IMG/VR virus record: IMGVR_UViG_3300020582_000006
Span: 21,314 to 85,313 of that record
DNA: 64,000 nt
Source: a virus
Strand: one strand, 5' to 3'
Part shown: one piece after another, positions 1 to 64,000 of the stretch
Layout of the letters: the number at the start of each line of letters is the position of its first letter
Position numbering within the stretch: the stretch's first letter is position 1
The notes under the pieces: generated by a model
The model's input: the letters and a program-made list of their open reading frames with translations, nothing else
Told to the model about the DNA's origin: nothing
The model's database searches: none
Made by a program: the position numbers and the translations under genes

Positions 1-369
1 GGCTTCACTTGTGTGATCGTCTCGACGATCAGCCCGATCCTCGACGACAATACTTACCGGCAAGTGCTCCAGTGTCGCGTCTTCCAGAATCACTGGGACG
101 GTCAGATCGGCTCACTCGGTCCCTTCTGGCAGACGGTATTCCCGGGCGGGACGATCACACTGCTCGATCACATGAACATGACCGCGACGGTCACCGTGGG
201 CGGCGATTTCAGCTCGATCCTGATCGACCTGATTCTGAACGGCTATATTGTGCCGCGGCCGCAGGCAGTGCTCTACACTTACGCGCTCGCTACGACCACG
301 CTGCCGGTCTTCGGCTTCGATGAATCGACGCCTTATGTCGCCGGTTTCGATCTTGGCCACTTTCTCTGA
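1..369 (+). CDS. Phage virion/tail protein, C-terminal part (5' end outside the window)
   Basis: The reading frame is already open at base 1 and runs to a TGA at 367-369, so this is probably the C-terminal ~122 residues of a longer protein; a GTG at 13 could also start it. I do not recognise the family. It is rich in beta-prone Thr/Val/Ile residues with few charges, as in tail and baseplate proteins. It lies 14 bases before a tail-fibre-type gene on the same strand, which supports a virion role. This role is inferred from context only. Confidence 0.5.
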   Translation, partial: GFTCVIVSTISPILDDNTYRQVLQCRVFQNHWDGQIGSLGPFWQTVFPGGTITLLDHMNMTATVTVGGDFSSILIDLILNGYIVPRPQAVLYTYALATTTLPVFGFDESTPYVAGFDLGHFL

Positions 370-383
370 AAGGACTTTGAACC

Positions 384-854
384 ATGGGGCAGTTTTTACA
401 GTGGAACCCTTCTGAAGCGAATCAGGATCCGGACGCTGTCTATCAGACCGATCCGCTGCGCGTCAATGGCATTGCGACCAATGCCACATTTCCTTCACCC
501 ACGGCGAACAAGCTGTTCTATCAGCTTTCGACGTTCGTCACGGCGCTCGCCCAGGTGATGGTGGCCAAAGGTTACACGATCGATGACGCGTCGCTCTCGG
601 CGCTTGAGACGAACCTCGCCGGCATCGTCACCGGCAAAGACAATCCTACTTTCAATCTTCTGACGGCCGCTTCCATTCTTTCGACCACCGGCCTGCAGTC
701 GTATGGCGGCGTCGAATCGGGCGAAGTGGGCGTGCAGGTGGGTCAGTTCGCCTGCGTCGACGTGAGCCTGACCAAACGAAGCGGCTTCACCGGCACGCTG
801 GCGCAGGCCGTCGCAGCGGGCGCAAGCGTAGTCGGCGGCATCATCGTTCCCTGA
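384..854 (+). CDS. Phage tail-fibre-associated protein
   Basis: 156 residues. The N-terminal half, with a YQTDPLRVNGIA segment and FPSPTANKLFYQLSTF at about residues 38-53, resembles short phage tail proteins that precede fibre genes and act as fibre adaptors or trimerisation parts. The rest is Ala/Gly/Ser/Thr-rich. AAGGAC lies upstream of the ATG at 384. The gene is third from the right edge of a tail block and precedes two fibre-like genes. The family match is by eye, so a structural role is likely but the exact position in the virion is unknown. Confidence 0.55.
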   Translation: MGQFLQWNPSEANQDPDAVYQTDPLRVNGIATNATFPSPTANKLFYQLSTFVTALAQVMVAKGYTIDDASLSALETNLAGIVTGKDNPTFNLLTAASILSTTGLQSYGGVESGEVGVQVGQFACVDVSLTKRSGFTGTLAQAVAAGASVVGGIIVP

Positions 855-876
855 ATCCAAAGGAGCTAACTCAAAA

Positions 877-1581
877 ATGACACCTTCGGTTAATGCGCCG
901 ACGACTCCGGTCGTGGGAACCAACGGCGGCAAGATCGGTGCAGCAGCAGTCTGGACCGGCACAAACGTTCTGGGCAATGCAACCGATGCTGGCTTTGTGG
1001 CCAGCGGCTTGAATCTGGTCGGAGCTGTTCCGGCGCTCAATTTTATAAGCGCCACAACCCCTGCAACGTCATGGCTGCAGATCGTGGCAGGGGCCGGCGC
1101 GTCTTACTGGATCACTCCAGGCGCATTGCAGATGCAGGCAGCGGGTGACATTCAGTTCAACCTCAACGGAGTTCTCCGCTGGGATATCAGCAATGGCTAC
1201 GGCGGCGCGCTGATACCTGGAGCTGACAATGCTAATCCGATCGGCGTTACCAATGCAGCGGGAGTCAACACGATTTCACCCTCTTATGTCTCCGCTTACC
1301 AGTTCCGCCCGGTGACCGCCAGATCGACCATCAACGGTTCGACGTCCGGAAGCATTGTTGTCACGAATCCCTTCACGGGATCAGCGAACCGAAAGGTAAT
1401 CATCGTCCTGCAGAATCTGACTGGCACGGCCAGTTTCAGCTTCTCTCAGGTCTGGAGCTTCCTGCCGGGAATCTTCGCGCCGACGACGGCGCTCGCTGCC
1501 GCAGTTACATCGCTTACCACTTCCGGCGCCACCATCACCGGATCCGGCACGTCGGGCGTGATCATCCTCGAGGGCTTCTAA
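877..1581 (+). CDS. Tail-fibre-like protein
   Basis: 234 residues, Gly/Ala/Thr/Ser-rich with a repetitive beta-strand pattern typical of trimeric fibres. Its first ~35 residues (PTTPVVGTNGGK, then VWTGTNVLGNA) closely match residues 24-52 of the next gene (PTTPIVGTNGGR, IWTGPNILGNA), so both probably share an N-terminal attachment segment. AAAGGAGC stands upstream of the ATG. The C-terminus is low-complexity Thr/Ser/Ala and could be the receptor-facing part. No catalytic motif is visible. Confidence 0.6.
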   Translation: MTPSVNAPTTPVVGTNGGKIGAAAVWTGTNVLGNATDAGFVASGLNLVGAVPALNFISATTPATSWLQIVAGAGASYWITPGALQMQAAGDIQFNLNGVLRWDISNGYGGALIPGADNANPIGVTNAAGVNTISPSYVSAYQFRPVTARSTINGSTSGSIVVTNPFTGSANRKVIIVLQNLTGTASFSFSQVWSFLPGIFAPTTALAAAVTSLTTSGATITGSGTSGVIILEGF

Positions 1582-1584
1582 AGC

Positions 1585-3660
1585 ATGACCCAAAAACGGG
1601 TAATATTATTACCGCTTTTCGGCTTACTGCTGACTGCGCAGACGCCTTTGCCGCCTACGACGCCCATTGTGGGCACCAATGGCGGCCGCGCCGGGACGTT
1701 GCCGATCTGGACCGGCCCGAACATCCTCGGCAACGCCTCGCCCTCGCAGCTTTCCGCCGCTGTCGCCAATCCCAACATTCAAATCAACAGCGCCAATTAC
1801 GGTCTGGTCACCGTTCCGAACGGCATCGCTGACGGCTCGCTGGCCTTTGCCTCCATGAATGATGCGTGTGTGCGACAAGGCTCAGGATCGGTCGTAGTGC
1901 AGGCCGGGTCTTTCTCGAATGGCGCTATGGGGCCGATCATCGAGAATCCTTACTGTCCCTGGACGGGAGGCGGTCAGCGCGTCACCATGATCCAGCCGTC
2001 GAACGGCACGTCTTCCACGGTCTTTCAGGGCGCTGTCGCCGGTTATGCGGGAGGCGTGATCGTCAATCGTTCCGCCACGGGCAACACCGGATCCAACTCT
2101 TACATCGTCTCGACCGGCGTCTCGCATATGACCGTTTTCGGGAACGGTATCCATGCGACCGGCACCACGCCGTGCATCGAGGAGTACGGGATCAACCTCA
2201 CGCATGAGGATCTCGAAGTCTTCGGCTGCCGCGCCAACGGCCTCGAATACGACTACAATCCCATGGCGGCCGAACCGCCCTCCGTCGCCCTCGCCGGCTC
2301 GCATGAGAATCACGTTCACCGGCTGAATATTCATCACAACGGCGTGGACGTCACCAATAACGATGCCGTCATCACGCCGTGGGCTGTCGGCCTGTCGATT
2401 GACGCGGACGCGGATCAGGACGTCGGGGACATTCTGGTCTATAACAGCGCCTGCCATAACCTGTTCCTGGGGCACAATGCCGCCGCTGTGATCGGCGGCG
2501 ACTTCCATCTGTTCGCGCCGGGCGTCGGCTGCACCAACCTCGTGGAAGAGTCGGCTTCCAACCAGATCCATACCCTGGCAGCGGAAGGCGGGCAAGGCAC
2601 GGTCGGCGGCGGCTACGCGGTGTGTCAGATGGTCATCATGGGGCTGGATAATCAGCTTACCGACCTCTATCCCTTCGAGCCCCAGGTCGAGAACAATGCC
2701 ACCTGCGGCATCAAAGCCGGTCAGTCGAATGGCGAGATTCCCTATCCCGGCCAGTGGTGGCAAACCCTTGCAGGCGATGTCTCGACGCCGATTGTGACCA
2801 CTGCGACCGGCACGATGGGGACCAATACGCTCACCATCACCGGCTCGACTGCCGGCATCGTCAACGGCCAGTTTGTGCTGATCGGCGGACGCCCGAATAA
2901 CGGCACGGCGGCTTTGACCACCGGCACGATTGCGGGCACCACGGTTACGCTCAGTTCGGCGCTGACTGCGCCGGTCAATGGATCGGTCACCTTCGCCAAT
3001 TCGGTGACGCAGCAGGTCGCTGTGCTGCAGTCGAGGATGAGCTACCTGGCCACCAATACCTTCGCGCCGCAGGGCGGTTTCTGGTTCGACAATATCTTCA
3101 ATTCGGAGGTCCGGGGCCTTACCGATCTTGCCTTTAATCAGTCGGGCGCGGCTTATGTCAGCGGCACTCCCGATCAATCCAACAGCTTCGCCATTCAGGG
3201 CGCGGGTCTGACCTGTCCGGCGGGCTCGGCCTCGCTTGCGCTCTGCGGCGGCGTGCAGTTCTCGGCGGGCGGCACGTCGATCCTCAGTCTGACCGGCACC
3301 AGCGTGGCCCTGCGTAACAACCTTGCATCGGGAATCCTCGGCATTTCGAACACGTTCCGCCTGGTCAGCATCACGGAAACGCTCACCGGGAATGGCCAGA
3401 CCATTCAGGTCTTCGGCACTTCCGCCTATGAAGGCATCATTGACGTAACGCCTCCTGCAGGCGGCGCCACCGGCACGATTCTCGCTCCCGGCGCTGTCGA
3501 TGGCCAGCAGGTCGAGGTCTGCGACGTATCCGCCGCCGATCCCATCACCTTCGCGGTGCAGGCTACCTCACATATCGCGGTTCCGAATACCATCGCGTTC
3601 GGCACCTGTTCTCTCTACCGCTGGCGTGCGACCGGCACGTTGTGGTATCAGGTCCCTTAG
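1585..3660 (+). CDS. Tail spike/fibre with probable right-handed beta-helix
   Basis: 691 residues, much longer than its neighbours, with many short Gly/Asn/Thr/Val-rich strands as in pectate-lyase-fold tail spikes. The start is a hydrophobic stretch (residues 5-18, ILLPLFGLLLTAQT) that looks like a signal peptide, odd for a virion protein. It is followed by the segment shared with the preceding gene (PTTPIVGTNGGR). Residues ~380-465 look like an inserted Thr/Gly-rich beta domain. The likely role is receptor or surface-polysaccharide binding, perhaps hydrolysis. The gene starts four bases after the preceding stop. Confidence 0.6.
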   Translation: MTQKRVILLPLFGLLLTAQTPLPPTTPIVGTNGGRAGTLPIWTGPNILGNASPSQLSAAVANPNIQINSANYGLVTVPNGIADGSLAFASMNDACVRQGSGSVVVQAGSFSNGAMGPIIENPYCPWTGGGQRVTMIQPSNGTSSTVFQGAVAGYAGGVIVNRSATGNTGSNSYIVSTGVSHMTVFGNGIHATGTTPCIEEYGINLTHEDLEVFGCRANGLEYDYNPMAAEPPSVALAGSHENHVHRLNIHHNGVDVTNNDAVITPWAVGLSIDADADQDVGDILVYNSACHNLFLGHNAAAVIGGDFHLFAPGVGCTNLVEESASNQIHTLAAEGGQGTVGGGYAVCQMVIMGLDNQLTDLYPFEPQVENNATCGIKAGQSNGEIPYPGQWWQTLAGDVSTPIVTTATGTMGTNTLTITGSTAGIVNGQFVLIGGRPNNGTAALTTGTIAGTTVTLSSALTAPVNGSVTFANSVTQQVAVLQSRMSYLATNTFAPQGGFWFDNIFNSEVRGLTDLAFNQSGAAYVSGTPDQSNSFAIQGAGLTCPAGSASLALCGGVQFSAGGTSILSLTGTSVALRNNLASGILGISNTFRLVSITETLTGNGQTIQVFGTSAYEGIIDVTPPAGGATGTILAPGAVDGQQVEVCDVSAADPITFAVQATSHIAVPNTIAFGTCSLYRWRATGTLWYQVP

Positions 3661-3662
3661 TC

Positions 3663-3818
3663 ATGCGCCAGGACAAGATATTTCGAACCGTCCGGTTCCT
3701 CCGCTATTGGGTCTTGCGCGGCGCGGGTCGCCGCTATCAGGAAGGCGAGACAGCCGAACTGGTCGACTGGCTCGCCCTCAAGATGGTCCTCGATGGCGTG
3801 GCGGAGTTCGTGCGATGA
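3663..3818 (+). CDS. Small basic protein, 51 aa
   Basis: A short gene starting at ATG 3663, three bases after the spike gene, and ending in TGA that overlaps the next ATG (ATGA at 3815-3818). The product is basic and Arg-rich at the N-terminus (MRQDKIFRTVRFLRYWVLRG) and more acidic at the C-terminus. The perfect spacing on both sides supports translation. Small proteins in this position are often tail-assembly or lysis accessories, but nothing in the sequence identifies the function. Confidence 0.55.
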   Translation: MRQDKIFRTVRFLRYWVLRGAGRRYQEGETAELVDWLALKMVLDGVAEFVR

Positions 3819-4192
3819 AACTGATCGAACAAGCGAAGGCGCTGGGAGTAAGAACCTGGCTCTGGTCGGCCGCGATCGGCCTCATGTTCTCACTATTGGG
3901 CGTTTCCGCGGCCTGGACCGATGGCTATGAGAAAGCGCAGTCGAGCGCCTATAACGAGACGCTGCGCGGGCTGCTCATCCTCGCGCGCACGCCGGGCGAA
4001 GTCGGCTTCATGCAGATGGTCACCACCTGGGGCGGCAACCTCGGGCGGCAAAACGACCGGCTGATGTATGCGCTCCAGCATCCCGGGTCTTACAAGCCTC
4101 CCGTTCCCGAAGCAACCCCGGATGAATACGCGAAGGCGCTTGCCGAACAGCTGCGCAAGCATCCTCTGCCGCCGACCAGGGAAAAACGTTAA
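3815..4192 (+). CDS. Small membrane protein of the tail/lysis region
   Basis: 125 residues from ATG 3815 (ATGA overlap with the preceding gene). One transmembrane segment at about residues 16-34 (LWSAAIGLMFSLLGVSAAW) is followed by a soluble domain ending in a Pro-rich, basic tail. A single N-terminal anchor with a periplasmic-type domain directly after tail genes fits a lysis accessory such as a spanin-like protein, but no lipobox or endolysin motif is visible, so function remains open. Confidence 0.5.
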   Translation: MKLIEQAKALGVRTWLWSAAIGLMFSLLGVSAAWTDGYEKAQSSAYNETLRGLLILARTPGEVGFMQMVTTWGGNLGRQNDRLMYALQHPGSYKPPVPEATPDEYAKALAEQLRKHPLPPTREKR

Positions 4193-4204
4193 GATGGAAC
4201 GCGA

Positions 4205-4447
4205 ATGGATCCAGTGGTTCCCGATCCCGACGAAGCACTGGGAAGAAACCTGGCCGCAGCCTACCTCGCCTATTTCGAGGGCGTGAGTCTTACCACGGCG
4301 CGAAAGAAGTATATCGGCGAGAAAATCGGCGCATACTGGATCGCCCTCGCGCAGGTCGTAAGAGCGGATATGACCAGAATGACGGAAGAACGTATGCGGG
4401 GCGTGCTCGACCGGGTGGATGAGCTGTTAAACAAACCCGTACAGTAA
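4205..4447 (+). CDS. Hypothetical protein, 80 aa
   Basis: Mostly helical protein with alternating acidic and basic residues (for example TRMTEERMRGVLDRVDELL near the C-terminus), starting 12 bases after the membrane gene. It is the last rightward gene of the tail block, meeting leftward genes at 4448. No family is recognised. An ATG at 4194 in another frame would give a 30-residue peptide and is less likely. Confidence 0.45.
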   Translation: MDPVVPDPDEALGRNLAAAYLAYFEGVSLTTARKKYIGEKIGAYWIALAQVVRADMTRMTEERMRGVLDRVDELLNKPVQ

Positions 4448-4732
4448 TCAGTCCATCTTCTGCTGCTGCTGCCGCCGATTGCGCGGGAACGCGTGGGTTA
4501 TGGCCTGGCCGGCTTCGCAGGCTTCCTGTTCGTAAAGCGCGATCTCCTGTTCGGTCAGCGCCTCATCGGGAGACGGCAAACTGACGATGATCGAGAAATC
4601 CTCACCTTCCTCAATCACCAGCTGGATCGGCTGGGCGGCGAGTTCGTCGTAACTGACGTGGATCGAATCGCGGCCTTCCCGGCGCATGAGTACCCCCAGA
4701 ACGGCGAACGCGAACTCTTCGTGACTAGGCAT
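4448..4732 (-). CDS. Hypothetical acidic protein, 94 aa
   Basis: Last gene of the leftward block that begins near 12.8 kb. It overlaps the upstream gene by eight bases. Acidic in the middle (EEGEDFSIIVSLPSPDEALTEQE) with a basic, Gln-rich end (RNRRQQQQKMD). It meets the rightward tail operon head-on with no gap at 4447/4448. No family recognised. Confidence 0.5.
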   Translation of the reverse strand: MPSHEEFAFAVLGVLMRREGRDSIHVSYDELAAQPIQLVIEEGEDFSIIVSLPSPDEALTEQEIALYEQEACEAGQAITHAFPRNRRQQQQKMD

Positions 4733-5099
4733 ATAAGGATCCTTGAGCGGCTACAGCTTCGGCTGTAGCCGCTTTTTCTATTTCAAACGTGATTTCTACC
4801 CAGGGGAAGATCTGCACCAGCCAGAAGCCTTTGGCCGCGGCCATGGCATCTTCGGGCGTCTTCGCCGTGGCTACCGCATAAGGCCCATGCCGCCGAGGAT
4901 ACCAGAGGTGCTCGTGATAGACGCCGTAATCGCCCGGTTTCAGCTTCGGGCCCATATCCCAGTCCTGCGGCGCGTCGGGCGGGATCCGGTCGCAGTACAT
5001 GCGCCGTCCTCCCGGCGTCGGACAAATGAACTGGTTGCCGGATGAATTGGAGCCTGTAATCAGGTTCTCGAACGTGGCCACCCAGAGCGTTACCTTCAT
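4725..5099 (-). CDS. Hypothetical protein, 124 aa
   Basis: Soluble protein rich in Trp, Tyr, Pro and Gly (for example YGVYHEHLWYPRRHGPYAVA). Its C-terminal ~19 residues are encoded by the terminator hairpin of the opposing operon, so the tail of the protein may be unconstrained. It overlaps the downstream gene by eight bases. No family recognised. Confidence 0.5.
   Translation of the reverse strand: MKVTLWVATFENLITGSNSSGNQFICPTPGGRRMYCDRIPPDAPQDWDMGPKLKPGDYGVYHEHLWYPRRHGPYAVATAKTPEDAMAAAKGFWLVQIFPWVEITFEIEKAATAEAVAAQGSLYA
4746..4777 (+). terminator. Rho-independent terminator for the rightward tail operon
   Basis: A 12-bp perfect stem (AGCGGCTACAGC / GCTGTAGCCGCT) closed by TTCG and followed by TTTTT on the + strand. 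It lies about 300 bases past the last rightward gene and inside the C-terminal codons of a leftward gene, so it would stop tail-operon transcripts that run into the opposing block. No T-run is seen in the leftward direction. Confidence 0.85.
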
Positions 5100-5102
5100 G
5101 GC

Positions 5103-5309
5103 TCACCGGAAGGCCTTCGCGATGTCAGCCGAGAGACTGCAGAGCGCCGCGCCGATCACGATGCCCAACAGCAGCAGATAGCCTGCGATCAGCGGAGGAG
5201 CGTGAACCTTGCGCTTAGTGCTGATAGGGCGGCGTCGCCGGCGCGTGCTCTTTGGTACCGGGCGCCGGCTTGTAGCCCGTGATGTCGTATACCGACTGGC
5301 AATCCACAT
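5103..5309 (-). CDS. Small membrane protein (start uncertain)
   Basis: The C-terminal ~36 residues hold a clear transmembrane segment (LIAGYLLLLGIVIGAALCSL). The first ~30 codons from the ATG at 5309 are Arg/Ser-rich and run antiphase to the C-terminus of the preceding gene, so the true start is probably a non-ATG codon near 5220, just after the stop at 5215. The product would be a single-pass membrane peptide of unknown role. Confidence 0.4.
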   Translation of the reverse strand: MWIASRYTTSRATSRRPVPKSTRRRRRPISTKRKVHAPPLIAGYLLLLGIVIGAALCSLSADIAKAFR

Positions 5310-5574
5310 GACTTCTCAATTCGAGAACCGTCGCCATCTTGTCGGCCTCGTTCGCCTTCGCCAGCGCCGTGATCACGCCGTCCGTGTCGCCGCAGACATA
5401 GACCAGTCTCATCGCCGTGCGAAAGTCTTCGCCGGTCATGGTCATGTGATCGGCGGGAGCCGGTATCTGATGCGGAGGCGGCAGATCCGAGTGATTGATG
5501 CCGTTGTCAGTCAGCTGGGCGAACAGCTGTACCGCAGCCAGTGCGATCAGCGGGTATAGGACTTGCCGGTTCAT
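5215..5574 (-). CDS. Secreted or periplasmic hypothetical protein
   Basis: 119 residues with an N-terminal signal-like segment (MNRQVLYPLIALAAVQLFAQ) and a soluble helical domain containing two cysteines (~66 and ~98). The start overlaps the preceding stop (ATGA-type). A Pro/His-rich end follows. No family recognised; export is inferred from the N-terminus only. Confidence 0.5.
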   Translation of the reverse strand: MNRQVLYPLIALAAVQLFAQLTDNGINHSDLPPPHQIPAPADHMTMTGEDFRTAMRLVYVCGDTDGVITALAKANEADKMATVLELRSHVDCQSVYDITGYKPAPGTKEHAPATPPYQH

Positions 5575-6329
5575 ACTTCGGGATAGCTGGCCGCCGCGCC
5601 CGCCGGATCGGCAGGCGGAGCCGCCGCGCGAGCTCGCCGCCGCCGCTCGGTCTGTTCTTTCGAACGCTCGACAAACCCGGCGTTCTGATCGACCGGCATA
5701 TTGCGCAGCGCGACCACGCAGGGCTCGCCATTGACATGCGTCTTCTGATCGTTAAGCATGTCGATTCCGGCGTCGCATGACGGGCATCCGGCCGAATCCG
5801 CCGCCAGAGGCAAAGGCAGAGGATTCTGTTTGTCATCGACTTTGGTTCCACTCGCGACGTCGACGCGCTCGCCGCCGGGGAAGAGTGTGTCCTGTTTCGC
5901 CGCCGGCACATAGCCGATGGTCAGGCGGCACTTCTGGGCGCCCATCATGAACTCTTCGAGCTTGCGGCAGCCGATCTCATCGGCGATCTCGGCCTTGAAG
6001 CGCACTTCGAGGCGATGGCCCTGGCCGCGCTTGCCCTCGATCTCGAGCGAGACGATCTTGAACTTGTAAACCTTCGCCGTCTGGACCTCGGTCTGCATCT
6101 TGCGCAGATCCTTCTCGTTGGGACTCATCTCGATGATGGTCGAGGCCAGCTCGCCGTGCTGAATATCCGGCTCCGTAGCCTTGGTCCAGTCGGCGATCTC
6201 ATCCCATCCCATCGCTTCGATGACGTCCTGAGTGAGCGGGGCGGAGAATTTGGCGTAAGCACCGTTTTTGCGGGTGCGGCCGAAGCCTTCGAGGAGGGCG
6301 TTTGTAAAAACGATTTTACTGTTGGGCAA
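5571..6329 (-). CDS. Hypothetical protein with zinc-type cysteine cluster
   Basis: 252 residues. The first ~150 form a mixed alpha/beta domain with an EIADEIGCRKLEEFMMGA segment. Residues ~180-200 contain CPSCDAG followed by a further Cys, suggesting a small metal site. The C-terminus is basic (ERRRRARAAA) then Ala/Pro-rich. Phage proteins of this style are often single-strand DNA or replication accessories, but I cannot place it in a family. It sits downstream of the Uma2-like gene in the leftward block. Confidence 0.5.
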   Translation of the reverse strand: MPNSKIVFTNALLEGFGRTRKNGAYAKFSAPLTQDVIEAMGWDEIADWTKATEPDIQHGELASTIIEMSPNEKDLRKMQTEVQTAKVYKFKIVSLEIEGKRGQGHRLEVRFKAEIADEIGCRKLEEFMMGAQKCRLTIGYVPAAKQDTLFPGGERVDVASGTKVDDKQNPLPLPLAADSAGCPSCDAGIDMLNDQKTHVNGEPCVVALRNMPVDQNAGFVERSKEQTERRRRARAAAPPADPAGAAASYPEV

Positions 6330-6396
6330 AGAGGTTTCTCCTGTTTGCCTTATCAGTCTACAGGGTTGGCACCGGAATTACGCAGGTTTTTCAGGC

Positions 6397-6900
6397 TTAT
6401 TCACCTAATTCCCGCAATGGTATGCGCATTTCCGGGTGTTCCAGGATGCCGTCCGGCAGTTCATAGCGGCGATCGTCCCGGTAAAGCCAGGCGCTGCGGT
6501 CAGTCGGATCCACCAGCCAGATGCACTCAATCCCCATCGCGCGATAGTCGGCAATACGCCATTCCATTTTCCGCATGGTGTCCGCGGGGGAAAGAATCTC
6601 GATCACGGCCAGCGGCGGTTCAGTGACGATGCTGCCTTCAGGTTGATACCTGCAGATGGTGATATCGGGTACGCGGAACCTTGTCGCGCTCACCTGAACG
6701 CGTTGTTCCGGCAAGCTGTATATCTTCCATTCTTTCTCGCGATCCATGAGGTATTTCAGGATCAAACCAGTCAGCCGCGCGTGATCTCGTTCGCCCAGAT
6801 TTCTCTCCTCGACAGTCCCGTCGACGAAGTCACGGTCCCCGTCCTCATAAGACGTATGCAGGTATTCGTAAAGCGCAGCTTCCATGGTGGTGGTGCTCAT
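6397..6900 (-). CDS. Uma2-family (DUF820) PD-(D/E)XK nuclease-like protein
   Basis: Predicted Uma2-family endonuclease, a restriction-endonuclease-like fold. Visible family motifs are DFVDGTVEERNLGERDH near the N-terminus, FRVPDITI (the PD motif) and PPLAVIEILSPADT (the E-x-L segment), then YRAMGIECIWLVDP. I prefer the ATG at 6900 because it overlaps the preceding stop (ATGA); an in-frame ATG at 6918 would add six residues. Uma2 proteins are abundant in cyanobacteria and acidobacteria, and their biological role is poorly known. This is one basis for suggesting an acidobacterial host. Confidence 0.85.
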   Translation of the reverse strand: MSTTTMEAALYEYLHTSYEDGDRDFVDGTVEERNLGERDHARLTGLILKYLMDREKEWKIYSLPEQRVQVSATRFRVPDITICRYQPEGSIVTEPPLAVIEILSPADTMRKMEWRIADYRAMGIECIWLVDPTDRSAWLYRDDRRYELPDGILEHPEMRIPLRELGE

Positions 6901-7118
6901 TTGTGGCTGACTTCCCATTCGATCCGCAGCGGCCCGAGTTGCAGCCAGAAGAACGGCTGAACCTTCGGATTGGTGGCGCCGTCGTAACGGGACGCGAAGA
7001 CCGATCCTGACTGCACCAGTTGCCAGCTACCCCGGCGGAAGATCTGCAGCTCGATTCCGAACGGCAAGCGGTAACTGCGGGGGCACGGCTTTACCTCGGC
7101 GCATACGGACGAAATCAT
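6897..7118 (-). CDS. Hypothetical protein (start uncertain)
   Basis: The stop overlaps the start of the Uma2 gene, and the C-terminal part (FGIELQIFRRGSWQLVQSG, later FFWLQLGPLRIEWEV) looks like a genuine small beta domain. Starting at ATG 7118 it overlaps the upstream zinc gene by ~90 bases, so a later TTG near 7070 may be the real start. Function unknown. Confidence 0.45.
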   Translation of the reverse strand: MISSVCAEVKPCPRSYRLPFGIELQIFRRGSWQLVQSGSVFASRYDGATNPKVQPFFWLQLGPLRIEWEVSHK

Positions 7119-7215
7119 AGAAGAACCGCCGTCCGCAGTCGAGGCATACGACTGACGTCACCCGGGCAAGCGTCTGCGGGAAAGTGGTTCGCTGGTGTCT
7201 GCAGAACCAGAGCAT
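7027..7215 (-). CDS. Small zinc-ribbon protein
   Basis: 62 residues with CRH near the N-terminus and VVCLDCGRRFFYDF in the middle: two half-sites of a small zinc ribbon. Proteins with this CRHxxTTFP / VCLDCG layout are common small hypotheticals in acidobacterial accessory regions. The ATG at 7215 lies within a recurring TTGTAT-type motif. Confidence 0.6.
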   Translation of the reverse strand: MLWFCRHQRTTFPQTLARVTSVVCLDCGRRFFYDFVRMRRGKAVPPQLPLAVRNRAADLPPG

Positions 7216-7230
7216 ACAACCGATATACGA
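7213..7230 (-). promoter_or_regulatory. Operator-like motif (GTATATCGNTTGTA class)
   Basis: On the minus strand CGTATATCGGTTGTATG overlaps the ATG of the small zinc-ribbon gene. Near-identical sequences stand before several other genes in the window (21914, 22775, 44310, 50400, 51261, 52934). A shared regulator binding site or promoter element is inferred. Confidence 0.45.
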
Positions 7231-7260
7231 AAGGTATCAAACCGCAATTTCCTGTTCGGA

Positions 7261-7830
7261 TCAAGAATGCGCCCTCAATACGGATAATTCGATCTCAGTC
7301 AGATCCCAGGCGGCGAGAACCACCCAGGCGTCCTTGCCGATGCGCTTGAGCAGATAGGGATCGCGCGGGATGGCCTTCCAGTCCGCTTCCCACAGGATGT
7401 GGTACTTGCGCAGATCCGGGCCGGATCCGGCAGGCCGGTATTGCGGGGGAATGCGCGGCAATTTCGCGTGCAGCGTGCCGCGGTACATGACGCGCTCCGT
7501 CTCCGGCCACGGAATCTCGAAGTGCCATTCCGCGGCCTTCGACCGGTGCTCGTTGCTGAAGATCACCCTGTCCGAGTGCCAGGGATCGCAGAGGCACACC
7601 TGCTGGTCGGCTGCCATGATCGCGAGGCGCGGCCGGCCCAGCTGGTCGACGCCGGCCTTGCGGATCGCATCGTTGACGCTGATCACGGTCTTGCCGTTGG
7701 CGATGGCGCGATAGACGCGGGCGATCTCCATGTCGAGCTTGTCCCACTTCGCCCGGTTCGCCTTGTATTCTTTGAGCGCGGCATATGCCGCACTCTGCGT
7801 AACGCTTGTTCCCAATGCGAGGACGTTCAA
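7261..7830 (-). CDS. Hypothetical protein, 190 aa, TTG start
   Basis: Start chosen at TTG 7830 because AGGAGGA lies six bases upstream and the TTGA overlaps the preceding stop. N-terminal half is helical and Lys/Ala-rich; the C-terminal half has Trp-rich segments (AAEWHFEIPWPETERV and WVVLAAWDLTEIEL) that suggest a compact beta domain. No catalytic motif or known family is recognised. Confidence 0.55.
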   Translation of the reverse strand: MNVLALGTSVTQSAAYAALKEYKANRAKWDKLDMEIARVYRAIANGKTVISVNDAIRKAGVDQLGRPRLAIMAADQQVCLCDPWHSDRVIFSNEHRSKAAEWHFEIPWPETERVMYRGTLHAKLPRIPPQYRPAGSGPDLRKYHILWEADWKAIPRDPYLLKRIGKDAWVVLAAWDLTEIELSVLRAHS

Positions 7831-8069
7831 ACTGATTCCTCCTCTGATGGTGGCCTGACGGTCACCACGTCGAATTGCGCTTCCGCCGCGTGTTCCATGT
7901 GGTCCGCGACTACGGCATCGTTCGCGATCAGAACATAGACCTCGCCGCCCGTGAAAGTGAACCTCCGCCGGGCGTAGGCATGTTCGGTTGTGGTGACGGC
8001 GCGGATGTCGATAATCATCCGCATCACTTCCCGGCCGAGATTGAGGCAGGCCTCGTCTTCGCGCGTCAT
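7827..8069 (-). CDS. Hypothetical protein, 80 aa
   Basis: Small acidic protein with a likely alpha-beta pattern (ARRRFTFTGGEVYVLIANDAVVADHMEHAAEA broken by short loops). It is coupled by 1-4 base overlaps to genes on both sides. No family recognised. Confidence 0.5.
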   Translation of the reverse strand: MTREDEACLNLGREVMRMIIDIRAVTTTEHAYARRRFTFTGGEVYVLIANDAVVADHMEHAAEAQFDVVTVRPPSEEESV

Positions 8070-8236
8070 CGGAAATCAGCCTCGCACATTCCGAGATTGG
8101 CGAGCGTGTCGCCCTCGCGATCCTCGCGCGCCTGCCGCTCGTAACAGGGCCCACAAAGCTCGTCGCCCTTCAGGCACGGCAGTCCGCAGTGATTACAGGG
8201 CCAGGTCTCAGGCGGCGGAATAGAAGCAGTGCTCAC
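8066..8236 (-). CDS. Small zinc-ribbon protein
   Basis: 56 residues from GTG 8236, which overlaps the stop of the preceding 38-residue gene (GTGA). It contains CNHCGLPCLKGDELCGPC, a four-cysteine zinc ribbon. Similar small ribbons recur throughout the window; their role is unknown, possibly nucleic-acid or protein contacts. Confidence 0.55.
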   Translation of the reverse strand: MSTASIPPPETWPCNHCGLPCLKGDELCGPCYERQAREDREGDTLANLGMCEADFR

Positions 8237-8349
8237 AGCGGTCCTGTCTCCCGTTCCACGATTTCGAGAATGCGCCTGAAATTGCTGCGATTGATCCAGC
8301 GGCCGCGCTGCGACCATCGCCAGAACAGGCCGATCAGATTCCAGCTCAC
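8233..8349 (-). CDS. Very small basic protein, 38 aa
   Basis: Starts at GTG 8349 inside the stop of the preceding gene and ends in TGA overlapping the next GTG. The product is Trp/Arg-rich (SWNLIGLFWRWSQRGRWIN) with an amphipathic helix. Coupled overlaps at both ends argue for translation. Function unknown. Confidence 0.45.
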   Translation of the reverse strand: MSWNLIGLFWRWSQRGRWINRSNFRRILEIVERETGPL

Positions 8350-8567
8350 AGCGGGTTCCCTTCGCCGTCCACTTCGTTCACCCGGACGCCGTACTGTTCT
8401 TCGAACATCTGCCGGGCGACGGAGGCCATAAGCTCACAATTCGCCTTCGTCGGCGGCACACCGGCCCCCAGACACATACCCTCCAGATCGAGGTGCATGT
8501 GCTCATTGGCGTCGACGTAGACGCCGTCCGAGATTCTTTTCATCCCGGCAGCCCAGTCCGGCGTCAT
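8346..8567 (-). CDS. Hypothetical protein, 73 aa
   Basis: Begins at ATG 8567 in an ATGA overlap with the upstream gene and ends in a GTGA overlap with the next. The sequence is acidic, with two cysteines (GMCLGAG and KANCEL). A longer frame reaching 8867 exists but it runs antiphase to the neighbouring genes. No family recognised. Confidence 0.5.
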   Translation of the reverse strand: MTPDWAAGMKRISDGVYVDANEHMHLDLEGMCLGAGVPPTKANCELMASVARQMFEEQYGVRVNEVDGEGNPL

Positions 8568-8824
8568 AGCGGTTCTCCCGCGATGGTTTCTCTCATCACC
8601 CCGGCGAAGGTAAACCGGCAAAGATAGATTTTCTTGCCGAACCGCTCGGCCTGCAGAGCCATCTGACTCTGGATGTCTTCGCGGGCTACCTTCGGCCCTG
8701 CGGAGACCAGGGCGATGAAACCGGCCGGGACCAGGCCCTGTTTGAGCCCGATCTCGCCCGATCCCAGTTCGTCTTCGCCTACCCAGGCGTAGAGTTCCAC
8801 GCTTTTCAGGCGTTCCGGCGTCAT
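8564..8824 (-). CDS. Hypothetical protein, 86 aa
   Basis: Compact alpha/beta protein (VELYAWVGEDELGSGEIGLK, then KKIYLCRFTFAGVM). ATGA overlaps link it to both neighbours in the operon downstream of RecT. No family recognised. Confidence 0.5.
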   Translation of the reverse strand: MTPERLKSVELYAWVGEDELGSGEIGLKQGLVPAGFIALVSAGPKVAREDIQSQMALQAERFGKKIYLCRFTFAGVMRETIAGEPL

Positions 8825-8997
8825 GTGGTCCTTGCCACCTTATCGAGAATCCCTGGTACAAGCGCATCGGCGCGCATGAGAAGGTCGACGGCTTTTATAA
8901 CCCTCTCGCGGCCTTCCGCGCACAAAGGCGCGAGTGCGTGCAGGATTTCGAGCTGCGCCTCAGTCTCGCGAATGGCGGCTTCGGCCTGGTCTGCCAT
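8821..8997 (-). CDS. Hypothetical helical protein, 58 aa
   Basis: Starts at ATG 8997, directly after the recT stop. Almost fully helical, alternating Ala/Glu/Leu (MADQAEAAIRETEAQLEIL), so probably a small coiled-coil. Position next to recT suggests co-expression with recombination genes; function unknown. Confidence 0.45.
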   Translation of the reverse strand: MADQAEAAIRETEAQLEILHALAPLCAEGRERVIKAVDLLMRADALVPGILDKVARTT

Positions 8998-8998
8998 T

Positions 8999-10204
8999 TT
9001 ATGCCCCCAGTTCGCGCTGCAGGTCAATGAGAACGCTGTCGTAGCGTGCCGCCGGAACGAGGTCAACCGCTTCCCATCCGATCCCGGCCAGGACCATATC
9101 GAAGCGCATCGGAAAGCGATCCCTGAGACTCTCGCACATGGCGACAAAGGTTTGCTTCGCCGGATCGGTCTTCGGCGGATCGGTCTTCGGCGGGTCCTGT
9201 TTCGGCTCGGTTTTCGGCGGATCCGCTGGCTTCGCTTCTTCCTTCGGCGGATCGGGCTGCGTTTCCGACTTGCGCTGAGGCATGAGGATCATGGAGCGGT
9301 GGCGATCATCGCCGTTCTCGTCCTCATCGTCGGCTGTCGCTTCCATAGCGCCCGGATTCAATTCCATGGGCAGTTCGACCGAGAAGGCCTGCCGCTTGCC
9401 ACTCTCGGACATCTCATCGAGGTGCTGCGCGATCGCCATCTCATAAGAGGCCGGCGCGAGCTTCAGGACGCTTTTGAGCGGCGTCTTGCGGCACATCCAG
9501 TCGGGACTGTCCTTCCACGGGCCGGTGAGGATCTTGTTGCCGGCGCCGTCGAGCACAAACTCCTTCGCGCGTTTGTCTTTGTTGTAGCGGGTCTGGAAGG
9601 CCGACTGCGAATACTGATCGCGATGCGCATGGACCTGTTCGACGGTCCAGTATTCGAAGTTTCTGCCGCCGTCTTTGAGCAGATAACCGGCCCAGTAGCC
9701 CTGTACCGGGCCGCGGTCGCCGGTGCGCGGCCACTCATGCTCGAGCAGGACTTCGAAGCCTTTCTTCGCCTTGAAGTGATCTTTCTCATGAACCGGCTGC
9801 GCGTCGATCATGGCGTATTCGCCGGTGTTCAGAGCCAGCTTCACCAGGCCCTTGTAACCGACCTGCAGCTGGCATTCATAGCCGCCCTTTCTGACTGCGC
9901 CACTCGGGAGTTTGATCTCCAGCTTCGAGTTCCAGAAGGGGATGAGATAACACTGGCCTGAGAGCCCGTCCGGTTCGAGACCCATGATGGACGCCTGCAC
10001 CAGCGCCCCGGCAATCGAGTTGATGGTGCACTCTTTGAGCAGCGCAGAGCGCGAGACCGCGGTCATTCCCACGCGGATCATACGCTCGGGCGTGATGTGC
10101 TTTGGAAGCGCGGCCGCGATCTGGCCCTTGTACTTGAACAGCAGCGATTGCAGGCTGTCCACCTGCGGCGACTGAGGCGGAGGCGTCGGCTGTTGTGTTG
10201 CCAT
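8999..10204 (-). CDS. recT: RecT single-strand DNA annealing protein
   Basis: Phage RecT family recombinase, which coats single-stranded DNA and anneals it to complementary strands during phage recombination and repair. Residues ~40-260 carry the family pattern: QASIMGLEPDGLSGQCYLIPF, then ECQLQVGYKGLVKLALN and later WCRKT-type and KSVLKLAP segments. The protein is 401 residues, longer than the usual ~270-300. The extra C-terminus is a Pro/Lys/Asp repeat (PPKTDPPKTDP) followed by a small helical domain, perhaps for partner binding. It lies in one operon with a PD-(D/E)XK nuclease at 11988-12629, the usual exonuclease-annealase pairing. AAAGGA with a CA-rich leader precedes the ATG. Confidence 0.93.
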   Translation of the reverse strand: MATQQPTPPPQSPQVDSLQSLLFKYKGQIAAALPKHITPERMIRVGMTAVSRSALLKECTINSIAGALVQASIMGLEPDGLSGQCYLIPFWNSKLEIKLPSGAVRKGGYECQLQVGYKGLVKLALNTGEYAMIDAQPVHEKDHFKAKKGFEVLLEHEWPRTGDRGPVQGYWAGYLLKDGGRNFEYWTVEQVHAHRDQYSQSAFQTRYNKDKRAKEFVLDGAGNKILTGPWKDSPDWMCRKTPLKSVLKLAPASYEMAIAQHLDEMSESGKRQAFSVELPMELNPGAMEATADDEDENGDDRHRSMILMPQRKSETQPDPPKEEAKPADPPKTEPKQDPPKTDPPKTDPAKQTFVAMCESLRDRFPMRFDMVLAGIGWEAVDLVPAARYDSVLIDLQRELGA

Positions 10205-10210
10205 GTGTTG

Positions 10211-11110
10211 TTATCCTTTCTTGCGCTGGCTTACCGTAAAGTCGACGACGCAGCGCATACCCGGGACGTTGAATCCGATAGGTTTGACCGAGTTCGCGTA
10301 CTTCGCGATGGCTGAATAATCTATTGTCACCCATTGCGGCGACACCTTACCGTCGATAATCCCCTGCAGGAACACTTTCAACGCGGCCAGTTCGCCTTTC
10401 GGGTCGTACAACTCGCCGGTGTATTTCGGCGCGGCTGACATGCCTCTCGGCAGCACAATCGGCGGCGGCGCGGGTATCGGCGCGGGCATCACAACCGGCT
10501 CCTGCGGGATGACGATCCGCTCCGGTTCGGGAATCGAAGCAAGGATGTGCTGTTCGGAGACGGACTCCGACTGGTCAATCAGCCGCTCAATGCGTTCGGC
10601 GTGATCGCTGAACATCTCTTCATTCACGCGATGCTCGAGGACCTGATGTTCCGCCCGCTGCTCGATCTGGCGTGAGCGTTCTTCCTGTTCGCGCCTCAGC
10701 CGGATATCGCGCTGGCGCTGTTCCTCTTTGAACTTCTCCGCTTTCAGGAAGGAATTGACCTTCTGACTCAGAATCCGGTTCTCCAGTTCGAGCGGATCCA
10801 TGACATCGTGTTCCTGCTTCAGGATGAGGTTTTTGGTCTTGTTGATATTGGCCTTGATCTCCTCCCAGTTGAACAGGCGGCGCGATTCGGATTGCAGGAT
10901 GCGGTTCGCGTGCAGGCGCTGGCCTGCGAGATTCAGGCTCTGTTGATCGGTGACTTCGAGCGCGATCGCCGCCATGACGCGCGGCGTCGTGTTCGGAGCC
11001 TTGCCGGGTTCGGGCGCCACGGTCGTAAGAATGACCTCTGTTGTCAGCTTATCGACGTCTATGGCCACCAGTGAATCAGGTTCAGTGTCTTGTGTCGTTT
11101 GTGTTGTCAC
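10211..11110 (-). CDS. Coiled-coil phage recombination-operon protein
   Basis: 299 residues starting at GTG 11110 (GTGA overlap). A globular N-terminal region is followed by a long coiled coil at about 115-180 (for example EEQRQRDIRLRREQEERSRQ), a Pro-rich linker (APIPAPPPIVLP) and a C-terminal domain ending in Lys/Gly. Genes of this shape commonly sit between the exonuclease and recT in phages and may be scaffolds for the recombination complex; that role is inferred from position. Confidence 0.55.
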   Translation of the reverse strand: MTTQTTQDTEPDSLVAIDVDKLTTEVILTTVAPEPGKAPNTTPRVMAAIALEVTDQQSLNLAGQRLHANRILQSESRRLFNWEEIKANINKTKNLILKQEHDVMDPLELENRILSQKVNSFLKAEKFKEEQRQRDIRLRREQEERSRQIEQRAEHQVLEHRVNEEMFSDHAERIERLIDQSESVSEQHILASIPEPERIVIPQEPVVMPAPIPAPPPIVLPRGMSAAPKYTGELYDPKGELAALKVFLQGIIDGKVSPQWVTIDYSAIAKYANSVKPIGFNVPGMRCVVDFTVSQRKKG

Positions 11111-11760
11111 TTCGTCTCCTCGGGAAAAACTGTCTTGCGAAACCGTGCGATGGCGCGTTCGAGCGCCGCGAGGCCGCCCTCTTCTTTCGAGGCCACCAGT
11201 TCGAGCGAGGGCAGGCCGGTGTCAATCGAATGCTCGACCTCTTCCCGCGTGGCCTTGCGGCCGTTCGCGTACCATTCCACCGATTCCGGCTCACCCATCT
11301 GAATCAGATAGCCATGATTGAAGGGCTTGAATATCTCGTAATGGCGCGTGTTCCAGAGCATAGCCACGCCTGGATTGCGCGCCAGCACGAAGCCCGGCGA
11401 CTTATGCGCCAGCTTCGCGTTATTGACCAGCTCATCTTCCCGGCGCACCTGCCGGGGATTACTGAGAAACGGGCAGTTCAGGGCCGACCACAGGGCGCAG
11501 TCATAATGCGACGGCGGCTCGGAGCTGGTGCGGTTGATCCCGCACATCGGGCCGGCGACAAAGGACTTGTGGATGCCCAGTTGCCCGCCGCAGACCCAAC
11601 ACAGCTTCTGTCTGAGCGCCATGACGAGCTTGTCCGGATTCATCAGCCGGAACTCAGGCTTGCCGTCCAGCCATTCGACAAACCACGGCACCGGACCGTG
11701 GACCGGATCAAACGGCAGGGCTTTCATTCGTTCGGGAAGCGTTTCCAGATTGATTGTCAT
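11107..11760 (-). CDS. Phage protein with cysteine/histidine metal cluster
   Basis: 217 residues. Around 54-100 it has CWVCGG, then CGINRTSSEPPSHYDC and CPF, a Cys/His pattern likely to bind metal. This resembles phage hypotheticals found beside RecT-type modules, where the central MCGINRT..PPSHYDCA..CPF segment is conserved. Enzymatic function not established. Overlaps both neighbours by four bases. Confidence 0.6.
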   Translation of the reverse strand: MTINLETLPERMKALPFDPVHGPVPWFVEWLDGKPEFRLMNPDKLVMALRQKLCWVCGGQLGIHKSFVAGPMCGINRTSSEPPSHYDCALWSALNCPFLSNPRQVRREDELVNNAKLAHKSPGFVLARNPGVAMLWNTRHYEIFKPFNHGYLIQMGEPESVEWYANGRKATREEVEHSIDTGLPSLELVASKEEGGLAALERAIARFRKTVFPEETK

Positions 11761-11975
11761 ATCGTGATCCTGCAGAGCGGGCAGTGTTCGCCCGGTGGCG
11801 GCGGTTCTCGTCGCGGCTTCGACATTTGCTCACCATTCAGCCAGGATTTGATCCAGCCTTCAAGCACCGGCCCCATCTTGCGGCCCTCCCGCGCCAGCCG
11901 TGACTGGAATTCATTCAGCAAAACTCTTTCGATCCGGAATCCGGTTTGCTTCGAGTCGTCTCTTAGTCTGGCCAT
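11757..11975 (-). CDS. Small DNA-binding-like protein with CxxC end
   Basis: 72 residues. The N-terminal half (GFRIERVLLNEFQSRLAREG) resembles a ribbon-helix-helix or short helical DNA-binding segment; the C-terminus is Pro-rich and ends in HCPLCRITI. It lies between the nuclease and recT genes. Function inferred weakly. Confidence 0.45.
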   Translation of the reverse strand: MARLRDDSKQTGFRIERVLLNEFQSRLAREGRKMGPVLEGWIKSWLNGEQMSKPRREPPPPGEHCPLCRITI

Positions 11976-11987
11976 TTTAATTGTCCT

Positions 11988-12629
11988 TTAAACCATAGCC
12001 TGTTGTGCCCATATAGCCTGTTTTTTTCGGCTTTCGGTGAGCGCCCAGAGGAACGTATCGAAGTGCTTGCGGAAGGTTGAGAACGGATACCAGTGCAGCT
12101 TGAACGTACCGTCCTTTTTCAGCTGCACAACCAGACGGCGATAGCCGTAACAGGCATAAGGGCCGACGCAGGCCTGCGCGTAACTGGCCAGCTGCGGCCC
12201 CCAGGACTCGGTTTCTTCGCCTGTCTTCCAGTCGAGGATCGTCCTGTCGGCGCCCCGGTACAAACCCTTCACGTCGAGCATGCCGATATAGCGGAAGCGC
12301 GGACAATAGACAATGTGCTCGATCAGTTCGGGAACAAAGCCCGACTCGATCATGAACTTGCGCCGCGCGACCAGATAAGGCTCGATCTCAGGCGCTACCG
12401 TCGCCGGATCGAGGTCATCCTCCATCTCATAGTGGATGGCGCGATGCACCGCCGTGCCGCGCTCCTGCGCATACTGCAGGACGTCTCGCGGCACGCGTGA
12501 GAAGTCCGAGATCCCGGCGTCTTCGAGCACCTGCGTGGTCGAGCGCGTTACGCTCCCGTCGACCGTGTAGATATGGCCAGCGGGCCGGAATGCGATTACC
12601 GGATTGTCGATGCGGGGATCGACCAGCAT
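11988..12629 (-). CDS. PD-(D/E)XK exonuclease (RecE/Cas4-like)
   Basis: 213 residues. The nuclease core is visible: GTAVHRAIHYE near residue 58, then GMLDVKGLYRG with the catalytic Asp, and TILDWKTGEE carrying the D-x-K pair, followed by QLASYAQAC, the Q-x-x-x-Y motif. This order is typical of RecB/Cas4-type nucleases that partner RecT. It would resect double-stranded ends to provide single strands for annealing. It is the second gene of the operon, its ATG abutting the stop of the ribbon-helix-helix gene. Confidence 0.88.
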   Translation of the reverse strand: MLVDPRIDNPVIAFRPAGHIYTVDGSVTRSTTQVLEDAGISDFSRVPRDVLQYAQERGTAVHRAIHYEMEDDLDPATVAPEIEPYLVARRKFMIESGFVPELIEHIVYCPRFRYIGMLDVKGLYRGADRTILDWKTGEETESWGPQLASYAQACVGPYACYGYRRLVVQLKKDGTFKLHWYPFSTFRKHFDTFLWALTESRKKQAIWAQQAMV

Positions 12630-12806
12630 TTATGCGGTCTTCTTCTGTTTTCGTCTGTCGAGGAACTCGCGCAGCGCCTGGCTGACCACGTACTCGCGGT
12701 CCATATTCCCGTTGGCCTTGCAGTAGTCTCGCAACTCATCCACCAGATCCGAAGGCAATCGGGGATGGATCCGCTCCAGAGTAAGCTCCTCTTTGTTCTT
12801 TGCCAT
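12630..12806 (-). CDS. Ribbon-helix-helix-type regulator, 58 aa
   Basis: Short gene from ATG 12806 to TAA 12630. The sequence (LTLERIHPRLPSDLVDELRD, then a second helix ending in VVSQALREFLDRRK) fits a CopG/Arc-like ribbon-helix-helix dimer. It is the first gene of the leftward recombination operon and faces a divergent operon across a region with a dyad, so it may be the operon's own repressor. That regulation is inferred. Confidence 0.6.
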   Translation of the reverse strand: MAKNKEELTLERIHPRLPSDLVDELRDYCKANGNMDREYVVSQALREFLDRRKQKKTA

Positions 12807-12852
12807 GCAGCCTCTATCCTATTACGCACCTGGACATCAAGGCAACACAGAA

Positions 12853-12875
12853 GTAAACACTATGTTATAGTTACC
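12853..12875. promoter_or_regulatory. Dyad operator in divergent promoter region
   Basis: ACTAT-GTT-ATAGT, flanked by GTAA and TTAC, forms an imperfect palindrome between the leftward recombination operon (start 12806) and the rightward operon (start 12955). It is AT-rich and well placed for divergent promoters. The ribbon-helix-helix product of 12630-12806 is a natural candidate ligand. Confidence 0.4.
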
Positions 12876-12954
12876 AACGATGTTTTTAAAGGGAGAGAAA
12901 AGCTTGAAAAATAGCCACGGACAAGGAACCGAAACTGAATGGAGTTAACGTTAA

Positions 12955-13407
12955 ATGAACAATAACGCATCCCGATTTGAGGCAATGGCCATGCAATCAC
13001 TTCTGCCCGGTTTAACATTCGCGGTCGAAAGCGCGCTCGAACTGCTGAATACGACTCGCGCTGTTCTCGGGCTCGAACCTGTACTGATCCGGAATGGCGA
13101 CATTCGGGAATCCCGGCCAAGGCGCGGGCGCCCTCGCAGAGCAGCCGACGAACCCGAAGTGCAGGAGGAGTCAGAGACGGCCGAGACTCTCGCAGTCGTC
13201 GCAGCGCCGCGCAAAGCCAGAGCAAAACGGAAACAATGGACGGCGAAGCAGCGCAGGGATATCGGTGAACGCACCCGGCAACGCTGGGCGGCGATGCGCG
13301 AAGCAGGCATCACGCCGCGCAATAACTCGCCTTCAACCGCCGAGGTCGAACGCGCCCTCAAGATCATCGAGCGAAGAAACAGGAAGTCCACAGCCAAGGC
13401 CGCTTAG
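12955..13407 (+). CDS. AT-hook-like basic protein
   Basis: 150 residues. Residues ~52-62 (SRPRRGRPRRAA) contain an AT-hook-like RGRP core. The rest is basic and helical, with a later KRKQWTAKQRRDIGERTRQR stretch resembling short helical repeats of phage DNA-associated proteins. First main gene of the rightward operon ending at 17752. Minor-groove DNA binding is plausible; role unknown. A TTG-initiated 14-codon leader peptide just upstream (12903) is possible. Confidence 0.5.
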   Translation: MNNNASRFEAMAMQSLLPGLTFAVESALELLNTTRAVLGLEPVLIRNGDIRESRPRRGRPRRAADEPEVQEESETAETLAVVAAPRKARAKRKQWTAKQRRDIGERTRQRWAAMREAGITPRNNSPSTAEVERALKIIERRNRKSTAKAA

Positions 13408-13418
13408 AAAGGAACTCT

Positions 13419-13811
13419 ATGAACCGTGTGAACATCGAACCCAAGCGACAACACGCCGTGCGTATTTCCAATCGTCAGTACGGTCAGCTTCGCGCGATCC
13501 TGAATTCACCGAACGCGACCGCGGGCATCGAGGATATTTCCGCCTTCAACCAGCTCACTCTCGGCGCGAACAAGCGCCGGGGATTCATCGCCGAGACACG
13601 TCGCAAAAACGGCATTACTCTGACCTTTGAAGGCCGTCAGGTACTGAAAGCGTTCGATCAGGCCGACTTCATGCGCAAAGTGGCGAGCCTGAATTTTTCC
13701 TCTTATCTGAGGCTGGAGCCGCGCATGATTCACTTCGCGCCGCTTGAGCGTAAAACAGCTCAGACCGCGAGAGAGTATCAAGAGGCCCGGCGCGCGACTA
13801 CTGCGGCATAG
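13419..13811 (+). CDS. Hypothetical basic protein, 130 aa
   Basis: Preceded by AAAGGAA eight bases before ATG 13419. Basic protein with a mixed fold (KRRGFIAETRRKNGITLTFEG broken by turns). No family recognised. Second gene of the rightward operon. Confidence 0.5.
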   Translation: MNRVNIEPKRQHAVRISNRQYGQLRAILNSPNATAGIEDISAFNQLTLGANKRRGFIAETRRKNGITLTFEGRQVLKAFDQADFMRKVASLNFSSYLRLEPRMIHFAPLERKTAQTAREYQEARRATTAA

Positions 13812-13817
13812 AAGCGA

Positions 13818-14195
13818 GTGAAGACCATCTTTTGTTGCGGCTGTCAGCGCGAGATCGAGGCGCGGCTGACATACGGGGCCGAGATCTATCCCCACCGGCG
13901 CGATCTGTGGCTGCTGCCGTTCTGGAAGTGCGACGGCTGCCAGAACTATGTCGGCTGTCATCACAACTCACGCCAGCCGCACAGTCCACTGGGTAATATT
14001 CCGACCGCGATCATGCGGGCGCTGCGCGTCGAGATCCACTCGGTGCTCGATGGCTTATGGAAGCACAAAGGGTTCCGCCGCGGCGACGTTTACCGGCGTC
14101 TTTCGCAGCATATCGGCCGGCCCTACCATACTGGTGAGATAAGAACAGTCGAGGAAGCCCTTGCCATAAAGGGTTTCCTCGCGGACTTCAGATGA
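13818..14195 (+). CDS. Zinc-finger-containing phage protein (DUF3268-like)
   Basis: 125 residues from GTG 13818. It matches by eye the zinc-finger-containing domain family PF11672/DUF3268: CCGCQREIEARLTYGAEIYP, then LPFWKCDGCQNYVGCHHN with paired cysteines and histidines, then a helical part with PYHTGEIRTVEEAL. Members occur in phages and islands; the biochemical role is unknown. ATGA overlap with the next gene. Confidence 0.75.
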   Translation: MKTIFCCGCQREIEARLTYGAEIYPHRRDLWLLPFWKCDGCQNYVGCHHNSRQPHSPLGNIPTAIMRALRVEIHSVLDGLWKHKGFRRGDVYRRLSQHIGRPYHTGEIRTVEEALAIKGFLADFR

Positions 14196-14461
14196 TCCTC
14201 CGTGCGCGGGATGTCGTGTTCGTCCTGGTCGCCGTGACACTCAGTCTCGCGATATGGGGGATCATCTGGCTCGCGAAACATCCCTGCACCCGCTCGGTGA
14301 CGCATCGCGTCTGGGTCGATCAAATCACGACTTACGTGGATACCGGCGGCGGGATGAGGAATGCGGACGGAGAGTTTATTCCCGGGACGGGAATCAAGGT
14401 ACCCTTCACGACACCGGCCCACTTCGAGGATCAAACTATCTGTATGGAGCGCCGCCCATGA
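14192..14461 (+). CDS. Single-pass membrane protein, 89 aa
   Basis: A transmembrane helix at residues ~8-27 (VVFVLVAVTLSLAIWGIIWL) precedes a small soluble domain with two cysteines. It starts in an ATGA overlap with the zinc-finger gene. Function unknown. Confidence 0.55.
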   Translation: MILRARDVVFVLVAVTLSLAIWGIIWLAKHPCTRSVTHRVWVDQITTYVDTGGGMRNADGEFIPGTGIKVPFTTPAHFEDQTICMERRP

Positions 14462-14682
14462 GGAGTTACACCTACAGGCGCAAAGGAAACCGGCTCATCG
14501 ACGGCGATACGCCGCCGATGCCGCCGCCCACGCTTTCTCCCGCGCAGGAGAAGGCCGAACTGCTGCGCCTCGCGCGGCTTTGTGAAGAGGGCTGGTCGAC
14601 GATGACGGCGATCCCGCTCAAAGCCCCGCCGATGCCAAAGCGCAATTACCCGATCCCCGAACGCTGGCGGAGAGCTGTGTGA
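14458..14682 (+). CDS. Hypothetical Pro-rich protein, 74 aa
   Basis: Starts at ATG 14458 in an ATGA overlap. Basic N-terminus (RSYTYRRKGNRL), Pro-rich middle (PPMPPPTLSPAQ), a short helix and another Pro-rich end. No family recognised; probably partly disordered. Confidence 0.45.
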   Translation: MRSYTYRRKGNRLIDGDTPPMPPPTLSPAQEKAELLRLARLCEEGWSTMTAIPLKAPPMPKRNYPIPERWRRAV

Positions 14683-14885
14683 TGCCACCTGTAACATCGC
14701 ATGTTACGCCTTTTCAGGCGATCCAGGTCCTGTTGTCATTACTCAGCCTGTTCTTTATTGTGATGGCGGCCTGTATCTCAGTCCGGGCCCTGCGCACGCT
14801 GAAAAAATTCATCAGGCTGCAGGGCCGCATCAACGATCTGACGGATGAGCGGCTGCAGATGCTCGAACGGGAGGAGTACCGGTGA
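14679..14885 (+). CDS. Small membrane protein, 68 aa
   Basis: Starts at GTG 14679 or the adjacent ATG 14682. One transmembrane helix (IQVLLSLLSLFFIVMAACIS) is followed by a basic amphipathic helix and an acidic end. Overlaps both neighbours. Function unknown. Confidence 0.5.
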   Translation: MMPPVTSHVTPFQAIQVLLSLLSLFFIVMAACISVRALRTLKKFIRLQGRINDLTDERLQMLEREEYR

Positions 14886-15235
14886 TAGCGGTCCGTGTGT
14901 TCCTGTCGATGACGCTGACCGTGCTCGCCGCGCTCGAGTGGTACACGGTCCTCGAGCGCGTCTCGCTCGACTGGTATGCGGACCAGCTGGTCGCTCAGGT
15001 GGAGATGGAGACGGGCCGCAAGTACCCGGCTGCCGCCAAAGCGCAGCTCTACGCCATCGTGAACAAAGCGCCGTCCTACTCGAAAGTGCTGCCGCCGGCG
15101 CTGGTCAACACCGTGACGGCCGCGGGCGCGTGGGCGCTGACATTCTGGGCGATTCGGCGCAGAGATCGCGAGGAACAGGAACAATCAAAACAAGATGACC
15201 TGCAGTTATTGCGACGAAGAGATTCTCAAACATGA
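14882..15235 (+). CDS. Two-pass membrane protein, 117 aa
   Basis: Hydrophobic segments at ~4-22 (VRVFLSMTLTVLAALEWYT) and ~78-95 (LVNTVTAAGAWALTFWAI) flank a soluble helical loop; the C-terminus is highly charged. The last ~40 bases overlap the next gene. It forms a run of three membrane genes here, possibly envelope-acting phage functions, but no holin family is recognised. Confidence 0.5.
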   Translation: MIAVRVFLSMTLTVLAALEWYTVLERVSLDWYADQLVAQVEMETGRKYPAAAKAQLYAIVNKAPSYSKVLPPALVNTVTAAGAWALTFWAIRRRDREEQEQSKQDDLQLLRRRDSQT

Positions 15236-15440
15236 GCCGGTCGGCTTCAACGGCTCGATGCATCAGGAGTGCGCCTGCCGGGCCATTATGGGATCTGCGG
15301 CTCACCAGATGCACATATGCCACTGCTTCGGCGGCCGGGGGGAAGACCCGCCTGAATTCACGGCACGCCAGGGCGCGAAACTGGCATGGGAGACGTTCCA
15401 GGCACTTAAGAAAAAGAGAGAACAGGCCAGCCTGAACTGA
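15195..15440 (+). CDS. Small zinc-binding phage protein
   Basis: 81 residues with CSYCDEEI, then HQECACRAIMGSAAHQMHIC: six cysteines and several histidines in a pattern seen in small phage proteins whose central H-Q-E-C-x-x-R segment is conserved. Metal binding is likely. Function unknown. Confidence 0.6.
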   Translation: MTCSYCDEEILKHEPVGFNGSMHQECACRAIMGSAAHQMHICHCFGGRGEDPPEFTARQGAKLAWETFQALKKKREQASLN

Positions 15441-15441
15441 G

Positions 15442-15705
15442 ATGAAGATCATTCACATACTCGGCACCGCATCAGGCCAGCCTCATCCCTATGACGACAT
15501 GTACCTGCTGCAATACGATCCCACCGTGCGCCCGGATGGTATGATCCTGCTCGAAGTCGTCTCGGATCCGGCCTGCGCCAAACGCTTCGCCGACGCCGGC
15601 GAGGCGCTCGAAGAGTGGCGGCGTTCCAACGGCAGGCTGCGGCCGGACGGGAAGCCGGATCGCCCGCTGACTGCCTTCACCGTCGATATTATTGACGCGC
15701 CATGA
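15442..15705 (+). CDS. Hypothetical protein, 87 aa
   Basis: ATG follows the preceding stop by one base. Mixed alpha/beta sequence with an ACAKRFADAGEALEEWRRSN helix and a beta end (LTAFTVDIIDAP). No family recognised. Confidence 0.5.
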   Translation: MKIIHILGTASGQPHPYDDMYLLQYDPTVRPDGMILLEVVSDPACAKRFADAGEALEEWRRSNGRLRPDGKPDRPLTAFTVDIIDAP

Positions 15706-16004
15706 CACGCAAACGAGTGGTCCAGATCCAGCGGCTGTCTATCTGTGAATGCGGCTTTCCGCTGCTCAAAGTGGAAATCGGGATCGGCGCTGAGTACACG
15801 ATCGATCTCGACAGCGTGAGCACGAACGGCTGGCACCTGAAGTGCGGCGGCTGCGGTACGGTGATCCGCGATATCACGACGGTGATGGCGTCGTCGACGC
15901 TCGATCCGAATCGTCCGCCCGCGCGCCTGCCTTACGCGATCTTTCTCGGCAGCCGCGTGGCGCCGGTCCTTACAACTCCCACCCGACAGGACAAAACCCA
16001 ATGA
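15702..16004 (+). CDS. Small zinc-ribbon protein, 100 aa
   Basis: Contains CECGFPLLKVEI near residue 14 and LKCGGCGTVIRDI near residue 45: two knuckles of a zinc ribbon around a beta sheet. Joined to neighbours by 4-base overlaps. Function unknown. Confidence 0.5.
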   Translation: MTRKRVVQIQRLSICECGFPLLKVEIGIGAEYTIDLDSVSTNGWHLKCGGCGTVIRDITTVMASSTLDPNRPPARLPYAIFLGSRVAPVLTTPTRQDKTQ

Positions 16005-16291
16005 CCGAACACGAAGTCATGATTTGCGCCCCGGCAGACGGGCTATGGACCATACCCGGCTCAGTTTTCGATAAGATCTGTGTGCGCTGCGCCGCGCCCG
16101 TCATGATGGCCCCGTCCGGCGTTCGTTACATGGAAACTCACACGGTCGAAGTGATCTGCATGATCTGCTTCGATCCGCAGGGCCGCGACCGCAACGTCGC
16201 GAAAAAGATCCGCCTGACCGCGCCGGTCAGCGTCATCAATGGAGAACTTATGAACGTCACCCGGAACTACCGCGCGAGGACCACGAATTGA
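16001..16291 (+). CDS. Small cysteine-rich protein, 96 aa
   Basis: Starts at ATG 16001 in the preceding stop region. Residues ~26-30 (ICVRCAAP) and ~52-56 (VICMICF) supply two CxxC knuckles, a likely zinc ribbon. The rest is beta-rich. No family recognised. Confidence 0.5.
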   Translation: MTEHEVMICAPADGLWTIPGSVFDKICVRCAAPVMMAPSGVRYMETHTVEVICMICFDPQGRDRNVAKKIRLTAPVSVINGELMNVTRNYRARTTN

Positions 16292-16578
16292 CGCCGCCGA
16301 TGGGTTACTCGCGGGCATCTGAAGCCGAAGATGCCGACGTGATCCTGCGCATGTCCGAAAACGACTACATCATGCTGCTGACGTCTCTGGGTATGGCTTA
16401 TGCTTCAGGCCTTCAGGAATCCCTGCCGATGATCAACCGCATCAACGCAGGCAATCCGGACTTTTCGCCGTATGAATCCTCGGAAGACCTCGAAGCGAGA
16501 GCGGCGCAGACGGTCGCGATGCTCCGGAAACTAATGGAAGGGACGGACTCATTTCATGTGGGAATGCGCTCAGTGTAG
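16288..16578 (+). CDS. Hypothetical helical protein, 96 aa, TTG start
   Basis: TTG at 16288 forms a TTGA overlap with the previous stop; an ATG at 16300 is the alternative start. Mostly helical, with a hydrophobic MLLTSLGMAYASGL stretch and an acidic C-terminal half. It overlaps the TnpB-like gene by 23 bases. No family recognised. Confidence 0.45.
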   Translation: MTPPMGYSRASEAEDADVILRMSENDYIMLLTSLGMAYASGLQESLPMINRINAGNPDFSPYESSEDLEARAAQTVAMLRKLMEGTDSFHVGMRSV

Positions 16579-17752
16579 TCTGACGCGAGAGAAGCCGGTA
16601 AGCCGGCCGCCGATGGGCTGGAAACGGCGCGGCAAAGCCATCTATTGCAGGGACTGCTGGCGCAAGCTCTACGTGCTGCGGGCTGTCACGATCCCGGTCG
16701 TGAGCCCGCTGACGCTCAAGTACAAAGCTGATGAAACGCTTCACCCCTGCGACTGGGATGAGTTCGGGAAACGCCTGCGCGAGCAATGGGCGCTGATCAC
16801 CCAGGCTTCCAACTGGATGATGACCGAGATGTACATGCGGGATGACCGGTCCCGCGACAAAGGCAAGCTGCAGCCGATGCCCGGCGTCTATCTCTATCCC
16901 GAGACGCGCAAACAGTTTCCCGGCATGGCCTCGCAGACCACCGCGGCCCTCGAGAACCAGATCGGCAAGAAATACCGGGCGAAGCGTTTCGATGTGATCT
17001 GGACCTGCCGCGCCAGCCTGCCTACCTTCCGCTACCCCACGCCTTTGCCGGTACCTCATCAGGCATGGTCAATAAGACTTGACGATAACTGCCCGCTCGT
17101 CTCCGCGCCTATTGGAGATGCGCGTGTCGAATTTCGCCTGCGCAACGGCCATCAGTTCCGCCGGCAGCTGCTCGCCGTGAAGCAGATCATCGCGGACGAA
17201 GCCGAACCCGGCCAGATGGATCTCTACCGCCAGGGCAAATCGGTGATGTGCAAGCTGGTCGCCTGGCTGCCGCGCCGTCCGGTCGAGACGAAGATCGAAG
17301 GCACGCTGTTCGTACGCGCGGATGCGCAGGCGCTGCTGGTGGCTCTGAACGTCAAGGATGACCGTCTGTGGACCTACCATGGCGATCAGGCGCGTCGATG
17401 GTCAGCAGCGCACCGCCGGTTGCTCCAGCGCCTTGCAGACGACAGCAAGGCCGAACACAGGCCCACTGTGCCTTTCCACGCGCGGCGCGAGGCCGCGGCC
17501 CTCAAATATCGGGATCGCATGTCGAGCCTGACTCACCAGATCGCCGCTATGACTGTGAACTACGCCTTACGGCGGAAGTTCGCCGCCGTGCGCTATGACG
17601 ACACCGCCCGGGACCTGTTCTGCCCCCACTTTCCCTGGCACATCCTGCGGCTGAAGCTCGCTGAGAAATGCGATGCGGCCGGCATCGAGTTCCATGCGGT
17701 GACACCCGGGGAACCGGAAGAAGTCTTGCACGAACCGGTAATGGAGGAGTAA
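16556..17752 (+). CDS. TnpB/Cas12-like RuvC-fold protein, probably catalytically reduced
   Basis: 398 residues. An N-terminal zinc knuckle (CAQC, then CRDC at ~31-34) precedes a helical region and a beta-rich stretch (ARVEFRLRNGHQFRRQL, then KLVAWLPRR) resembling the REC/WED parts of TnpB and compact Cas12 proteins. A RuvC-like core follows: VRADAQALLVAL with a candidate first Asp (~249), a long helical bridge, KFAAVRYDDTARDLF where TnpB has its Glu, and PWHILRLKLAEKCDAAGIEF, the usual helix before the third motif. The protein ends ~20 residues later, so the zinc ribbon and third RuvC Asp of TnpB are absent. No IS ends or TnpA accompany it. It is the last gene before the repeat array starting near 17955. 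RNA-guided DNA binding without cleavage is one hypothesis; family assignment is by eye. Confidence 0.6.
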   Translation: MWECAQCSLTREKPVSRPPMGWKRRGKAIYCRDCWRKLYVLRAVTIPVVSPLTLKYKADETLHPCDWDEFGKRLREQWALITQASNWMMTEMYMRDDRSRDKGKLQPMPGVYLYPETRKQFPGMASQTTAALENQIGKKYRAKRFDVIWTCRASLPTFRYPTPLPVPHQAWSIRLDDNCPLVSAPIGDARVEFRLRNGHQFRRQLLAVKQIIADEAEPGQMDLYRQGKSVMCKLVAWLPRRPVETKIEGTLFVRADAQALLVALNVKDDRLWTYHGDQARRWSAAHRRLLQRLADDSKAEHRPTVPFHARREAAALKYRDRMSSLTHQIAAMTVNYALRRKFAAVRYDDTARDLFCPHFPWHILRLKLAEKCDAAGIEFHAVTPGEPEEVLHEPVMEE

Positions 17753-17889
17753 ACTTTTGGTTTCCGCGCCACCGACAGGCGCAGGCCGCTTATTCGCTGG
17801 AAACGCTTGCCGATCCAGTCGACGCGGCAAAGCTGCTGTTAAGGGTTCCTGATATGGGCGCAAGCCGCAGCCGGGAAAACGATCATTGA
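17668..17889 (+). CDS. Possible small gene before the array (start unclear)
   Basis: The C-terminal half of this open frame (FWFPRHRQAQAAYSLETL, then DPVDAAKLLLRVPD) reads like a small phage protein, but no ATG, GTG or TTG lies in frame after the TnpB-like stop. In another frame a TTG at 17757, seven bases after GGAGGAG, would give a 31-codon peptide ending at 17852. Either could be real. The remaining bases to 17954 hold nothing I recognise. Confidence 0.25.
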   Translation: MRCGRHRVPCGDTRGTGRSLARTGNGGVNFWFPRHRQAQAAYSLETLADPVDAAKLLLRVPDMGASRSRENDH

Positions 17890-17954
17890 AAGCAGAATCG
17901 ACCGATTCGGTACAAGACACCGGGTAGCGGTCGTCTCGGCATCAACTCCGACTG

Positions 17955-19266
17955 CTGATCGGATCGGGCTTGTTGTGGGCCTCCTACCTGATCGTTCGGT
18001 ATGGCTGCTCGCGCGACGTTCGGGTGGGATTCGTTCGGTTCATATCTGGATTCGTTCGGGGGGCTCGCAACTCGTCGGATCGGCACAAGAGACGGCAGAT
18101 CGGTCGGTTGGAACAGCCAGATAGGTCGGGGCAACGCCGGATGAGGCTTTCGGGTGCTTAATCCAGATTCCCGTCGGGAAAGATGAGTCAACCGGTTCGG
18201 GGCCTGCTACCTGATCGGTCGGAAACCCGTCGCCGAACTGATCGGGAGATGATCGGGCGTTCGGGGGGATAGGTCGGGGTACTCGCAGTCCTCGGGTCGG
18301 GAATAGTTCGGGAAACGATCGGGAACTGATCGTGTCGGGTCTTGCATCTGTCCACCGTCTCGGGTTGCGAGTCATTCGTTCGGGTGGTCTCGATGGCTGG
18401 TCGTCTCAGGCCCTGAAAGACCAGATCGTTCGGGTTTCGCGGATGTGGTTCGTTCGGGTGTTGCATCTGCAACCATCGTTCGGGTTTTCAACTTCGTTTC
18501 GGCGGGGACTGTCGGACCACCGAAGGCTGGTCGTTCGGTCGCCACTGCCGCTCAGATCGTTCGGGACACAACTGGGAACTGATCGTGTCGGGTCTTGCAT
18601 CTGTCGATTCGGGATTTTCGGGTCACGACCATTCGAGATCGGTCGGGTGGGGCAAGAACAAGATCGGTCGGGGTAAGTAGCGAGATCGGTCGGTATCCGA
18701 TTTGTTCGGGTCTTTAACTCGTCCTCTGGCCTGTTCGTTCGGGGGATGTTAGCGGAGATCGGTCGGGCATCCTGGCCTGTTCGTTCGGGAAATAGCCTAA
18801 GCGGAGATCGGTCGGGCAACTTGAAAGAGGCCTCTGTATTTCGGGCACCCCGTCAAGGAGTTCGTTCGGGGATATATCGGCCGGGAAATGGACAAGCCGG
18901 CGTCGAGATCGGTCGGGCTGTAGCAAGGAGTGCCGGTCGGGTCGGTGGAATCAGCAGCCGAAGCTATCAGGCGTCGAGATCGGTCGGTCAAGGAATGGTT
19001 TTTGATCTTTCGGGGCCTGGGCGAAATATCTGCAATCGGTCGGGGAAAGATTTGGATCGTTCGGTTCGCCGCGACCGTACCGGGCGTCGTGATCGGTCGG
19101 GCCAAGCTCATGATCGGTCGGGCTGTGGAGTGATTTCATCGGGATTACCGGCGTTTGCGTGATCGGTCGGGATTTGTTCGTCAGTGAGGATCGGTCGGGG
19201 CTCGCGCTGTTCCCAGGCTCTCGTCAGCGGTCATCGGGATTACCGGCGATCCGGGTCGGTCGGTCA
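17955..19266 (+). repeat. Array of ~50 short direct repeats with variable spacers
   Basis: About 1.3 kb without a convincing gene. A conserved core recurs in one orientation, either GATCGGTCGGG or (A/T)TCGTTCGGG, about 50 times. Core-to-core distance is mostly 20-29 bases with gaps near two units, so each unit has ~8-11 conserved and ~13-16 variable bases. The T-type core dominates up to ~18.56 kb, the G-type after ~18.64 kb, and the two alternate around 18.70-18.91 kb. Some spacers are duplicated, for example GTGTCGGGTCTTGCATCTGT at 18331 and 18584. The core is not self-complementary, so no hairpin is expected from a single unit. The array follows the TnpB-like gene and precedes the RepA iterons. 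It could be a guide-RNA-like array or a centromere/iteron region. Confidence 0.85.
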
Positions 19267-19352
19267 GAAAAAGCTCGAGTGCCTTTTTCCGGCGGGGTGT
19301 TTCAGCGGAGCTTTGTTTCGGTTCAATGAATTGATCGTTCGGTATCTGTCAC

Positions 19353-19361
19353 TTTTCCACA
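19353..19361 (+). promoter_or_regulatory. DnaA-box-like site near iterons
   Basis: TTTTCCACA differs from the consensus TTATCCACA at one position and lies 60 bases before the iterons. The same nonamer occurs in the second origin-like region at 25.6 kb. It could help load host DnaA at the RepA-dependent origin. Confidence 0.4.
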
Positions 19362-19420
19362 GGTCGGCGCGCCGACTACTGGTTCTTTCTACAGGAGTTA
19401 ATACAGGTCAATAAGGAAGG

Positions 19421-19516
19421 GCGCCCCTAAATCTACGTATGCGCGCCCCTAAATCTACGTGCCCGGGTTCGCATCGCATTGATTCGACTGAAACCAAAGC
19501 GCCCCTAAATCTACGT
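19421..19516 (+). repeat. Three iterons of a RepA-type replication origin
   Basis: GCGCCCCTAAATCTACGT occurs exactly at 19421-19438, 19443-19460 and 19499-19516, all in the same orientation (spacings 22 and 56 bases). They lie just past the 3' end of the repA-like gene. Exact direct repeats beside a plasmid RepA are characteristic iterons, to which the initiator binds to open the origin and to control copy number. Confidence 0.85.
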
Positions 19517-19534
19517 GCAAAAATGCAGAGATTC

Positions 19535-20521
19535 TCAGGGTTTTCCTCGTTTCCCCGCTGCCGGGCGAATCGCCTGGCCTGGTCGGACGACGAGGAAATC
19601 GGCCGTCAGCTCTGCCGGACACGCAGGCCAAAGTCCGCGAACGGTATCCATCCATTTCGATATCTGTTCCCGGAATCGACGTGGTCGCGCGTAGTCTATT
19701 ACCCCTAATTGAAATTCCAGTCCCGCTTCTCCGAATATGGGGATGAGTTGCTCCTGCGTTGCCGTGAAGCAGCGCCAGATGAGCCAACACGTGAAATCCA
19801 GTGCGCCCGGAGCATGCGCCAGCTGCCGGACTATGTTCATATCAATCGGGATCGGGTGGTTTTTTACTTCGTTCCAGAACTGCTCTGACAGCACGATGAC
19901 GTTCTGAAAGTCTTCACCCGGCAATCCGGGGTGGTCGCCGTTTGAATACCAAAGCCGCATCTGATCGAAGAAATTGAACCGTGACCGATCGATGTATCTG
20001 GCCTGTCCTCTTGTGCCGTCGGTACTGAAGTAGATCGTGGCATCAAAAAGGCGCTCGAAGCCCTCGACGATGCGTTTGTAGTGGAACCCGCTGGTACTGA
20101 GTCCGAACTCGCGGAGCATCTCAGCTGCGCTGTCGAAGGTAACGCGTCGGTTCTGTTTGATCACAGCAAGAGTACTGATCCATAAGGGAATAAGCCGGTC
20201 CTGACCGAAGGGAAGCCCCAGTTTGGAAGTGGTCGCTATGCGTAATGAGAACCGCCCGTTGACTCGCGTATACTCCTTGACCCCTGCAGCTGGCCGCCGG
20301 ATAGGAAGCCCGCACAGAACGAATGGACGCGTGTTATAGCCTATCGATTGTCGGCCTTCCTCTCTCGCCGCCCGGACCAGTTCGATACCTTCGACGCGCT
20401 TCTGAAATTGCTTTGATACGCCACGAAGTTCGCGTCGGACCGGCTCGGCTGGAAGATCCAACCCGTTGACGAAGTCCGTATCCCCTGCTCTCACCAATGC
20501 CGGTTTTATGTTGTCTTTCAT
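19535..20521 (-). CDS. repA: Plasmid RepA-type replication initiator
   Basis: 328 residues from ATG 20521 (ATGA overlap with the HNH gene); a longer frame upstream is antiphase to that gene. The sequence fits plasmid RepA proteins of the RepA_C class: GYNTRPFVLCGLPIRRP, then RLIPLWISTLAVIKQNRRVTF, a winged-helix-like region (MLREFGLSTSGFHYKRIVEG), WNEVKNHPIPIDMNIVRQL and ALDFTCWLIWRCFTA. It would bind the iterons at 19421-19516 and initiate host-dependent replication. Last gene of a leftward operon that also encodes ParA and a ribbon-helix-helix protein. Confidence 0.85.
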   Translation of the reverse strand: MKDNIKPALVRAGDTDFVNGLDLPAEPVRRELRGVSKQFQKRVEGIELVRAAREEGRQSIGYNTRPFVLCGLPIRRPAAGVKEYTRVNGRFSLRIATTSKLGLPFGQDRLIPLWISTLAVIKQNRRVTFDSAAEMLREFGLSTSGFHYKRIVEGFERLFDATIYFSTDGTRGQARYIDRSRFNFFDQMRLWYSNGDHPGLPGEDFQNVIVLSEQFWNEVKNHPIPIDMNIVRQLAHAPGALDFTCWLIWRCFTATQEQLIPIFGEAGLEFQLGVIDYARPRRFREQISKWMDTVRGLWPACPAELTADFLVVRPGQAIRPAAGKRGKP

Positions 20522-20883
20522 AGCTCGTGGCACTCGAACAGACTCCCCTGGCTGTAGATGGAACGTAACGCCTCGCGCGGGATCTCCCATGCTGGCACAC
20601 TCGCGTACTCGATCTCGGGCAGCAGCCACAGCTGGCCGGACTCGCGCGCCCGCCGGCGGCGCATGACGGCGATCTTATGCCGCGCGTCGGCCCGGGAGTG
20701 GCAGGGAGCGCAGCGGATCCGCACGCTCGATGTCCGGGGATCGTGCGTCTCATGCGTGAGCTGCACGTACCGCGGAATCGGGCACAGACAGTCGCGGCAG
20801 ACGGCGCCGCGCGAGGCGATCAGGGCCAGCCGGTACCGCTGCCACTCCGGACCATAGAACTGCCTGTAAGACGCCCGGATCAT
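20518..20883 (-). CDS. HNH-endonuclease-like protein
   Basis: 121 residues from ATG 20883. It has an HNH-type zinc layout: VCRDCLCPIP, then LTHETHDP and IRCAPCHSRADARH. The N-terminus (FYGPEWQRYRLALIASRG) is common in phage HNH proteins. HNH proteins near replication or packaging genes act as nickases or homing-type nucleases; the target here is unknown. ATGA overlap with repA. Confidence 0.75.
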   Translation of the reverse strand: MIRASYRQFYGPEWQRYRLALIASRGAVCRDCLCPIPRYVQLTHETHDPRTSSVRIRCAPCHSRADARHKIAVMRRRRARESGQLWLLPEIEYASVPAWEIPREALRSIYSQGSLFECHEL

Positions 20884-21149
20884 CGCTTTACGTGGGCTCT
20901 CTTCTTCCCAAGCGGCACTGTCGGCACAATCAGGCCGGACAGTATGTCGGCTTCTCTCGCCAGCGCGATCGGATTGGGCCGCACCGCTCCCGTGAACCAG
21001 CTGGAAAGCCCGGCTGCAGCTTCGGCGCAGCCTGAGCACAGTGTTTCGTCATGCCACGAGCACGGCGGATCGCAGGCGTTCTCTTCCGTGCAGGCGCAGA
21101 CTCTGCAGGCACGTTGTTTCGGCTTCGCCGGGAGGCGCGGTTTTCTCAT
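20880..21149 (-). CDS. Small zinc protein, 89 aa
   Basis: Starts at ATG 21149 in a 4-base overlap. Contains CRVCACTEENAC, then CSWHDETLCSGC: a seven-cysteine plus His cluster typical of small phage zinc proteins in which C-x-D-P-P-C-S-W is conserved. A helical C-terminal half follows. Function unknown. Confidence 0.6.
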   Translation of the reverse strand: MRKPRLPAKPKQRACRVCACTEENACDPPCSWHDETLCSGCAEAAAGLSSWFTGAVRPNPIALAREADILSGLIVPTVPLGKKRAHVKR

Positions 21150-21673
21150 CGGGCAGCCTCGGCTTTCTTCGGGAACAGCCCCATGAGGATGCCTTGATAG
21201 CCGCTGTGTTCGTCGGCAACCGTGACTAACGGATCGCCGACCAGTTCGATCCGGCCGTCGACGATCTTGTATTCCTGAATGGCAGTCTGCTGGTAATCGG
21301 CTGTCTCGAGCGAACAGGCGACAGCCTCTCGTCTGGGGATTATCCCCAGGTTCATGCAATCCTCGATCGTCAGCTGGAATACCTCGCGGAAGGCTTGCAG
21401 TTCCGGCCGCGTACTGAATGAGATCAGCGTATCGCTCAACATGATCACGGCCTGGATCCCGCCCGACTGGACGCGCCGCCGCAGGTCTTCGCCCAGTTCA
21501 ATCTTGCACTCCCGATTGTTGGTCACCTCGTCGTCAACCAGGACGACGTCATAGGAGCCGTCCTGGCGGATCAGATGGAACATCTGCGTCAAATCGCCCT
21601 TGTTCAGGACGATCTGGTCGATGCCGTAGTTCAGCGTTCTCGCTGCCATAGCGATCAGTTCCTCTGTCGTCAT
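21146..21673 (-). CDS. Hypothetical protein in partition/replication operon
   Basis: 175 residues with a mixed alpha/beta fold (YDVVLVDDEVTNNRECKIEL, then AVIMLSDTLISFSTRPELQA). The VLVDDE and VIMLSD strands give it a weakly receiver-like look, but I do not recognise a family. It lies between the ribbon-helix-helix gene and a zinc gene, so replication or partition accessory function is possible. Confidence 0.5.
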   Translation of the reverse strand: MTTEELIAMAARTLNYGIDQIVLNKGDLTQMFHLIRQDGSYDVVLVDDEVTNNRECKIELGEDLRRRVQSGGIQAVIMLSDTLISFSTRPELQAFREVFQLTIEDCMNLGIIPRREAVACSLETADYQQTAIQEYKIVDGRIELVGDPLVTVADEHSGYQGILMGLFPKKAEAAR

Positions 21674-21678
21674 GGGCC

Positions 21679-21903
21679 TTAATCCATGTGCTCCAGCTTC
21701 TCGGCCGCCGACTGCACGATAAACGCGCTGCGGCTGATGCCCAGGCGTCTGGCCCCCTTGTCGATGCGGCCAAGCAGAACCGGATCGATCCGTATCATCG
21801 TGGGTTTCTTGTTGGCCTGTTCGTCGGGCAACCTGCCCGACTTCGAGATGAAGGCTTTGGCCTTGCGTTCTTTGACTGCGGTGGGATTTCTAGCGATTGC
21901 CAT
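21679..21903 (-). CDS. Ribbon-helix-helix centromere-binding-type protein
   Basis: 74 residues. A basic N-terminal arm (KERKAKAFISKSGRLP) precedes a ribbon-helix-helix domain: TMIRIDPVLLGRIDKGARRL then GISRSAFIVQSAAEKLE. It starts within the last codons of parA and resembles ParG/omega-type small partners of ParA ATPases, which bind DNA repeats as centromeres and repress their own promoter. The large repeat array at 17955-19266 is a candidate target; this link is untested. Confidence 0.7.
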   Translation of the reverse strand: MAIARNPTAVKERKAKAFISKSGRLPDEQANKKPTMIRIDPVLLGRIDKGARRLGISRSAFIVQSAAEKLEHMD

Positions 21904-22552
21904 TCGATACCTCTTGTATATCGTTTGTATAGAGGAATTTTACAAGCTGATTCATCTCGTCCGCGGCCTTCTGGTCCTCGCGGTATTCGGCCACGGACAG
22001 GCCCAGCGCGGCCGCGTTCGGGAAGGCCTTGCGCCGTCCGATCATGCAGGGGGCGATCTCGATGCCGGCGATCTCGCGCAAAGCGGCCAGCGCCGCCTCG
22101 TTGTCTTTGCCCTGCGGATCGGCCTCATTGATGACGGCGACGGCGCGCAGCGACTCATTGATCTCGCGGGCTTCCGCTACCAGCTCGCATGTCTCTTCGC
22201 TGCGCCACAGATCAAAGCTGCGCGGCTTGAGCGGGATCAGGACGGTATCGGCGACCGTGAGCGCCGCCCGCAGGCTGCCGGTCGCGTCCTCGCCGCCGAT
22301 GTCGATCACGATGTCGGCGAACTTCGAGGTCAGCTGCCGGACCTGAGTCCGGATATTCGCGCCGCGCAAAGCGACGGCGGTGTAACCCGACTTGCCCTTC
22401 GCTGTCGTGCGCAGATCGGTGAACGCGAGCGCCGCGCCCTCGGCGTCGATCAGCAGAACGTCCCGGCCGTTCGCGGCTAACGTGATTGCCAGATTCACTG
22501 CCAGGGTCGTTTTGCCAACGCCGCCTTTCAGGTTGCCGACCGTAAAAATCAT
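21890..22552 (-). CDS. parA: ParA-family partition ATPase
   Basis: 220 residues, the short ParA (type Ib-like) form without an N-terminal DNA-binding domain. Deviant Walker A is at residues 8-15 (LKGGVGKTT); DVLLIDAEG and the DIVIDIGGEDA Walker B strand follow, then VLIPLKPRSFDLW. ParA forms ATP-dependent gradients on the nucleoid that position plasmid copies via a centromere-binding partner, here probably the overlapping ribbon-helix-helix protein. Supports plasmid-like maintenance. Confidence 0.9.
   Translation of the reverse strand: MIFTVGNLKGGVGKTTLAVNLAITLAANGRDVLLIDAEGAALAFTDLRTTAKGKSGYTAVALRGANIRTQVRQLTSKFADIVIDIGGEDATGSLRAALTVADTVLIPLKPRSFDLWRSEETCELVAEAREINESLRAVAVINEADPQGKDNEAALAALREIAGIEIAPCMIGRRKAFPNAAALGLSVAEYREDQKAADEMNQLVKFLYTNDIQEVSNGNR
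21914..21931. promoter_or_regulatory. Direct TTGTAT repeats upstream of the RHH gene
   Basis: TTGTATATCGTTTGTATA, two TTGTATA copies 10 bases apart, lies 11 bases before the ribbon-helix-helix start, inside the 3' end of parA. It belongs to the recurring GTATATCGNTTGTA family. An operator or internal promoter is inferred. Confidence 0.45.
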
Positions 22553-22731
22553 GCAGGCTCCTCTTCAATCGGGATTTCATCAGAAGCCCCGGTGACCCAT
22601 TCGATGCCCTGTTTCACGCCCTGTTCGTAGGACATCCCCGGCACGGAACTGCCGCCGTGTTCCTCCCACGCGTTGGCGGAGTTGAGAACATTGTCGATTT
22701 CAGAATCGGTTCGTTTGATCTTGTATGCCAT
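22549..22731 (-). CDS. Small acidic protein upstream of parA
   Basis: 60 residues starting at ATG 22731 and overlapping parA by four bases. Basic start (MAYKIKRTDSE) and acidic end (DEIPIEEEPA). First gene of the leftward parA-repA operon. Function unknown. Confidence 0.5.
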   Translation of the reverse strand: MAYKIKRTDSEIDNVLNSANAWEEHGGSSVPGMSYEQGVKQGIEWVTGASDEIPIEEEPA

Positions 22732-22774
22732 TGCTTCCTTTCCACATGGACCGATTATCAAACGAGTGACAACA

Positions 22775-22790
22775 GATATACAAGCGCAAT
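22775..22790. promoter_or_regulatory. Operator-like motif in parA divergent region
   Basis: GATATACAAGCGCAAT (reverse strand ATTGCGCTTGTATATC) matches the recurring motif and lies between the leftward parA operon and the rightward gene at 22808. TATGAT at ~22795 could be a rightward -10 element. A shared divergent control region is inferred. Confidence 0.4.
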
Positions 22791-22807
22791 CGGTTATGAT
22801 ACGACAA

Positions 22808-23275
22808 ATGATGAAACCGTTCACCGAAGGCACGCCGCCGCCCGCCCGCTTCAATGCAGGCGAACGGGCGTTCTATAACGGCAAGTATCAGGCGATCCTG
22901 AAAGACGCCGGTGGCATGGTAATCCTTACCATCCGGCGCGAAGACCGGCGGCCGGTCACCGACTGGCGAGACGTGCAGTGGATCAAGAACCAGTTACTCG
23001 GTCCGGAGGTGGAGGCTGTGCAGCTCTTCCCGGCCGAGTCGCGGCTGGTCGATACTTCGAACCAGTTCTATCTCTATGCCTCCAAGCAGGAAGGCTATCG
23101 CTTCCCCTTCGGCTTCACTGAGCGGCGGGTAGCTGAGGGCATCAGCGTCAAGCTCGAAAACTGTGCGCCGTCACAGCAGCGGCCGTTCGCCGATCACGTC
23201 CGGCCCGCGGATCTGAAAGAGAGCGAGGAACTGCTGGCGCAGGAACTCCGCGAGGTCGGGATCGAACCGCTGTGA
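22808..23275 (+). CDS. DUF7694-like protein
   Basis: 155 residues from ATG 22808 (or 22811). Residues ~45-95 carry MVILTIRREDRRPVTDWRDV, then WIKNQLLGPE and LFPAESRLVDTSNQFYLY, a pattern shared with many phage proteins of the DUF7694 type and with the paralogue at 51299-51874 in this window. The biochemical role is unknown. A charged helical C-terminus follows. Confidence 0.7.
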   Translation: MMKPFTEGTPPPARFNAGERAFYNGKYQAILKDAGGMVILTIRREDRRPVTDWRDVQWIKNQLLGPEVEAVQLFPAESRLVDTSNQFYLYASKQEGYRFPFGFTERRVAEGISVKLENCAPSQQRPFADHVRPADLKESEELLAQELREVGIEPL

Positions 23276-23568
23276 TCTGTGACATCTGCCTTGCGCCGCA
23301 CGAAGAACTGTGGGGATTCTCAGTCGCCGGCTTCTATGAACCGTTTACCGATGTCGTGAACGTTGCCGGCGAGTGGGGAGTCTGCGACGAATGCAAGCTG
23401 CTGATCGACGCGCGGGACGCCGCCGGGATTGTAGCTCGCGTCAAGACTGACAGCGCCCGGGTGACGCGGCTTATCGCGCCGTTCTATGTGATGCTGATCG
23501 CCAACATCACGGGGCCGCTGGTCCGGATTCGCGACCAGACGACCCCGCTCTATGGCATTATCGAGTGA
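23272..23568 (+). CDS. Small zinc protein, 98 aa
   Basis: GTG at 23272 forms a GTGA overlap with the previous stop. It begins CDICLAPHEELWGFSV and has CDECKLLIDARD near residue 39, two CxxC knuckles of a small zinc fold. The same C-x-x-C, A-G-x-W-x-x-C-x-x-C layout appears at 36543-37034. Function unknown. Confidence 0.55.
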   Translation: MICDICLAPHEELWGFSVAGFYEPFTDVVNVAGEWGVCDECKLLIDARDAAGIVARVKTDSARVTRLIAPFYVMLIANITGPLVRIRDQTTPLYGIIE

Positions 23569-23635
23569 GCTTCCAGTTCCTCTGAAATCAGGTGCGGTTT
23601 TCTGCAATCGGGATACGCGAGTCCCGAAACAGAAA

Positions 23636-23660
23636 AGCCAGCGGTTCACGGCCGCTGGCT
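23636..23660 (-). terminator. Terminator-like hairpin between converging genes
   Basis: AGCCAGCGG / CCGCTGGCT, a 9-bp stem with a 7-base loop, followed on the minus strand by TTTTCTGTTT. It would end leftward transcripts from the recombinase gene. A second strong hairpin without a T-run (GGGAAGCTGGG / CCCGGCTTTCCC) lies at 23783-23811. Confidence 0.6.
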
Positions 23661-23694
23661 GGTTTCAATCCGGGGACTGAAAGGCGGTGGTTCT

Positions 23695-23772
23695 ATGTAC
23701 ACCGTTAGACTGATGGTCACGATCCATATGATCGTGATCGTGATAACGCTGTCGTTCCGTAAGGGCCGATAA
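23695..23772 (+). CDS. Possible 25-residue membrane peptide
   Basis: ATG 23695 to TAA 23770-23772 encodes a peptide with a hydrophobic core (MVTIHMIVIVITLSF) flanked by basic residues, between two hairpins in an otherwise gene-free stretch (23569-23919). There is no strong ribosome-binding site. Toxin-like or leader peptide roles are conceivable but unproven. Confidence 0.3.
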   Translation: MYTVRLMVTIHMIVIVITLSFRKGR

Positions 23773-23919
23773 GCTGAATCAGGGGAAGCTGGGCAGCAAC
23801 CCGGCTTTCCCTCAGTCTTGAAAATACCACAGACGGGATAAAATCTGGTCTCAGGCTGCCTAGTCCGGCCAGACGACAAGCGGGAAACCTCACCCGCTGG
23901 CAGCCTGCCTCGAAGAACA

Positions 23920-24513
23920 TCATTTCCATAACTTCTCGAACCGGGCCGCATTCGTAGCGGTATACTTCACCGTGTGCTCGATCTTGCGATGGCCGAGGTA
24001 GTCCTGAATGAGCCGGGTGTCGGCGCCCTGATCGGCAAGGGCGAAGCCGCAAGCGTGCCGCAGCATGTGCGGGTGGGCCGTGAAGGGCAGGTCAGCCGCT
24101 GCGCTCGCGGTCTTGAGCAGATAGTTCACGCTCGACCGGTGCAGAGGCTTGCGCTGTTCCGAGACAAAGAAGGCTTTGACGGTCGCCGGCACGTTCATGG
24201 CTGTCCGGACTTTGAGCCAGGTCCTGATCGCCCGCACTTCCTCGACGCGCAGCGGGTGAGTGGTCGAGAGCCCGCGCTTGAGGCGTTTGACATGCAGGAT
24301 GCGGCTTTCGGTGTCCACATGGTCGAGCGGCAGGCTGCAGATCTCCGACACGCGATAGCCGTGGCGGAAGCTGAGAAGCAGCAGGCAGCGATCGCGCTCC
24401 CGGTTGCGGCTGATCTCGGAGGCGGCGTCGATGAGTTTCTCGACCTCGCGTGCGGTAAGGTGCAGGCGGTCTGATTTGTCGGGTTTTTCGTCTTGTTTTG
24501 CGTTGTTTCCCAT
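23920..24513 (-). CDS. FimB-like tyrosine recombinase
   Basis: 197 residues, about the size of FimB/FimE-type recombinases that lack the arm-binding domain of phage integrases. Catalytic residues are visible: Arg in FRHGYRVSEICSLPL, HPHMLRHACG (H-x-x-R-H), LGHRKIEHT and the Tyr in HTVKYTATN. It could integrate the element, resolve multimers or invert a segment. Its ATG lies within one arm of a 17-bp inverted repeat (24512-24592), and related sites occur at 62.2 kb. No excisionase is adjacent. Confidence 0.85.
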   Translation of the reverse strand: MGNNAKQDEKPDKSDRLHLTAREVEKLIDAASEISRNRERDRCLLLLSFRHGYRVSEICSLPLDHVDTESRILHVKRLKRGLSTTHPLRVEEVRAIRTWLKVRTAMNVPATVKAFFVSEQRKPLHRSSVNYLLKTASAAADLPFTAHPHMLRHACGFALADQGADTRLIQDYLGHRKIEHTVKYTATNAARFEKLWK

Positions 24514-24592
24514 TTTGTTGAAAGTAAGCCTTTCTGGAATCGGCTCAAGTCCGCGCCAAACGCGGGTGAGTCCTTCTTACTTTCCACAAAAT
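24512..24592. repeat. 17-bp inverted repeat at the recombinase start
   Basis: ATTTTGTTGAAAGTAAG (24512-24528) and CTTACTTTCCACAAAAT (24576-24592) are inverted copies with one mismatch, 47 bases apart. A degenerate third copy (TTTGTCGAGAGTAAC) lies at 24600-24614. The same sequences occur as an inverted pair at 62245-62277 and a single copy at 62331. They are candidate binding or crossover sites for the adjacent recombinase. Confidence 0.6.
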
Positions 24593-24614
24593 AGCCCTAT
24601 TTGTCGAGAGTAAC

Positions 24615-24935
24615 CGTACTCAGGGTCCTATAACCCCACTTCCACCGGCCAGATCGCGTACAACCTGGCATAGTAAGGGTCCGCCGTTCTTCTTCGAGAA
24701 CCAGGCGCTCTCACTCTCCGCAGATCTTCCGCCTCAGCTCGCGCTCACTTAGAGCGTCATTCACAAAATTTTATACATCCTTTTCGAACCTTCATGCATT
24801 GATAAAAGCCCGAAAATTCGCAAGTCCGTACAAACAGGACTTATCTTACATTTCAGTTGACGAATAAATGAACAATCATGTAGCATTTGGCAGGTTCCGG
24901 TGAGCGTAATTACGCGTCTTACCTTGTAAGTCTGG
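24615..24935. other. Gene-free region upstream of the second initiator
   Basis: About 320 bases without a convincing gene. It is AT-rich from ~24765, with GCGTAATTACGC, a perfect 12-bp palindrome, at 24904-24915, 20 bases before the initiator start. This palindrome may be its operator. Promoter or origin function is inferred from composition and position. Confidence 0.4.
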
Positions 24936-25619
24936 ATGGTTTGTATGCTGGAACACGTGAATGGATCGGAATTACGATCCACGTTCCCTGCCGCCGATCA
25001 GAGATTAGTCGCCCGATCCAGCATCATCACTGACAGGCTGATACCGCCGATGGCGCGCCTGCTCTATCTGTTTCTCGACGACAAAGCCAATGGGGAAGAT
25101 CACGTCGCCATAGATCAGGCGGAAGCCGGACGGATGCTCGGAGTCTGCCGGCGGCAGGTCAATAAACTGGCCAGTTTACTGCAGAATGCGGGCTATATTA
25201 TGGCCCGCCGCTCGCGCCGGGGATCGGCTGAGTATCGCTTCGTCTGGCGCAAACCGGCCGCTCTGGCAGCCTCACTTTCCCGGGAAAGTCCGGCCGTACC
25301 GTTGCCGGACAACGCGATCTATGCGGATATTATTTCGCAAATCAGCGGGGAAACTCCCAGTCCGCGGCTGCTCGACAGAATCCGTGACGTCGAGACCCGG
25401 CTCGATGTGCCGGAACAAGTGATATGCCGCTGGCTCGACGATAAATGCCGCGAACTCAGAGGCAGGGCCGGCGGGCGCCCGTTCGTCGGGATCCTGGGCA
25501 AAGCAGTCGTCGAAGACCTCCCGGGCTGGCTGAGAGTCAATGCGGACCGCGTGCGCGAAGACTTCCGCCGGCGCGATCTGCGCCGCCAGATGCAACTCGG
25601 CTTCGCCCGCTCGTCCTGA
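24936..25619 (+). CDS. Winged-helix replication initiator-like protein
   Basis: 227 residues. An N-terminal winged helix is visible: PPMARLLYLFLDDKANGEDH, then IDQAEAGRMLGVCRRQVNKL and ASLLQNAGYIMARRSRRG. The arrangement (hard-wired helix-turn-helix after an LLYLFL helix) is typical of phage O-like and plasmid initiators. The C-terminal part is helical and strongly basic (VREDFRRRDLRRQMQL). It directly precedes a region with DnaA-type boxes and a double palindrome, as expected for an initiator next to its origin. Confidence 0.65.
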   Translation: MVCMLEHVNGSELRSTFPAADQRLVARSSIITDRLIPPMARLLYLFLDDKANGEDHVAIDQAEAGRMLGVCRRQVNKLASLLQNAGYIMARRSRRGSAEYRFVWRKPAALAASLSRESPAVPLPDNAIYADIISQISGETPSPRLLDRIRDVETRLDVPEQVICRWLDDKCRELRGRAGGRPFVGILGKAVVEDLPGWLRVNADRVREDFRRRDLRRQMQLGFARSS

Positions 25620-25638
25620 CTCGAAACCTTATGCGAAA

Positions 25639-25747
25639 TTTTCCACAGCAGGGTTTTCCACAACCCGATCAAGAAGAGAACTATAGTTCTCTTCTTGAAT
25701 TCAAGAAGAGAACTATAGTTCTCTTCTTGAATAAACCTGTGGAAAAC
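25639..25747. repeat. Origin-like double palindrome flanked by DnaA-type boxes
   Basis: A 30-bp perfect palindrome (25669-25698, arms CAAGAAGAGAACTA / TAGTTCTCTTCTTG) is repeated exactly at 25701-25730 with AT between, so all 62 bases form one larger palindrome and the 14-mer occurs four times. Outside it GTTTTCCACA (25653-25662) and TGTGGAAAAC (25738-25747) form an outer inverted repeat, each holding a DnaA-like nonamer; another nonamer is at 25639-25647. The structure lies 50 bases after the initiator gene. Origin, replication-terminus or telomere-resolution functions are possible; no protelomerase is visible. Confidence 0.85.
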
Positions 25748-26112
25748 TGCCTGCTCGCCTTCTGTTTTCAGTGGCATAGCTCTTGTGCGCTTCCCTGTGG
25801 GGCGCACTTCGGACGCTTTCCGCCTCCCGGCCGCGCTCAGGCCGCGCCGGGCGCTTTCGGGCGGGCGGATGGCCGCCGGCGGCGGATCGGCGCGTCTGAG
25901 TGCACGGAAAACGCAAAGGGCGGCGCAATTCGCGTGACATGTCACACACAAATCGCGCTGCCGCCGAAATTTCCGCTTCGCGCGCGCGAAGGCTTTTCCG
26001 TTATACGGAGTATTTACTTAAAAGTCAGACAGTCTAATACCGCGCTCAATTATCCACAGCTGCCTGTGGGAAAACCCCCGACTGACGGACTGACTGACCT
26101 TCAAAAACAACC
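25748..26112. other. Gene-free region with DnaA box and palindrome
   Basis: It contains GTGACATGTCAC, a perfect 12-bp palindrome (25934-25945), a very GC-rich segment at 25820-25900, an AT-richer segment at 25990-26050, and TTATCCACA, a perfect consensus DnaA box (26050-26058). Together with the upstream structure this fits the second half of a replication origin. Confidence 0.5.
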
Positions 26113-26148
26113 GGAAAACCCCGACCGCGCGGGGCTTTCCCATTTTTT
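26113..26148 (+). terminator. Rho-independent terminator
   Basis: GGAAAACCCCG / CGGGGCTTTCC stem with one mismatch, followed by CATTTTTTG. It separates the origin region from the rightward gene block starting at 26165. Confidence 0.7.
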
Positions 26149-26164
26149 GTGTAGATTAGGACCA

Positions 26165-26473
26165 ATGCCGCGAATAACAGCCGAAGACCTGCAATTACGG
26201 GATGCAATGGAAATTCAGCGGGCGCACGACATCCTGAAAGTTATTGCCCTTGAAGAAATTCCGGTGGGTTTCGACGGGCCGGAGGCGGAATTGCAGCGGC
26301 GAATGATGTTCTCCGCGCTCGACGTTCTTTGCTGGGTCCTGCGCCACGATCACAACACACACTTCGAACAGAATCTCGCGGCGATCGAACGCGCCGCGGC
26401 CGCCGCAGGCTTTCATCTGAGCCGCGCCGATGACGAAGAAACCAGCGTGAAGGACGTGCCTGAAACGAAGTGA
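26165..26473 (+). CDS. Hypothetical helical protein, 102 aa
   Basis: ATG 26165 starts a mostly helical protein (LRDAMEIQRAHDILKVIALE, then LDVLCWVLRHDHNTHFEQNL). A longer frame extends upstream through the origin region but has no coding look. The layout of its central segment (MFSALDVLCWVLRHDHNTHF) echoes 63489-63788 (IMRTLCWVLDHKS), suggesting a common family. Function unknown. Confidence 0.55.
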   Translation: MPRITAEDLQLRDAMEIQRAHDILKVIALEEIPVGFDGPEAELQRRMMFSALDVLCWVLRHDHNTHFEQNLAAIERAAAAAGFHLSRADDEETSVKDVPETK

Positions 26474-26568
26474 TTCAATTCGCCTGTATGTGCGCGTGGA
26501 TGGGAGGCTTGCAGGTATCTCTCTGTCCCCGGCATCCCCAGGCTCACGATTTCAAAGGAGACAAACCC

Positions 26569-26922
26569 TTGACGGAACCGAAATTCCTGCCCCGGAAACA
26601 CCCCAAAGATCCGCGTGACATATGGACTCACTCCATCGTGTCGCACCGCACCGGACGCGGCTTCGTCGTCGTCGAGTGGAACAACGAAGTCGGCCAGTTC
26701 GATCCGGAGGATGCCCGCCACTTCGCCCATACCCTGATGCGGGAAGCGGACAATGCCGAGACGGACGCCTGGGTCTACTCCCTGCTGAAGGACAAATTGA
26801 AACTGGATGACCACATGATGGCCGCGATCATCACGGACTTCCGCACGGACCGCGCCAGACTCGAGCAGCTCGCCGGGTTGCGCACTACCAAAGACGACTT
26901 ACCAGAGGAGGACCGGCGATGA
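26569..26922 (+). CDS. Hypothetical protein, 117 aa, TTG start
   Basis: I choose TTG 26569 because AAAGGAG lies eight bases upstream; an earlier GTG at 26470 would add 33 residues with no domain look. The middle (GRGFVVVEWNNEVGQFDPED, then HFAHTLMREADNAE) resembles the next gene (HFVFSIKQARDLARLLLKKA), suggesting related domains. Function unknown. Confidence 0.5.
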   Translation: MTEPKFLPRKHPKDPRDIWTHSIVSHRTGRGFVVVEWNNEVGQFDPEDARHFAHTLMREADNAETDAWVYSLLKDKLKLDDHMMAAIITDFRTDRARLEQLAGLRTTKDDLPEEDRR

Positions 26923-27107
26923 GCGACGTGGCTGAAGGCTTCCTTGAAGTCGGGAGTAACGGTAAAGGCGAAGTGGTCATCAACCATCCCTCTATGAAGC
27001 TGGATGAGAACGGCGTGGGACATTTCGTGTTCTCCATTAAGCAGGCGCGCGATCTGGCGCGGCTGCTGCTGAAGAAAGCGGATGAGGCGGCGGCCGAGCT
27101 GCGATGA
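26919..27107 (+). CDS. Hypothetical protein, 62 aa
   Basis: ATGA overlap with the previous gene. A beta hairpin (EVGSNGKGEVVINHPS) then one long helix. The helix resembles the C-terminal helix of the upstream neighbour, suggesting a small duplicated fold. Function unknown. Confidence 0.5.
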   Translation: MSDVAEGFLEVGSNGKGEVVINHPSMKLDENGVGHFVFSIKQARDLARLLLKKADEAAAELR

Positions 27108-27451
27108 CCGATCAGGAGTTTAAGGAATTTGTGTCGGACTGCGTCGAGCGGCCGGAATTCGAGGAAGCCTGGGCGCTTATGAGCAGATCACCCGGCATCG
27201 CCCGGGTCGAGACACTGACGTGGGCATTCGACCATATCAAAATGTCCCGGTGGCATACCGACAGGCTTGATCTCGACGTGAACGACATCATCGTTGAAGC
27301 GACGAAATGGGCGGCAAACCCCGCAGCGAAGTCGGACTTCACTTCGTTCCTGATGATCAGACTTCTCACACTGGCCAGTGTGTTCTTCAATATCGGCGCG
27401 ATTGTGGGGATTACTTCCATGACCGATGAAGAAGAAGACGAAACGGTGTAA
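27104..27451 (+). CDS. Hypothetical protein, 115 aa
   Basis: Helical protein with a hydrophobic stretch (LLTLASVFFNIGAIVGI) near residues 87-104 and an acidic end (TDEEEDETV). The hydrophobic stretch may be a transmembrane helix. Overlaps the previous gene by four bases. No family recognised. Confidence 0.5.
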   Translation: MTDQEFKEFVSDCVERPEFEEAWALMSRSPGIARVETLTWAFDHIKMSRWHTDRLDLDVNDIIVEATKWAANPAAKSDFTSFLMIRLLTLASVFFNIGAIVGITSMTDEEEDETV

Positions 27452-27454
27452 TGA

Positions 27455-27610
27455 ATGAAGATCGTCGCGGCCCCCGGCATTTTCACTCCGTACCGGCCTC
27501 GCCGGACAAAGAGGAAAGGCTCGAGCGCGGTCGAGATCCGCCAGCGGCCCTCGAATCGCCGCAAGCTGGCCGCCTGGCTGAAACGGAAAAAGCTTACTGT
27601 AACTACATGA
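27455..27610 (+). CDS. Small very basic protein, 51 aa
   Basis: ATG 27455 gives a basic product (PYRPRRTKRKGSS, then NRRKLAAWLKRKKL) ending at TGA 27608-27610 in an ATGA overlap with the next gene. This arrangement fits the tight packing here better than a single 127-residue frame from 27451. Nucleic-acid binding is plausible from charge alone. Confidence 0.45.
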   Translation: MKIVAAPGIFTPYRPRRTKRKGSSAVEIRQRPSNRRKLAAWLKRKKLTVTT

Positions 27611-27834
27611 CCCGTCTCCAGATCGCGGCGAATATTGTCGCCCGTTGCCGGCGCGAAGGGCTCGACGCCCGCAAAGCCGGTAAGCCTTATCAGGATTGCC
27701 CTTACCGGGAACACCAGCAGGAACTGGAATACGCCGCCTGGATGGACGGCTGGACGCGAGCCGAAGAGATCGAAGAGGAACTGAAAGGCGGTGACGGCGA
27801 TGATGACGATTGCGGCACTCTCACTGACGCGTAA
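27607..27834 (+). CDS. Hypothetical acidic-tailed protein, 75 aa
   Basis: Starts at ATG 27607 in an ATGA overlap. A helical, basic N-terminal part (RLQIAANIVARCRREGLDAR), then CPYREHQQELEYAAWMDGWT, and a strongly acidic tail (GGDGDDDDCG). The central YREHQQELEYAAWMDGW segment resembles ribosome-modulation-factor-like small phage proteins, but this is uncertain. Confidence 0.45.
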   Translation: MTRLQIAANIVARCRREGLDARKAGKPYQDCPYREHQQELEYAAWMDGWTRAEEIEEELKGGDGDDDDCGTLTDA

Positions 27835-27837
27835 ACC

Positions 27838-28464
27838 ATGGCCACGGTAATCGGGATCGACCTGTCTCTCTCGGGGACCGGCATCGCGCGGTATTCGAGG
27901 AATCTGCCGGGCAGTCACTTCACGGTGAACTGGAACGTCAAAGGCACTGAGCCTCATGCGCCCGCCAATATGAAGATGCCGGATCATCTCTGGCAATGCG
28001 AACGCCAGGGTCAGCTGCTCACCTTTATCAAAGACTTCATCGGCGATGAGATGCCTGATCTGGTCGTGGTCGAGGATGTATACCGGGGTAAGTCGGGATC
28101 CGCCACGCTCGATCTGGCGCAGCTCGCCGGCCTCGTGCGTTACTGGCTGCACACGGTGAAGAAAGCGCCGTTCGCGCTGGTGGTCGGGCAGGCGTCAAAG
28201 AAGTTCGCCGGTCTGCCCGGTTCAAAGGAAGGCCAGTCGCGGCCGAAGGGTCTGATCTGCAAGTACGTGCAAAGCTCATTCGGCCAGGACATCGACGACG
28301 ATAACTGCGCCGATGCGGTAACCATGGCTTACATGGGCGCGGCGATTCTCAGTCTGTGGCCGGTGCGAACGAAGTATCAGCAGGACGTGATCTCCGGCCT
28401 TATTCAGAAATCGCCCTGGCTGAGACAGTTGAGTAATCTGTCCGCTGCTGCGGCAAAGGCATAA
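27838..28464 (+). CDS. RuvC-like Holliday junction resolvase
   Basis: 208 residues. RNase-H-fold motifs are in order: VIGIDLSLSGTGIA with the first catalytic Asp (~8), LVVVEDVYRG with the Glu (~78) and DDDNCADAVTMAYMG with the last Asp pair (~158-164). Phage RuvC-like enzymes cleave four-way junctions before packaging or during recombination. It lies before a ParB-like gene, a common pairing in phage DNA-metabolism operons. Confidence 0.85.
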   Translation: MATVIGIDLSLSGTGIARYSRNLPGSHFTVNWNVKGTEPHAPANMKMPDHLWQCERQGQLLTFIKDFIGDEMPDLVVVEDVYRGKSGSATLDLAQLAGLVRYWLHTVKKAPFALVVGQASKKFAGLPGSKEGQSRPKGLICKYVQSSFGQDIDDDNCADAVTMAYMGAAILSLWPVRTKYQQDVISGLIQKSPWLRQLSNLSAAAAKA

Positions 28465-28468
28465 CCAT

Positions 28469-29194
28469 ATGGCACGAAGACCACCGGAAGTTACTGCGCC
28501 GCCTCCCGCGCCGCCGCTGACCGTGACCGGCCTGACGATCGAGATGTGGTCGATCGACCGGCTGATCCCCTACGAAGGGAAAGACGGCGGCGGAAACGCG
28601 CGCAGGATTACGACTGCGGCGATCGACAAAGTGGCGCAGTCGATCTCGCGCTTCGGCTGGCAGCAGCCTGTCGTAGTCGAACCGGCGCCTAACGAGGGTG
28701 TCATTATCATCGGCCACGTGCGCCGCCTGGCCGCACTCAAACTGGGCCTGCGCGAAGCGCCGGTGCATGTGGTCCGCGGCCTCTCGCCGCAGCAGATTCG
28801 CGAGCTGCGCATCGCTGACAACCGGACTCACGATGAAGCGACCTTCGACGTGAGCGTACTGCTGAGTGAGATCAAGGACCTCGAACTGGAAGCGACCGGC
28901 TTCGACCGCTGGCAGCTGGATGAGTTCTCAAGCGTGGCCGCGTTCGAGGATGAGATCGTGCCCCTCGGTATCGAGGGCGAAGAGGAGGAGGCGAACGGCG
29001 TCGGCGCGCGCAACCGTAATTACGACCGCGCCCGCATGGTCGATGCGATCCTCTATGTCGAGGACGTGGCCGTATTCGAGAACGCGCTGCGGGCGACGAA
29101 CCTCGCTAACAGGGGAAAGGCTCTGGCCGCCATATGTCAGGCATACTTGGAAACAAACAGCAGAAGCAGAAAGACAACTCAACCGGAAGCCTGA
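28469..29194 (+). CDS. ParB/Srx-fold nuclease-like protein
   Basis: 241 residues with a ParB N-terminal domain: WSIDRLIPYEGKDGGGNARR, then VAQSISRFGWQQPVVVEP, VIIIGHVRRLAALKLGL and VHVVRGLSPQQIRELRIADN. This form (IGHVRRLAALKLG, RIADNRT) belongs to phage ParB-like proteins often fused to or next to methyltransferases, not to classical chromosome partition ParB. It may be a nuclease or regulator. Its end overlaps the next gene by 61 bases. Confidence 0.8.
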   Translation: MARRPPEVTAPPPAPPLTVTGLTIEMWSIDRLIPYEGKDGGGNARRITTAAIDKVAQSISRFGWQQPVVVEPAPNEGVIIIGHVRRLAALKLGLREAPVHVVRGLSPQQIRELRIADNRTHDEATFDVSVLLSEIKDLELEATGFDRWQLDEFSSVAAFEDEIVPLGIEGEEEEANGVGARNRNYDRARMVDAILYVEDVAVFENALRATNLANRGKALAAICQAYLETNSRSRKTTQPEA

Positions 29195-29796
29195 AGGAAG
29201 GCCTCCGTTCTACGGCCATCAAGGAACTGGGTTCCACGCCTCCCGTCATCATGGAGACGAACGGCGGCTACGGGCATATCTACCAGCATTGCTACAAAGA
29301 CGTCGTCGACGGCATCGTATTCGAGAAAATGAGGCCAAAAGCCCTGGTCCTCGCGCAGCAGCGCCCGAGCTGGTCGGTCTACTGCTGCGATAACGAGATG
29401 GCAATCAGGGCCGGTGTCGGCCGCCATCTCGAGGTGAACTTTCTCGATGTGGATCCCTATGGGGAATGCTGGAAGATTCTCGACGCGTTCTTCGCGAGCG
29501 ACCGTCCGCGCCCGCCGCGTCTGGTGGTCGTGGTCAATTGCGGCCTGCGCCAGTCGCTCAAGCTGAACGCCGGCTGGCATATCGAGTCCCTGAAGGAAAT
29601 CGTCAGCACCTACGGGAACCAGATGATCTGGAAGCACTACCTCTCCATAGCCAAAGAACTGGTCCAAAAAAAAGCGGCTAAGCCCGGATACAGGCTTAGC
29701 CGCTGGAATGGTTATTACTGCGGTCACGGTCAGAACATGACTCACTTCGCCGCCGTGCTTGACAGATCCTCGTCTTCCTCCTCGTCTTCGACATAG
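29134..29796 (+). CDS. Trm1/SAM-methyltransferase-like phage protein
   Basis: 220 residues. The recognisable layout is STPPVIMETNGGYGHIYQHC, then VVFEKMRPKALVLAQQRPSW, VNFLDVDPYGECWKILDAFF and LVVVVNCGLRQSLKLNAGWH, a known phage family related by eye to Trm1-like tRNA guanine methyltransferases (the D-V-D-P-Y-G motif). Ends GYYCGHGQNMTHFAAVL plus a serine tail. The C-terminal codons overlap a leftward gene and contain a leftward terminator. RNA or DNA substrate unknown. Confidence 0.65.
   Translation: MSGILGNKQQKQKDNSTGSLKEGLRSTAIKELGSTPPVIMETNGGYGHIYQHCYKDVVDGIVFEKMRPKALVLAQQRPSWSVYCCDNEMAIRAGVGRHLEVNFLDVDPYGECWKILDAFFASDRPRPPRLVVVVNCGLRQSLKLNAGWHIESLKEIVSTYGNQMIWKHYLSIAKELVQKKAAKPGYRLSRWNGYYCGHGQNMTHFAAVLDRSSSSSSSST
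29665..29704 (-). terminator. Leftward terminator embedded in a rightward gene
   Basis: AGCGGCTAAGCC / GGCTTAGCCGCT, a perfect 12-bp stem, followed on the minus strand by eight T. It lies inside the coding region of the Trm1-like gene and would end the long leftward block that starts near 49.9 kb. Confidence 0.85.
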
Positions 29797-30176
29797 AGCG
29801 GGTTGTCATCCGCCAGCAGGTGATCACGGCAGACCGGCGCGATGCCGATATGGATTCGTCCGGAATCAATCGGGACGATCGTCGCCATCGTGAGCGCCCG
29901 AAATGGAGCCCTGCTGGTCCAGTGAGTCTTGCGCCGCTTGCCGCACTCGCAGCAGGGCACAGCCTTCTCGAAGCGCAGGAAGCGGACCCGCTCCCGCTGT
30001 TCCTCCGAGAACATCTTGTTCGGCGCGGCTTCGGCGATGTAAGTGATGGGGACAGGCTCCCTGAGCCTCGGGTGCAGTGAGACGTCATAGCCCTGGCGCA
30101 GAAGCACCGGAAGATACGTTTCCAGGGATTCCGGATTCCAGGGCCAGTAGCACGCCCATATTTCGATCTTCTTCAT
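29742..30176 (-). CDS. Hypothetical protein, 144 aa
   Basis: Starts at ATG 30176 after GAAAGGGAACC. Trp/Tyr-rich N-terminus (EIWACYWPWNPESLETYLPV), a PCCECGKRRKTH metal knuckle near residue 76 and a very acidic end (EDEEEDEDLSS). Last gene of the leftward block; its end overlaps the converging Trm1-like gene. No family recognised. Confidence 0.55.
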   Translation of the reverse strand: MKKIEIWACYWPWNPESLETYLPVLLRQGYDVSLHPRLREPVPITYIAEAAPNKMFSEEQRERVRFLRFEKAVPCCECGKRRKTHWTSRAPFRALTMATIVPIDSGRIHIGIAPVCRDHLLADDNPLYVEDEEEDEDLSSTAAK

Positions 30177-30817
30177 TGGTTCCCTTTCTGACCCGGCAGT
30201 CTGATGCGCCGGATTCCCCGGATTGACGTGAGGATCTCGTTCGCGGTCTGGTCGACCACTGGCGCGGGTTTTGGCGCTGCCGCCATTCTCTCTGCCATCT
30301 TGCGTTCCGCCTCCCAGATGCGGCACTGGGCGCGGGTGTGGTTCTGCGCGTACTGATCATGCTGGCAGAGCGGGCAGGGCCTGACAGGCCTCTGTGGCGG
30401 CCTCTGTGGCGGTGGCGCTGGCGGCCTTGGGCGCGGCGCTGGCGGGCCCTGGACGTGAACCGGCTCGCCCAGGCGCGGTACTCCTGGCGGTCGCTCCCGC
30501 AGGCGCTCGACCGGCGAAAGAGGCGGGATCCCTCCTGTTGTGGATACTGCCCGGTAGCGGCTGTCTCCCGTTTCCTTTTCGCGCTGCAGGTTATTGAAGA
30601 TATTCCTGGCCGTGTTGAGCGTCACCGGGTGTGTGGTCTTCGTGCCGGTGCGCGGCACAGCATTGAGCGCACCGTATTCGAAATCGACGGTATACAACTG
30701 CTCAGGATTTAACAGGCTGCGCGGCGCGGGAGTGATGTAGATCGTATAGAACTTCCCTCCGGATCTGCTGTCGGCCACAAGGCGAACGGATAGCAATGGC
30801 GGTGCGAGCGGTGGCAT
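30173..30817 (-). CDS. WGR-like N-terminal protein with Pro-rich linker
   Basis: 214 residues. Residues ~8-95 (DSRSGGKFYTIYITPA, then VDFEYGALNAVPRTGTKTTH) match the N-terminal WGR-like domain of the ligase at 38010-39152. A Pro/Arg-rich linker (~110-145) leads to a zinc knuckle (CPLCQHDQYAQNHTRAQC), then a helix and the C-terminal peptide NEILTSIRGIRRIRLP, which recurs in two other proteins here. WGR domains bind nucleic acid in PARP-type proteins; a DNA- or RNA-contact role is inferred. GTGA/ATGA-type overlap with the next gene. Confidence 0.6.
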   Translation of the reverse strand: MPPLAPPLLSVRLVADSRSGGKFYTIYITPAPRSLLNPEQLYTVDFEYGALNAVPRTGTKTTHPVTLNTARNIFNNLQREKETGDSRYRAVSTTGGIPPLSPVERLRERPPGVPRLGEPVHVQGPPAPRPRPPAPPPQRPPQRPVRPCPLCQHDQYAQNHTRAQCRIWEAERKMAERMAAAPKPAPVVDQTANEILTSIRGIRRIRLPGQKGNQ

Positions 30818-30821
30818 TCTT

Positions 30822-31622
30822 CTACGCTCCTTTCTTCAACCGGCCTGTCTCGGCCATGTTCCTGCGCATAGTGACCCAGGCGCGCCGGGCAGAGCACTTC
30901 CGGTTCTTGCAGGGACATCCCCGGGGATGGTCGCCGTTCTCGTCGACCTCGATGACAGGCTCGCCGCCGGATCGCACGAGTGCGATCGACTGCACGGGCG
31001 GAGGCACAAAGGAGCCCGGTACCAGCAATTCCGTCTCGAGGATCATCAGAGCGTTGCGGATGTTGCCTCCGGACGCCCTGACAATCTCGGCGAAGTCGGG
31101 CCGGCGCCCGCCTTTCTCTTTCTTCCAGACCCGCGCAAGGAACGCTGTCTGTTCCTCGACGGTCGGCGGCTTGAAGTCGAGCCGCCGCAGACGGCTGAGG
31201 AAGCGGGGATGCAGCAACCGGGTATCGTTGCTGGTCATCAGGAAGATCGTATCCCTCGGCATTGCCGCGGTATCGAGGATCGACAGGAAAGACTTCTGCG
31301 CCTGGGCGCTCATCGAGTCGCATTCATCCACAATGGCGACGTGCCAGCGCCCGCCTCCCATCGGGGCATACTGGCAGTCGCAGACCAGCTGCTCGACCAC
31401 TTCCACGGTGCATTTGGCCGCGCTGATATGGTGCAGTTTCCCGCCGATGGCTTTGGCTACCACCATAGCCATGGTGGTTTTGCCGAGACCTGACGGGCCC
31501 AGGAGAAGAAACCCGCTCTCATACGGATCGGCGATGAGCTTCGAGAGTACGGCTTTCGGAACCTCGATCCCGACAAAGTCCGATATCTTCTGTGGCTCGT
31601 ATTTGACCACCAGGGCTTTCAA
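30822..31622 (-). CDS. Clamp-loader-like AAA+ ATPase
   Basis: 266 residues from TTG 31622 (TTGA overlap). Walker A is LLGPSGLGKTTMA (~41-53), Walker B VAIVDECDSMS (~96-106); sensor 1 is IFLMTSNDTR and the arginine-finger segment is FLSRLRRLDFK, all as in replication factor C small subunits and DnaX. A short C-terminal part ends with a cysteine cluster (CPCKNRKC), and clamp-loader collar helices are missing. It might remodel a sliding clamp or a phage-specific complex. No clamp gene is visible. Confidence 0.8.
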   Translation of the reverse strand: MKALVVKYEPQKISDFVGIEVPKAVLSKLIADPYESGFLLLGPSGLGKTTMAMVVAKAIGGKLHHISAAKCTVEVVEQLVCDCQYAPMGGGRWHVAIVDECDSMSAQAQKSFLSILDTAAMPRDTIFLMTSNDTRLLHPRFLSRLRRLDFKPPTVEEQTAFLARVWKKEKGGRRPDFAEIVRASGGNIRNALMILETELLVPGSFVPPPVQSIALVRSGGEPVIEVDENGDHPRGCPCKNRKCSARRAWVTMRRNMAETGRLKKGA

Positions 31623-31768
31623 CGCTCACCCCCTGGCAGAGGCACGCCGAGTTCGCGGTAGAGAGCGCGTTTCCAGTCGGCGATGTAAGCTTCAACCGAC
31701 TCGTGGATCGCGCGTCTGACTTTGGCCGGAATGCGCACCGGCCGTGGTTTTGTCTTGTGTTGTTTCAC
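31619..31768 (-). CDS. Small basic protein, 49 aa
   Basis: GTG 31768 preceded by AAGGAC; the stop overlaps the TTG of the AAA+ gene. Basic N-terminus (KQHKTKPRPVRIPAKVRRA) then one helix (IHESVEAYIADWKRALYREL). Helix pattern fits a small regulator or a ribbon-helix-helix-like fragment. Function unknown. Confidence 0.5.
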   Translation of the reverse strand: MKQHKTKPRPVRIPAKVRRAIHESVEAYIADWKRALYRELGVPLPGGER

Positions 31769-31925
31769 GGTCTTGTCCTTTCGTAGAGATTCTCTTCCAG
31801 CGTTTCTTGCCGCCCGACAGAACCTCGCCGGTGTCGTCCATTTTCACGTCGTAACACATGCCGATACCGCGAACGATTACGCCGGTCCTGCCATTCTCGC
31901 CCCGGACTGGTGTCCCGTTTGTCAC
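31692..31925 (-). CDS. Hypothetical protein, 77 aa
   Basis: N-terminal ~50 residues (GRTGVIVRGIGMCYDVKMDD then GEVLSGGKKRWKRIS) look like a small beta domain. The last ~25 residues overlap the preceding small gene in another frame and are low complexity. Starts in an ATGA overlap with the coiled-coil gene. Function unknown. Confidence 0.45.
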   Translation of the reverse strand: MTNGTPVRGENGRTGVIVRGIGMCYDVKMDDTGEVLSGGKKRWKRISTKGQDRETTQDKTTAGAHSGQSQTRDPRVG

Positions 31926-32149
31926 AGGTGTTTCGTCCTTTCTTCGAGCGTCGCTATTTTCCCTTCGTGCAGGATCATGTAATCGATAAACCTCTCGACG
32001 TTCCGCGCCAGAGAATCGACCTTACCGGTCAGAGGATCGATCTTACCGTCAATCTTGGCGTCGATGTAGTACTTGAAGAACGCGATCGCCAGGCCGAACA
32101 GCGTGACCATCAGGGTTGCCATAGCGAAGAATGCCTGAGCGATGGTCAT
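31922..32149 (-). CDS. Membrane-anchored coiled-coil protein, 75 aa
   Basis: Transmembrane segment at ~4-24 (AQAFFAMATLMVTLFGLAIA) followed by a helical coiled coil with regular heptads (DPLTGKVDSLARNVERFIDY). Such small proteins sometimes act in superinfection exclusion or lysis control, but nothing here proves it. Confidence 0.55.
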   Translation of the reverse strand: MTIAQAFFAMATLMVTLFGLAIAFFKYYIDAKIDGKIDPLTGKVDSLARNVERFIDYMILHEGKIATLEERTKHL

Positions 32150-32694
32150 CGGCCCGGCTCCTGAAAGAAGCGGAACCGTCCGATGAAGGATTCGTTCTTG
32201 CTCAGATCCCGTTCGGTGATCTCGTCGAATCCGGTCACTGTGGCGTCTTCCGGGTTGCGCTGGTAAGTCAGGGTCAGCTCATGGCACGACACCATGGTCT
32301 GCACCGTGAGCTTGGCGCATTCCTTGCAGGTGCCGAAGCCGGCCACGGCCAGTTCTTTGAGCGACAGGCCCAGTTCGAGCTTGAGCGCCATACCCTCTCT
32401 CAGCTTGCCCGGATGGAACTTCATTTCATACGTGTCGAAGAGAGTGACCACGGTCGTAAAGCCGTGTTTCTGAATGAGCCGGTTGACCTCCTGCGAGAGG
32501 ATTTGCTTGCTGGCGTTGTCGCCCATTTTCTCCGGATCGAAGTGCAGGATATTAGTGGGCGAACCGTCCATGGCATCTATCAGGAAAATGCAGGGCTGCA
32601 CCGTGCGCGTTGCGAGCAGCTGCTGACGGGCCGACTGAAGCAGGACGCGGCCCAGGTTGATGAGGTGTTCCGTGGTCGGAGTCTCGCGGTTCAT
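32146..32694 (-). CDS. Hypothetical protein, 182 aa
   Basis: Starts at ATG 32694. Helical N-terminus, then a beta-rich middle (PCIFLIDAMDGSPTNILHFD) and a Cys pair (GTCKECAKL). No known family; the IFLIDAMDGSPTNIL strand-turn might be a nucleotide or metal site. Overlaps both neighbours by four bases. Confidence 0.5.
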   Translation of the reverse strand: MNRETPTTEHLINLGRVLLQSARQQLLATRTVQPCIFLIDAMDGSPTNILHFDPEKMGDNASKQILSQEVNRLIQKHGFTTVVTLFDTYEMKFHPGKLREGMALKLELGLSLKELAVAGFGTCKECAKLTVQTMVSCHELTLTYQRNPEDATVTGFDEITERDLSKNESFIGRFRFFQEPGR

Positions 32695-32903
32695 ATGGAC
32701 ACTCCTCCGAATCCTACCTGATCGGCGGTGAACAGGCTTTCCTGTTTGCCCTCGGTCGGGTTTTCGATGTGCGCTCGATGAGCCTCGTAAGCGCGGACGG
32801 TGAAAGCGCCCTGAGTCTCGCCGGACTCTCTCGCCGGCCCGTTCCACCGGCAGGAGCAACCTGAGTGGTTCTCCAGTATTAATGGCGTGTGTTGTTCTGT
32901 CAT
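32691..32903 (-). CDS. Hypothetical protein, 70 aa
   Basis: Starts within a CA-rich leader (ATGACAGAACAACACACG). Contains HSGCSCRWNGPA and then a helical stretch (FTVRAYEAHRAHIE). No family recognised. Confidence 0.5.
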   Translation of the reverse strand: MTEQHTPLILENHSGCSCRWNGPARESGETQGAFTVRAYEAHRAHIENPTEGKQESLFTADQVGFGGVSI

Positions 32904-32933
32904 TTTGTGTGTCCTGTCCTTGTTCGGTTTTTT

Positions 32934-33791
32934 CTACGCTCCTTTGAGAATCGGGAAGTGCTCCCGGTGATACCTGTCGCTGTCCGGCTGGACGATGATG
33001 GGCGCCGCCAGTTCGCCGGGGAACTGACGGTACTGTTTACAGGTCCCGTCTGTTTCGACCAGATAGCAGCGTTTCTCCGTCATGAAATGTTCGTCCTGTT
33101 TGTGGAAGTAAGCGACGCCCTGTTCGACGCAGGCATCGCGGATCTCCCGCGCCCACTCCATCTTCATCGGGCGATGATTGGAGCCCGACTCGCCGCCGAC
33201 GATAACCATGTCGATGCCGGTCAGGTCGAGCGGCATCAGGGAAGTCAGCAGCGGTTCGGCTGACACGAAGCGCACCGTGGCCTTCGACTTACGAAGGTGG
33301 TCGATGCGGAACTTAGTATCCTTGTGGCCGCAGCTGGTCCCGAGCCAGATATGTTTCGCCCAGGGGCCCTGCCACTGCGAAGCGCGTTCGGCTCGTTTGG
33401 TCAGCAGCATGTAAATGTGCTGATACGGGATGAGCCAGTCATCGAACAGGGTATGGAGAAACTCATCCGGCACCAGCCGGTGAAAGATGTCCCCCATCGA
33501 GCAGATGAAGATACGCTCTCGTTCGGAGGGTGGCAGGCGCGGGTTGATGACCGGCAGCCTCCCGATCTCGCGGAATCGTTCCGGCCGCAGTCTGACGTTC
33601 GCCGCCTCGTTCGGCTCAGTCCATGGTTTGGCGGTCCATGTGCGTTTGATTGATAGCGTCTCCGCATAACAGTTGACGCATTCGGGACTGATGAAGCGTT
33701 TCCCTGTTACCGTATTTGTCTCGATTGGTTTCGAGCAACCACTTACAAGATTGAGCGTTTTGGTCGCCCAGGCGATGATAGTGTCATTCAC
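32934..33791 (-). CDS. Phage Gp37/Gp68-family protein (DUF5131)
   Basis: 285 residues. Family features: TLNLVSGCSKPIETN near the start with Cys followed by CVNCYAETLS, then RPERFREIGRLP, IFICSMGDIFHRLVPDEFL, YMLLTKRAERA, IWLGTSCG, VRFVSAEPLL and GIDMVIVGGESG. The C-x-x-x-C-x-x-C layout resembles radical-SAM proteins; members are known as phage Gp37/Gp68 proteins of unknown substrate. First gene after a promoter-like dyad at 33842. Confidence 0.88.
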   Translation of the reverse strand: MNDTIIAWATKTLNLVSGCSKPIETNTVTGKRFISPECVNCYAETLSIKRTWTAKPWTEPNEAANVRLRPERFREIGRLPVINPRLPPSERERIFICSMGDIFHRLVPDEFLHTLFDDWLIPYQHIYMLLTKRAERASQWQGPWAKHIWLGTSCGHKDTKFRIDHLRKSKATVRFVSAEPLLTSLMPLDLTGIDMVIVGGESGSNHRPMKMEWAREIRDACVEQGVAYFHKQDEHFMTEKRCYLVETDGTCKQYRQFPGELAAPIIVQPDSDRYHREHFPILKGA

Positions 33792-33841
33792 GTTTTTTGA
33801 TGCCTTTCCGGTAAGTCATGTGGTATGGTGTTTTAGTTTGT

Positions 33842-33864
33842 AAGTTATATTATATCAATAACTT
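33842..33864 (-). promoter_or_regulatory. Promoter with overlapping dyad
   Basis: On the minus strand TGATATAAT, an extended -10 element, lies within the inverted repeat AAGTTAT / ATAACTT, about 55 bases upstream of the DUF5131 start. The same combination (TGATATAAT with a dyad) precedes the ligase gene. A repressible leftward promoter is inferred. Confidence 0.5.
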
Positions 33865-34025
33865 GGCGGTGGCTGTGAGGGCGGATTTGGCGGGGATTTC
33901 GGGCCTTTTGTCTTTCGCCGCGGATCGCGCCGGGCCTTCTTTCTGTTGTGTCCCGCTTTGCCCTCAGTTGCCTGCAGCTGTTTATTCAGTTCGTTCTGTC
34001 TGGCGAGTATTTCATTCAGGTTCAC
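33855..34025 (-). CDS. Small basic protein, 56 aa, GTG start
   Basis: GTG 34025 has AGGAGAGG upstream and overlaps the previous stop (GTGA). A helical start (NLNEILARQNELNKQLQATE) then a Lys/Arg/Pro-rich, probably disordered tail. Its end overlaps the promoter dyad of the next operon. Function unknown. Confidence 0.5.
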   Translation of the reverse strand: MNLNEILARQNELNKQLQATEGKAGHNRKKARRDPRRKTKGPKSPPNPPSQPPPSY

Positions 34026-34336
34026 CGGGCGCCTCTCCTGATCGGTGGTTCGACCGGCGCATGCACGCTTCCAAGCCATTCGGTATACAGGCGTTTGATC
34101 TCAGCGAGTACTTTGACGTCGCTGATCGGATGGGGAAGCGTGACCTCCTTGCCGCCGGCCTCGTCGCCGAAAGGGAAGATGAGCCGCTTTGTGCGCGGGT
34201 CGTAGTTCGATGCAATGGCGGCTCGCATGGTGTCGGGAAACGCCTTGATCGGGATGTCCACGATTGCGGTGGATGTGGGCGCTTCGTACCCTGCGGCAAG
34301 CGAAGCGCGTTGGTCTATGTTGATGAGCAGTTTCAT
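34022..34336 (-). CDS. Hypothetical protein, 104 aa
   Basis: Beta-rich N-terminal half (KLLINIDQRASLAAGYEAPT) and a helix near the end (VKVLAEIKRLYTEWLG). It follows the large parB-like gene after a strong hairpin. No family recognised. Confidence 0.5.
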   Translation of the reverse strand: MKLLINIDQRASLAAGYEAPTSTAIVDIPIKAFPDTMRAAIASNYDPRTKRLIFPFGDEAGGKEVTLPHPISDVKVLAEIKRLYTEWLGSVHAPVEPPIRRGAR

Positions 34337-34357
34337 TTTCTCTCCAATGGGGAAATC

Positions 34358-34383
34358 AGGCCGGGTCCTGGTGAACCCGGCCT
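34358..34383. terminator. Intercistronic hairpin after the ParB gene
   Basis: AGGCCGGGT / ACCCGGCCT, a 9-bp stem with an 8-base loop between two leftward genes. A T-run is weak in both directions, so it may attenuate or stabilise transcripts rather than terminate fully. Confidence 0.5.
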
Positions 34384-34393
34384 TTCTACGGCC

Positions 34394-36187
34394 TTAGCGG
34401 GATGCTTTCTTCTTTGCGGTGGCCACTTTCCTGACTGTGGCCTTAGCCTTCTTTGCGGGTTTTGCTTTGTGCTTCGCCGCAGTCTTCACTGCGGGTGTTT
34501 TCGGCGCGGGCTCTGCCGGGGACTTACCGGCTTTCTTCGCCTGGGACTTCAGCCGCGCCGCCTTGAACACCTCGCGCATGCGCATGCCGATCTCGTTCTC
34601 GATGTTCTTATGATCGATCCCGAAGACGTTCGCCGCCATGTCGAACCGCTTCCTCTCGTCGCCCGCGCTATAGAGTTGCTCGCGCGCGCAGTCCTGCAGG
34701 GCGAGCCCGAAGATGATCTTCGGCAGCCAGTCCGATGCCGGTGACCCTTTCTCGGCCAGAATCATCCGGCGCAGTTCGGCGGTGACATCGCTCGACGAAC
34801 GCTTGCCGGCCTCGAGGCCGGGGAACTTGAACACGTCGAGCAGCTCTGGCGGTGTCATGTGCTTGAGCAGCGCGAGCGCGATGATCTGCTGCTGACTATG
34901 AGGAACAGCCCAGATGTAGTTCTTGCCGTTCACCGGCTCATTGCAGATATCTTCGAGGACCTGACGCCGCGCCGCCGTCTCGATCTTCTCGCCCAGTTTC
35001 TTTTCTTTCTGCGCCCAGAAGTCCACCTTGCCTTCGGGAGTTCGCGACGTGTGCGAAGCAGGCCGGTAGTTGTGATGGAGTGAGCACTGCTGATTGCGGC
35101 AGACCTGAATGATGGTTCCCTTGCCGGGATTGTCCACATAGATCGCCTGTTCGGTATCGGGACAGTTCTTGACCTTGCCCTTCTTGTTGGCAACGACCTC
35201 GGCGTAGGTGTCGCGGCCTATGGCGTTTTCGCCCTTCGCCGGATTGTAGTTATGGCTGATGCGGACCAGCTCGACGCCTTCGTCTTTCTTCACCTGAACG
35301 ATCTGAATGAAGTGGGCCTCGGCCTTCGCCGCGTAGCAGTCCCGGTCGAGGCAATGATCGCCGGCCCGCACATCGTCGAACAACTGAGCGTTGGCCGCGC
35401 TGCGCTTGGGGCATGTGATGCAGGCGCCCGCGGCCGGGATCAGTTCGGCGTCGTCCTTGGCCCAGGGCGCAGCCGCCAGATCGAGCAGGATCTCCGCGTC
35501 GATCAGATCGTCGAGATGAGCCACGGTGACCGCGTGTACGGTCCGGTCGTACTTGTAGCCCTGACCGGGCACGAACTTGCTGCCGCCCTCTTCATAGAGC
35601 AAGTGCTCGAGGACATGCCGCTGGCTGGCTTCGGGAAGCCGCGCGAGGCGCTGCGCGTGCCCGACGTGGATCTTCTCGGCGATGAAGTCTTCGCGCAATT
35701 CGGGGATCAGATTGACCAGCGCCATGCGTTTGTAGACATAGGCGACGTTCTTGCCCACGCGATCGGCGATGGTCTGCGCCGTGTAATTCGGCTGGCTCAT
35801 CAGATGCCGGAAGCCGTCCGCCTCTTCGAGCGGGTGAACGTCTTCGCGGATGAGGTTCTCGACGATCTGGATCTCGAGCACCTGCTGGTCGTCGAGATCG
35901 CGCACGATGGCCGGGATCTGGCCCAGTTCCGCTTCCAGGGCCGCGCGGTAGCGTCTGCTGCCCACCACGATCTCGAAGGCCTGCGGCCCCCTGTTTCTTA
36001 CCAGGATGGGCTGCACGATGCCGACAGAGCGAACGCTCTGCACCAGTTCATCCATCGCTGTCTTGCGCCAGGTCTTGCGCGGGTTGGTTGTCGATTCCGT
36101 GAGCCATGCGAGAGGAATACTCTCGTATGCCGGTGTGAGAGCTGCAGCCGTGGCTTCAGCAGTATTTGCTCTGGTCGTTTTGGCCAT
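34394..36187 (-). CDS. parB: Large ParB/Spo0J-family protein
   Basis: 597 residues, about twice a normal ParB. The N-terminal ~190 residues hold the ParB core: IPLAWLTESTTNPRKTWRK, QSVRSVGIVQPILVRN, VVGSRRYRAALEAEL (GSRR instead of the usual GERR), VLEIQIVENLIREDVHPLEE with the CTP-pocket ENxxRED, then a helix-turn-helix (TIADRVGKNVAYVYKRMAL). The middle (~245-345) contains ACITCPKR, HCLDRDCYAAK and CRNQQCSLHH, a zinc-type cysteine set. The C-terminus is a Lys/Ala/Pro-rich tail. Such long ParB-like proteins occur in plasmids and phages and may regulate or segregate DNA. A consensus parS lies at 53956. Confidence 0.85.
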   Translation of the reverse strand: MAKTTRANTAEATAAALTPAYESIPLAWLTESTTNPRKTWRKTAMDELVQSVRSVGIVQPILVRNRGPQAFEIVVGSRRYRAALEAELGQIPAIVRDLDDQQVLEIQIVENLIREDVHPLEEADGFRHLMSQPNYTAQTIADRVGKNVAYVYKRMALVNLIPELREDFIAEKIHVGHAQRLARLPEASQRHVLEHLLYEEGGSKFVPGQGYKYDRTVHAVTVAHLDDLIDAEILLDLAAAPWAKDDAELIPAAGACITCPKRSAANAQLFDDVRAGDHCLDRDCYAAKAEAHFIQIVQVKKDEGVELVRISHNYNPAKGENAIGRDTYAEVVANKKGKVKNCPDTEQAIYVDNPGKGTIIQVCRNQQCSLHHNYRPASHTSRTPEGKVDFWAQKEKKLGEKIETAARRQVLEDICNEPVNGKNYIWAVPHSQQQIIALALLKHMTPPELLDVFKFPGLEAGKRSSSDVTAELRRMILAEKGSPASDWLPKIIFGLALQDCAREQLYSAGDERKRFDMAANVFGIDHKNIENEIGMRMREVFKAARLKSQAKKAGKSPAEPAPKTPAVKTAAKHKAKPAKKAKATVRKVATAKKKASR

Positions 36188-36225
36188 GTTGTGTATTGTC
36201 CTTTTTTTCGTTTAGTGTTGTTTTT

Positions 36226-36258
36226 GTTTTGTCGAACACTGATTTTATCAGTCTCGCG
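36226..36258 (-). promoter_or_regulatory. Promoter/dyad upstream of the ParB gene
   Basis: ACTGATTTTATCAGT (36238-36252) is a perfect 6-bp-arm palindrome with a -10-like GATAAAAT on the minus strand, enclosed by GTCG / CGAC. It precedes the CA-rich leader of parB. Autoregulation is a reasonable guess. Confidence 0.4.
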
Positions 36259-36532
36259 ACTGAGTCAGGTCGACCGGGATAGCGCCGATGAATTCGAAAC
36301 CCATCGTTGCGACGCGGTGGCATTCTACGCCCGCCGGATTCTCGATCATGAAGTAATCGCCCACGCTGGCGGACGGCCCTTCGAAGTCGATCTCTTCGCC
36401 TGAGCCGCGATTGAACCGGGCATAGGCCATGTTGAGCGAATCCTCGACCCGGTAGGGCGGCGGAGGCGTTACGGTGGTGGCCACATAGCCTTTGGGATCA
36501 AAGGCATTGCGTAAGAAGTGCACTTTCGGCAT
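36248..36532 (-). CDS. Hypothetical protein, 94 aa
   Basis: Beta-rich protein (DPKGYVATTVTPPPPYRVED, then DYFMIENPAGVECHRVA). The stop lies in the dyad before parB. No family recognised. Confidence 0.5.
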   Translation of the reverse strand: MPKVHFLRNAFDPKGYVATTVTPPPPYRVEDSLNMAYARFNRGSGEEIDFEGPSASVGDYFMIENPAGVECHRVATMGFEFIGAIPVDLTQSRD

Positions 36533-36542
36533 TTTCTGTCTC

Positions 36543-37034
36543 CTATTTGAAAATCCGGTTCCAGCAGTCCGGGCAGAGCCCGGTCAGGAACATCTCCCGC
36601 TCCTCTTCGGGAACATCGGACATGACATCCTGAATGGTCCCGCCCAGTCGCCATGCCGCGATTTGCCTCGCGGTGGCTGTTACAGGCCGATCCTTCCTGC
36701 AATCGACGCAGGTTAGAGTGATGCCTTTCGGCTCTTCCGGACCGCGTTGCCAGGGCACCGGGTCGCCGATGCGGTTCTCACGAAATGAGCGGTGCATGAT
36801 GAGCGCACTCCGGTATACACCCTCTTTCGTGAAGGCCGGATGGTTGTAATTGAAGGTGTCGGCGGTGCGCCGCGCGAGCCCTTCATAGTCGCCGGCCAGC
36901 AAGAGCGCGTGGCATTGAGCGCACGCGGCCCAGTCTTCCCGGCTCGCGGCCCCGGGCGCCACCAGGAAGGTCTTCGCAGGCCAGTTAAAACTGACCTGCG
37001 GGGATGAGCAGAAATCGCAAATGAAGTCAGCCAT
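36543..37034 (-). CDS. Multi-knuckle zinc protein, 163 aa
   Basis: Starts at ATG 37034. Four CxxC pairs are visible: CDFC (~6), CAQC (~39), CVDC (~111) and CPDC (~155), implying two zinc sites. The start (ADFICDFCSSPQVSFNWPA, then EDWAACAQCHALLLAGDYEG) is a common small phage domain also seen in 23272-23568. Function unknown. Confidence 0.6.
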   Translation of the reverse strand: MADFICDFCSSPQVSFNWPAKTFLVAPGAASREDWAACAQCHALLLAGDYEGLARRTADTFNYNHPAFTKEGVYRSALIMHRSFRENRIGDPVPWQRGPEEPKGITLTCVDCRKDRPVTATARQIAAWRLGGTIQDVMSDVPEEEREMFLTGLCPDCWNRIFK

Positions 37035-37587
37035 TGTCTCCTCCTTCGGTGTCGGCAATAGTTCTCACAAATCCTTCCACCATCGGTTGCCAGTTGAAGG
37101 GTGGCCACTCGGCGGGAAAGTTGCTGTCCGGAAAATGCGCGCCGATGATTCTCCAGAATTCGCCGCTCGCGGTCCGGACCGCGAGTTCGACCCGGTCTTC
37201 CATCGTGGCCACCTTCACTTCGGCGGCGCGGAGTAGGATGGGAGGCGAATCGTCGTATCCGTCGAACTCGAACGGTTCGACCTCGATCATTGCCGGTTCC
37301 TCGGCGGGCGTCTGGTTGTGATCCCAGACCGTCGCGATCACTTTACCGGCGAAGCGTTCTTTCTCGCCGGGCCAGATCACGATGTCTCCGATTGCCAGGC
37401 GATCTCGCTTCGCATAGGGACTGAAGCCGCCCTTGCGCTGCCACTCATCGAGCGCGAGGGCCAGTTCGGACAGCCGCGCGGCCTTCGCCGCCAGGTCCGC
37501 ATAGTCGATGTCTTCTCCCCGGTCGTTGATCGCCTGAATTTCCCGGGCGAGCTCGATCTGTTCTTTCAAGTTAGCGATAGGGTCCAC
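37027..37587 (-). CDS. Hypothetical protein, 186 aa
   Basis: N-terminal helix pair (LKEQIELAREIQAINDRGED) and a beta-barrel-like middle (DRLAIGDIVIWPGEKERFAG). The middle has the feel of an SH3-like fold, but no family is recognised. Overlaps the next gene by eight bases. Confidence 0.5.
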   Translation of the reverse strand: MDPIANLKEQIELAREIQAINDRGEDIDYADLAAKAARLSELALALDEWQRKGGFSPYAKRDRLAIGDIVIWPGEKERFAGKVIATVWDHNQTPAEEPAMIEVEPFEFDGYDDSPPILLRAAEVKVATMEDRVELAVRTASGEFWRIIGAHFPDSNFPAEWPPFNWQPMVEGFVRTIADTEGGDNG

Positions 37588-37591
37588 AGGC

Positions 37592-37798
37592 TTATTCCTT
37601 TGCTCGCGGAAGCGGCGCGATCGAGGCTTCCAGACCGTGGATCGGCAAGGCGTGCGCGGCCAGCAGCCGGAAGGTCGATTGTTTGTATTTGCGAGCCAGA
37701 ATTTCCGCCTGTTTCTCGCTCAGCGGCTGGCCCTTGTCGGAGCCCACCGCGATGAGCTTGTTGTCTGCCGTCTGCAGTATTACGATGTGCGTTTTCAT
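37592..37798 (-). CDS. Hypothetical protein, 68 aa
   Basis: Small alpha/beta protein (KTHIVILQTADNKLIAVGSD) preceded by GGAGACAACACAGCAC, a variant of the recurring CA-rich leader. Function unknown. Confidence 0.5.
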   Translation of the reverse strand: MKTHIVILQTADNKLIAVGSDKGQPLSEKQAEILARKYKQSTFRLLAAHALPIHGLEASIAPLPRAKE

Positions 37799-38013
37799 TT
37801 TTGTGCTGTGTTGTCTCCTTTTAAAAATCGTTCCGCCTCTTCGCGGGATGAGAATGCTTTGCCGGTCGAGCCCGCGGTATAGAGCGTGCCGAATCGGGTA
37901 TGTACCGGGCGGATCGGGTTCCCCTCCAGGTATTCGACCAGCGCCTTGTTATAGGCGTCAGCGCCGATCTGTTCGATCAGCGCAAAGCGTTCTTCGGGAC
38001 TGTCCCAGTTCAT
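37795..38013 (-). CDS. Hypothetical protein, 72 aa
   Basis: Starts at ATG 38013 in an ATGA overlap with the ligase stop. Helical start (SPEERFALIEQIGADAYNKA) and a beta hairpin (RFGTLYTAGSTGKAFSS), typical of small phage proteins of unknown role. Confidence 0.5.
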   Translation of the reverse strand: MNWDSPEERFALIEQIGADAYNKALVEYLEGNPIRPVHTRFGTLYTAGSTGKAFSSREEAERFLKGDNTAQK

Positions 38014-39152
38014 TTCTTCTTTCCTTTCAGCGGGTCGATACCGTCTTTGAAGCGGAGTTGCTTGCGCGTGCATTCCTCCGGGCTGACATCTTCGCGCACC
38101 CCTTTCAGACGGGCCTGCACCAGCGAGCCCTGGCAGTACAGATACTCGACTTCGATGATCTGGCCGACCTCGGGCACTTTCTTGCCGATGATCGAGCAGG
38201 AGCCGATCTCCGTGCCGTCGAACAGGCTGAAGGTAATCGACTCCTTGCCGTTCGCCGTGTTGTTCGCGGTCACGATGACGGAGGCTGACGCGGTGAACTT
38301 CCAGCGCAGATTGTCGCCGCCGCGCGAAGGCCTCCCCGCTTTGTACGGCGCTGACTTCTTCACGAAGACCACGCCTTCGGCGTGCTGGTCTCTGGCATCC
38401 TGAATCAGCCGCGCTTTGTCCGTACAGGTCTGAGCGCCCTGAACCACTTTGATCTCAGGCGTCAGAACGATTTTCCTGAGCATCTTATGGCGGGATTCGT
38501 AGGGTTCCTCGCGCAGGTCCTTGCCATCCACGAACAGAAGATCGAAGGCGTGGATGGTTTCGCCTACCAGTTCGCCGTCGATCACGAACTGCGTCGGCCT
38601 CAATTCCTCGAGGGATTTTTTGAGGGCTGCGGGGACCGGCCTCACTCGCGCTGACCGTCCGGAGAACAGATGGATCGAAGGATAGTCGTTCTTGCCCGCC
38701 GAGCGGAAGTGCAGCTGCACCCGGTCGCCGTCGTGTTTGATCTGGACCCACCAGTCGCTGTCGTGGATCAGTCTGGCTTTGTCGGCCTCGTCGATATCGT
38801 TCAGGAGGCGCACCGGATAACAGACCGGCGCTTCACCCACCTGTCTGGTCACCGGCTTTTTCACCGGCTCGAGCGCCGGTTTCATTTCGGCAGTCGAGAT
38901 GACCTTGTAGTGGCTGTCTCCGTGGATCTTGTCCGATTGCAGCTGCTCGAAGATCGCCTGCGCCCTTGCGAGCGGTACGGGTTGTTTCGTTTTAGTCGCC
39001 GTGCGGACTACGTCGCCGATTGCGCCATATTCCACATTGACCAGATAAGCGTCCTGTCCCGCCGGGACCAGGAAGATCGTATAAAATTTACCACCGGATT
39101 TGCTGTCCGCTTCGAGGCGAACCGCTTGTGCCGTTCCTGCCTGTGCTGTCAT
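38010..39152 (-). CDS. ATP-dependent DNA ligase with N-terminal WGR-like domain
   Basis: 380 residues from ATG 39152. The N-terminal ~85 residues (SKSGGKFYTIFLVPAG, then VNVEYGAIGDVVRTATKTKQ) form a WGR-like domain. The ligase core follows: WWVQIKHDGDRVQLHF holds motif I (K-x-DG-x-R, the Lys that is adenylated), QFVIDGELVGE motif III, HAEGVVFVKK motif IV and LRWKFTASASVIV motif V. The end is a small OB-fold (IGKKVPEVGQIIEVEYLY). It would seal nicks in phage DNA. WGR-ligase fusion is unusual; the WGR part may direct it to damaged DNA or to a partner. First gene after a strong promoter-like dyad. Confidence 0.9.
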   Translation of the reverse strand: MTAQAGTAQAVRLEADSKSGGKFYTIFLVPAGQDAYLVNVEYGAIGDVVRTATKTKQPVPLARAQAIFEQLQSDKIHGDSHYKVISTAEMKPALEPVKKPVTRQVGEAPVCYPVRLLNDIDEADKARLIHDSDWWVQIKHDGDRVQLHFRSAGKNDYPSIHLFSGRSARVRPVPAALKKSLEELRPTQFVIDGELVGETIHAFDLLFVDGKDLREEPYESRHKMLRKIVLTPEIKVVQGAQTCTDKARLIQDARDQHAEGVVFVKKSAPYKAGRPSRGGDNLRWKFTASASVIVTANNTANGKESITFSLFDGTEIGSCSIIGKKVPEVGQIIEVEYLYCQGSLVQARLKGVREDVSPEECTRKQLRFKDGIDPLKGKKK

Positions 39153-39187
39153 GTCTGATGCTCCTGTATTGTTTGTGTGTTGTATTG

Positions 39188-39215
39188 CTAAATACAATTA
39201 TATCATGTATTTAGC
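39188..39215 (-). promoter_or_regulatory. Promoter with dyad before the ligase gene
   Basis: On the minus strand TGATATAATT, with a perfect -10 hexamer TATAAT, sits inside the inverted repeat GCTAAATAC / GTATTTAGC. A weak -35 (TCAACG) lies 17 bases upstream. It drives the ligase operon about 40 bases downstream. The dyad overlaps the stop of the preceding gene. Confidence 0.6.
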
Positions 39216-39799
39216 GAATCGTTGAGGGCGTCGGAAAGGGCTGTTTTCATGGATTCGATAATCATGGCTTCGACCAGGCGCAGGTCGGGATCGGTCCATG
39301 CCTCACTCCCGTTCCAGGTGTCGTCCTCCGTCGTGATGTAGGTGATCGTGACCCTCTCACCGGCATCCGTTACCGCGCCGAACTCGATCAATTTGCAGCT
39401 GTCGCGGGGATCGCCTGTGACCGGGAAGATGGCGACCCGGTCTTCCGGCTTGCGATTGAGCGCGACTATGGCCTGTTCAAAGGACGGATCGATCAGGAAC
39501 TCGCCGGTCATCGCGATCAGATGGCCGTTCCATGGCGCTTCCGTGTCGGCCCATGCGTACGGGATGGTTTCCCGGGCGCTCGACCTTTCCTCCGGCGTGA
39601 GGCCGGTCGTATAGGCCAGTTTCGAATCGGGAAATTCTACGACCCATTTGGCCGCGCGGGGAATCGCCTCAATGCCGAAGTGACGCAGGCATTCTATGGT
39701 GACGCGAGTCGCAGCGACGCAACTGTTGACCGGCAGGAACCGGCGCAGGACCGGCCTGGCCGCCGCAGCATAGGCTGCCATGATGATGACCGGCGTCAC
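39203..39799 (-). CDS. Phage protein with possible cysteine-peptidase-like triad
   Basis: 198 residues from GTG 39799 (GTGA overlap). The arrangement RRFLPVNSCVAATRVTIECL, then WNGHLIAMTGEFLIDPSFEQ supplies an N-terminal Cys and a later His and Asp, reminiscent of transglutaminase/cysteine-peptidase-like folds. This is a known layout among phage hypotheticals, but no activity is established. The C-terminal part is acidic. Confidence 0.5.
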   Translation of the reverse strand: MTPVIIMAAYAAAARPVLRRFLPVNSCVAATRVTIECLRHFGIEAIPRAAKWVVEFPDSKLAYTTGLTPEERSSARETIPYAWADTEAPWNGHLIAMTGEFLIDPSFEQAIVALNRKPEDRVAIFPVTGDPRDSCKLIEFGAVTDAGERVTITYITTEDDTWNGSEAWTDPDLRLVEAMIIESMKTALSDALNDSLNT

Positions 39800-40104
39800 T
39801 TCGCCGCTCCTGTCGGAGCGAGATCGGCGAACATGCCTTCGTCGTTGCAGGGGCACGAAAGCAACTGGCGGCAGCACCGCGGGCATTCCTCGACATCGCA
39901 GCCGGGATGGTGGAATTGCCCGACTGACACCCCGCAGTCATGGCAGCGGCGCCCCGGGTCGGGCGGCGGATAGCGTGTTTCCTTGCCATAGCGAATGCGG
40001 TCGTGAACCGTCGCTTTCTTTCCGTCCGGCGTGAACTGGATGCGATCAGCGGTGCATCCGTCAGCGGTCGTCATTTCCTGTTTGCAGTTTTCGCAGATAG
40101 CCAT
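39796..40104 (-). CDS. Cysteine-rich zinc protein, 102 aa
   Basis: CENC at the start, then CHDCGVSVGQFHHPGCDVEE and CPRCCRQLLSCPC: at least ten cysteines and several histidines, forming two zinc sites. The H-x-P-G-C-x-x-E-x-C-P-x-C pattern is common in phage zinc proteins (also at 53443-53751, HLAGCPVERR). Function unknown. Confidence 0.6.
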   Translation of the reverse strand: MAICENCKQEMTTADGCTADRIQFTPDGKKATVHDRIRYGKETRYPPPDPGRRCHDCGVSVGQFHHPGCDVEECPRCCRQLLSCPCNDEGMFADLAPTGAAK

Positions 40105-40334
40105 TAGAGCGTGTCCCCTCTCTCGATCTCGAGCAGTTCCGTGCGGGCGATCAGTAACTCGCCGGTGCCCGGAGGCGGCGTGCCTTTCTCGCCGTGCGCC
40201 CGCCAGAGCAGATTGGCGATCTTGCGGAACTTGGCGCGATTGCGGGCTCCCGTCTTTCCGTTCTCAGACGCCTGGAGTGCAATGCCCAATGCCTGCCTCA
40301 GCAGGTCTTTGTCTACTGCGGTGAAGGATGCCAT
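40104..40334 (-). CDS. Hypothetical protein, 76 aa
   Basis: Starts at ATG 40334. Helical first half (VDKDLLRQALGIALQASENG) and an Arg-rich turn. No family recognised. Confidence 0.5.
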   Translation of the reverse strand: MASFTAVDKDLLRQALGIALQASENGKTGARNRAKFRKIANLLWRAHGEKGTPPPGTGELLIARTELLEIERGDTL

Positions 40335-40335
40335 T

Positions 40336-40551
40336 TCAGCAGCACCCCTTGCACTCTTCGGTGGCCGCCGGCGCGGGCGCACAGAAGCTGGCAAGCGCAC
40401 GCTTCACCACTTCCGCGGGCTCGATCTTCAGATCGAAGCCGGTATTGAAGATGCGCTGCGCCTCGCTGCCGGTCAGTTGGACCTCGATGATCGGGTCCCT
40501 GAGCTTGCTCATCGTCAGGTTCACTGAACGTGTTTTCGCTTTGGTTGCCAT
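40336..40551 (-). CDS. Hypothetical protein, 71 aa
   Basis: Preceded by AAAGGACAAAACACAAC, a clear copy of the common leader. Beta-strand start (VNLTMSKLRDPIIEVQLTGS), a helix, and a C-terminal cysteine tail (ATEECKGCC) that may bind metal. Function unknown. Confidence 0.5.
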   Translation of the reverse strand: MATKAKTRSVNLTMSKLRDPIIEVQLTGSEAQRIFNTGFDLKIEPAEVVKRALASFCAPAPAATEECKGCC

Positions 40552-40572
40552 GTTGTGTTTTGTCCTTTCGTC

Positions 40573-41544
40573 TTACTTCGCAAACAGCAGGCCCTGGCCG
40601 CGCTTCGTATAGAGCGGTTCGGGTTCCTGGGTAGTGTAAACCGGTTCGGTGCCGGCCACGAGTGAATTCCCCTCGTCGACGGAACCGGTTACGATTCGCT
40701 CGCCGGTGATCTCAGCCGGGAACGGAAATGTCAGCCATGGCGCATAGAGCACGCCGTTGATCTTCGTCATAAGAACGCAGAGACGGTCGATGTCCATGCC
40801 ATAGAGACAGAGCGAGTAGTTGCTCGCGTGGAGTAACATGCGTCCGGATCCGACGCACGGATCGCAGATGGTAGCGGTGCGCGGATCGCGCCCGTCGGGA
40901 AGGCCGCCCTCCATCAGATCGTGGCATTGCATTCGGGCCATCATCTCTACGACATTGTGGGGCGTGGGATAAAACCCGGTGTAGTTATATTTTCCCTTGC
41001 CCTCGGCATAGAGCGTGCCCAGGTAGTCGTAAGGCTGGAGTAACAGCGGGCCCAGATTGAAATGGCGGTAGAGCGCCTCGTTGGTCTTGTCCGCGAGGCG
41101 CGGCTCATCGATACCGTGGAGACCCATCGCCCAGGCCAGCCATTCGATCAGCGCCGGGAATGCGGACCACGAACCGGTGTCGTGGAACATGATGTCGAGC
41201 GCCTTTTCGATCATCTTCATGCCTTCGCCGATGCGCGGATTGCCTTCGCCAAACTGCATCTGCGGGATCGGCTCGTCGAGCAGCTTGCCACCCATCCACG
41301 TTCTCAGGTAGTAATCCCACCGGTTCACCACTTGCGGATGATAGTGGCACTGCTGAACCATGGGAAGCATCCACGCGCGGTACTTCCATGGCGCGATGGG
41401 ATCTTTGCCTAACAGCGGCGGACGACCGTTCTGCAGAATGAAACAGTTTACGTCGAGCACCGCGGACTCGGCCGGCTCCGGTTCGGGAACCGGTTCGGGA
41501 ATGACCTTCGCCTTCGTCGGCTTTACTCTCTTGAGGACGGGCAT
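40573..41544 (-). CDS. Degenerate N6-adenine methyltransferase-like protein
   Basis: 323 residues. The C-terminal half has the HsdM-like features YNYTGFYPTPHNVVEMMARM, then ICDPCVGSGRMLLHASNYSL (SAM-binding motif I) and YGMDIDRLCVLMTKINGVLY. The catalytic NPPY/DPPY motif expected soon after is not seen; LYAPWLTFPF is in its place. The N-terminal part is helical and Trp-rich. It may bind SAM without methylating, or use a different motif. Known as N-6 DNA methylase-like in phages. Confidence 0.75.
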   Translation of the reverse strand: MPVLKRVKPTKAKVIPEPVPEPEPAESAVLDVNCFILQNGRPPLLGKDPIAPWKYRAWMLPMVQQCHYHPQVVNRWDYYLRTWMGGKLLDEPIPQMQFGEGNPRIGEGMKMIEKALDIMFHDTGSWSAFPALIEWLAWAMGLHGIDEPRLADKTNEALYRHFNLGPLLLQPYDYLGTLYAEGKGKYNYTGFYPTPHNVVEMMARMQCHDLMEGGLPDGRDPRTATICDPCVGSGRMLLHASNYSLCLYGMDIDRLCVLMTKINGVLYAPWLTFPFPAEITGERIVTGSVDEGNSLVAGTEPVYTTQEPEPLYTKRGQGLLFAK

Positions 41545-41735
41545 GGCACCTTTCCTTTCAGGGCTTCGTCGTACAGCTCCGAGAGCTGCTCGACGGTATC
41601 CGCGCCCGGCATCTCATCGTCCGTGCCCAGTTGGGGAAACACTCGTTTTAAAGTGCGCGCCAGTCTGCGATTGAAGCCTTCCTGGTCGGCCAGCGAGATC
41701 GCCTGCAGGATGTCTTTGTTTTGTCTTGTTCCCAA
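41523..41735 (-). CDS. Hypothetical protein, 70 aa
   Basis: Helical protein (KDILQAISLADQEGFNRRLA, then TVEQLSELYDEALKG). Overlaps the methyltransferase-like gene by 22 bases. No family recognised. Confidence 0.5.
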   Translation of the reverse strand: MGTRQNKDILQAISLADQEGFNRRLARTLKRVFPQLGTDDEMPGADTVEQLSELYDEALKGKVPCPSSRE

Positions 41736-41753
41736 TTTTTCCAGCTCCTTTTT

Positions 41754-42095
41754 TTAGTAACCCTGACGGATCAGCCGCGCTTCGCTCGCGGTCCGATCGT
41801 AGGCTGATTGCAACAGCTCCGGCGGATCGGTCGGCATATCGTCCGGCCACCGGATCCAGTCGAAGGCTTCGGAATGAAACAGCATGTATTCATAGGCGAC
41901 CTCGACCGTCGGCGCTCCTCCTTCGAAGATGTCTTCGGCGGCATAGCGCAGCTGACGCCCCAGCCTCGCCCAGTCGGGCGGCTCAGGCGCCGGGTCCCTG
42001 ACTAACGCGCCCTTCGCCAGTTCGATCATGGCCTCGCGAGTCATGTCTCCGGTGGCGATGGCCTGGACGGCCTCGCGCAATTTTCGTTCTGTCAT
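41754..42095 (-). CDS. Hypothetical protein, 113 aa
   Basis: Helical, acidic protein (AMIELAKGALVRDP, then WARLGRQLRYAAEDIFEGG). Upstream GAAAGGAATCCC is a plausible ribosome-binding site. No family recognised. Confidence 0.5.
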   Translation of the reverse strand: MTERKLREAVQAIATGDMTREAMIELAKGALVRDPAPEPPDWARLGRQLRYAAEDIFEGGAPTVEVAYEYMLFHSEAFDWIRWPDDMPTDPPELLQSAYDRTASEARLIRQGY

Positions 42096-42113
42096 TTTTG
42101 GGATTCCTTTCTT

Positions 42114-42650
42114 CTATGAAGCGGGGACCACGGCTCCGCAGCTGGTGCATTGCAGCATACGCTTGCGCTGCGCCAGCGTACCGCCGAGCAGTAAGAAGAC
42201 CAGTGCTCCGACCGCGACCAGGGGCGCAAGCACCAGAGCAAAAGGGGCGAGGAACAGCAGGAAGATCGCGGCGGGGATCATGACCAGAAGCCCGAGGCAT
42301 CCGCCGGATCCGCCGAGTTTAAAGCGACTCTTGCTGACCAGTCTGCCGCGATGACAAATCTGACAGACCGGTCTGGAAGACGGTCCTCGAGGTATCGGCC
42401 GACCGTTGATGAGCGGCACATTGATGCCGCCGCACGTGGGGCAATAGTTGAAGCCGGTGGAGCATGTTCCGCAGTTCGTGCACTGATTCTGGTGCTGGAA
42501 CTGATCGGCCGGGCGCGGCGCGGTTACCTCCGCGGTTACTTCCGGCAGCGGCGGCGTCAAATCAAACCGGGTCGTGCATTTCGGACATGACTGACCTGAG
42601 CGCCACTCAATCCAGTGGTGTTTGCAGCGAGTACATCTTACAAGTTTCAT
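42114..42650 (-). CDS. Membrane protein with three zinc ribbons
   Basis: 178 residues. Zinc-type cysteines: CTRC / CPKC (6-26), CTNCGTC / CPTCGG (~57-75) and CQICHRG (~96), then a hydrophobic hairpin at ~115-155 (LGLLVMIPAAIFLLFLAPFA, LVLAPLVAVGALVFLLLG) and a final CTSCG. Domain order ribbon-ribbon-membrane-ribbon suggests a cytoplasmic zinc protein tethered by two helices. Role unknown. Confidence 0.6.
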   Translation of the reverse strand: MKLVRCTRCKHHWIEWRSGQSCPKCTTRFDLTPPLPEVTAEVTAPRPADQFQHQNQCTNCGTCSTGFNYCPTCGGINVPLINGRPIPRGPSSRPVCQICHRGRLVSKSRFKLGGSGGCLGLLVMIPAAIFLLFLAPFALVLAPLVAVGALVFLLLGGTLAQRKRMLQCTSCGAVVPAS

Positions 42651-42683
42651 GGTGTTGTTTCCTTTGTGTGTTGTGTTGTGGAA

Positions 42684-42706
42684 GGGGACCGGCTTGACCG
42701 GTCCCC
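42684..42706 (-). terminator. Intercistronic hairpin
   Basis: GGGGACCGG / CCGGTCCCC, 9-bp stem with a 5-base loop, between the Ycf35-like gene and the membrane zinc gene. It is followed by TTCC only, so partial termination or RNA stabilisation is more likely than full termination. Confidence 0.5.
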
Positions 42707-42713
42707 GGTCTGA

Positions 42714-43331
42714 CTACTGCTGGCGGATGTGCGCTTCCTCGATGAAGTACTCCTCCGTGTTGACGCGATCGTAGGCGGTGCCGATCGCGTTCTCGATGGC
42801 GGCTGAGACGTCGCACCCGGTGCCGACGAAGCCGCTCGTTTCTACGCTCCCGTTGGCCTTCACGGTCATGGTGCCGCCCGCCGGGTAATAGATGAGAAGG
42901 TCGCCGTTCGCCTGGAGCTCGTTCATCCACCCCAGTTCATTGGCCTTGAGCCGCCCGACCTCGACGGCGTAGTGGCCTTCGAGAGTTTTGATATCCTCGA
43001 CCTTGCCCCATCGCCCGTTGTAGTCGTCGAACGCGAGATTGTTATCCGCGAGCAGGCAGAGCGGATACTGCCAGTTCGGTAAGCGGAAGCCGAAGCCGTT
43101 CTGCATACCTCCGATGTAGAACTGGCCTTCGCCCAGGACCTCGCCTTTCATATTGAGAATCGCTCCGGTGAGCGCCTCGCGGTTGCGCAGTTCGACGGTT
43201 ACCTTCACCGTGTGGGACACGACTCGGGTCGGGCCCAGTGCGCGGAAGATGGGGCCGAAGCCACACTCCTTACCGGGAGTGCAGGTTCGGCCGCAAGCAA
43301 ATGTGTGAGCGTTCAGAATGTTGAGAGTCAT
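42714..43331 (-). CDS. Ycf35-like (DUF1257) protein
   Basis: 205 residues. SHTVKVTVELRNREALTGAI near residue 38, then NGFGFRLPNWQYPLCLLADN, AFDDYNGRWGKVEDIKTLEG and LLIYYPAGGTMTVKANG match by eye the DUF1257/Ycf35 family conserved in plastids, cyanobacteria and many phages. Function unknown. It lies in one operon with a Ycf46-like AAA+ ATPase, a pairing that recurs in phages and suggests the two act together. Confidence 0.65.
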   Translation of the reverse strand: MTLNILNAHTFACGRTCTPGKECGFGPIFRALGPTRVVSHTVKVTVELRNREALTGAILNMKGEVLGEGQFYIGGMQNGFGFRLPNWQYPLCLLADNNLAFDDYNGRWGKVEDIKTLEGHYAVEVGRLKANELGWMNELQANGDLLIYYPAGGTMTVKANGSVETSGFVGTGCDVSAAIENAIGTAYDRVNTEEYFIEEAHIRQQ

Positions 43332-43381
43332 GGTGTTTTGTGGTTTCCTTTTCCTTTGTCTGTCGATAGTCTGGCTGATGC

Positions 43382-44266
43382 TTACGCGGCTTTAGGCACC
43401 GCTACCTTGATCCGCCGCGCACCGCGGATCGAAGTGAGGATCTGATCGGCTGACTGGGCCATGAGCGCCCGGGTATGCTTATCGGCTTTGATGGCCTCGA
43501 CCGAATAAGCCGCCAGCTTTTTGAGAGTGTCCTGACGGAGTTTCTCGAACCGGCTGTCGCCGGTGATATTGAGCCGCGCCAGCAGATCGCACTGTTCCTG
43601 CAGATTGTCGATGAGCACGTCGCGGATGATCGCCCCGGGTGCGAGACGTTCCGACATATGCCGGACGACATCGTAGAGCCGCTGCCATGTGTCGTCCATC
43701 GCCACTTTGGTCGCGGCCTGCACCCGCGAGTGTTCCTGGCTCCTGAGAACTGCGAGCACTTCATTGGAAAGCCCGACGCGGAAGTCGCCCGCCGGCACGC
43801 TGGTGATGACGAACGAGATCTGGAACTTGTTGCCGATGTCGGCGACCGAAGGGTAGTCTTCCTCGTTGTACATGGTGTTGAGGAACTTGCGGGCGTTCTC
43901 CTTGAGCGTGGGATACTCGCTCAGGAAAGCCCTCTTCAATCGGGGAATCTCGCGATCCGCCTCTTTCTGCAGTTCCTGATATTTCTCGTGATTGGCGATG
44001 GGCAGGAGCCGGGTCCACTCCTCGCCCCAGGGAAGCGTCAGTTCATAGTGGCGCGTCCGGACCGATGCGATGAAGCTGGTCAGCTCCTTATAGGACGGGC
44101 GTTCGGCAGGCAGCAGGCTCTTGTTGAACCGGCCCGCCTCTTCGCCGGTGCCGTGCTGTTCGATGACCTCTTTCGTCACCTTTTTGTCGTACTTGCGGGC
44201 GGACCAGCTGTTCAGCCTCAGCGATACCAGCAGGGCGCGGGAACTGATGTCTACGTTATTGCTCAT
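43382..44266 (-). CDS. Phage protein between Ycf35- and Ycf46-like genes (DUF3150-like)
   Basis: 294 residues. LVSLRLNSWSARKYDKKVTK near the start, then RHYELTLPWGEEWTRLLPIA and FLNTMYNEEDYPSVADIGNK, IIRDVLIDNLQEQCDLLARL form a layout I associate with DUF3150-like phage proteins found beside AAA+ ATPases. Largely helical. The C-terminal peptide DQILTSIRGARRIKVAVP recurs in two other window proteins. Probably an ATPase partner; this is inferred. Confidence 0.6.
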   Translation of the reverse strand: MSNNVDISSRALLVSLRLNSWSARKYDKKVTKEVIEQHGTGEEAGRFNKSLLPAERPSYKELTSFIASVRTRHYELTLPWGEEWTRLLPIANHEKYQELQKEADREIPRLKRAFLSEYPTLKENARKFLNTMYNEEDYPSVADIGNKFQISFVITSVPAGDFRVGLSNEVLAVLRSQEHSRVQAATKVAMDDTWQRLYDVVRHMSERLAPGAIIRDVLIDNLQEQCDLLARLNITGDSRFEKLRQDTLKKLAAYSVEAIKADKHTRALMAQSADQILTSIRGARRIKVAVPKAA

Positions 44267-44285
44267 GGTGTATTGTTTCCTTTCC

Positions 44286-44320
44286 GTTTGTATGTCTGTT
44301 GTCTTTCGGTTGTATATCGG
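44286..44320. promoter_or_regulatory. Operator-like TTGTAT motifs
   Basis: GTTTGTATG (44286-44294) and GTTGTATATCGG (44309-44320) lie between the Ycf46-like gene and the next leftward gene. They match the recurring GTATATCG/TTGTA elements, pointing to a regulated internal promoter. Confidence 0.35.
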
Positions 44321-44323
44321 TCC

Positions 44324-45862
44324 TTAGTTGAGTTTCGGGTTGATGACCGACTTGATGGGAGTCGGGGACTGGGCCTTCACCTTGCGCCCCGTTGGTACTT
44401 CTACGGGACCGTCCGGCGTGTTGGCCGCGCGAAGTTCCTCGCGACCGTACTTGCGCAGCGCGTCGATTTCATCGGCGCGGGTGCGGGCGATGGGCCGGAT
44501 GTTCTTTGCCGAGTCGCGCAGCGATTGCGCCGTGATCTGCTTGCGGGTCTGACGCGCCGCAGAGAGCACGCAATTCTCGATCTCCGCGCCGGTCCAGGTG
44601 TCGCTGAGGTCGGCTACCAGCTGGCACAGTTCGGGAGTCGCCGCCTCCCATCGCCGCAGGTGAACCTCGGCGATCTCGCGGCGCTCGATCTTCGAAGGCA
44701 GATCGACAAAGAACATCTGATCGAAGCGGCCCGCCCGGGTCAATTCGGCAGGCAGCTTGAACGGATCGTTCACCGTCGCCAGCGAGAAAATCTCCGACGT
44801 GTGATCCTGCAGCCAGGTGGCGAGCTGGCCCACCATGCCGATGGTCACGCCGGAGTCGGTCTGACCGCTCGACTTGTATCCCGCGACGCCTTTCTCGAAC
44901 TCGTCGAAGTAGAGAATGCAGGGCGCGATCGCTTCGGCCAGCGCCAGCGTCTCTTTCATCTGGCGTTCCGACTGACCCACGGTGCCGCCCTTCAGTTCGC
45001 CGATATTGCAGCGGACGACAGGGATGCCAAGGATCGCGCCGATGATGCGGACCGACAGCGATTTGCCGGTGCCGGGGATGCCTACCAGAATGCCGCCGCG
45101 CGGTCTCAAGTCGGGATCGCGGAAGACCGGCAGCAGTTCGGTTCTGACGTACTCGCGCAAAAGCCCGAGCCCGCCCAGTTTGTCCGGATCCACCGGAGGC
45201 ATGACCGTGAGAAAGCCTGACGCCTTGATCATCTTCAGCTTTTCATCGGTCACCACGTTGACGCGGAACTGAGTGCCGTCGAAGGCCATGGCCATAGCGC
45301 CTTCGGCTTCGCCCAGGGTCAGCCCTCGCGCGGCGTCGAGGATCTGGTTCCTGACCTCGGTCGAAATCTGGCCGTCCCAATCGCTGGCTTCTACGGCGCC
45401 TCTCACCGTAATGTCGAGCGCGGCTGACAACTCCTCGCGAGTCGGGAGCGTATCGAAGATGACCGGGATATCGTGTGACAGTTCGGCGGGGAACTGCCAT
45501 TGCGGGGCGATCAGTACGATGAGCGTCCCGAGCGGCTTGGTCTTCACCAGAGTGTCGCGCAGCTCGCGATAGGCCGCTGCGTTTTTGATGACGTGCTGAT
45601 AATCGAGAACCACGAGCACCGGAGGCGCTGCCGCGTCGGCCTCGGTTTTCGCGAGCGTGGCGAAAGCACTGCTGTAGCCGCCCTGTAAATCAATCACCTT
45701 GTTGTTCTCGCGGACATTGGTCAGACCGCCTTTGGCGGCGATGCGCCAGATCTCGCGGCCGCGGAATTCAGCGACCAGATTCGAGATCGACCTGTCCTCG
45801 TCCGTCGTCGCGATGGCTACCGCCGGATAACCGGCATTGGCATATGAGCTGAGTGTTGACAT
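44324..45862 (-). CDS. Ycf46-like AAA+ ATPase
   Basis: 512 residues. An N-terminal degenerate ATPase domain (PPVLVVLDYQHVIKNAAAYR, TLIVLIAPQWQFPAELSHDI) precedes an intact AAA+ module: GGILVGIPGTGKSLSVR (Walker A ~268), CILYFDEFEKGVAG (Walker B ~313), SLATVNDPFKLPAELTRAGR with sensor and arginine finger, then the lid. This two-domain plan is that of Ycf46, a plastid/cyanobacterial and phage ATPase of unknown substrate. AAAGGACAATACAGAAC precedes the start. It forms a cluster with the Ycf35-like and DUF3150-like genes. Confidence 0.8.
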   Translation of the reverse strand: MSTLSSYANAGYPAVAIATTDEDRSISNLVAEFRGREIWRIAAKGGLTNVRENNKVIDLQGGYSSAFATLAKTEADAAAPPVLVVLDYQHVIKNAAAYRELRDTLVKTKPLGTLIVLIAPQWQFPAELSHDIPVIFDTLPTREELSAALDITVRGAVEASDWDGQISTEVRNQILDAARGLTLGEAEGAMAMAFDGTQFRVNVVTDEKLKMIKASGFLTVMPPVDPDKLGGLGLLREYVRTELLPVFRDPDLRPRGGILVGIPGTGKSLSVRIIGAILGIPVVRCNIGELKGGTVGQSERQMKETLALAEAIAPCILYFDEFEKGVAGYKSSGQTDSGVTIGMVGQLATWLQDHTSEIFSLATVNDPFKLPAELTRAGRFDQMFFVDLPSKIERREIAEVHLRRWEAATPELCQLVADLSDTWTGAEIENCVLSAARQTRKQITAQSLRDSAKNIRPIARTRADEIDALRKYGREELRAANTPDGPVEVPTGRKVKAQSPTPIKSVINPKLN

Positions 45863-45909
45863 GATTGTTCTGTATTGTCCTTTCCCTTTTTTGTGTTGGT
45901 CTGGTTCGG

Positions 45910-46299
45910 TTATTCCTGCACCCTTTGAGGGTCCGGGATATCGAGCGCCCGGTTCACCTGACGCAAAGCCATGGGATCGGTGCGCTCGAGGTGCTCGCGG
46001 ATCGCCGGAGTCAGTGCGATCACCTTGAGCGCCCTTTCCAGCTGTTCTGTTCTCTCAGGCTTGAGCTGACCGATTGTCAGCGCGGCGGCCAGGTTCCTGC
46101 ACCCCTGAACTTCATCGGTGGGGATTGCCGGGTTGGTTTCCAGCTGAACAAAGGTCAGCGCGAGAAGCCCGCTGACCAGTCCCATGCGGTCTGACTTGCC
46201 CGTCTCGAACAGAGACTCGATCTGCTCGTGCATGATCTCCTTGAATTCTGCCTTAGTTAACTTGCCGTCGTTGTTTGGGATTTCGATAACGTTGCTCAT
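45910..46299 (-). CDS. Hypothetical helical protein, 129 aa
   Basis: Starts at ATG 46299. Helical throughout (KLTKAEFKEIMHEQIESLFE, then AIREHLERTDPMALRQVNRA). Upstream of the Ycf46-like gene and so possibly a partner. No family recognised. Confidence 0.5.
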   Translation of the reverse strand: MSNVIEIPNNDGKLTKAEFKEIMHEQIESLFETGKSDRMGLVSGLLALTFVQLETNPAIPTDEVQGCRNLAAALTIGQLKPERTEQLERALKVIALTPAIREHLERTDPMALRQVNRALDIPDPQRVQE

Positions 46300-46607
46300 T
46301 GTGCTGTAGTCTCCTTCTGTCGGCGTGTCGCCCACGCCTTACGCGCCGCGTTCGAGCGGCGGATGTCAAGATTGTGCTGGCGGATGCGGGCCAGCGTTTC
46401 TACGCTGAGCCCGCGCCCGATGAAATCGACCGGCGCGGTCGAGGGCGGGTCAAAGGTATAGATGACCTGTTGAGTCGCGAGGTCGAACACCGGATAGTGC
46501 TGACCGTCGCTGGCCACCGGGAAGCGAACGCTCACCGGGTCGTCGAAGTTACACCGGACGAAGTCGGGGATCTGGACCCTTTCTCCGTTCAGTTCTGTCT
46601 CCCACAT
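46296..46607 (-). CDS. Hypothetical protein with AARKAW motif
   Basis: 103 residues. Beta-rich first half (VRFPVASDGQHYPVFDLATQ) and a helical end with SNAARKAWATRRQKE, a C-terminal motif also found in 48020-48463. Preceded by GGAGACAACACAACACAC. Function unknown. Confidence 0.5.
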   Translation of the reverse strand: MWETELNGERVQIPDFVRCNFDDPVSVRFPVASDGQHYPVFDLATQQVIYTFDPPSTAPVDFIGRGLSVETLARIRQHNLDIRRSNAARKAWATRRQKETTAQ

Positions 46608-46630
46608 GTGTTGTGTGTTGTGTTGTCTCC

Positions 46631-46975
46631 TTAGTCGTAGCGTTTGTCTTTCTCAACCTGGTCCCAGTCCATGAGCGGGTAGTCCGGTTCCTCCGGTTCT
46701 TCGTCCTCCTCCGGCCAGGTCGCCCAACACTGGGCGCAGGTGTCGCTGTGGCCGACCACTGTAGTGACCGGCTGACGGGCGCAGTGGAGATCGCGCGGCC
46801 CCGCCCCGCAACTGGGACAGGGCCCATCGCAAAGAGCGCAGGGACCGGTGACGCCGTGCTCGCACGGCTCATGGTATTTGGTCAGCATTTCTTCCTCGGC
46901 CAGTATCCTTTCTTCGATATGGTCTTGCAGAAGAAAGTCGGGCGGAAGGTCTGACAAGTTGGGGATAGCTTTCAT
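46631..46975 (-). CDS. Cysteine-rich zinc protein, 114 aa
   Basis: CEHGVTGPCALCDGPCPSCG and later HSDTCAQC give eight cysteines plus histidines, probably two zinc sites. C-terminus is highly acidic (PEEDEEPEEPDYPL). The C-E-H-G-V-x-x-x-C-x-x-C part is typical of small phage zinc proteins. Function unknown. Confidence 0.55.
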   Translation of the reverse strand: MKAIPNLSDLPPDFLLQDHIEERILAEEEMLTKYHEPCEHGVTGPCALCDGPCPSCGAGPRDLHCARQPVTTVVGHSDTCAQCWATWPEEDEEPEEPDYPLMDWDQVEKDKRYD

Positions 46976-47322
46976 TGTTTTGTCCTGTTCTGTCGTTTCA
47001 ATTTGAGATACTCCGTCTCCGGAGTGCGGCTGACAAAGCGCCCGCCGGCCCGTGGATGGTGCCGCGCATGGTGCGCCTTGTGACAGCTGGAATGAGCGAG
47101 AGTTTCATTGACCCTCGCCTTATCGTCGTGGTCACCGTTTTTGTGATGGATGGTGATGTCGAGCGCGGAGAACGGTTCGGCTCGACCGTCGCCGTCGCGG
47201 ATCGTTTTCTCCGCCGGGGAAAGCGGTCGCTTGCAGAAGTAGCAACGCTTTCCCCGGACAAAGAACCAAAGCAGTTCGCGCAGCTTGTTCAGCTCGCGCC
47301 GGGAAGACTTGCGCATCGCCAT
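46972..47322 (-). CDS. HNH endonuclease
   Basis: 116 residues from ATG 47322. The HNH core is clear: CYFCKRPLSPAEKTI, then DITIHHKNGDHDDKARVNET (with the H-H-x-N-x-x-H centre) and LAHSSCHKAHHARHH. C-terminus basic. Such small HNH proteins nick or cut DNA during packaging or replication in phages; its substrate is unknown. Confidence 0.85.
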   Translation of the reverse strand: MAMRKSSRRELNKLRELLWFFVRGKRCYFCKRPLSPAEKTIRDGDGRAEPFSALDITIHHKNGDHDDKARVNETLAHSSCHKAHHARHHPRAGGRFVSRTPETEYLKLKRQNRTKQ

Positions 47323-47327
47323 GGCTT

Positions 47328-47978
47328 CTACGCCGCCCTCTTCGCGGCCTCTTTCCATTGCGATTCGAGACCGTAGTGTTTGGCGCAGACCGGACCGTAA
47401 CCGGCTGCGGTCGAACGCTCGTCCTTCAGGGGCAGGTTGCAGAAGCAGCACTGGCCGGTAAGTCTGCCATGCTCGCGGGCAACCCTCGCGGGATCGGCTG
47501 CCAGTGCGGAAAGCAGGGTTTCGAGCGCCGCTAACATCGCTGGCGTAGTCGAGCGGGAAGGTTCCCATGCGCCGCTGGCATCGACTCGGCCGAACCATTG
47601 CCGGTTCGGGAACTGACCCTCGCCCGTTATATTGATCGACCCTGGCGTCTTCGACCGGTCACCGGCGACTGAGAGGATCACTTTCTGACCCTCGCAGACC
47701 AGAACGATCTTGGGGAATTTCAGGTGCGCCTTAGCCTGATTGAAGAGTTCGACGACGCCGGTGAACGCTCCCACGTTCACCTGACGGGCTGGCGGTTTGG
47801 CGGTCGGGTTCTCGACCCGCGCGATCAGGACCGCAACCCACGGCTCCTGCTTCGGGCTGAGGCGGTTGTGCTTCGCGTAAGAAGCGAGCAGGTCGGAGGC
47901 GAAGTTGCTGTCCCTCTGGCTCAGCCTGCCTTTGATCGATCGAAGTGTGCTGATTTGTTCGGCTAACGTTGTGCTCAT
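47328..47978 (-). CDS. Protein with DUF6011-like zinc motif
   Basis: 216 residues from ATG 47978. N-terminal helices (LRSIKGRLSQRDSNFASDLL), a beta-rich middle (KIVLVCEGQKVILSVAGDRS), and a C-terminal GQCCFCNLPLKDERSTAAGY then GPVCAKHYGL. This C-x-x-C...S-x-x-x-G-Y-G-P-x-C pattern matches the DUF6011-type zinc motif found in phage proteins. Function unknown. Confidence 0.6.
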   Translation of the reverse strand: MSTTLAEQISTLRSIKGRLSQRDSNFASDLLASYAKHNRLSPKQEPWVAVLIARVENPTAKPPARQVNVGAFTGVVELFNQAKAHLKFPKIVLVCEGQKVILSVAGDRSKTPGSINITGEGQFPNRQWFGRVDASGAWEPSRSTTPAMLAALETLLSALAADPARVAREHGRLTGQCCFCNLPLKDERSTAAGYGPVCAKHYGLESQWKEAAKRAA

Positions 47979-48019
47979 TGTTTTGTCCTGTCCTGTTTTC
48001 GGCTGCATTCTACGGCCAT

Positions 48020-48463
48020 TTATTTACTGCGGTTCCTCCGGGTTTCCCAGGCCTTTCGCGCGGCGGCACCGCGGTCTGAGTTACCGGATGGCGAAGAGGG
48101 CTGACCGGTCGGCCTGACCCTCGCTGACTTTTTGCGGGCTTTCTTTTCCTCGCGGCGTTTTTCCCTGAGATACTCGAACCGGTCGTGGTCCTCGCGATTC
48201 AGGAATCGTTTCCGGCTGGTATTACCCATTCGGGGACCTTGCTTGTAATCGGGGTCTTTCACTGGCCAGCAAACCTCATCGGTCGCTGAGCAGTCCCAAC
48301 ACTTGTACGCCCACCCCATACCGATCGGGGCAAAGGCGCGGTAGACAGACTGACTGGAGCAATGGGCGCAACCCTTGAAGATCGAACCCACTTTGTAATA
48401 GAGCTTGCGTTCTCGCCAGGCCTTCGCTGCCTGGTCTTTCATGCGAGCCTGCAGTTTGGTCAT
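48020..48463 (-). CDS. Zinc-binding protein with AARKAW motif
   Basis: 147 residues from ATG 48463. GCAHCSSQSVYRAF and KCWDCSATDEVCW provide a zinc site. A long basic stretch (REKRREEKKARKKSARVR) leads to the C-terminal GAAARKAWETRRNRSK, shared in part with 46296-46607. First gene of the leftward block after a 1-kb gene-free stretch. Confidence 0.55.
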   Translation of the reverse strand: MTKLQARMKDQAAKAWRERKLYYKVGSIFKGCAHCSSQSVYRAFAPIGMGWAYKCWDCSATDEVCWPVKDPDYKQGPRMGNTSRKRFLNREDHDRFEYLREKRREEKKARKKSARVRPTGQPSSPSGNSDRGAAARKAWETRRNRSK

Positions 48464-49459
48464 GTGTTGTGTTGTGGCCCTTTCTACTGTCACCTTCGTT
48501 TGTTTTGTTCATCTGTTAGCGTTACCCGGTCCGGACCACGGGGAGGTAGATGATATTCACGGACCACTTTCGCGGCTGAGTTGTCACGTCACCAGGGAGG
48601 AAACGACTCACCTGAGTCGCAGGATTTCTACGATCTGCAAACTCAATGCTGGCTCTCAGCCTCGTCCTTACTCACCGGGAAATGGTTCTAACTCAGGCAG
48701 ATTTGGGATTTTCTTCCTCTCAGTTACGGTAGGTCTGCTCATCTCGCGCTCGGCCCATGACAGGCATTTTGGCTACAGAGTCGATATGGCCAGGGTGTGA
48801 GGTAACCTCAGTGCTGGCCTTACCATTTGGTTTTCAGGAACCTTGTATTCAGTTTTCAAAGATCAGCCCGGTAAGGATGAGAGCCAGGATTTTTCGAACT
48901 CGCCGTTCAACCTGCCTCAGTCAACCCCAGGGTTTGACTTCATCGGATCGCCTTCGACCCGCGTTTCACGTTAACCCCTTTCGTTTCAGGTGGTTAGGTG
49001 GTATTTAAAGTATATCACGGCGGGAGATAGAAAAAAGGGTTTTTTTGGAAGTGGGGCGAGGTTTTTTCTGTTTAGAATCAGTAGTTTACGGGGAATCGGC
49101 GGCTCCCTGCGACACCCGGCGGCGAAAAAAGCCTCCATTACGGCGAAGTGGCGCGGTCTGTATGGTGTTGAAATCAGGGGCTTTACGGGGACACCATCAG
49201 GCGGCCATCGGACCGCACCATAGACCGTGCGGCGGCGGCTTACAACCGATATTCAATGTATATCGGTTCGATATCCTGACTCCTGACTCCTGACCTCCCA
49301 TCGCTCTCACCCGCGACCTATGGCTACCGACTGACTCCTGACTCCTGACTCCTGACTCCATCGCGCGTAAGGTGCGCCCATCGCGCTGGCCGCGTGGCCA
49401 ATCGGGATCGCCGGCCCGGGATCGGGATCGGCCGCAGGCCAGCCACCATTCCGGCGTAG
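48464..49459. other. Gene-free 1-kb region with promoter-like and repeat elements
   Basis: No convincing gene on either strand. It holds a minus-strand TGATATACT -10-like element near 49006-49020, two copies of a ~22-bp repeat (49071, 49168), a 9-bp-arm inverted repeat AACCGATAT / ATATCGGTT (49244-49268) related to the operator family, and runs of a TGACTCC heptamer (three copies from ~49277, four from ~49331). The 48464-49000 part could be a long leader or an RNA gene for the leftward block. Confidence 0.45.
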
Positions 49460-49490
49460 AAAAAAAAAGGGCGAGCTTTTCAGCTCGCCC
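49460..49490 (-). terminator. Leftward rho-independent terminator
   Basis: GGGCGAGCT / AGCTCGCCC stem with a 4-base loop and eight T on the minus strand, 16 bases past the stop of the WGR gene. Strong terminator. Confidence 0.88.
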
Positions 49491-49505
49491 CGGGTGTGGG
49501 AGGTG

Positions 49506-49937
49506 TTACGCGGCTTTCGCCTTTTTCGCTACCTTCGCTTTGGGATTCGTCCCATTGGCGAAGTGCTCGGCCGCCTCAGCATAGGTGATGCCGTGCTTTT
49601 GGGCCAGGGCGCGAATCGCGGCGATTTTGACCCATGCCTTTTTACCGGCGGCTGAGTGGTCGAAGTTCGCAACCTGGCGAGGCGCGTCGATGGCGGTCAC
49701 CTCACCCTTCGCCTTACCCTCAGTCGGCTCGGTGGTCGTGTAACCCTCGGCCAGCTTTTCGGCAACCTTGTCGGAGTACAACTTTTCGGCGTCAGACTTT
49801 GAATCCTCGGTGTACTCAAAACCCTGAAGGTCGGAACCCCGGCGGCCAAAAAAGAAGGTCGCTACGTTTCCCTTGAGAGTGGCGATATAAACCTTGTCGG
49901 ATTTCGCCGATTTGAAGTAAAGAGTGGTGGTTTTCAT
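49506..49937 (-). CDS. WGR-domain protein
   Basis: 143 residues from ATG 49937, preceded by AAAGGACAACACAACAC. Residues 1-70 form a WGR domain (TLYFKSAKSDKVYIATLKGN, then TFFFGRRGSDLQGFEYTEDS, AEKLYSDKVAEKLAEGYT). A C-terminal helical part (SAAGKKAWVKIAAIRALAQK) ends in a Lys/Ala-rich tail. WGR domains contact DNA or RNA ends in PARPs. It is a monocistronic leftward gene with its own terminator, flanked on both sides by a four-copy repeat. Role unknown. Confidence 0.75.
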   Translation of the reverse strand: MKTTTLYFKSAKSDKVYIATLKGNVATFFFGRRGSDLQGFEYTEDSKSDAEKLYSDKVAEKLAEGYTTTEPTEGKAKGEVTAIDAPRQVANFDHSAAGKKAWVKIAAIRALAQKHGITYAEAAEHFANGTNPKAKVAKKAKAA

Positions 49938-50399
49938 TGTGTTGTGTTGTCCTTTTTTTTTCGTTTTCGCCGGGTGTTTATCTCGCCCGGTAGTTATTAG
50001 ATGCAAGAGTGGAGCCAGGAGTCGCCGGGATGCGAAAAAAAACAGAGTTTTTTTCAAAGTATTTTCCGTTTAGAATCAGTGCTTTACGGGCCGATTTCGG
50101 CTCCATGGCGGCGCAATGCCACCCGGTAAACCCTTGAAAGCAGGGCGGTTACCGGTTCCCGGCGCAACCCGGAAGTGATTGAAAATGCGTGCTTTACGCG
50201 GTCCGGCGTAGAATCGCCGGTTCCCTGGGGAAACCGGCGGGATTCGGGCCGGATTTCGGGCCGGAAGTGGACAGGGATCGCGCGGCTCCATCGGCAGACG
50301 GCGGGCCGGGACCGGCTCGCGAAACTGTTCCGAAACGGAAGAGTTTCCGGCTGCGGCGGCAGGCACCCGGGCCGGTTTTCCGCTGCGCTCCGCTATCCC
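49938..50399. other. Gene-free region with repeat copies
   Basis: It contains two further copies of the TTTAGAATCAGTGCTTTACGGG repeat (50069-50090 and degenerate 50179-50201) and several GC-rich inverted segments (CGCCGGTTCCC / GGGGAAACCGGCG near 50214-50240). No gene is supported. It probably holds promoters for the divergent WGR and glucanase genes. Confidence 0.4.
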
Positions 50400-50417
50400 T
50401 TGTATATCGCTTGTACG
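50400..50417. promoter_or_regulatory. Operator-like motif upstream of the glucanase
   Basis: TTGTATATCGCTTGTACG lies 50 bases before the GH16 start and matches the recurring element before 51299, 52925 and others. Shared control of these rightward and leftward genes is inferred. Confidence 0.45.
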
Positions 50418-50467
50418 TCGAAACCGGCGAACAGACATCGAAATCCACTGGCGGATAATGAAACCCT

Positions 50468-51238
50468 ATGGCTTACGCTTCGATTCTCGATATTCCGACG
50501 CCCGCTGCGCTCGAGTACCTTGGCGGCTACAAGCTCAAGTTCATGGAGAATTTCTATAACATCGACGTGGACATGAAGCCGTACTCGCAGCAGTACCATA
50601 CCTGGCTCAATGGCATCTGGTTCAACAATCCCCCGGTTCTCAACGACAAGGCCTCGATTGTCGCGGCCAATGGCGTAGGTACGCTCACCTGGCTGAAATC
50701 TTCCATCCCGTCTTACAACACCACCATCCGCTCGATGCAGGACTTCCGTTTCGGTTACTTCGAGTCCCATTTCCGGTTCGACAATATCGACGGCTCATGG
50801 CCGGCTTTCTGGCTGCTGTCGTCGGAGACTCTGAACAACCGCCATATCAACTCAGGCGAATTCGACATCATGGAGTGGGTATCGTCGACGCCCGACAAGT
50901 GCTTCTTCAACTTCCACAAGTGGGCGCCGGGTGGCGAGCAGATGCTCGGCGGCGGACAGTATTCGATCACCTTCGAGCGTCCCCAGGACTTCAGTTTCTC
51001 GGACTACCACACGTACGGGATGCTCTGGACGCCCGGCAATGCGGACTGGTACGTGGATAACAAATGGATCGGCTCCTGCTCGATCGACCACGAGATCGAA
51101 GACCAGCATTACTACCTGATGCTGGGCTCGCAGGCCGGTCTGAACTGGAAGGACGATCCGGCGACGCTCGAGAAGATCACGTCGGAACAGATTCAGGTCC
51201 AGTCCAAATGGATCCGCGTCTGGCAGGTTTCGCCGTAG
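50468..51238 (+). CDS. Glycoside hydrolase family 16 (beta-glucanase-like)
   Basis: 256 residues. The GH16 active-site motif is present: SGEFDIMEW (E-x-D-x-x-E, ~138-143, nucleophile and acid/base Glu). Other family parts are FRFGYFESHFRFDN and GSWPAFWLLS before it, and DYHTYGMLWTPGNADWYVDN after it. It would hydrolyse beta-1,3/1,4-glucans or related polysaccharides. No signal peptide, so the product may be a virion depolymerase or released on lysis. It stands apart from the tail genes, behind its own operator-like motif. Confidence 0.9.
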   Translation: MAYASILDIPTPAALEYLGGYKLKFMENFYNIDVDMKPYSQQYHTWLNGIWFNNPPVLNDKASIVAANGVGTLTWLKSSIPSYNTTIRSMQDFRFGYFESHFRFDNIDGSWPAFWLLSSETLNNRHINSGEFDIMEWVSSTPDKCFFNFHKWAPGGEQMLGGGQYSITFERPQDFSFSDYHTYGMLWTPGNADWYVDNKWIGSCSIDHEIEDQHYYLMLGSQAGLNWKDDPATLEKITSEQIQVQSKWIRVWQVSP

Positions 51239-51260
51239 TTCGTTCCGCTGCCTGTCGTAC

Positions 51261-51275
51261 ATACAAGCGATATAC
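51261..51275. promoter_or_regulatory. Operator-like motif between two genes
   Basis: ATACAAGCGATATAC, the reverse complement of the GTATATCGCTTGTAT element before the glucanase, 24 bases upstream of the next gene. Presence in both orientations favours a protein-binding site rather than a simple promoter. Confidence 0.45.
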
Positions 51276-51298
51276 ACTGACGGGTTAAACTGGTCGGG

Positions 51299-51874
51299 AT
51301 GAACGTCACCAGACGGAACCCGCGCATGGGCGAAGCAGGCCATCGGGAGATGCTCAAGGAGCGCCTGCTCGATTACGATCTCGAGGATACGCTCAAGCTC
51401 CGTGAGCGGTTGATCGAGCGTTGGCGGGCCGCGCATCCGGCCGCGGCCTGCCAGCAAAGTTCTTATCTGCGCCCGCTGATCAAAGATGAGCAATGGGAAA
51501 GGCAGACTCCCGAAGATCCGGACGAAGGCTGGTATAACGACATCTACTACGTCACTCTCCGCCGGCGTCCGGACAAAGTCTTCGAGACGAAGCAGGGCAT
51601 GATCCAGCTGGGGATCGCGTCCCACGATGGCAGCGCCCGCCATGACTGGCGCGACTATCAGGCGATCAAGAATCAGCTGGCCGGCCCGGAGTGCGAAGGC
51701 TTCGAACTCTTCCCGGCTGAGTCACGGCTGCTCGATCCATCCAATTACTACACGCTCTGGTGTTTCCCCGGCGTCAAACGCATCCATGTGGGACGCTACG
51801 ATACGCGCTATGTGCTCGACGCGCACGAGGCTTTCGCGCCGCAAAGAGCCATGGCGGTCAAACCGGAAGAATAA
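51299..51874 (+). CDS. DUF7694-like protein
   Basis: 191 residues. The C-terminal two thirds (DWRDYQAIKNQLAGPECEGF, then LFPAESRLLDPSNYYTLWCF) parallel the protein at 22808-23275. The N-terminal helical extension (MLKERLLDYDLEDTLKLRER) is specific to this copy. Function of the family is unknown. Ends before a bidirectional terminator. Confidence 0.7.
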   Translation: MNVTRRNPRMGEAGHREMLKERLLDYDLEDTLKLRERLIERWRAAHPAAACQQSSYLRPLIKDEQWERQTPEDPDEGWYNDIYYVTLRRRPDKVFETKQGMIQLGIASHDGSARHDWRDYQAIKNQLAGPECEGFELFPAESRLLDPSNYYTLWCFPGVKRIHVGRYDTRYVLDAHEAFAPQRAMAVKPEE

Positions 51875-51875
51875 A

Positions 51876-51923
51876 CAAAAAGGCCCCACGGCTGGTGTTC
51901 CATGCCAGCCGTGGGCTCTTTTT
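51876..51923. terminator. Bidirectional rho-independent terminator
   Basis: CCCACGGCTGG / CCAGCCGTGGG, a strong stem with a 9-base loop, preceded by AAAAA and followed by TTTTT, between two converging genes (51874 and 51965). It can stop transcription from both sides. Confidence 0.85.
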
Positions 51924-51964
51924 GTGGAACGCAAACCCAAGGTCTAAACACCGCTCATCATACA

Positions 51965-52231
51965 TCAAGTCGGCGCATCACTCACGGCAATCTCAATCTC
52001 GTATTCGTCGTCCGTCAGCACGCCGCGGGCGATCCCGTTCTCGATCAGCAGCGGCAGCACACCGGCGACGAAACCGCTGCGTTTATTCGCCCGCACCAGG
52101 CCGTCGAGGCCCAGCGCGACCGAGACGCCGTTGGGCGAGATCATCAGGACTCTCGCCTCACACCATTCGTCGCTCGACGCCGCGAGGCGCACGCGCACGA
52201 GCTGGTCCTGAACGAGCTGCGGTTCGCTCAT
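51965..52231 (-). CDS. Hypothetical protein, 88 aa
   Basis: Starts at ATG 52231 in an ATGA overlap. Beta-rich first half (QLVRVRLAASSDEWCEARVL then GVSVALGLDGLV), an acidic end. No family recognised. Confidence 0.5.
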   Translation of the reverse strand: MSEPQLVQDQLVRVRLAASSDEWCEARVLMISPNGVSVALGLDGLVRANKRSGFVAGVLPLLIENGIARGVLTDDEYEIEIAVSDAPT

Positions 52232-52518
52232 AGCGGATCGAAGCCCTGACCGGTCGCTACCTCGAGCCAGATGCTCAGTTCCTGCGGCGTGTGAATCAGC
52301 CGCGCGTTGGTACGCAGCGTGTGCAGCGCGAGGCGGCCGCGTTCGTTCGCGTGCGGATTCGCGTCCCATGCGGTCGCCTCGATCCACTGAATGACATAGG
52401 CTCTGAGCAGCCCCAGCTCGCGCACGGTGACTTTCATCGGATCCGCGAGCCAGCTGGCGACGGCGAGGGCCAGCTCGCCGCCTGTCTCATGCATCCAGTA
52501 ATTCGGTACTGTGGCCAT
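52228..52518 (-). CDS. Hypothetical helical protein, 96 aa
   Basis: Starts at ATG 52518. Helical with conserved-looking Trp residues (LALAVASWLADPMKVTVREL, then VIQWIEATAWD). No family recognised. Confidence 0.5.
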   Translation of the reverse strand: MATVPNYWMHETGGELALAVASWLADPMKVTVRELGLLRAYVIQWIEATAWDANPHANERGRLALHTLRTNARLIHTPQELSIWLEVATGQGFDPL

Positions 52519-52519
52519 C

Positions 52520-52825
52520 TCAATTGCGCTGACCCTGCAGCACGCGCCGCGCAATGGCGTTTTCATGGTGTACCCGGTCCAGTTCGGGTTGCGCCTCGGC
52601 GACGGTGCTGAATCTTGTCACGCCATCTTCGTAATGCCACTCGCGCGAGTGACAGATGCCGCACCAGGGATTGAGCCGGCCTTCTTTAACGGCTTCGTCG
52701 ACCAGAGCCTTCATCGCATCCTTGCTGATTTCCACGAAGTTGTAGTCCGCATCGGTCGGGGCCTCATAGGCAAGGGCTATGATGCAATGGCGCTGCGGGC
52801 AAAGGCATTGAACGATATGAACCAT
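52520..52825 (-). CDS. Hypothetical protein with zinc-type cysteines, 101 aa
   Basis: Starts at ATG 52825. CLCPQRHC near the N-terminus and WCGICHSREWHYED in the middle suggest a metal site. The central C-G-I-C-x-x-R-x-W-H pattern is a common small phage zinc motif. Function unknown. Confidence 0.55.
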   Translation of the reverse strand: MVHIVQCLCPQRHCIIALAYEAPTDADYNFVEISKDAMKALVDEAVKEGRLNPWCGICHSREWHYEDGVTRFSTVAEAQPELDRVHHENAIARRVLQGQRN

Positions 52826-52829
52826 GGCC

Positions 52830-52925
52830 CTATCTCTGGCTTCCGCATCGTTCACAGAAGTGAGAACTGTCCGTTCCCCGGTTCATCTGACCGCACCAGC
52901 GGCATATCCATTCCCATCCGGTCAT
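52830..52925 (-). CDS. 31-residue zinc-ribbon peptide
   Basis: ATG 52925 to TAG 52830. The product contains CRWCG and CERCG about 18 residues apart, a minimal zinc ribbon, and follows a CACTACACAAC leader of the type seen elsewhere. Preceded closely by an operator-like motif. Confidence 0.5.
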   Translation of the reverse strand: MTGWEWICRWCGQMNRGTDSSHFCERCGSQR

Positions 52926-52933
52926 GTTGTGTA

Positions 52934-52951
52934 GTGTATAGCGATTGTATG
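52934..52951. promoter_or_regulatory. Operator-like motif
   Basis: GTGTATAGCGATTGTATG, a slightly divergent member of the GTATATCGNTTGTA family, nine bases before the 31-residue zinc gene on the minus strand. Confidence 0.4.
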
Positions 52952-52952
52952 T

Positions 52953-53114
52953 CTATTTGCTATCGGATTTGACCTTCGCGCGAACCTGGGCAAGCTGGGT
53001 CTGCCAGTCCTGATTGATGTCGCGGATCTTGCGCTCCTGCGCCTGATGCACGATGAAGCCGGTCAGCAGAGCTGTGACCAGCGCCGTCGCCAGACACGCC
53101 ACCAGTGTGATCAT
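52953..53114 (-). CDS. Small membrane protein, 53 aa
   Basis: Starts at ATG 53114 in an ATGA overlap. A transmembrane segment (ITLVACLATALVTALLTGFI) then a charged helix (HQAQERKIRDINQDWQTQLA). Function unknown. Confidence 0.55.
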   Translation of the reverse strand: MITLVACLATALVTALLTGFIVHQAQERKIRDINQDWQTQLAQVRAKVKSDSK

Positions 53115-53467
53115 TGCTTCGTATCGCCCTCTTTGGCCTGCGCATCGAGATAGGGCCCATCGTAGTCGCCCTGGTCCGGCTTGAAGGCAAAACCCCGGCT
53201 GAGAAACTGCAGAGCTTTGCGCGGATCGTCGGCCCCCTGCAGCATTTCGGTAATCCGGGCTACATCGATATTGGTTGCATAGCCTACCAGGATCGTATTC
53301 AGCCTGAGATTTGTCCACAAGGGCGGCAGCTTCCCCATCTCCACCTGGGCCGGGTCATAGGCCTTGATGCGCTCGACGCTCTGGTCGTCGAGCGCGATGA
53401 AAAGCGAGTACTCCCGGGCATTGATCTGGAACGGAATGACGATCAGACGCGGCCTCTTCCCTGGCAT
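53111..53467 (-). CDS. Hypothetical protein, 118 aa
   Basis: Starts at ATG 53467. N-terminal beta strands (PRLIVIPFQINAREYSLFIA), then helices; overlaps the preceding zinc gene by 25 bases. No family recognised. Confidence 0.5.
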   Translation of the reverse strand: MPGKRPRLIVIPFQINAREYSLFIALDDQSVERIKAYDPAQVEMGKLPPLWTNLRLNTILVGYATNIDVARITEMLQGADDPRKALQFLSRGFAFKPDQGDYDGPYLDAQAKEGDTKQ

Positions 53468-53751
53468 TCCGGACAGCCGATTACACAACCGGGCGTGGTC
53501 GAGGCCAGAAAGCCTTCGCCTTCGCAGAATGAGCACGTCACGAGCGCAGTTTCCTGCCGCGCCTGCGCTTCCATGTAGCGCCGTTCGACCGGGCAGCCGG
53601 CCAGATGCAGCGGCACGGCCGCGTGACAGTCGGGGCAATGCCGGAAATGGCGTCCGTGGCTGACATACTCGGCGTGTTCGATGGTGAGTACCGCCAGCCT
53701 GGGCTTGACCTCAGCCTCGGCGCTGGGAAACTCGATCACTGATGCGGACAT
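53443..53751 (-). CDS. DnaJ-type zinc-finger-like protein, 102 aa
   Basis: Starts at ATG 53751. HCPDCHAAVPLHLAGCPVER gives one zinc site; CSFCEGEG and CPECQGRG near the C-terminus match the CxxCxGxG repeats of DnaJ zinc fingers. Possibly a small chaperone-like or RNA-contacting protein. First gene of this short leftward operon. Confidence 0.6.
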   Translation of the reverse strand: MSASVIEFPSAEAEVKPRLAVLTIEHAEYVSHGRHFRHCPDCHAAVPLHLAGCPVERRYMEAQARQETALVTCSFCEGEGFLASTTPGCVIGCPECQGRGRV

Positions 53752-53914
53752 TGGATTTCTCTCCTGTGGAAATCTCCTCTTTATATGAGTTAGTGTCTCA
53801 TGGCTCGCGGTGGCCTGTTTCTGTACGATGATATACTGTCCCAATGCCAAAAGACACGCTAAAGTGCTTTCTTTGTACGTATAGGATCGATCATGGTACC
53901 TCTGGTACGAACTG
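53752..53914. promoter_or_regulatory. Divergent promoter region with dyad
   Basis: Rightward TGATATACT lies at ~53829-53837 and GTACC-TCT-GGTAC, a perfect 5-bp-arm palindrome, at 53896-53908, seven bases before the HTH gene start. The HTH product could bind the palindrome. Leftward promoter elements are less clear. Confidence 0.4.
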
Positions 53915-54127
53915 ATGCGTGGTGATGCAGAACTTGTTGAGAAACCTGTGAAAAATGTTTCACGTGAAACACACAGCTATCTCTCAACCAACGAAGTAAG
54001 TCTGGTCCTCGGCCTGAGTCTGGGCACGGTAAAGCGCCGGATCAAAGACGGAACCCTGCCTGCCGTGAAGATCGGTCACTTGTGGAAAGTGCGCCGCGAA
54101 GACCTGCCGAAGCCTGGAGCGAAGTAA
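53915..54127 (+). CDS. Excisionase-type helix-turn-helix protein
   Basis: 70 residues. The C-terminal ~50 form a winged helix-turn-helix of the excisionase/MerR-like class: YLSTNEVSLVLGLSLGTVKR, then DGTLPAVKIGHLWKVRREDL. It could be a transcription regulator or recombination directionality factor. Its codons for VSRET contain a perfect consensus parS palindrome, so this gene may double as a DNA landmark. Confidence 0.7.
   Translation: MRGDAELVEKPVKNVSRETHSYLSTNEVSLVLGLSLGTVKRRIKDGTLPAVKIGHLWKVRREDLPKPGAK
53956..53971. other. parS: Consensus parS (ParB-binding) site
   Basis: TGTTTCACGTGAAACA, a perfect 16-bp palindrome identical to the consensus of bacterial chromosomal parS. It sits in the N-terminal codons of the HTH gene. 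ParB proteins load as CTP clamps at this sequence. The phage encodes ParB-like proteins at 34394 and 28469, and the host ParB would also be expected to bind it. Confidence 0.85.
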
Positions 54128-54131
54128 ACAC

Positions 54132-54455
54132 ATGTCGGCGGCAATGATCTCTTGTTCGTGGATGGAGGGCACCTTCGCAATGATCGAATGGGGACCGGAA
54201 GACGTGGTCGAAGCTCTGGAGATGTACGTCGTCTACAGCAACCCGCTCGACTATCCCGGCAAGTTCGTCGTGCGCCAGTGGAGCGTGGCCACTGTCCTCA
54301 AGAACGGCGAACGCTTTCAGGACTATAAGGCTCATGTGATCCCGCTGACCGTGGTCGATACGCTCGACGAAGCGCGGGAAGCCGTCCCCGGCGAGTGCGT
54401 GAACATTGGCCGGTATGATCAGGACGACCTGGCCATTTACGAGGTGTGGGTGTGA
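54132..54455 (+). CDS. Hypothetical protein, up to 107 aa
   Basis: The conserved-looking domain starts at ATG 54180 (IEWGPEDVVEALEMYVVYSN), then FVVRQWSVATVLKNGERFQD; the first 16 residues from 54132 may not be used. Mixed fold with a terminal beta strand (LAIYEVWV). No family recognised. Confidence 0.5.
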   Translation: MSAAMISCSWMEGTFAMIEWGPEDVVEALEMYVVYSNPLDYPGKFVVRQWSVATVLKNGERFQDYKAHVIPLTVVDTLDEAREAVPGECVNIGRYDQDDLAIYEVWV

Positions 54456-54655
54456 AGTGTCTCTTTTACGCGCATGTGCTGCACCAGCTGATGAGCGGCG
54501 AGTGGATTATTCTGCAGAATCCCGGCAGCAACCAATGCGCCCTGATTACGGACGCGCACTCACCCTGTTCGATGGAAGTGACGTTAAACAAGGCTCCCGA
54601 GTGGACTGAGTGCCCGCGCAATCCGACAGTGAACGGCACAGGACCGGCCAGATGA
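54452..54655 (+). CDS. Hypothetical cysteine-containing protein, 67 aa
   Basis: GTG 54452 overlaps the preceding stop (GTGA). Contains several cysteines (residues ~3, ~29, ~39, ~54) and WIILQNPGSNQCALITDAHS. Possibly a small zinc fold. Overlaps the next gene by four bases. Confidence 0.45.
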   Translation: MKCLFYAHVLHQLMSGEWIILQNPGSNQCALITDAHSPCSMEVTLNKAPEWTECPRNPTVNGTGPAR

Positions 54656-55197
54656 GCAAGCGACCGTCTGCGTCTGGACCTGGACGTTACAAGCTGATCG
54701 GACAAACGCCGGTGCCCTGTCCCGATCTGATGGAATGGGCCGAATTCATGGAAATGGGCGGGCGGCAGGTGGCTGAGACTTTCATCGACAGATACCGCGT
54801 TTCCACCATCTTTCTCGGCCTCGATCATCGGTTTCCGCCAGACCGCGGCGAACCCATCCTGTTCGAAACGATGGTCTTTCTCAATTCGGCTGAATCGCAG
54901 CGCCGGCCCGAAGAGTCGGTCGACGAATGGCTTTTTCGCCGGAAAGCCCTGAGTGATGCCGAACCGCTGCCGATGGAGTGCGAGTCACGCTGCTCGACAT
55001 GGCTCGAAGCCGAAGCCGATCACGAAGCAGTGTGTCTGATGGTCGAGATGGCGACCGGCAGCCCACGGCGCGGCATCAATCCGTTTGGCGCAGTGGTTCT
55101 TACAGATCAGGAGCCTTCACCGGAGCTGAAACGGGATATCCTCACTGTGATTCGCGGCGTGCGCCGGATGAAAGTGCCAAAAAATGGCAAAAAATGA
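54652..55197 (+). CDS. Phage protein with ILT-x-IRG C-terminal peptide
   Basis: 181 residues from ATG 54652 (ATGA overlap). The segment RYRVSTIFLGLDHRFP, then PILFETMVFLN resembles small phage hypotheticals with that layout. The C-terminus (RDILTVIRGVRRMKVPKNGK) is the same short motif seen at the ends of 30173-30817 and 43382-44266. Function unknown; the motif may recruit a common partner. Confidence 0.55.
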   Translation: MSKRPSASGPGRYKLIGQTPVPCPDLMEWAEFMEMGGRQVAETFIDRYRVSTIFLGLDHRFPPDRGEPILFETMVFLNSAESQRRPEESVDEWLFRRKALSDAEPLPMECESRCSTWLEAEADHEAVCLMVEMATGSPRRGINPFGAVVLTDQEPSPELKRDILTVIRGVRRMKVPKNGKK

Positions 55198-55541
55198 GCA
55201 AACCTGAAGCCCTTCTGGTGGCGGGACGGCGGCTGCGGAATTACCGCGACAAAGGCTTGACGCCCCCGGCTGACGCCCGCATCACGCCTTGCATCAAATG
55301 CGGGGCGCTGCTCGCGCTCTCCCGGGAAGCTGCGGCGCAGATGGATCGGACACTCGCGGACTCGCGACTCGCCGCGGCCATTTGTACGCTCTGCCTGCTC
55401 GATCATGTGCCGAAGATCGATGCTGTCGAAGTGTCGCCGCAAGGCGCGGCCTTACTCGACAGGAATCCCGAACTGCTGCAAGGATCCGGATTCCGCGCTC
55501 GCGATGTGCTGGACGAACTGATCCGCCGGACGAAGAAATGA
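55194..55541 (+). CDS. Hypothetical protein with CxxC pairs, 115 aa
   Basis: Starts at ATG 55194. CIKCGALLAL near residue 33 and CTLCLLDHV near residue 66 likely bind zinc; the ends are helical. Overlaps both neighbours by four bases. Function unknown. Confidence 0.5.
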   Translation: MSKPEALLVAGRRLRNYRDKGLTPPADARITPCIKCGALLALSREAAAQMDRTLADSRLAAAICTLCLLDHVPKIDAVEVSPQGAALLDRNPELLQGSGFRARDVLDELIRRTKK

Positions 55542-55708
55542 AAGTCCTCTGGCATCTGCTGCGCGAAGGTCTGGCGATCTATCTCTTCGTCTGGCTGATC
55601 GACGGTCCGATCCAGTTCATCTGCGACGTGATCGGAACCATTATCGGCACGGTTGCCGGCTGGCTGTTCAATCGCATGATGGAGGCGCTCCGAAGCTATG
55701 AGAGATGA
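55538..55708 (+). CDS. Small membrane protein, 56 aa
   Basis: Starts at ATG 55538. Two hydrophobic stretches (LAIYLFVWLIDGPIQFI and VIGTIIGTVAGWLF) suggest a membrane hairpin. Holin-like in size but not recognisable as one. Confidence 0.5.
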   Translation: MKVLWHLLREGLAIYLFVWLIDGPIQFICDVIGTIIGTVAGWLFNRMMEALRSYER

Positions 55709-55988
55709 CAACGACACCTTGAGGTTTCCGCCGACGAACTGCCTGAATTGCAACCTGGAGCTTGATTCGCTCAGTACGCTCGATAACACGGTGCCTCATC
55801 CGAAGCGCGGCGACCCGGTCGTATGCCTGCATTGCGGCGCGGTGGCCACCTTCGATAACGGCCGCGTCCGTCCGCTTACAAAACAGGAGATTGAAGACCT
55901 GATGTGCTCGACCCGCACGATGGAGAAACTGCTGATGATCCGCGCCGGTATTTTCTTCGTTCATCACCAGCAAGCCCAGCGCAACTAA
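55698..55988 (+). CDS. Small zinc protein, 96 aa
   Basis: CLNCNLELDSL near residue 15 and VVCLHCGAVATFD near residue 42 form a zinc ribbon of a type frequent in phages (P-x-x-G-D-x-x-V-C-x-x-C-G). Helical C-terminus. Function unknown. Confidence 0.55.
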   Translation: MRDDNDTLRFPPTNCLNCNLELDSLSTLDNTVPHPKRGDPVVCLHCGAVATFDNGRVRPLTKQEIEDLMCSTRTMEKLLMIRAGIFFVHHQQAQRN

Positions 55989-55995
55989 AAAGGCT

Positions 55996-56436
55996 TTGAA
56001 AAAACCGCTGATATTATCAGATGGATTTACAAGAGCCCTGATGTGGCCTTGTTATGCCTGCGGTTCGCACGAGCCTGACTGCGGGCATCGCGAGATCGAG
56101 CTGGTCGCATGGTGGCATTCGCTCGCGGTCGATTGCTGGCATCGCGAGATCGAACTGCTTGCATGGTCGCCGAGGAAAACCGATGACGAACACCAGATTG
56201 TTGCTGCTGACAGCCTTGCTGCTGCTGGCTCTGGGAATTCTCCTGGTTTATGTGACTGCCCAGCGGAAGTTCGAGTCCACCAGGAGCTCGATGATCAACC
56301 GAGGCGCCGAGGTAAACGGAACGTCGCTCGCGAATCTCGAACTCATCTGGCCGGTCGATTCGAAAGAGTTCCTTGCGAAGCAGGCCCCGGCCGATGCGAG
56401 CGAGGCTTTCCGAAAAACGTTCGCCGCCTGCGCTGA
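55996..56436 (+). CDS. Doubtful gene with 18-residue tandem repeat
   Basis: From TTG 55996 or ATG 56041 the first ~60 residues contain CYACGSHEPDC and then HREIELVAW repeated 18 residues later as HREIELLAW, from a 54-bp in-frame duplication (56086 and 56140). Beyond 56183 the frame runs antiphase to the next, clearly real gene. It may be a short gene that lost its stop, or not be expressed. Confidence 0.25.
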   Translation: MKKPLILSDGFTRALMWPCYACGSHEPDCGHREIELVAWWHSLAVDCWHREIELLAWSPRKTDDEHQIVAADSLAAAGSGNSPGLCDCPAEVRVHQELDDQPRRRGKRNVARESRTHLAGRFERVPCEAGPGRCERGFPKNVRRLR

Positions 56437-56674
56437 GAACGGCGGACGCGTATTCATCCCGCCCGGCTACTGGTGGGTGCCGAAACTCAAGACCATGCCT
56501 GTCAGGCGCTGTCCCTCCTACGGACTGGGATCGAAAAGTCACATAGACACCGTAGTGGACTTCTCGCCTCTGGCTCCGGCCGTCGATCCGCGGACGCTGC
56601 TCAAACCATCCGGCGGCTGTATCATGCGCGATGCGGATCAGTACAACATGCCTTTCCCGATGAGCTGCCCATGA
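56183..56674 (+). CDS. Signal-anchored hypothetical protein, 163 aa
   Basis: Starts at ATG 56183 after GAGGAAAACCG. N-terminal membrane segment (LLLLTALLLLALGILLVYVT), then a soluble domain with VFIPPGYWWVPKL and several cysteines (CPSYG, GGCIMRD, MSCP) that could form disulfides outside the cytoplasm. Role unknown. Confidence 0.55.
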   Translation: MTNTRLLLLTALLLLALGILLVYVTAQRKFESTRSSMINRGAEVNGTSLANLELIWPVDSKEFLAKQAPADASEAFRKTFAACAENGGRVFIPPGYWWVPKLKTMPVRRCPSYGLGSKSHIDTVVDFSPLAPAVDPRTLLKPSGGCIMRDADQYNMPFPMSCP

Positions 56675-56997
56675 GGAAAAGAAACAAAGCGACTCCTGTC
56701 CCTGCTGCGGACATACGGGCCCAGGCGATCCGGCGCTCGCCGGAATGGGGCGAGCGGCTGCTGGCGCTCGAGGCTGCCGGCCTGCTGCGCACCGGCGATC
56801 ATCCGGACTTCATCGTGGGCGGCCAATGGCCGACTACCGTGAAAGGGGCGATCCGGCGATCGTGCGCCGACTGCCGCGAATTCGTGGCGCTCTCGCCTGA
56901 CTCCGGTCTGCCGAAAAGCCTCGAATTCCCGAATGCGCCGATCATCTGCTGGCCGTGCTGCGAACGCCGCGCGCTCGAATCGAAGCTGAAGACATAG
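56671..56997 (+). CDS. Small zinc protein, 108 aa
   Basis: ATGA overlap at 56671. Basic start, helix (SPEWGERLLALEAAGLLRTG), and CADCREFVALSP / CWPCCERRAL as zinc ligands. The C-x-x-C-x-x-x-V-A-L-S-P layout is common in phage zinc proteins. Function unknown. Confidence 0.5.
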   Translation: MRKRNKATPVPAADIRAQAIRRSPEWGERLLALEAAGLLRTGDHPDFIVGGQWPTTVKGAIRRSCADCREFVALSPDSGLPKSLEFPNAPIICWPCCERRALESKLKT

Positions 56998-57085
56998 GTG
57001 CAGGCGTGACAAATGGTGGCTCCACGGCCACATGATGAAATACCTTTGCTTTCCTATTTCTTCCTGCGTTATCCTGACAGTTTGC

Positions 57086-57248
57086 GGGAGCGGCGAAGTT
57101 GGCCGGATACTTCATATGCTAATGAAACTGGCCCCGCTGGATCTGTTGACGTCACTTTGAAAAGGGTGAGCGCCGAAAGGTGGGGTTGGAAGACCATCGA
57201 CAGGTCCTGCGGGGCCAGTACATTTCCGGTTGGCGCTTATTCCCTCCC
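57086..57248 (+). ncRNA. Y-RNA-like RNA 1
   Basis: Terminal stem GGGAG (57086-57090) / CTCCC (57244-57248) adjoins CGGCGAAG on the 5' side and TTATTCC on the 3' side, the same frame as in four RNAs downstream, with a shared GATACTTC at 57106. Inside is a perfect 11-bp helix (57128-57138 with 57209-57219) enclosing a 7-bp stem and a GAAA-tetraloop hairpin; no T-arm is seen. Stem plus CGGCGAAG fits the Ro-binding module of bacterial Y RNAs, and the Ro60-type gene follows at 58062. Confidence 0.65.
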
Positions 57249-57257
57249 ATAAGCCTT

Positions 57258-57476
57258 ATGGATAACGAGCTGAAAGAGTACCTTGACGCAATGGAAGCCC
57301 GTATCAACGCGAATATCGAGCGCGTCGAAACCAAACTGCTGACCGCCTTTCACGGCTGGTCGCGGCCTTATGAGATCCGGGCGCGCGGCGTATCAACGGC
57401 AGTCAACAGTTTCGATGAGCGGCTCGGTCTGGTGGAGGAACGCCTCAGCGCCATCGAGCGCAAACAGGCACATTGA
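57258..57476 (+). CDS. Small coiled-coil protein within the Y-RNA cluster
   Basis: 72 residues from ATG 57258, ten bases after RNA 1. Helical heptads (ELKEYLDAMEARINANIERV, then FDERLGLVEERLSAIERK) suggest an oligomerising coiled coil. Its place among the RNA genes hints at a role in the Ro60 module, but no family is recognised. Confidence 0.5.
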   Translation: MDNELKEYLDAMEARINANIERVETKLLTAFHGWSRPYEIRARGVSTAVNSFDERLGLVEERLSAIERKQAH

Positions 57477-57480
57477 TTTT

Positions 57481-57621
57481 CAGGTGACGCGGCGAAGGAT
57501 CGGGATACTTCTTACTTAATCTGTGGGTCGTGGGTTCGAGTCCCATCACCGGCGCAAGTCGGTGTAGCTCAGCTGGGTAGAGCAACAGCAAAAAGCCCCG
57601 GGCCGACAATTCCCGTCACTG
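57481..57621 (+). ncRNA. Y-RNA-like RNA 2 with permuted tRNA domain
   Basis: Terminal stem GTGACG / CGTCAC next to CGGCGAAG and AATTCC. Inside lies a circularly permuted tRNA: T-arm GTGGG-TTCGAGT-CCCAT (57530-57546), acceptor 3' strand CACCGGC (57547-57553), GCAA loop, acceptor 5' strand GTCGGTG (57558-57564), TA, and D-arm GCTC-AGCTGGGTA-GAGC (57567-57583). Permuted tRNA-like effector modules are known from YrlA RNAs. A T-run follows the stem. The domain could attract tRNA enzymes or carry Ro60-bound RNA to substrates. Confidence 0.8.
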
Positions 57622-57630
57622 TTTTTGGAT

Positions 57631-57729
57631 CTGGCGCGGCGAAGATTGGAGATACTTCTTTGGTTGAAGATCGGGGCAACCTGATCTGCGGTTCAATTCC
57701 GCGAGCCTCCAGTTGACCATTCCCGCCAG
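57631..57729 (+). ncRNA. Y-RNA-like RNA 3
   Basis: Stem CTGGCG / CGCCAG with CGGCGAAG and ATTCC. It has a T-arm-like hairpin GCGG-TTCAATT-CCGC (57688-57702), a 7-bp helix ATTGGAG / CTCCAGT and an AGATC...GATCT hairpin, but no D-arm or acceptor copy. Followed by TTTTTT. Confidence 0.7.
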
Positions 57730-57741
57730 TTTGAGTTTTTT

Positions 57742-57877
57742 CATGGCGCGGCGCAGTTGAGACGGTTACTTCATAAGTACAGGTTCGACTCCTGTCGGGC
57801 TGGCTTGAAAACCGGCTCGATATTGCTCTATGTTTTATGGCCAGAGCAAAACCGTTCTGACGATCTTTCCCGCCATG
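57742..57877 (+). ncRNA. Y-RNA-like RNA 4 with permuted tRNA domain
   Basis: Stem CATGGCG / CGCCATG with CGGCG and TTTCC. The inner domain again has permuted tRNA order: T-arm ACAGG-TTCGACT-CCTGT (57779-57795), acceptor-like CGGGCTGG (57796-57803), 8-base loop, CCGGCTCG (57812-57819), and D-arm-like GCTC...GAGC (57825-57847). The D-loop is longer than normal. Confidence 0.75.
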
Positions 57878-57889
57878 TTTTAAAGGAGG

Positions 57890-57960
57890 CTGGCGCGGCG
57901 AAATTCTGGGCTACTTCATTCTTCAAAAATGCCAACGCCCAGGGTGCTCTTTCCCGCCAG
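57890..57960 (+). ncRNA. Y-RNA-like RNA 5, minimal form
   Basis: 71 bases: stem CTGGCG / CGCCAG with CGGCGAA and TTTCC, then only a 6-bp hairpin CTGGGC / GCCCAG. No tRNA-like domain. It ends ten bases before the next small gene. Confidence 0.65.
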
Positions 57961-57969
57961 TGATCTCTT

Positions 57970-58065
57970 ATGCTGAAGTACTTCCTGATCGGCGAAGCCT
58001 GCGGAATCGCGACGGTGTTCCTTGGCGCTTATCTGCTGTACCTCTACTTTGACCGCCGCTGGTGA
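57970..58065 (+). CDS. 31-residue membrane peptide before Ro60 gene
   Basis: ATG 57970 to TGA 58063-58065, overlapping the GTG of the Ro60-like gene. One transmembrane helix (GIATVFLGAYLLYLY) ending DRRW. Translational coupling to the Ro60-like gene is likely; a separate function is unknown. Confidence 0.45.
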   Translation: MLKYFLIGEACGIATVFLGAYLLYLYFDRRW

Positions 58066-59468
58066 AACGAATTATGAAGACGAACACTGCCCCCGCTTAC
58101 TCGCCACCGCCTCGAACCCATGAGGGCGCGGTCGCGGATCGCATCACGCCGCTCCAGCAGCTGCGGCGCAGCGTACTCACGTGCCTCCTCTGGGAAGACA
58201 ACTTCTATGAGTCCGGCGCTGCAGTCGCCGCACGCATCGCGGATCTTTGCACGAAAGTGAAGCCGGAAGACATTGCCACGCTCGCCATCGAAGCGCGTGA
58301 GGCGATGAAGCTGCGGCACGTTCCGCTCTATCTGGCGGTCCAGCTTTCGAAGCGCAAAGGTTATGGCTCGCTGGTCACCGACGTTCTCGACAAGATCGTT
58401 CAGCGCGCCGACGAACCGGCCGAACTGCTGGCGATGTACTGGCAGGACCGCGCGGCGAAGTTCAAAGACATCGACGGGCGGCGGCAGGGTGGCGCGATCT
58501 CGCACCGCGGCATCAAGACCGGCCTCGCGAATGCCCTGCATCGCTTCAACGAGTACCAGCTGGCGAAGTGGCGCGGCGACGACAAAGCCGTCAAGCTCAG
58601 GGACGTGATTCGCCTCGTTCACCCAAAGGCGTCCAGCCCCGCGCAGGCCGATCTCTGGAAGCGCGTCATGAAAGGCGAACTCGCTACTCCCGATACCTGG
58701 GAGGTCGAGCTGTCCGCCGGCAAGGACAAGCGCGAGACTTTCACGCGCCTGCTGACCGATAACAAACTGGGCGGCCTCGCCTTGCTGCGCAACTTGCGCA
58801 ACATGGAACAGGCGGGCGTCGACCGCTCGCTCGTCTCGACCCGGCTCGAGCAGGGCGTCGAGCGGGCGCTGCCGTTCCGCTTCATCACGGCGGCTCGCTA
58901 TGCGCCGAACTACGAGCCCTCGCTCGAAATTGCCATGTTCAAGGCGATCGAAGGCATGCCGAAGCTTCCCGGCAAAACCGGGCTGATGGTCGATGTCTCC
59001 GGTTCGATGGACGGCCGGATCAGCGCCAAGTCCGAAACGACTCGCATCGACGTGGCTGCGGGCCTCTCGATCCTCGTGCGCGAGCTGTGCGAGACGGCGG
59101 TTCTTGCGACTTTCTCGGATCGGGTGGTCGCGATCCCGCCGCGCCGTGGCTTCGCGCTGCGGGATGCGGTTCTCAATTCGCAGCCGCATCATGGTACCTA
59201 TCTCGCGCAGGCGCTGGCAACGATGACCATTCAGCCCGCGTGGAAGGATATGGACCGGCTGATCGTGCTGACCGACGAACAGTCGGCGGACGGGATCTCA
59301 CTCGGCAGCGTGACCGGTCTCGCTTACTGCGTCAACGTGGCCTCGAATGCCAACGGCGTCAGCTACAAGAACGGCTGGCAGCACATTGACGGCTGGTCGG
59401 AAGCGGTTCTGGACTACATTCGCGAGATTGAAATTGAAAGCGCCAACGAAACCAGATCCCAAAGCTGA
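58062..59468 (+). CDS. rsr: Ro60/TROVE-domain RNA-binding protein (Rsr)
   Basis: 468 residues from GTG 58062. The N-terminal two thirds is a TROVE HEAT-repeat ring: QQLRRSVLTCLLWEDNFYES, then HVPLYLAVQLSKRKGYGS, KTGLANALHRFNEYQLAKWR and NKLGGLALLRNLRNMEQAGV. The C-terminal von Willebrand A domain has an intact metal site: LMVDVSGSMDGR (D-x-S-x-S), HHGTYLAQAL and LIVLTDEQS. Ro proteins bind misfolded RNA and Y RNAs, and in bacteria join with PNPase for RNA decay. Five Y-RNA-like genes lie directly upstream, forming a self-contained module. Encoded by a probable phage, where such genes are known but rare. Confidence 0.92.
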   Translation: MKRIMKTNTAPAYSPPPRTHEGAVADRITPLQQLRRSVLTCLLWEDNFYESGAAVAARIADLCTKVKPEDIATLAIEAREAMKLRHVPLYLAVQLSKRKGYGSLVTDVLDKIVQRADEPAELLAMYWQDRAAKFKDIDGRRQGGAISHRGIKTGLANALHRFNEYQLAKWRGDDKAVKLRDVIRLVHPKASSPAQADLWKRVMKGELATPDTWEVELSAGKDKRETFTRLLTDNKLGGLALLRNLRNMEQAGVDRSLVSTRLEQGVERALPFRFITAARYAPNYEPSLEIAMFKAIEGMPKLPGKTGLMVDVSGSMDGRISAKSETTRIDVAAGLSILVRELCETAVLATFSDRVVAIPPRRGFALRDAVLNSQPHHGTYLAQALATMTIQPAWKDMDRLIVLTDEQSADGISLGSVTGLAYCVNVASNANGVSYKNGWQHIDGWSEAVLDYIREIEIESANETRSQS

Positions 59469-59619
59469 CTTACTGACGCCGGACGAAGCTGCCCGGCGTC
59501 TTCGCGTCACACGCCGCACGCTTTACACCTGGCTCCGGGCTGGCACGTTTCCCGGGGCCAGAGTGGGCGGCGTCTGGCGCATCAAAGCCTCAGACATCGA
59601 ACACAAACTGAAAGCCTGA
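59434..59619 (+). CDS. Excisionase-type HTH protein (start uncertain)
   Basis: Winged helix-turn-helix: LLTPDEAARRLRVTRRTLYT, then LRAGTFPGARVGGVWRIKAS. Starts may be TTG 59434, TTG 59428 or ATG 59347, all within the Ro60 gene, so translation is coupled. It may regulate this operon or act as a recombination directionality factor. Confidence 0.65.
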   Translation: MKAPTKPDPKADLLTPDEAARRLRVTRRTLYTWLRAGTFPGARVGGVWRIKASDIEHKLKA

Positions 59620-59666
59620 CTCAGGGGAAATATTCTACCCCGCCGAATCCTGATTTTCCCTTTTAA

Positions 59667-59695
59667 TTGACACGTTAAAAATTGCAGAGTAGTGT
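59667..59695 (+). promoter_or_regulatory. Possible sigma70-type promoter
   Basis: TTGACA at 59667-59672, 17 bases, then TAGTGT at 59690-59695, with an AT-rich spacer, in a gene-free stretch (59620-59846) before the next rightward gene. -35 is perfect, -10 weak. Confidence 0.4.
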
Positions 59696-59846
59696 AATCT
59701 TCAGACCACCACAGCGGGAAAATCGTTTTTTTTGACTGTGAGCGGCCTGACGGACGAGGCCAGTTATCCTCCGCAAGGGGCCAAATAAACCCTCCCCACG
59801 CTATTTGCGGACTCGCGCCTCGGCTTTAATTCTTCTTTCCTACTCA

Positions 59847-60287
59847 ATGACAATTCAAGCGTGTAATCTGCGCGGACGTGTGCCCTGTCCGATCCCTGTT
59901 CGCTGGCCAGATGGAACTTCCTACTCTGAGGGCAATCCTGAAGAAATCGAGCGGATGATCGCAGCCGCCATCGTCGAGGGCAAGGCCAACAAACATGGCT
60001 CGGTGCGCGTGCTGAGAATGCTGTGCAACGAAGAGACGGCGCTCGCTGAACTGGCTCGCATCCGCGCGCTCGAAGCGGCGCAGTCGATCGAGCGATCGGG
60101 CTCGATCATCACCGCGGCCAGCTGCACGGTCTATCGCGCGAACCTTCCCTCGGGCCACAAGGTCTGGCAACATCTGCCTCACTGCGGCTTGCGCATTATC
60201 CTGATACCAGCATGGCTGCGCGGCAGAGCGAGGATCGTGGATCCCATCTTCGGCTGTTTCTCTGACATCGGCCAGCTCGCTGCATGA
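59847..60287 (+). CDS. Hypothetical protein, 146 aa
   Basis: Starts at ATG 59847. Helical middle (EEIERMIAAAIVEGKANKHG, then ELARIRALEAAQSIERSG) and a beta-like end. Cysteines are scattered. Resembles no known family. First gene after a promoter-like site. Confidence 0.5.
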   Translation: MTIQACNLRGRVPCPIPVRWPDGTSYSEGNPEEIERMIAAAIVEGKANKHGSVRVLRMLCNEETALAELARIRALEAAQSIERSGSIITAASCTVYRANLPSGHKVWQHLPHCGLRIILIPAWLRGRARIVDPIFGCFSDIGQLAA

Positions 60288-60571
60288 CGAAGCATCGTTC
60301 CGCGTTCCTGCTCGGCCGCATGACCGCTTACCAGCGGGGCGCTTACATCGGACGCGAAGCTTTGCCGGCCTTTGCCCGCGCTGTCGATCAGTCCGAAAAG
60401 CGTCTGCCGCTGCGTCCTCCCATTCGCAAAGGCGCGTGTTCAATCTGCGGCCAGGAGACTTCCTTCGCCTGTTCGGACTGCAAGATGGACCGCCACGAAA
60501 CGATCTATGTCTGCGAGTCGGCCGACTGCCGCGATCAGCACGAAGCCGCTTGCAGTAACCCTTCGCTTTGA
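60284..60571 (+). CDS. Small zinc protein, 95 aa
   Basis: ATGA overlap at 60284. CSICGQETSFACSDCKMDRH, then YVCESADCRDQHEAAC provides two zinc sites similar to B-box or zf-HIT-like knuckles. Protein or RNA contacts are plausible; function unknown. Confidence 0.55.
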   Translation: MTKHRSAFLLGRMTAYQRGAYIGREALPAFARAVDQSEKRLPLRPPIRKGACSICGQETSFACSDCKMDRHETIYVCESADCRDQHEAACSNPSL

Positions 60572-60594
60572 ACCTGCACCTGTAATTGGTACAA

Positions 60595-60990
60595 ATGCCA
60601 TGGCTCGAAGTTCTCCGCGCTGCACGAGAGCGTAATCGCATGGTGCGCAGACCCGCCGACCGCGGGCAAACCGTAGTCGCTATCGAAGGTACCGATTTCG
60701 CTTACGAAGAAGTGAAAGCCGCCATCGACGTGGCGCGCATGAAACAGAGAGTCGAATGCCGGCACGCGGTCCTGCGGCTGATCTTCGGCACCGTTCAAAT
60801 GATCGCTGTGATCTGGGCCGCCGCGATGATTCTGCTGCCCCGATACAATCGCGACCTGACTTTCCTCGCGGGCTGCATCGTCTTCCTCAAAGCGTGGCTG
60901 GTGATCCTCGCCGCCGGTGGTACCTCGGTACTGATCGCGGTGGCGCTGACCGCTCTCGACATCCTGCGCGAACGCCGCGCGGCTCGCTGA
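60595..60990 (+). CDS. Membrane protein, 131 aa
   Basis: ATG 60595 is part of a TTGGTACAAATG motif. Soluble N-terminal ~65 residues, then two transmembrane helices (LIFGTVQMIAVIWAAAMILL; LTFLAGCIVFLKAWLVILA continuing into a third hydrophobic stretch). It precedes the terminase gene. Function unknown. Confidence 0.55.
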   Translation: MPWLEVLRAARERNRMVRRPADRGQTVVAIEGTDFAYEEVKAAIDVARMKQRVECRHAVLRLIFGTVQMIAVIWAAAMILLPRYNRDLTFLAGCIVFLKAWLVILAAGGTSVLIAVALTALDILRERRAAR

Positions 60991-61096
60991 CTGCAAAAGT
61001 CCAGGGAATTCCCGAAGTTTCCCGAGTTTCCCGGGACCTTTCCGCGCTTTCCGCGCAGCTTCTAACTCGAAAAATCGTCAATTTTCAGCTTCTGAC

Positions 61097-61636
61097 ATGC
61101 CTCGTGGAGCACTTGCAGGGAACCGAAACGCGGTCGGAAACCGCGGCCGGCCCGTAACTCTCAAGTACGATCCCAAATACGCGGCTATTGCGCGAGGCGC
61201 TACCATGCTCGGCGCTACCGATGTCGAACTTGCTGCAATGATTGGGATTGGCCTCAAAACTCTCTCACGCTGGAAGAACTCTTATCCGGAATTTGAGCAG
61301 GCCATAAAAAGCGGGAAGGATGTCGCAGACTCGAATGTGGCTGTCTCGCTTTACCGGCGCGCGATCGGTTACACGCATCGCGCGGTGAAAATTTTCGCGC
61401 ACAACGGCACAACCTTCGAGCACGAATACACGGAGCGTTACCCGCCTGAGACGACAGCCTGTATCTTCTGGCTGAAGAACCGAAGGCCGAAGATCTGGCG
61501 CGACCGGCCGGCATTCCAGGAGGGCGAAGAGGACGACGCGGTGAAGGAGTTACTGCGGGCGATCAGGGATTCGCCAGGCCCGGCGGTCGACGGCGCGTAT
61601 CATCCCGACGACATACCTGTCCCGGCGCCGTCCTGA
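61097..61636 (+). CDS. terS: Terminase small subunit
   Basis: 179 residues. Helix-turn-helix LGATDVELAAMIGIGLKTLS, then RWKNSYPEFEQAIKSGKDVA, VAVSLYRRAIGYTHRAVKIF and PPETTACIFWLKNRRPKIWR are the signature order of phage terminase small subunits. The protein recognises phage DNA and hands it to the large subunit for packaging. The large subunit should lie beyond the window or downstream. Defines the start of the packaging/structural region. Confidence 0.9.
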   Translation: MPRGALAGNRNAVGNRGRPVTLKYDPKYAAIARGATMLGATDVELAAMIGIGLKTLSRWKNSYPEFEQAIKSGKDVADSNVAVSLYRRAIGYTHRAVKIFAHNGTTFEHEYTERYPPETTACIFWLKNRRPKIWRDRPAFQEGEEDDAVKELLRAIRDSPGPAVDGAYHPDDIPVPAPS

Positions 61637-61960
61637 GTTGTTCGCTGTTATCGAACCACTGGATTTTCCGAGAGCGCAGTCCTTGCGTGATGGCGGCGAG
61701 GCAAAGACTAAATAGTAGTAAAGCTTCGGGGCTGGACGCGCGTTACGCCTGATTTTAGCGGCGGATCACGCTCTTGTCAAATAACGTTTCTTTTCAGCGG
61801 CTTACAATTGTTGCAGTAGTTACTCTCCAGGACTACTCGCGACGAACCGGCTGCGGCAAAGCCAGGTATAACGCCCCAGGGATGCACGCTGGCCGGATGC
61901 GCTTCGGGGGCCGAATGCCGGTGACTCGCGTTGAACCAACGATCTCTGTTCGCCACCTGA
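61637..61960. other. Gene-free stretch after terminase
   Basis: No supported gene. TTGTCA (61775) and TACAAT (61804) are 23 bases apart, too far for a good promoter. Nothing else recognised. Confidence 0.3.
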
Positions 61961-61962
61961 AG

Positions 61963-62245
61963 ACGATGCCTCGATATACAGGCTCGCTTCGAACGTTTTC
62001 ACGCGGACCATCCCGAGGTTTACGCGCTCCTCGTTCGGTTCACGCGCGAAGCCAAAGACATGGGCCGGCGCGCTCACTACGGAGTGGCGGCAGTTTTCGA
62101 GCGTGCACGCTGGCACGCCGAGATCGAGAAGACCGAAGAGTTCAAGCTCAATAACAACTACCGGTCGCGGTACGCTCGCCTGATCATGGAACAGGAACCG
62201 GACCTCGACGGTTTCTTCTCGCTGCGCGAACTGACGGCCGACTAA
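61963..62245 (+). CDS. Conserved phage protein with no normal start codon
   Basis: The frame opens after TGA at ~61960 and reads RFERFHADHPEVYALLVRFT, then YGVAAVFERARWHAEIEKTE and KLNNNYRSRYARLIMEQEPD, a layout known from many short phage and plasmid proteins. The only in-frame ATG is at 62060, inside the conserved domain; upstream there is no ATG, GTG or TTG. Either an ATA-type start, a frameshift from the ATG at 61965, or a sequence error is needed. Confidence 0.5.
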
Positions 62246-62344
62246 CTTTCCACAAAAGGCCGCATTTTGTTGAAAGTACTACATCCGTGATGCGGTTTGG
62301 CGCGGGTTTCGCGGCCTTTCCCGGCAGCTGACTTTCGACAAATT
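62245..62344. repeat. Inverted repeat matching the recombinase-linked sites
   Basis: ACTTTCCACAAAA (62245-62257) and TTTTGTTGAAAGT (62265-62277) are inverted 7 bases apart; ACTTTCGACAAATT follows at 62331-62344. Both arms match the inverted repeats around the recombinase start at 24.5 kb. Confidence 0.6.
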
Positions 62345-62366
62345 GGTACAATTGGGATTCCCTTTC

Positions 62367-62456
62367 ATGTTCAGGCGAATCCCGGCGGTCACGGTCGGCG
62401 ACGTGGCTCTCTTTGTCATTGTCGTTTTCCTCATCCACGCTACGCTCGCGCGTTAA
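62367..62456 (+). CDS. 29-residue membrane peptide
   Basis: ATG 62367 to TAA 62454-62456 encodes a transmembrane peptide (VGDVALFVIVVFLIHATLA) with a basic N-terminus. It follows a TTGGTACAATTG motif. Function unknown. Confidence 0.4.
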   Translation: MFRRIPAVTVGDVALFVIVVFLIHATLAR

Positions 62457-62478
62457 TTTGTACATATAATTTGTACAA

Positions 62479-62688
62479 ATGCCTGATGATTTACCGGGTT
62501 TACCTGAAGAACTCGAGCGGGCGCTTGCTGGCGTATGCCTTTTGCGGCATCCGTCGATCTCGATTATCCTGCGCAATAACGCCTTCGACTACGAAGCGCA
62601 AGCGGTCGAACGGCTGGTCGCGGCATGGGAAGCGGGCGGCGGGCAGGCGCGCATCGCCCACCTTGTCGCCAGGGCTGAGTCTGAATGA
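62479..62688 (+). CDS. Hypothetical protein, 69 aa
   Basis: ATG is the end of a TTTGTACAAATG palindrome that is repeated just upstream (TTTGTACATATAA). Helical acidic protein (LPEELERALAGVCLLRHPSI). No family recognised. Confidence 0.5.
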   Translation: MPDDLPGLPEELERALAGVCLLRHPSISIILRNNAFDYEAQAVERLVAAWEAGGGQARIAHLVARAESE

Positions 62689-62900
62689 ACGAGCTGGTTG
62701 CGCGGCTGAAGAAAGCCGAAGAGACTCTGAGCCTTGATCTGGTCCTGACTCTTCAGTCCGATGGCTCCGGATCGATTTCTGACTGGACCGGAGAGCAGGA
62801 CAAATACATCTTCGAGTTCGATACGATCCGGCAACTGGACGACTGGCTGAGCGAACCGCGCGTGACTGACACCTTACCGGCTGGCGTGGAGAAATCCTGA
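62685..62900 (+). CDS. Hypothetical acidic protein, 71 aa
   Basis: ATGA overlap at 62685. Helix (NELVARLKKAEETLSLDLVL) then a beta segment and helix. No family recognised. Confidence 0.5.
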   Translation: MNELVARLKKAEETLSLDLVLTLQSDGSGSISDWTGEQDKYIFEFDTIRQLDDWLSEPRVTDTLPAGVEKS

Positions 62901-63205
62901 TGGCTGATCCCCGGAGGCGTGGCCGTCCCAAGAAACTGCAACTGTGCAAAGGTTGCGGGCAAGACTTCGGCAGGCGTGAGATGCAGGTGCACGCGCCTGG
63001 CGGAAAGTGCTCGACGCCGCGCTCTCTCGAAAGCCGACAGCATCGGCTGAAGCCGCTCACTACCCGGGAGGCGATGACAGTCTCGGACATGATCGAGGCG
63101 CAGCGGAAGCACGGCGACCAGTGCGGGCCTGACTGTCCGCCCGATTGCATGTTCGCTCCCGGCAGACCGGATCCGGTCGTCGACCGGCCGCCATGGGATG
63201 ACTGA
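62900..63205 (+). CDS. AT-hook/zinc protein, 101 aa
   Basis: Starts in TGATG overlap. RRRGRPKKLQ is an AT-hook-like core; CKGCGQDFGRREMQVH is a C2H2-like site followed by CGPDCPPDC. DNA binding is likely. Function unknown. Confidence 0.55.
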   Translation: MADPRRRGRPKKLQLCKGCGQDFGRREMQVHAPGGKCSTPRSLESRQHRLKPLTTREAMTVSDMIEAQRKHGDQCGPDCPPDCMFAPGRPDPVVDRPPWDD

Positions 63206-63492
63206 TGCCTTGCCGCGTAGTGAAGATCGGCGATACGTTCGCCATCGTAAAGTTCGCTCCGGAGAAACGCCGGCGCTGCTCGGTTTGCGGCGACCTGACC
63301 ACAGTGGTCTTGTGCGACTTCGTGCTCGAGGGCCAGGCCTTGCTGTTCGGTGAACCGGGCGCCAAGTCCAGGACTTGCGACGCGCCTCTCTGCAAACGAT
63401 GTGCGATACATATCCCGCCGGACACTGACTTCTGTCCAGACCATCGACCGCGGCCGTGTCAGCATGAAGATCGAGGAGCTTCATCTGAATGA
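63205..63492 (+). CDS. Small zinc protein, 95 aa
   Basis: Contains CSVCGDLTTVVLCDF, then CDAPLCKRCAIHIPPDTDFC ending DHRP: a cysteine/histidine array found in phage zinc proteins with the C-D-x-P-x-C-x-x-C pattern. Function unknown. Confidence 0.6.
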   Translation: MPCRVVKIGDTFAIVKFAPEKRRRCSVCGDLTTVVLCDFVLEGQALLFGEPGAKSRTCDAPLCKRCAIHIPPDTDFCPDHRPRPCQHEDRGASSE

Positions 63493-63788
63493 CTACCGAT
63501 AAGCCTCTCTCCTGGCACCAGCGGCACCGGCATGATTTTCGCCCGAACGTGGTCAAGCCGGTGTCGCCGCCAGTCAGGAAAGGGCGTCTGAGACCGATCG
63601 CAGAGATCGAGCGAGCGCATGACACCATAAGCCGTATCATTGCGGCTCATCGCAGGGAGGAAGGCTTCGATCCGATGAACCCTGACTTCGCGCATAACGC
63701 GGGCATCATGCGAACGCTGTGCTGGGTGCTCGATCACAAGAGTAAAGCTGCGGATGAACTGACGCGCCATTTCGACAGGTATGCATGA
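63489..63788 (+). CDS. Hypothetical protein, 99 aa
   Basis: ATGA overlap. Basic start, helix (EIERAHDTISRIIAAHRREE), then GIMRTLCWVLDHKSKAADEL, similar in layout to 26165-26473. Function unknown. Confidence 0.5.
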   Translation: MTTDKPLSWHQRHRHDFRPNVVKPVSPPVRKGRLRPIAEIERAHDTISRIIAAHRREEGFDPMNPDFAHNAGIMRTLCWVLDHKSKAADELTRHFDRYA

Positions 63789-63982
63789 CGCCGGTGATTG
63801 ATATCGGCGCGGCGCGCACTCGTTTGAGTGGACCTCCATCCGATCCACTCATCCAGAGGTTTCTGGGGCGGTTTGTCAAGGGATCGCCCCGGAGTTTCTG
63901 GTGCGGCTTTGTCCTGGGCTTCTTTTCCGGAGTGCTCTGGGGTATGGTGGGGCTGGTCCTGTGGGACATCTACCACCAATGA
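63785..63982 (+). CDS. Single-pass membrane protein, 65 aa
   Basis: ATGA overlap. C-terminal transmembrane segment (CGFVLGFFSGVLWGMVGLVL) with a short cytoplasmic-type N-terminus. Function unknown. The last 18 bases of the window hold no gene. Confidence 0.5.
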   Translation: MTPVIDIGAARTRLSGPPSDPLIQRFLGRFVKGSPRSFWCGFVLGFFSGVLWGMVGLVLWDIYHQ

Positions 63983-64000
63983 GCCGCGCTGGTCTGGTCA

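Follow-up and report, generated by a model that had tools for sequence, protein, structure and literature searches.

A same-orientation array of about 50 short repeats beside a RepA-type origin in a probable phage-plasmid: a possible replication-control region

Results

A repeat array lies between a Cas12-like gene and a RepA-type replicon

The window analysed here is a stretch of 64,000 nucleotides that corresponds to bases 21,314–85,313 of an 85.3-kb IMG/VR virus record (IMGVR_UViG_3300020582_000006). In this window, 1.8 kb of non-coding DNA separates the stop of a 398-aa ORF (16,556–17,752, plus strand) from the gene of a replication initiator, repA (19,535–20,629, minus strand), and most of this gap is filled by an array of short direct repeats. 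The ORF encodes a Cas12u3/Cas12f-like protein (PADLOC Cas12u3, 5.9e-11; Cas12f, 7.3e-10). On its other side, the array is followed by a DnaA-box-like site, three perfect iterons, repA and an RHH/ParA pair. The initiator was recognized by its RepA_C domain (PF04796, E 2.8e-10); its start codon is uncertain and a later start is possible. Beyond repA, an HNH-like gene (phrog_589, E 2e-5) is followed by the gene of a 175-aa protein that had no match; then come an RHH protein of 74 aa that is the probable partner of ParA (21,679–21,903, minus strand, PF01402) and a ParA-family partition ATPase (21,890–22,552, minus strand; phrog_164, 1.3e-35; NF041546, 5.5e-46). A PDB sequence search gave no match. 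The initial annotation, which was made from the sequence alone, had thus named the neighbours correctly, with a protein of the Cas12/TnpB superfamily on one side and RepA_C, RHH and ParA on the other. Judging from its RepA and ParA genes, the phage probably persists as a plasmid.

Several features were observed elsewhere in the record. Two further ParB_N proteins are encoded at 28,469–29,194 and 34,394–36,187, so that ParB-like genes exist in the record in addition to the ParA/RHH pair; the larger of the two also contains HTH_ParB and resembles the ParB of PRTRC systems (8.7e-43). An int-alpA RNA (RF02996, 43.8 bits) is located at 23,853–23,919, close to an integrase gene (23,920–24,513), and a perfect 32-bp tandem pair, TCAAGAAGAGAACTATAGTTCTCTTCTTGAAT, in which each copy is largely self-complementary, is found at 25,669–25,732. 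A Ro60-like protein, matched by TROVE (2.9e-11) and weakly by vWA, is encoded at 58,062–59,468.

The array consists of polar 11-bp cores with jittery spacing

Based on a PWM scan, spacing and information content, the array extends from about 17,957 to 19,343 on the plus strand and comprises about 50 same-orientation copies of the 11-bp core GATCGKTCGGG, which are separated by variable spacers. Of the copies in the scan, 33 are strong and about 13 weaker, all on one strand. Above a threshold of 12 bits, 29 sites are located on the plus strand of the 1.5-kb array region and none on its minus strand, with just four sites in the remainder of the 64 kb on both strands together. Furthermore, all nine occurrences of GATCGGTCGGG in the window fall inside the array, and the best 11-mer, when up to two mismatches are allowed, is present in 32 forward and no reverse copies, compared to at most 13 copies in composition-matched shuffles. 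The array that had been proposed from the sequence (17,955–19,266, about 50 repeats in a single orientation) is therefore real and slightly longer than first described, and its repeat number was a fair estimate, as merging all TCGG[GT] matches gives about 55.

Two core types, TCGGTCGGG and TCGTTCGGG, are intermixed, the latter being commoner in the first half of the array; the G- and T-types do not strictly alternate and their spacing is uneven. No two of the 33 strong sites are spaced by less than 21 bp, and their spacings cluster near 21–30, 47–55 and 71–82 bp, i.e. at about 25, 50 and 75 bp. An earlier estimate of a period of about 24 bp is supported in so far as the periodogram peaks at 25.3 bp, above the 99th percentile of the null, but the pattern is a jittery ladder and not a regular period. 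Phasing to the 10.5-bp helical turn is absent (R = 0.05). Neither sigma-70-like promoters nor terminators exceeded the shuffle level around the array, and a search of phage and plasmid records with the DNA of the whole array revealed no similar sequence.

Such an array could be a neutral minisatellite that has diverged, and some local duplications are indeed visible in it, such as a tandem pair of 46 bp and two copies of a 32-bp segment that lie 253 bp from each other. However, the core is sharply conserved, with the information limited to its positions 0–10 and nearly random flanks, and neither reverse copies nor strong copies closer than 21 bp occur. We consider a minisatellite improbable.

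The adjoining origin has its own iterons

Between the array and repA, a pattern scan detected a DnaA-box-like site, TTTTCCACA (19,353–19,361, plus strand), which is followed by three perfect 18-bp iterons, GCGCCCCTAAATCTACGT, that start at 19,421, 19,443 and 19,499 (19,421–19,516, plus strand; spacing 22 and 56). Most of the related loci that we checked have similar boxes next to repA, and Granulicella has none. Three-copy sets of 22/33-bp iterons lie just 3' of repA in viral contig L257, Polaromonas and Pelobacter, while the iteron sequence of the window itself was not found in other viral contigs. The three iterons are the probable core origin.

The GATCGKTCGGG core has no significant similarity to these iterons (shuffle p above 0.1), and the orientation of the array is opposite to that of repA. 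Like iterons, the array is made of one-orientation direct repeats in an origin region adjoining the initiator gene. It does not consist of long (about 17–22 bp), closely similar units at helical-turn spacing, and thus departs from the strict description of iterons by its core of only 11 bp, its jitter and the lack of 10.5-bp phasing; the three 18-bp repeats come nearer to classical iterons than the array does. Among the three functions that had been suggested initially, incompatibility iterons are closest to the evidence, with the reservation that three perfect iterons are already present separately. As the replicon has these iterons of its own, the sites of the array would make up a second class.

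Comparable arrays recur beside related repA genes

RepA relatives were detected by tblastn in 557 plasmid records. Beside the repA genes of relatives, we compared forward and reverse counts of the best 11-mer to the maximum obtained in shuffled sequence. Arrays above this maximum were found in Granulicella pACIX905 (15/0, shuffle maximum 5), Curtobacterium pS16 (18/5, maximum 6), Cupriavidus campinensis (19/2, maximum 7), C. metallidurans (13/3, maximum 4), a Nocardia plasmid (15/1, maximum 7) and viral contig L258 (17/0, maximum 4). Beside repA of Polaromonas, Pelobacter, Pseudanabaena, Stenotrophomonas and Methylobacterium, no array exceeded the shuffle level, and Frondihabitans has a palindromic version that is present on both strands.

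The clearest related arrays are those of pACIX905 and L258. The plasmid pACIX905 of Granulicella tundricola (Acidobacteriota) has the gene order ParA, small gene, RepA, and the non-coding DNA 3' of repA contains 15–17 same-strand repeats, TCGTCCTTCCGGGTAC, with variable spacers and a spacing of 21–23 bp plus larger gaps. Similarly, ParA, a small gene and a RepA_C-like gene are followed in L258 by 17 direct repeats, TATCGTGCTTCCGCGT, at 22–25 bp (L258:5899–6331), directly 3' of the RepA_C-like gene. In both cases the array runs with repA, unlike in the window. L258 and L257 are the two loci recovered by a RepA scan of viral contigs that used a two-sequence alignment; single-sequence scans (ParA and RepA in viral contigs, ParA in genomes) found no relatives. 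The RepA of L257, which is 39% identical to that of the window, is the closest relative found in viral contigs. In this contig, ParA, a small gene and RepA are accompanied by a DnaA-box-like site and just three iterons, and an array is absent; the array is thus dispensable for this type of RepA.

Regular and irregular copies occur together in two of the plasmids. In Curtobacterium, a regular 22-bp cluster is accompanied by irregular copies of the same core, cluster and copies having opposite orientations, and in Cupriavidus, a run at 22–23 bp is accompanied by about 14 scattered copies of the same core. As the core is common to both kinds of repeat, this suggests that irregular arrays of this type are initiator sites. 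The window follows the RepA-linked pattern in having a multi-copy, same-strand, degenerate array in a register of about 21–25 bp beside a homologous repA, but its core is not shared with its regular iterons (p above 0.1). Similarity of the window core to the cores of Granulicella (p 0.017) and Cupriavidus (p 0.038) does not survive correction for about 24 comparisons.

We also scanned viral contigs for the core itself. Matches in one contig (L050) are coding repeats in a protein with NSFGN repeats, and others are simple TCGG microsatellites. Four contigs of one phage group (L228:1488–1925, and also L128, L229 and L166) contain a non-coding array of 11–12-bp TCGGTCGGG tandem repeats between genes, followed by repeats like CCTCCGATGGAAAAGCTCACC, whose orientation is kept between diverged members. 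Since these are near-perfect 11–12-bp tandem repeats, we did not regard them as comparable.

The presence of non-coding TCGGTCGGG clusters in this unrelated phage group, together with the strict single orientation, the missing helical phasing and a core unlike the iterons, would be in line with sites for another phage or host regulator, acting either as a decoy or as a polar DNA-processing signal similar to Chi or KOPS. However, the phage clusters differ in their near-perfect tandem structure and were found by searching that very core, and a link to the replicon is indicated by the position beside repA and by comparable arrays that accompany other repA genes with other cores. We consider a separate regulator unlikely.

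The array is probably not a guide array of the Cas12-like gene

The Cas12u3 match covers residues 60–384 of the upstream protein (profile positions 13–342 of 398) and ends before the C-terminus of the family. As the same profile also matches several control genomes, Cas12/TnpB superfamily is the safe label. No relatives of this ORF were recovered by protein searches of viral contigs, GTDB genomes, plasmids and phages, and an AlphaFold model computed without an alignment had a mean pLDDT of 36.9. Just downstream of the ORF, in another (−1) frame, the stretch 17,757–17,889 contains LADPVDAAKLLLRV, which resembles a RuvC-III motif. When this stretch was joined to the protein, the profile score was not raised; it may hint at a frameshift or a split gene, or have arisen by chance.

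Guide RNAs of TnpB-type systems lie 3' of the gene on the same strand. The array has this position relative to a genuine Cas12-superfamily match just upstream, and its spacers are variable. These features would fit a guide-RNA or mini-CRISPR array, and a guide-RNA-like array had been among the first suggestions. However, no Cas12-like gene was detected in the records of L257, L258, pACIX905, pS16 and Frondihabitans, so that similar arrays occur beside homologous repA genes with no detectable gene of this kind. Matches of the spacers to their own record are not above those of shuffled sequence, and similar DNA is absent from phage and plasmid records, although spacers of about 13 nt are too short to exclude targets. 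Compared to versions with shuffled spacers, the array RNA is not more structured and not more open, and the gap between the Cas12-like gene and the array folds like random sequence. Finally, no Cas1 (PF01867) match was found in the 85-kb record, which is possibly incomplete. The array has neither near-identical repeats nor a near-constant spacer length, in agreement with the initial statement that it is too irregular for CRISPR. Beyond proximity and strand, nothing supports a guide function, which we regard as highly improbable, and we judge that the Cas12-like protein is not part of the function of the array.

A variant of this idea is that the Cas12f-like protein works with the array either through guide units of about 25 nt or through one guide that would direct an inactive protein to the roughly 50 cores, where it would control the replication of the phage-plasmid. 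This reading starts from a protein that apparently lacks the C-terminal part of the nuclease, and we give it very little credence.

The ParA/RHH pair and the centromere alternative

The main rival explanation is a parS-like centromere, in which the RHH protein would bind the cores and, together with ParA, partition the phage-plasmid. Arrays of short repeats serve as RHH centromeres in other plasmids, and in the window a type Ib-like ParA/RHH pair is located about 2.3 kb from the array; Granulicella and L258 likewise have ParA and a small gene beside their arrays. ParA of small Sphingobium plasmids, which have the gene order ParA, RHH, RepA, shares about 61% identity with the window ParA, and the RHH protein of the window is 38–46% identical to proteins encoded after parA in plasmids of Sphingobium, Rhizorhabdus and Roseomonas. 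Two Sphingobium plasmids that we examined have 22-bp iterons upstream of repA.

These relatives argue against the centromere. They keep the residues M36 and R38, which we take to be base-contacting by alignment to CopG, yet the regions from parA to repA of five plasmids contain no array of the motif. Furthermore, no core site is present upstream of parA in the window, and no array accompanies ParA, the small gene and RepA in L257. All five relative plasmids share a different motif, TGTATATC, in the region upstream of parA; in the window, this motif lies close to the start of the RHH gene, and it is a better candidate operator. The centromere that had been proposed initially is thus weakened by plasmids with a similar RHH protein and no array, as well as by the L257 cassette, and we consider it rather unlikely.

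Discussion

We propose, with a probability of about one half, that, in a RepA-type origin on a probable phage-plasmid, the array forms the inc-like half with a regulatory function and acts by titration or handcuffing of RepA. The three perfect iterons and the DnaA-box-like site adjoining repA would form the core origin. The roughly 50 weak same-orientation sites would bind RepA or a partner within the replicon, with one complex per about 21–25 bp, and would keep RepA off the core iterons (titration), pair with the core iterons through RepA (handcuffing), or both. As an outcome, the copy number would stay low and related replicons would be excluded (incompatibility). The sites with their polarity and spacing, their position next to iterons and repA, and the recurrence of such arrays near homologous repA genes are computational results; we infer RepA as the binder and a lowering of initiation upon binding. 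In its operation, the array most likely resembles the control part of an iteron origin and not a set of strict iterons.

Several observations count against this proposal. The core is unlike the iterons of the same replicon, the orientation is opposite to repA and L257 has no array; in addition, the conserved part is just 11 bp long and the spacing shows no helical phasing, unlike in classical iterons. Two of these properties, the distinct core and the opposite orientation, are together with the number of sites what makes the array unusual.

If the replication-control reading is right, the window belongs to a phage, probably persisting as a plasmid, that uses a very large control origin of two site classes (three iterons and about 50 weak polar sites), and irregular one-strand arrays would recur in RepA_C replicons across Acidobacteriota, Actinomycetota and Betaproteobacteria. 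RepA-linked arrays are easily misread as guide arrays where a Cas12-like gene is near. The array would also be a direct test case for the question of whether many weak initiator sites set a low copy number.

Comparison with known systems

The upstream gene matches profiles of Cas12u3 and Cas12f, a feature shared with Type V-F/V-U3 CRISPR-Cas. Unlike in these systems, the window has no uniform repeats, no constant spacer length and no Cas1, and the profile match ends before the C-terminus. TIGR arrays, which are known in phages, have short repeats of 8–12 nt and short variable spacers (PMC12045711). TIGR-Tas differs from the window array in its two alternating repeats, spacers of a constant length of about 9 nt and a Tas protein with a Nop domain (PMC12045711); a Nop-domain protein (PF01798) was sought in the record and is absent.

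The initial annotation stated that no element of this form has been described. This is too strong, since related repA genes are repeatedly accompanied by similar arrays and since the control regions of RA3 (PMC9455977) and of Vibrio cholerae ori2 (PMC6090056) offer parallels. In ori2-inc of V. cholerae, RctB binds 39-mer and 11-mer sites, and the second site class acts by titration and handcuffing (PMC6090056). As in the window, this second class is unlike the iterons and lies beside the minimal origin; the sites are few and longer and the initiator is a different one, so that the analogy is only functional (PMC6090056). In the IncU plasmid RA3, the repeat region DR1 titrates the initiator RepB and causes incompatibility (PMC9455977). 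DR1 and DR2 are long repeat regions flanking the initiator module, similar to the window array, whereas their repeats are regular units of 38–60 bp (PMC9455977).

Iteron origins of the RepA_C type, such as those of Granulicella pACIX905, the Cupriavidus metallidurans CH34 megaplasmid and Curtobacterium pS16, have an initiator of the same family. Compared to them, sites are more numerous in the window, the core is shorter (11 bp versus about 16–17 bp) and not significantly similar to the window's own three regular iterons, and the orientation is opposite to repA. In both, short repeats of one orientation are located in non-coding DNA beside repA, in a register of about 22–25 bp with larger gaps and over an extent of 0.4–1.5 kb.
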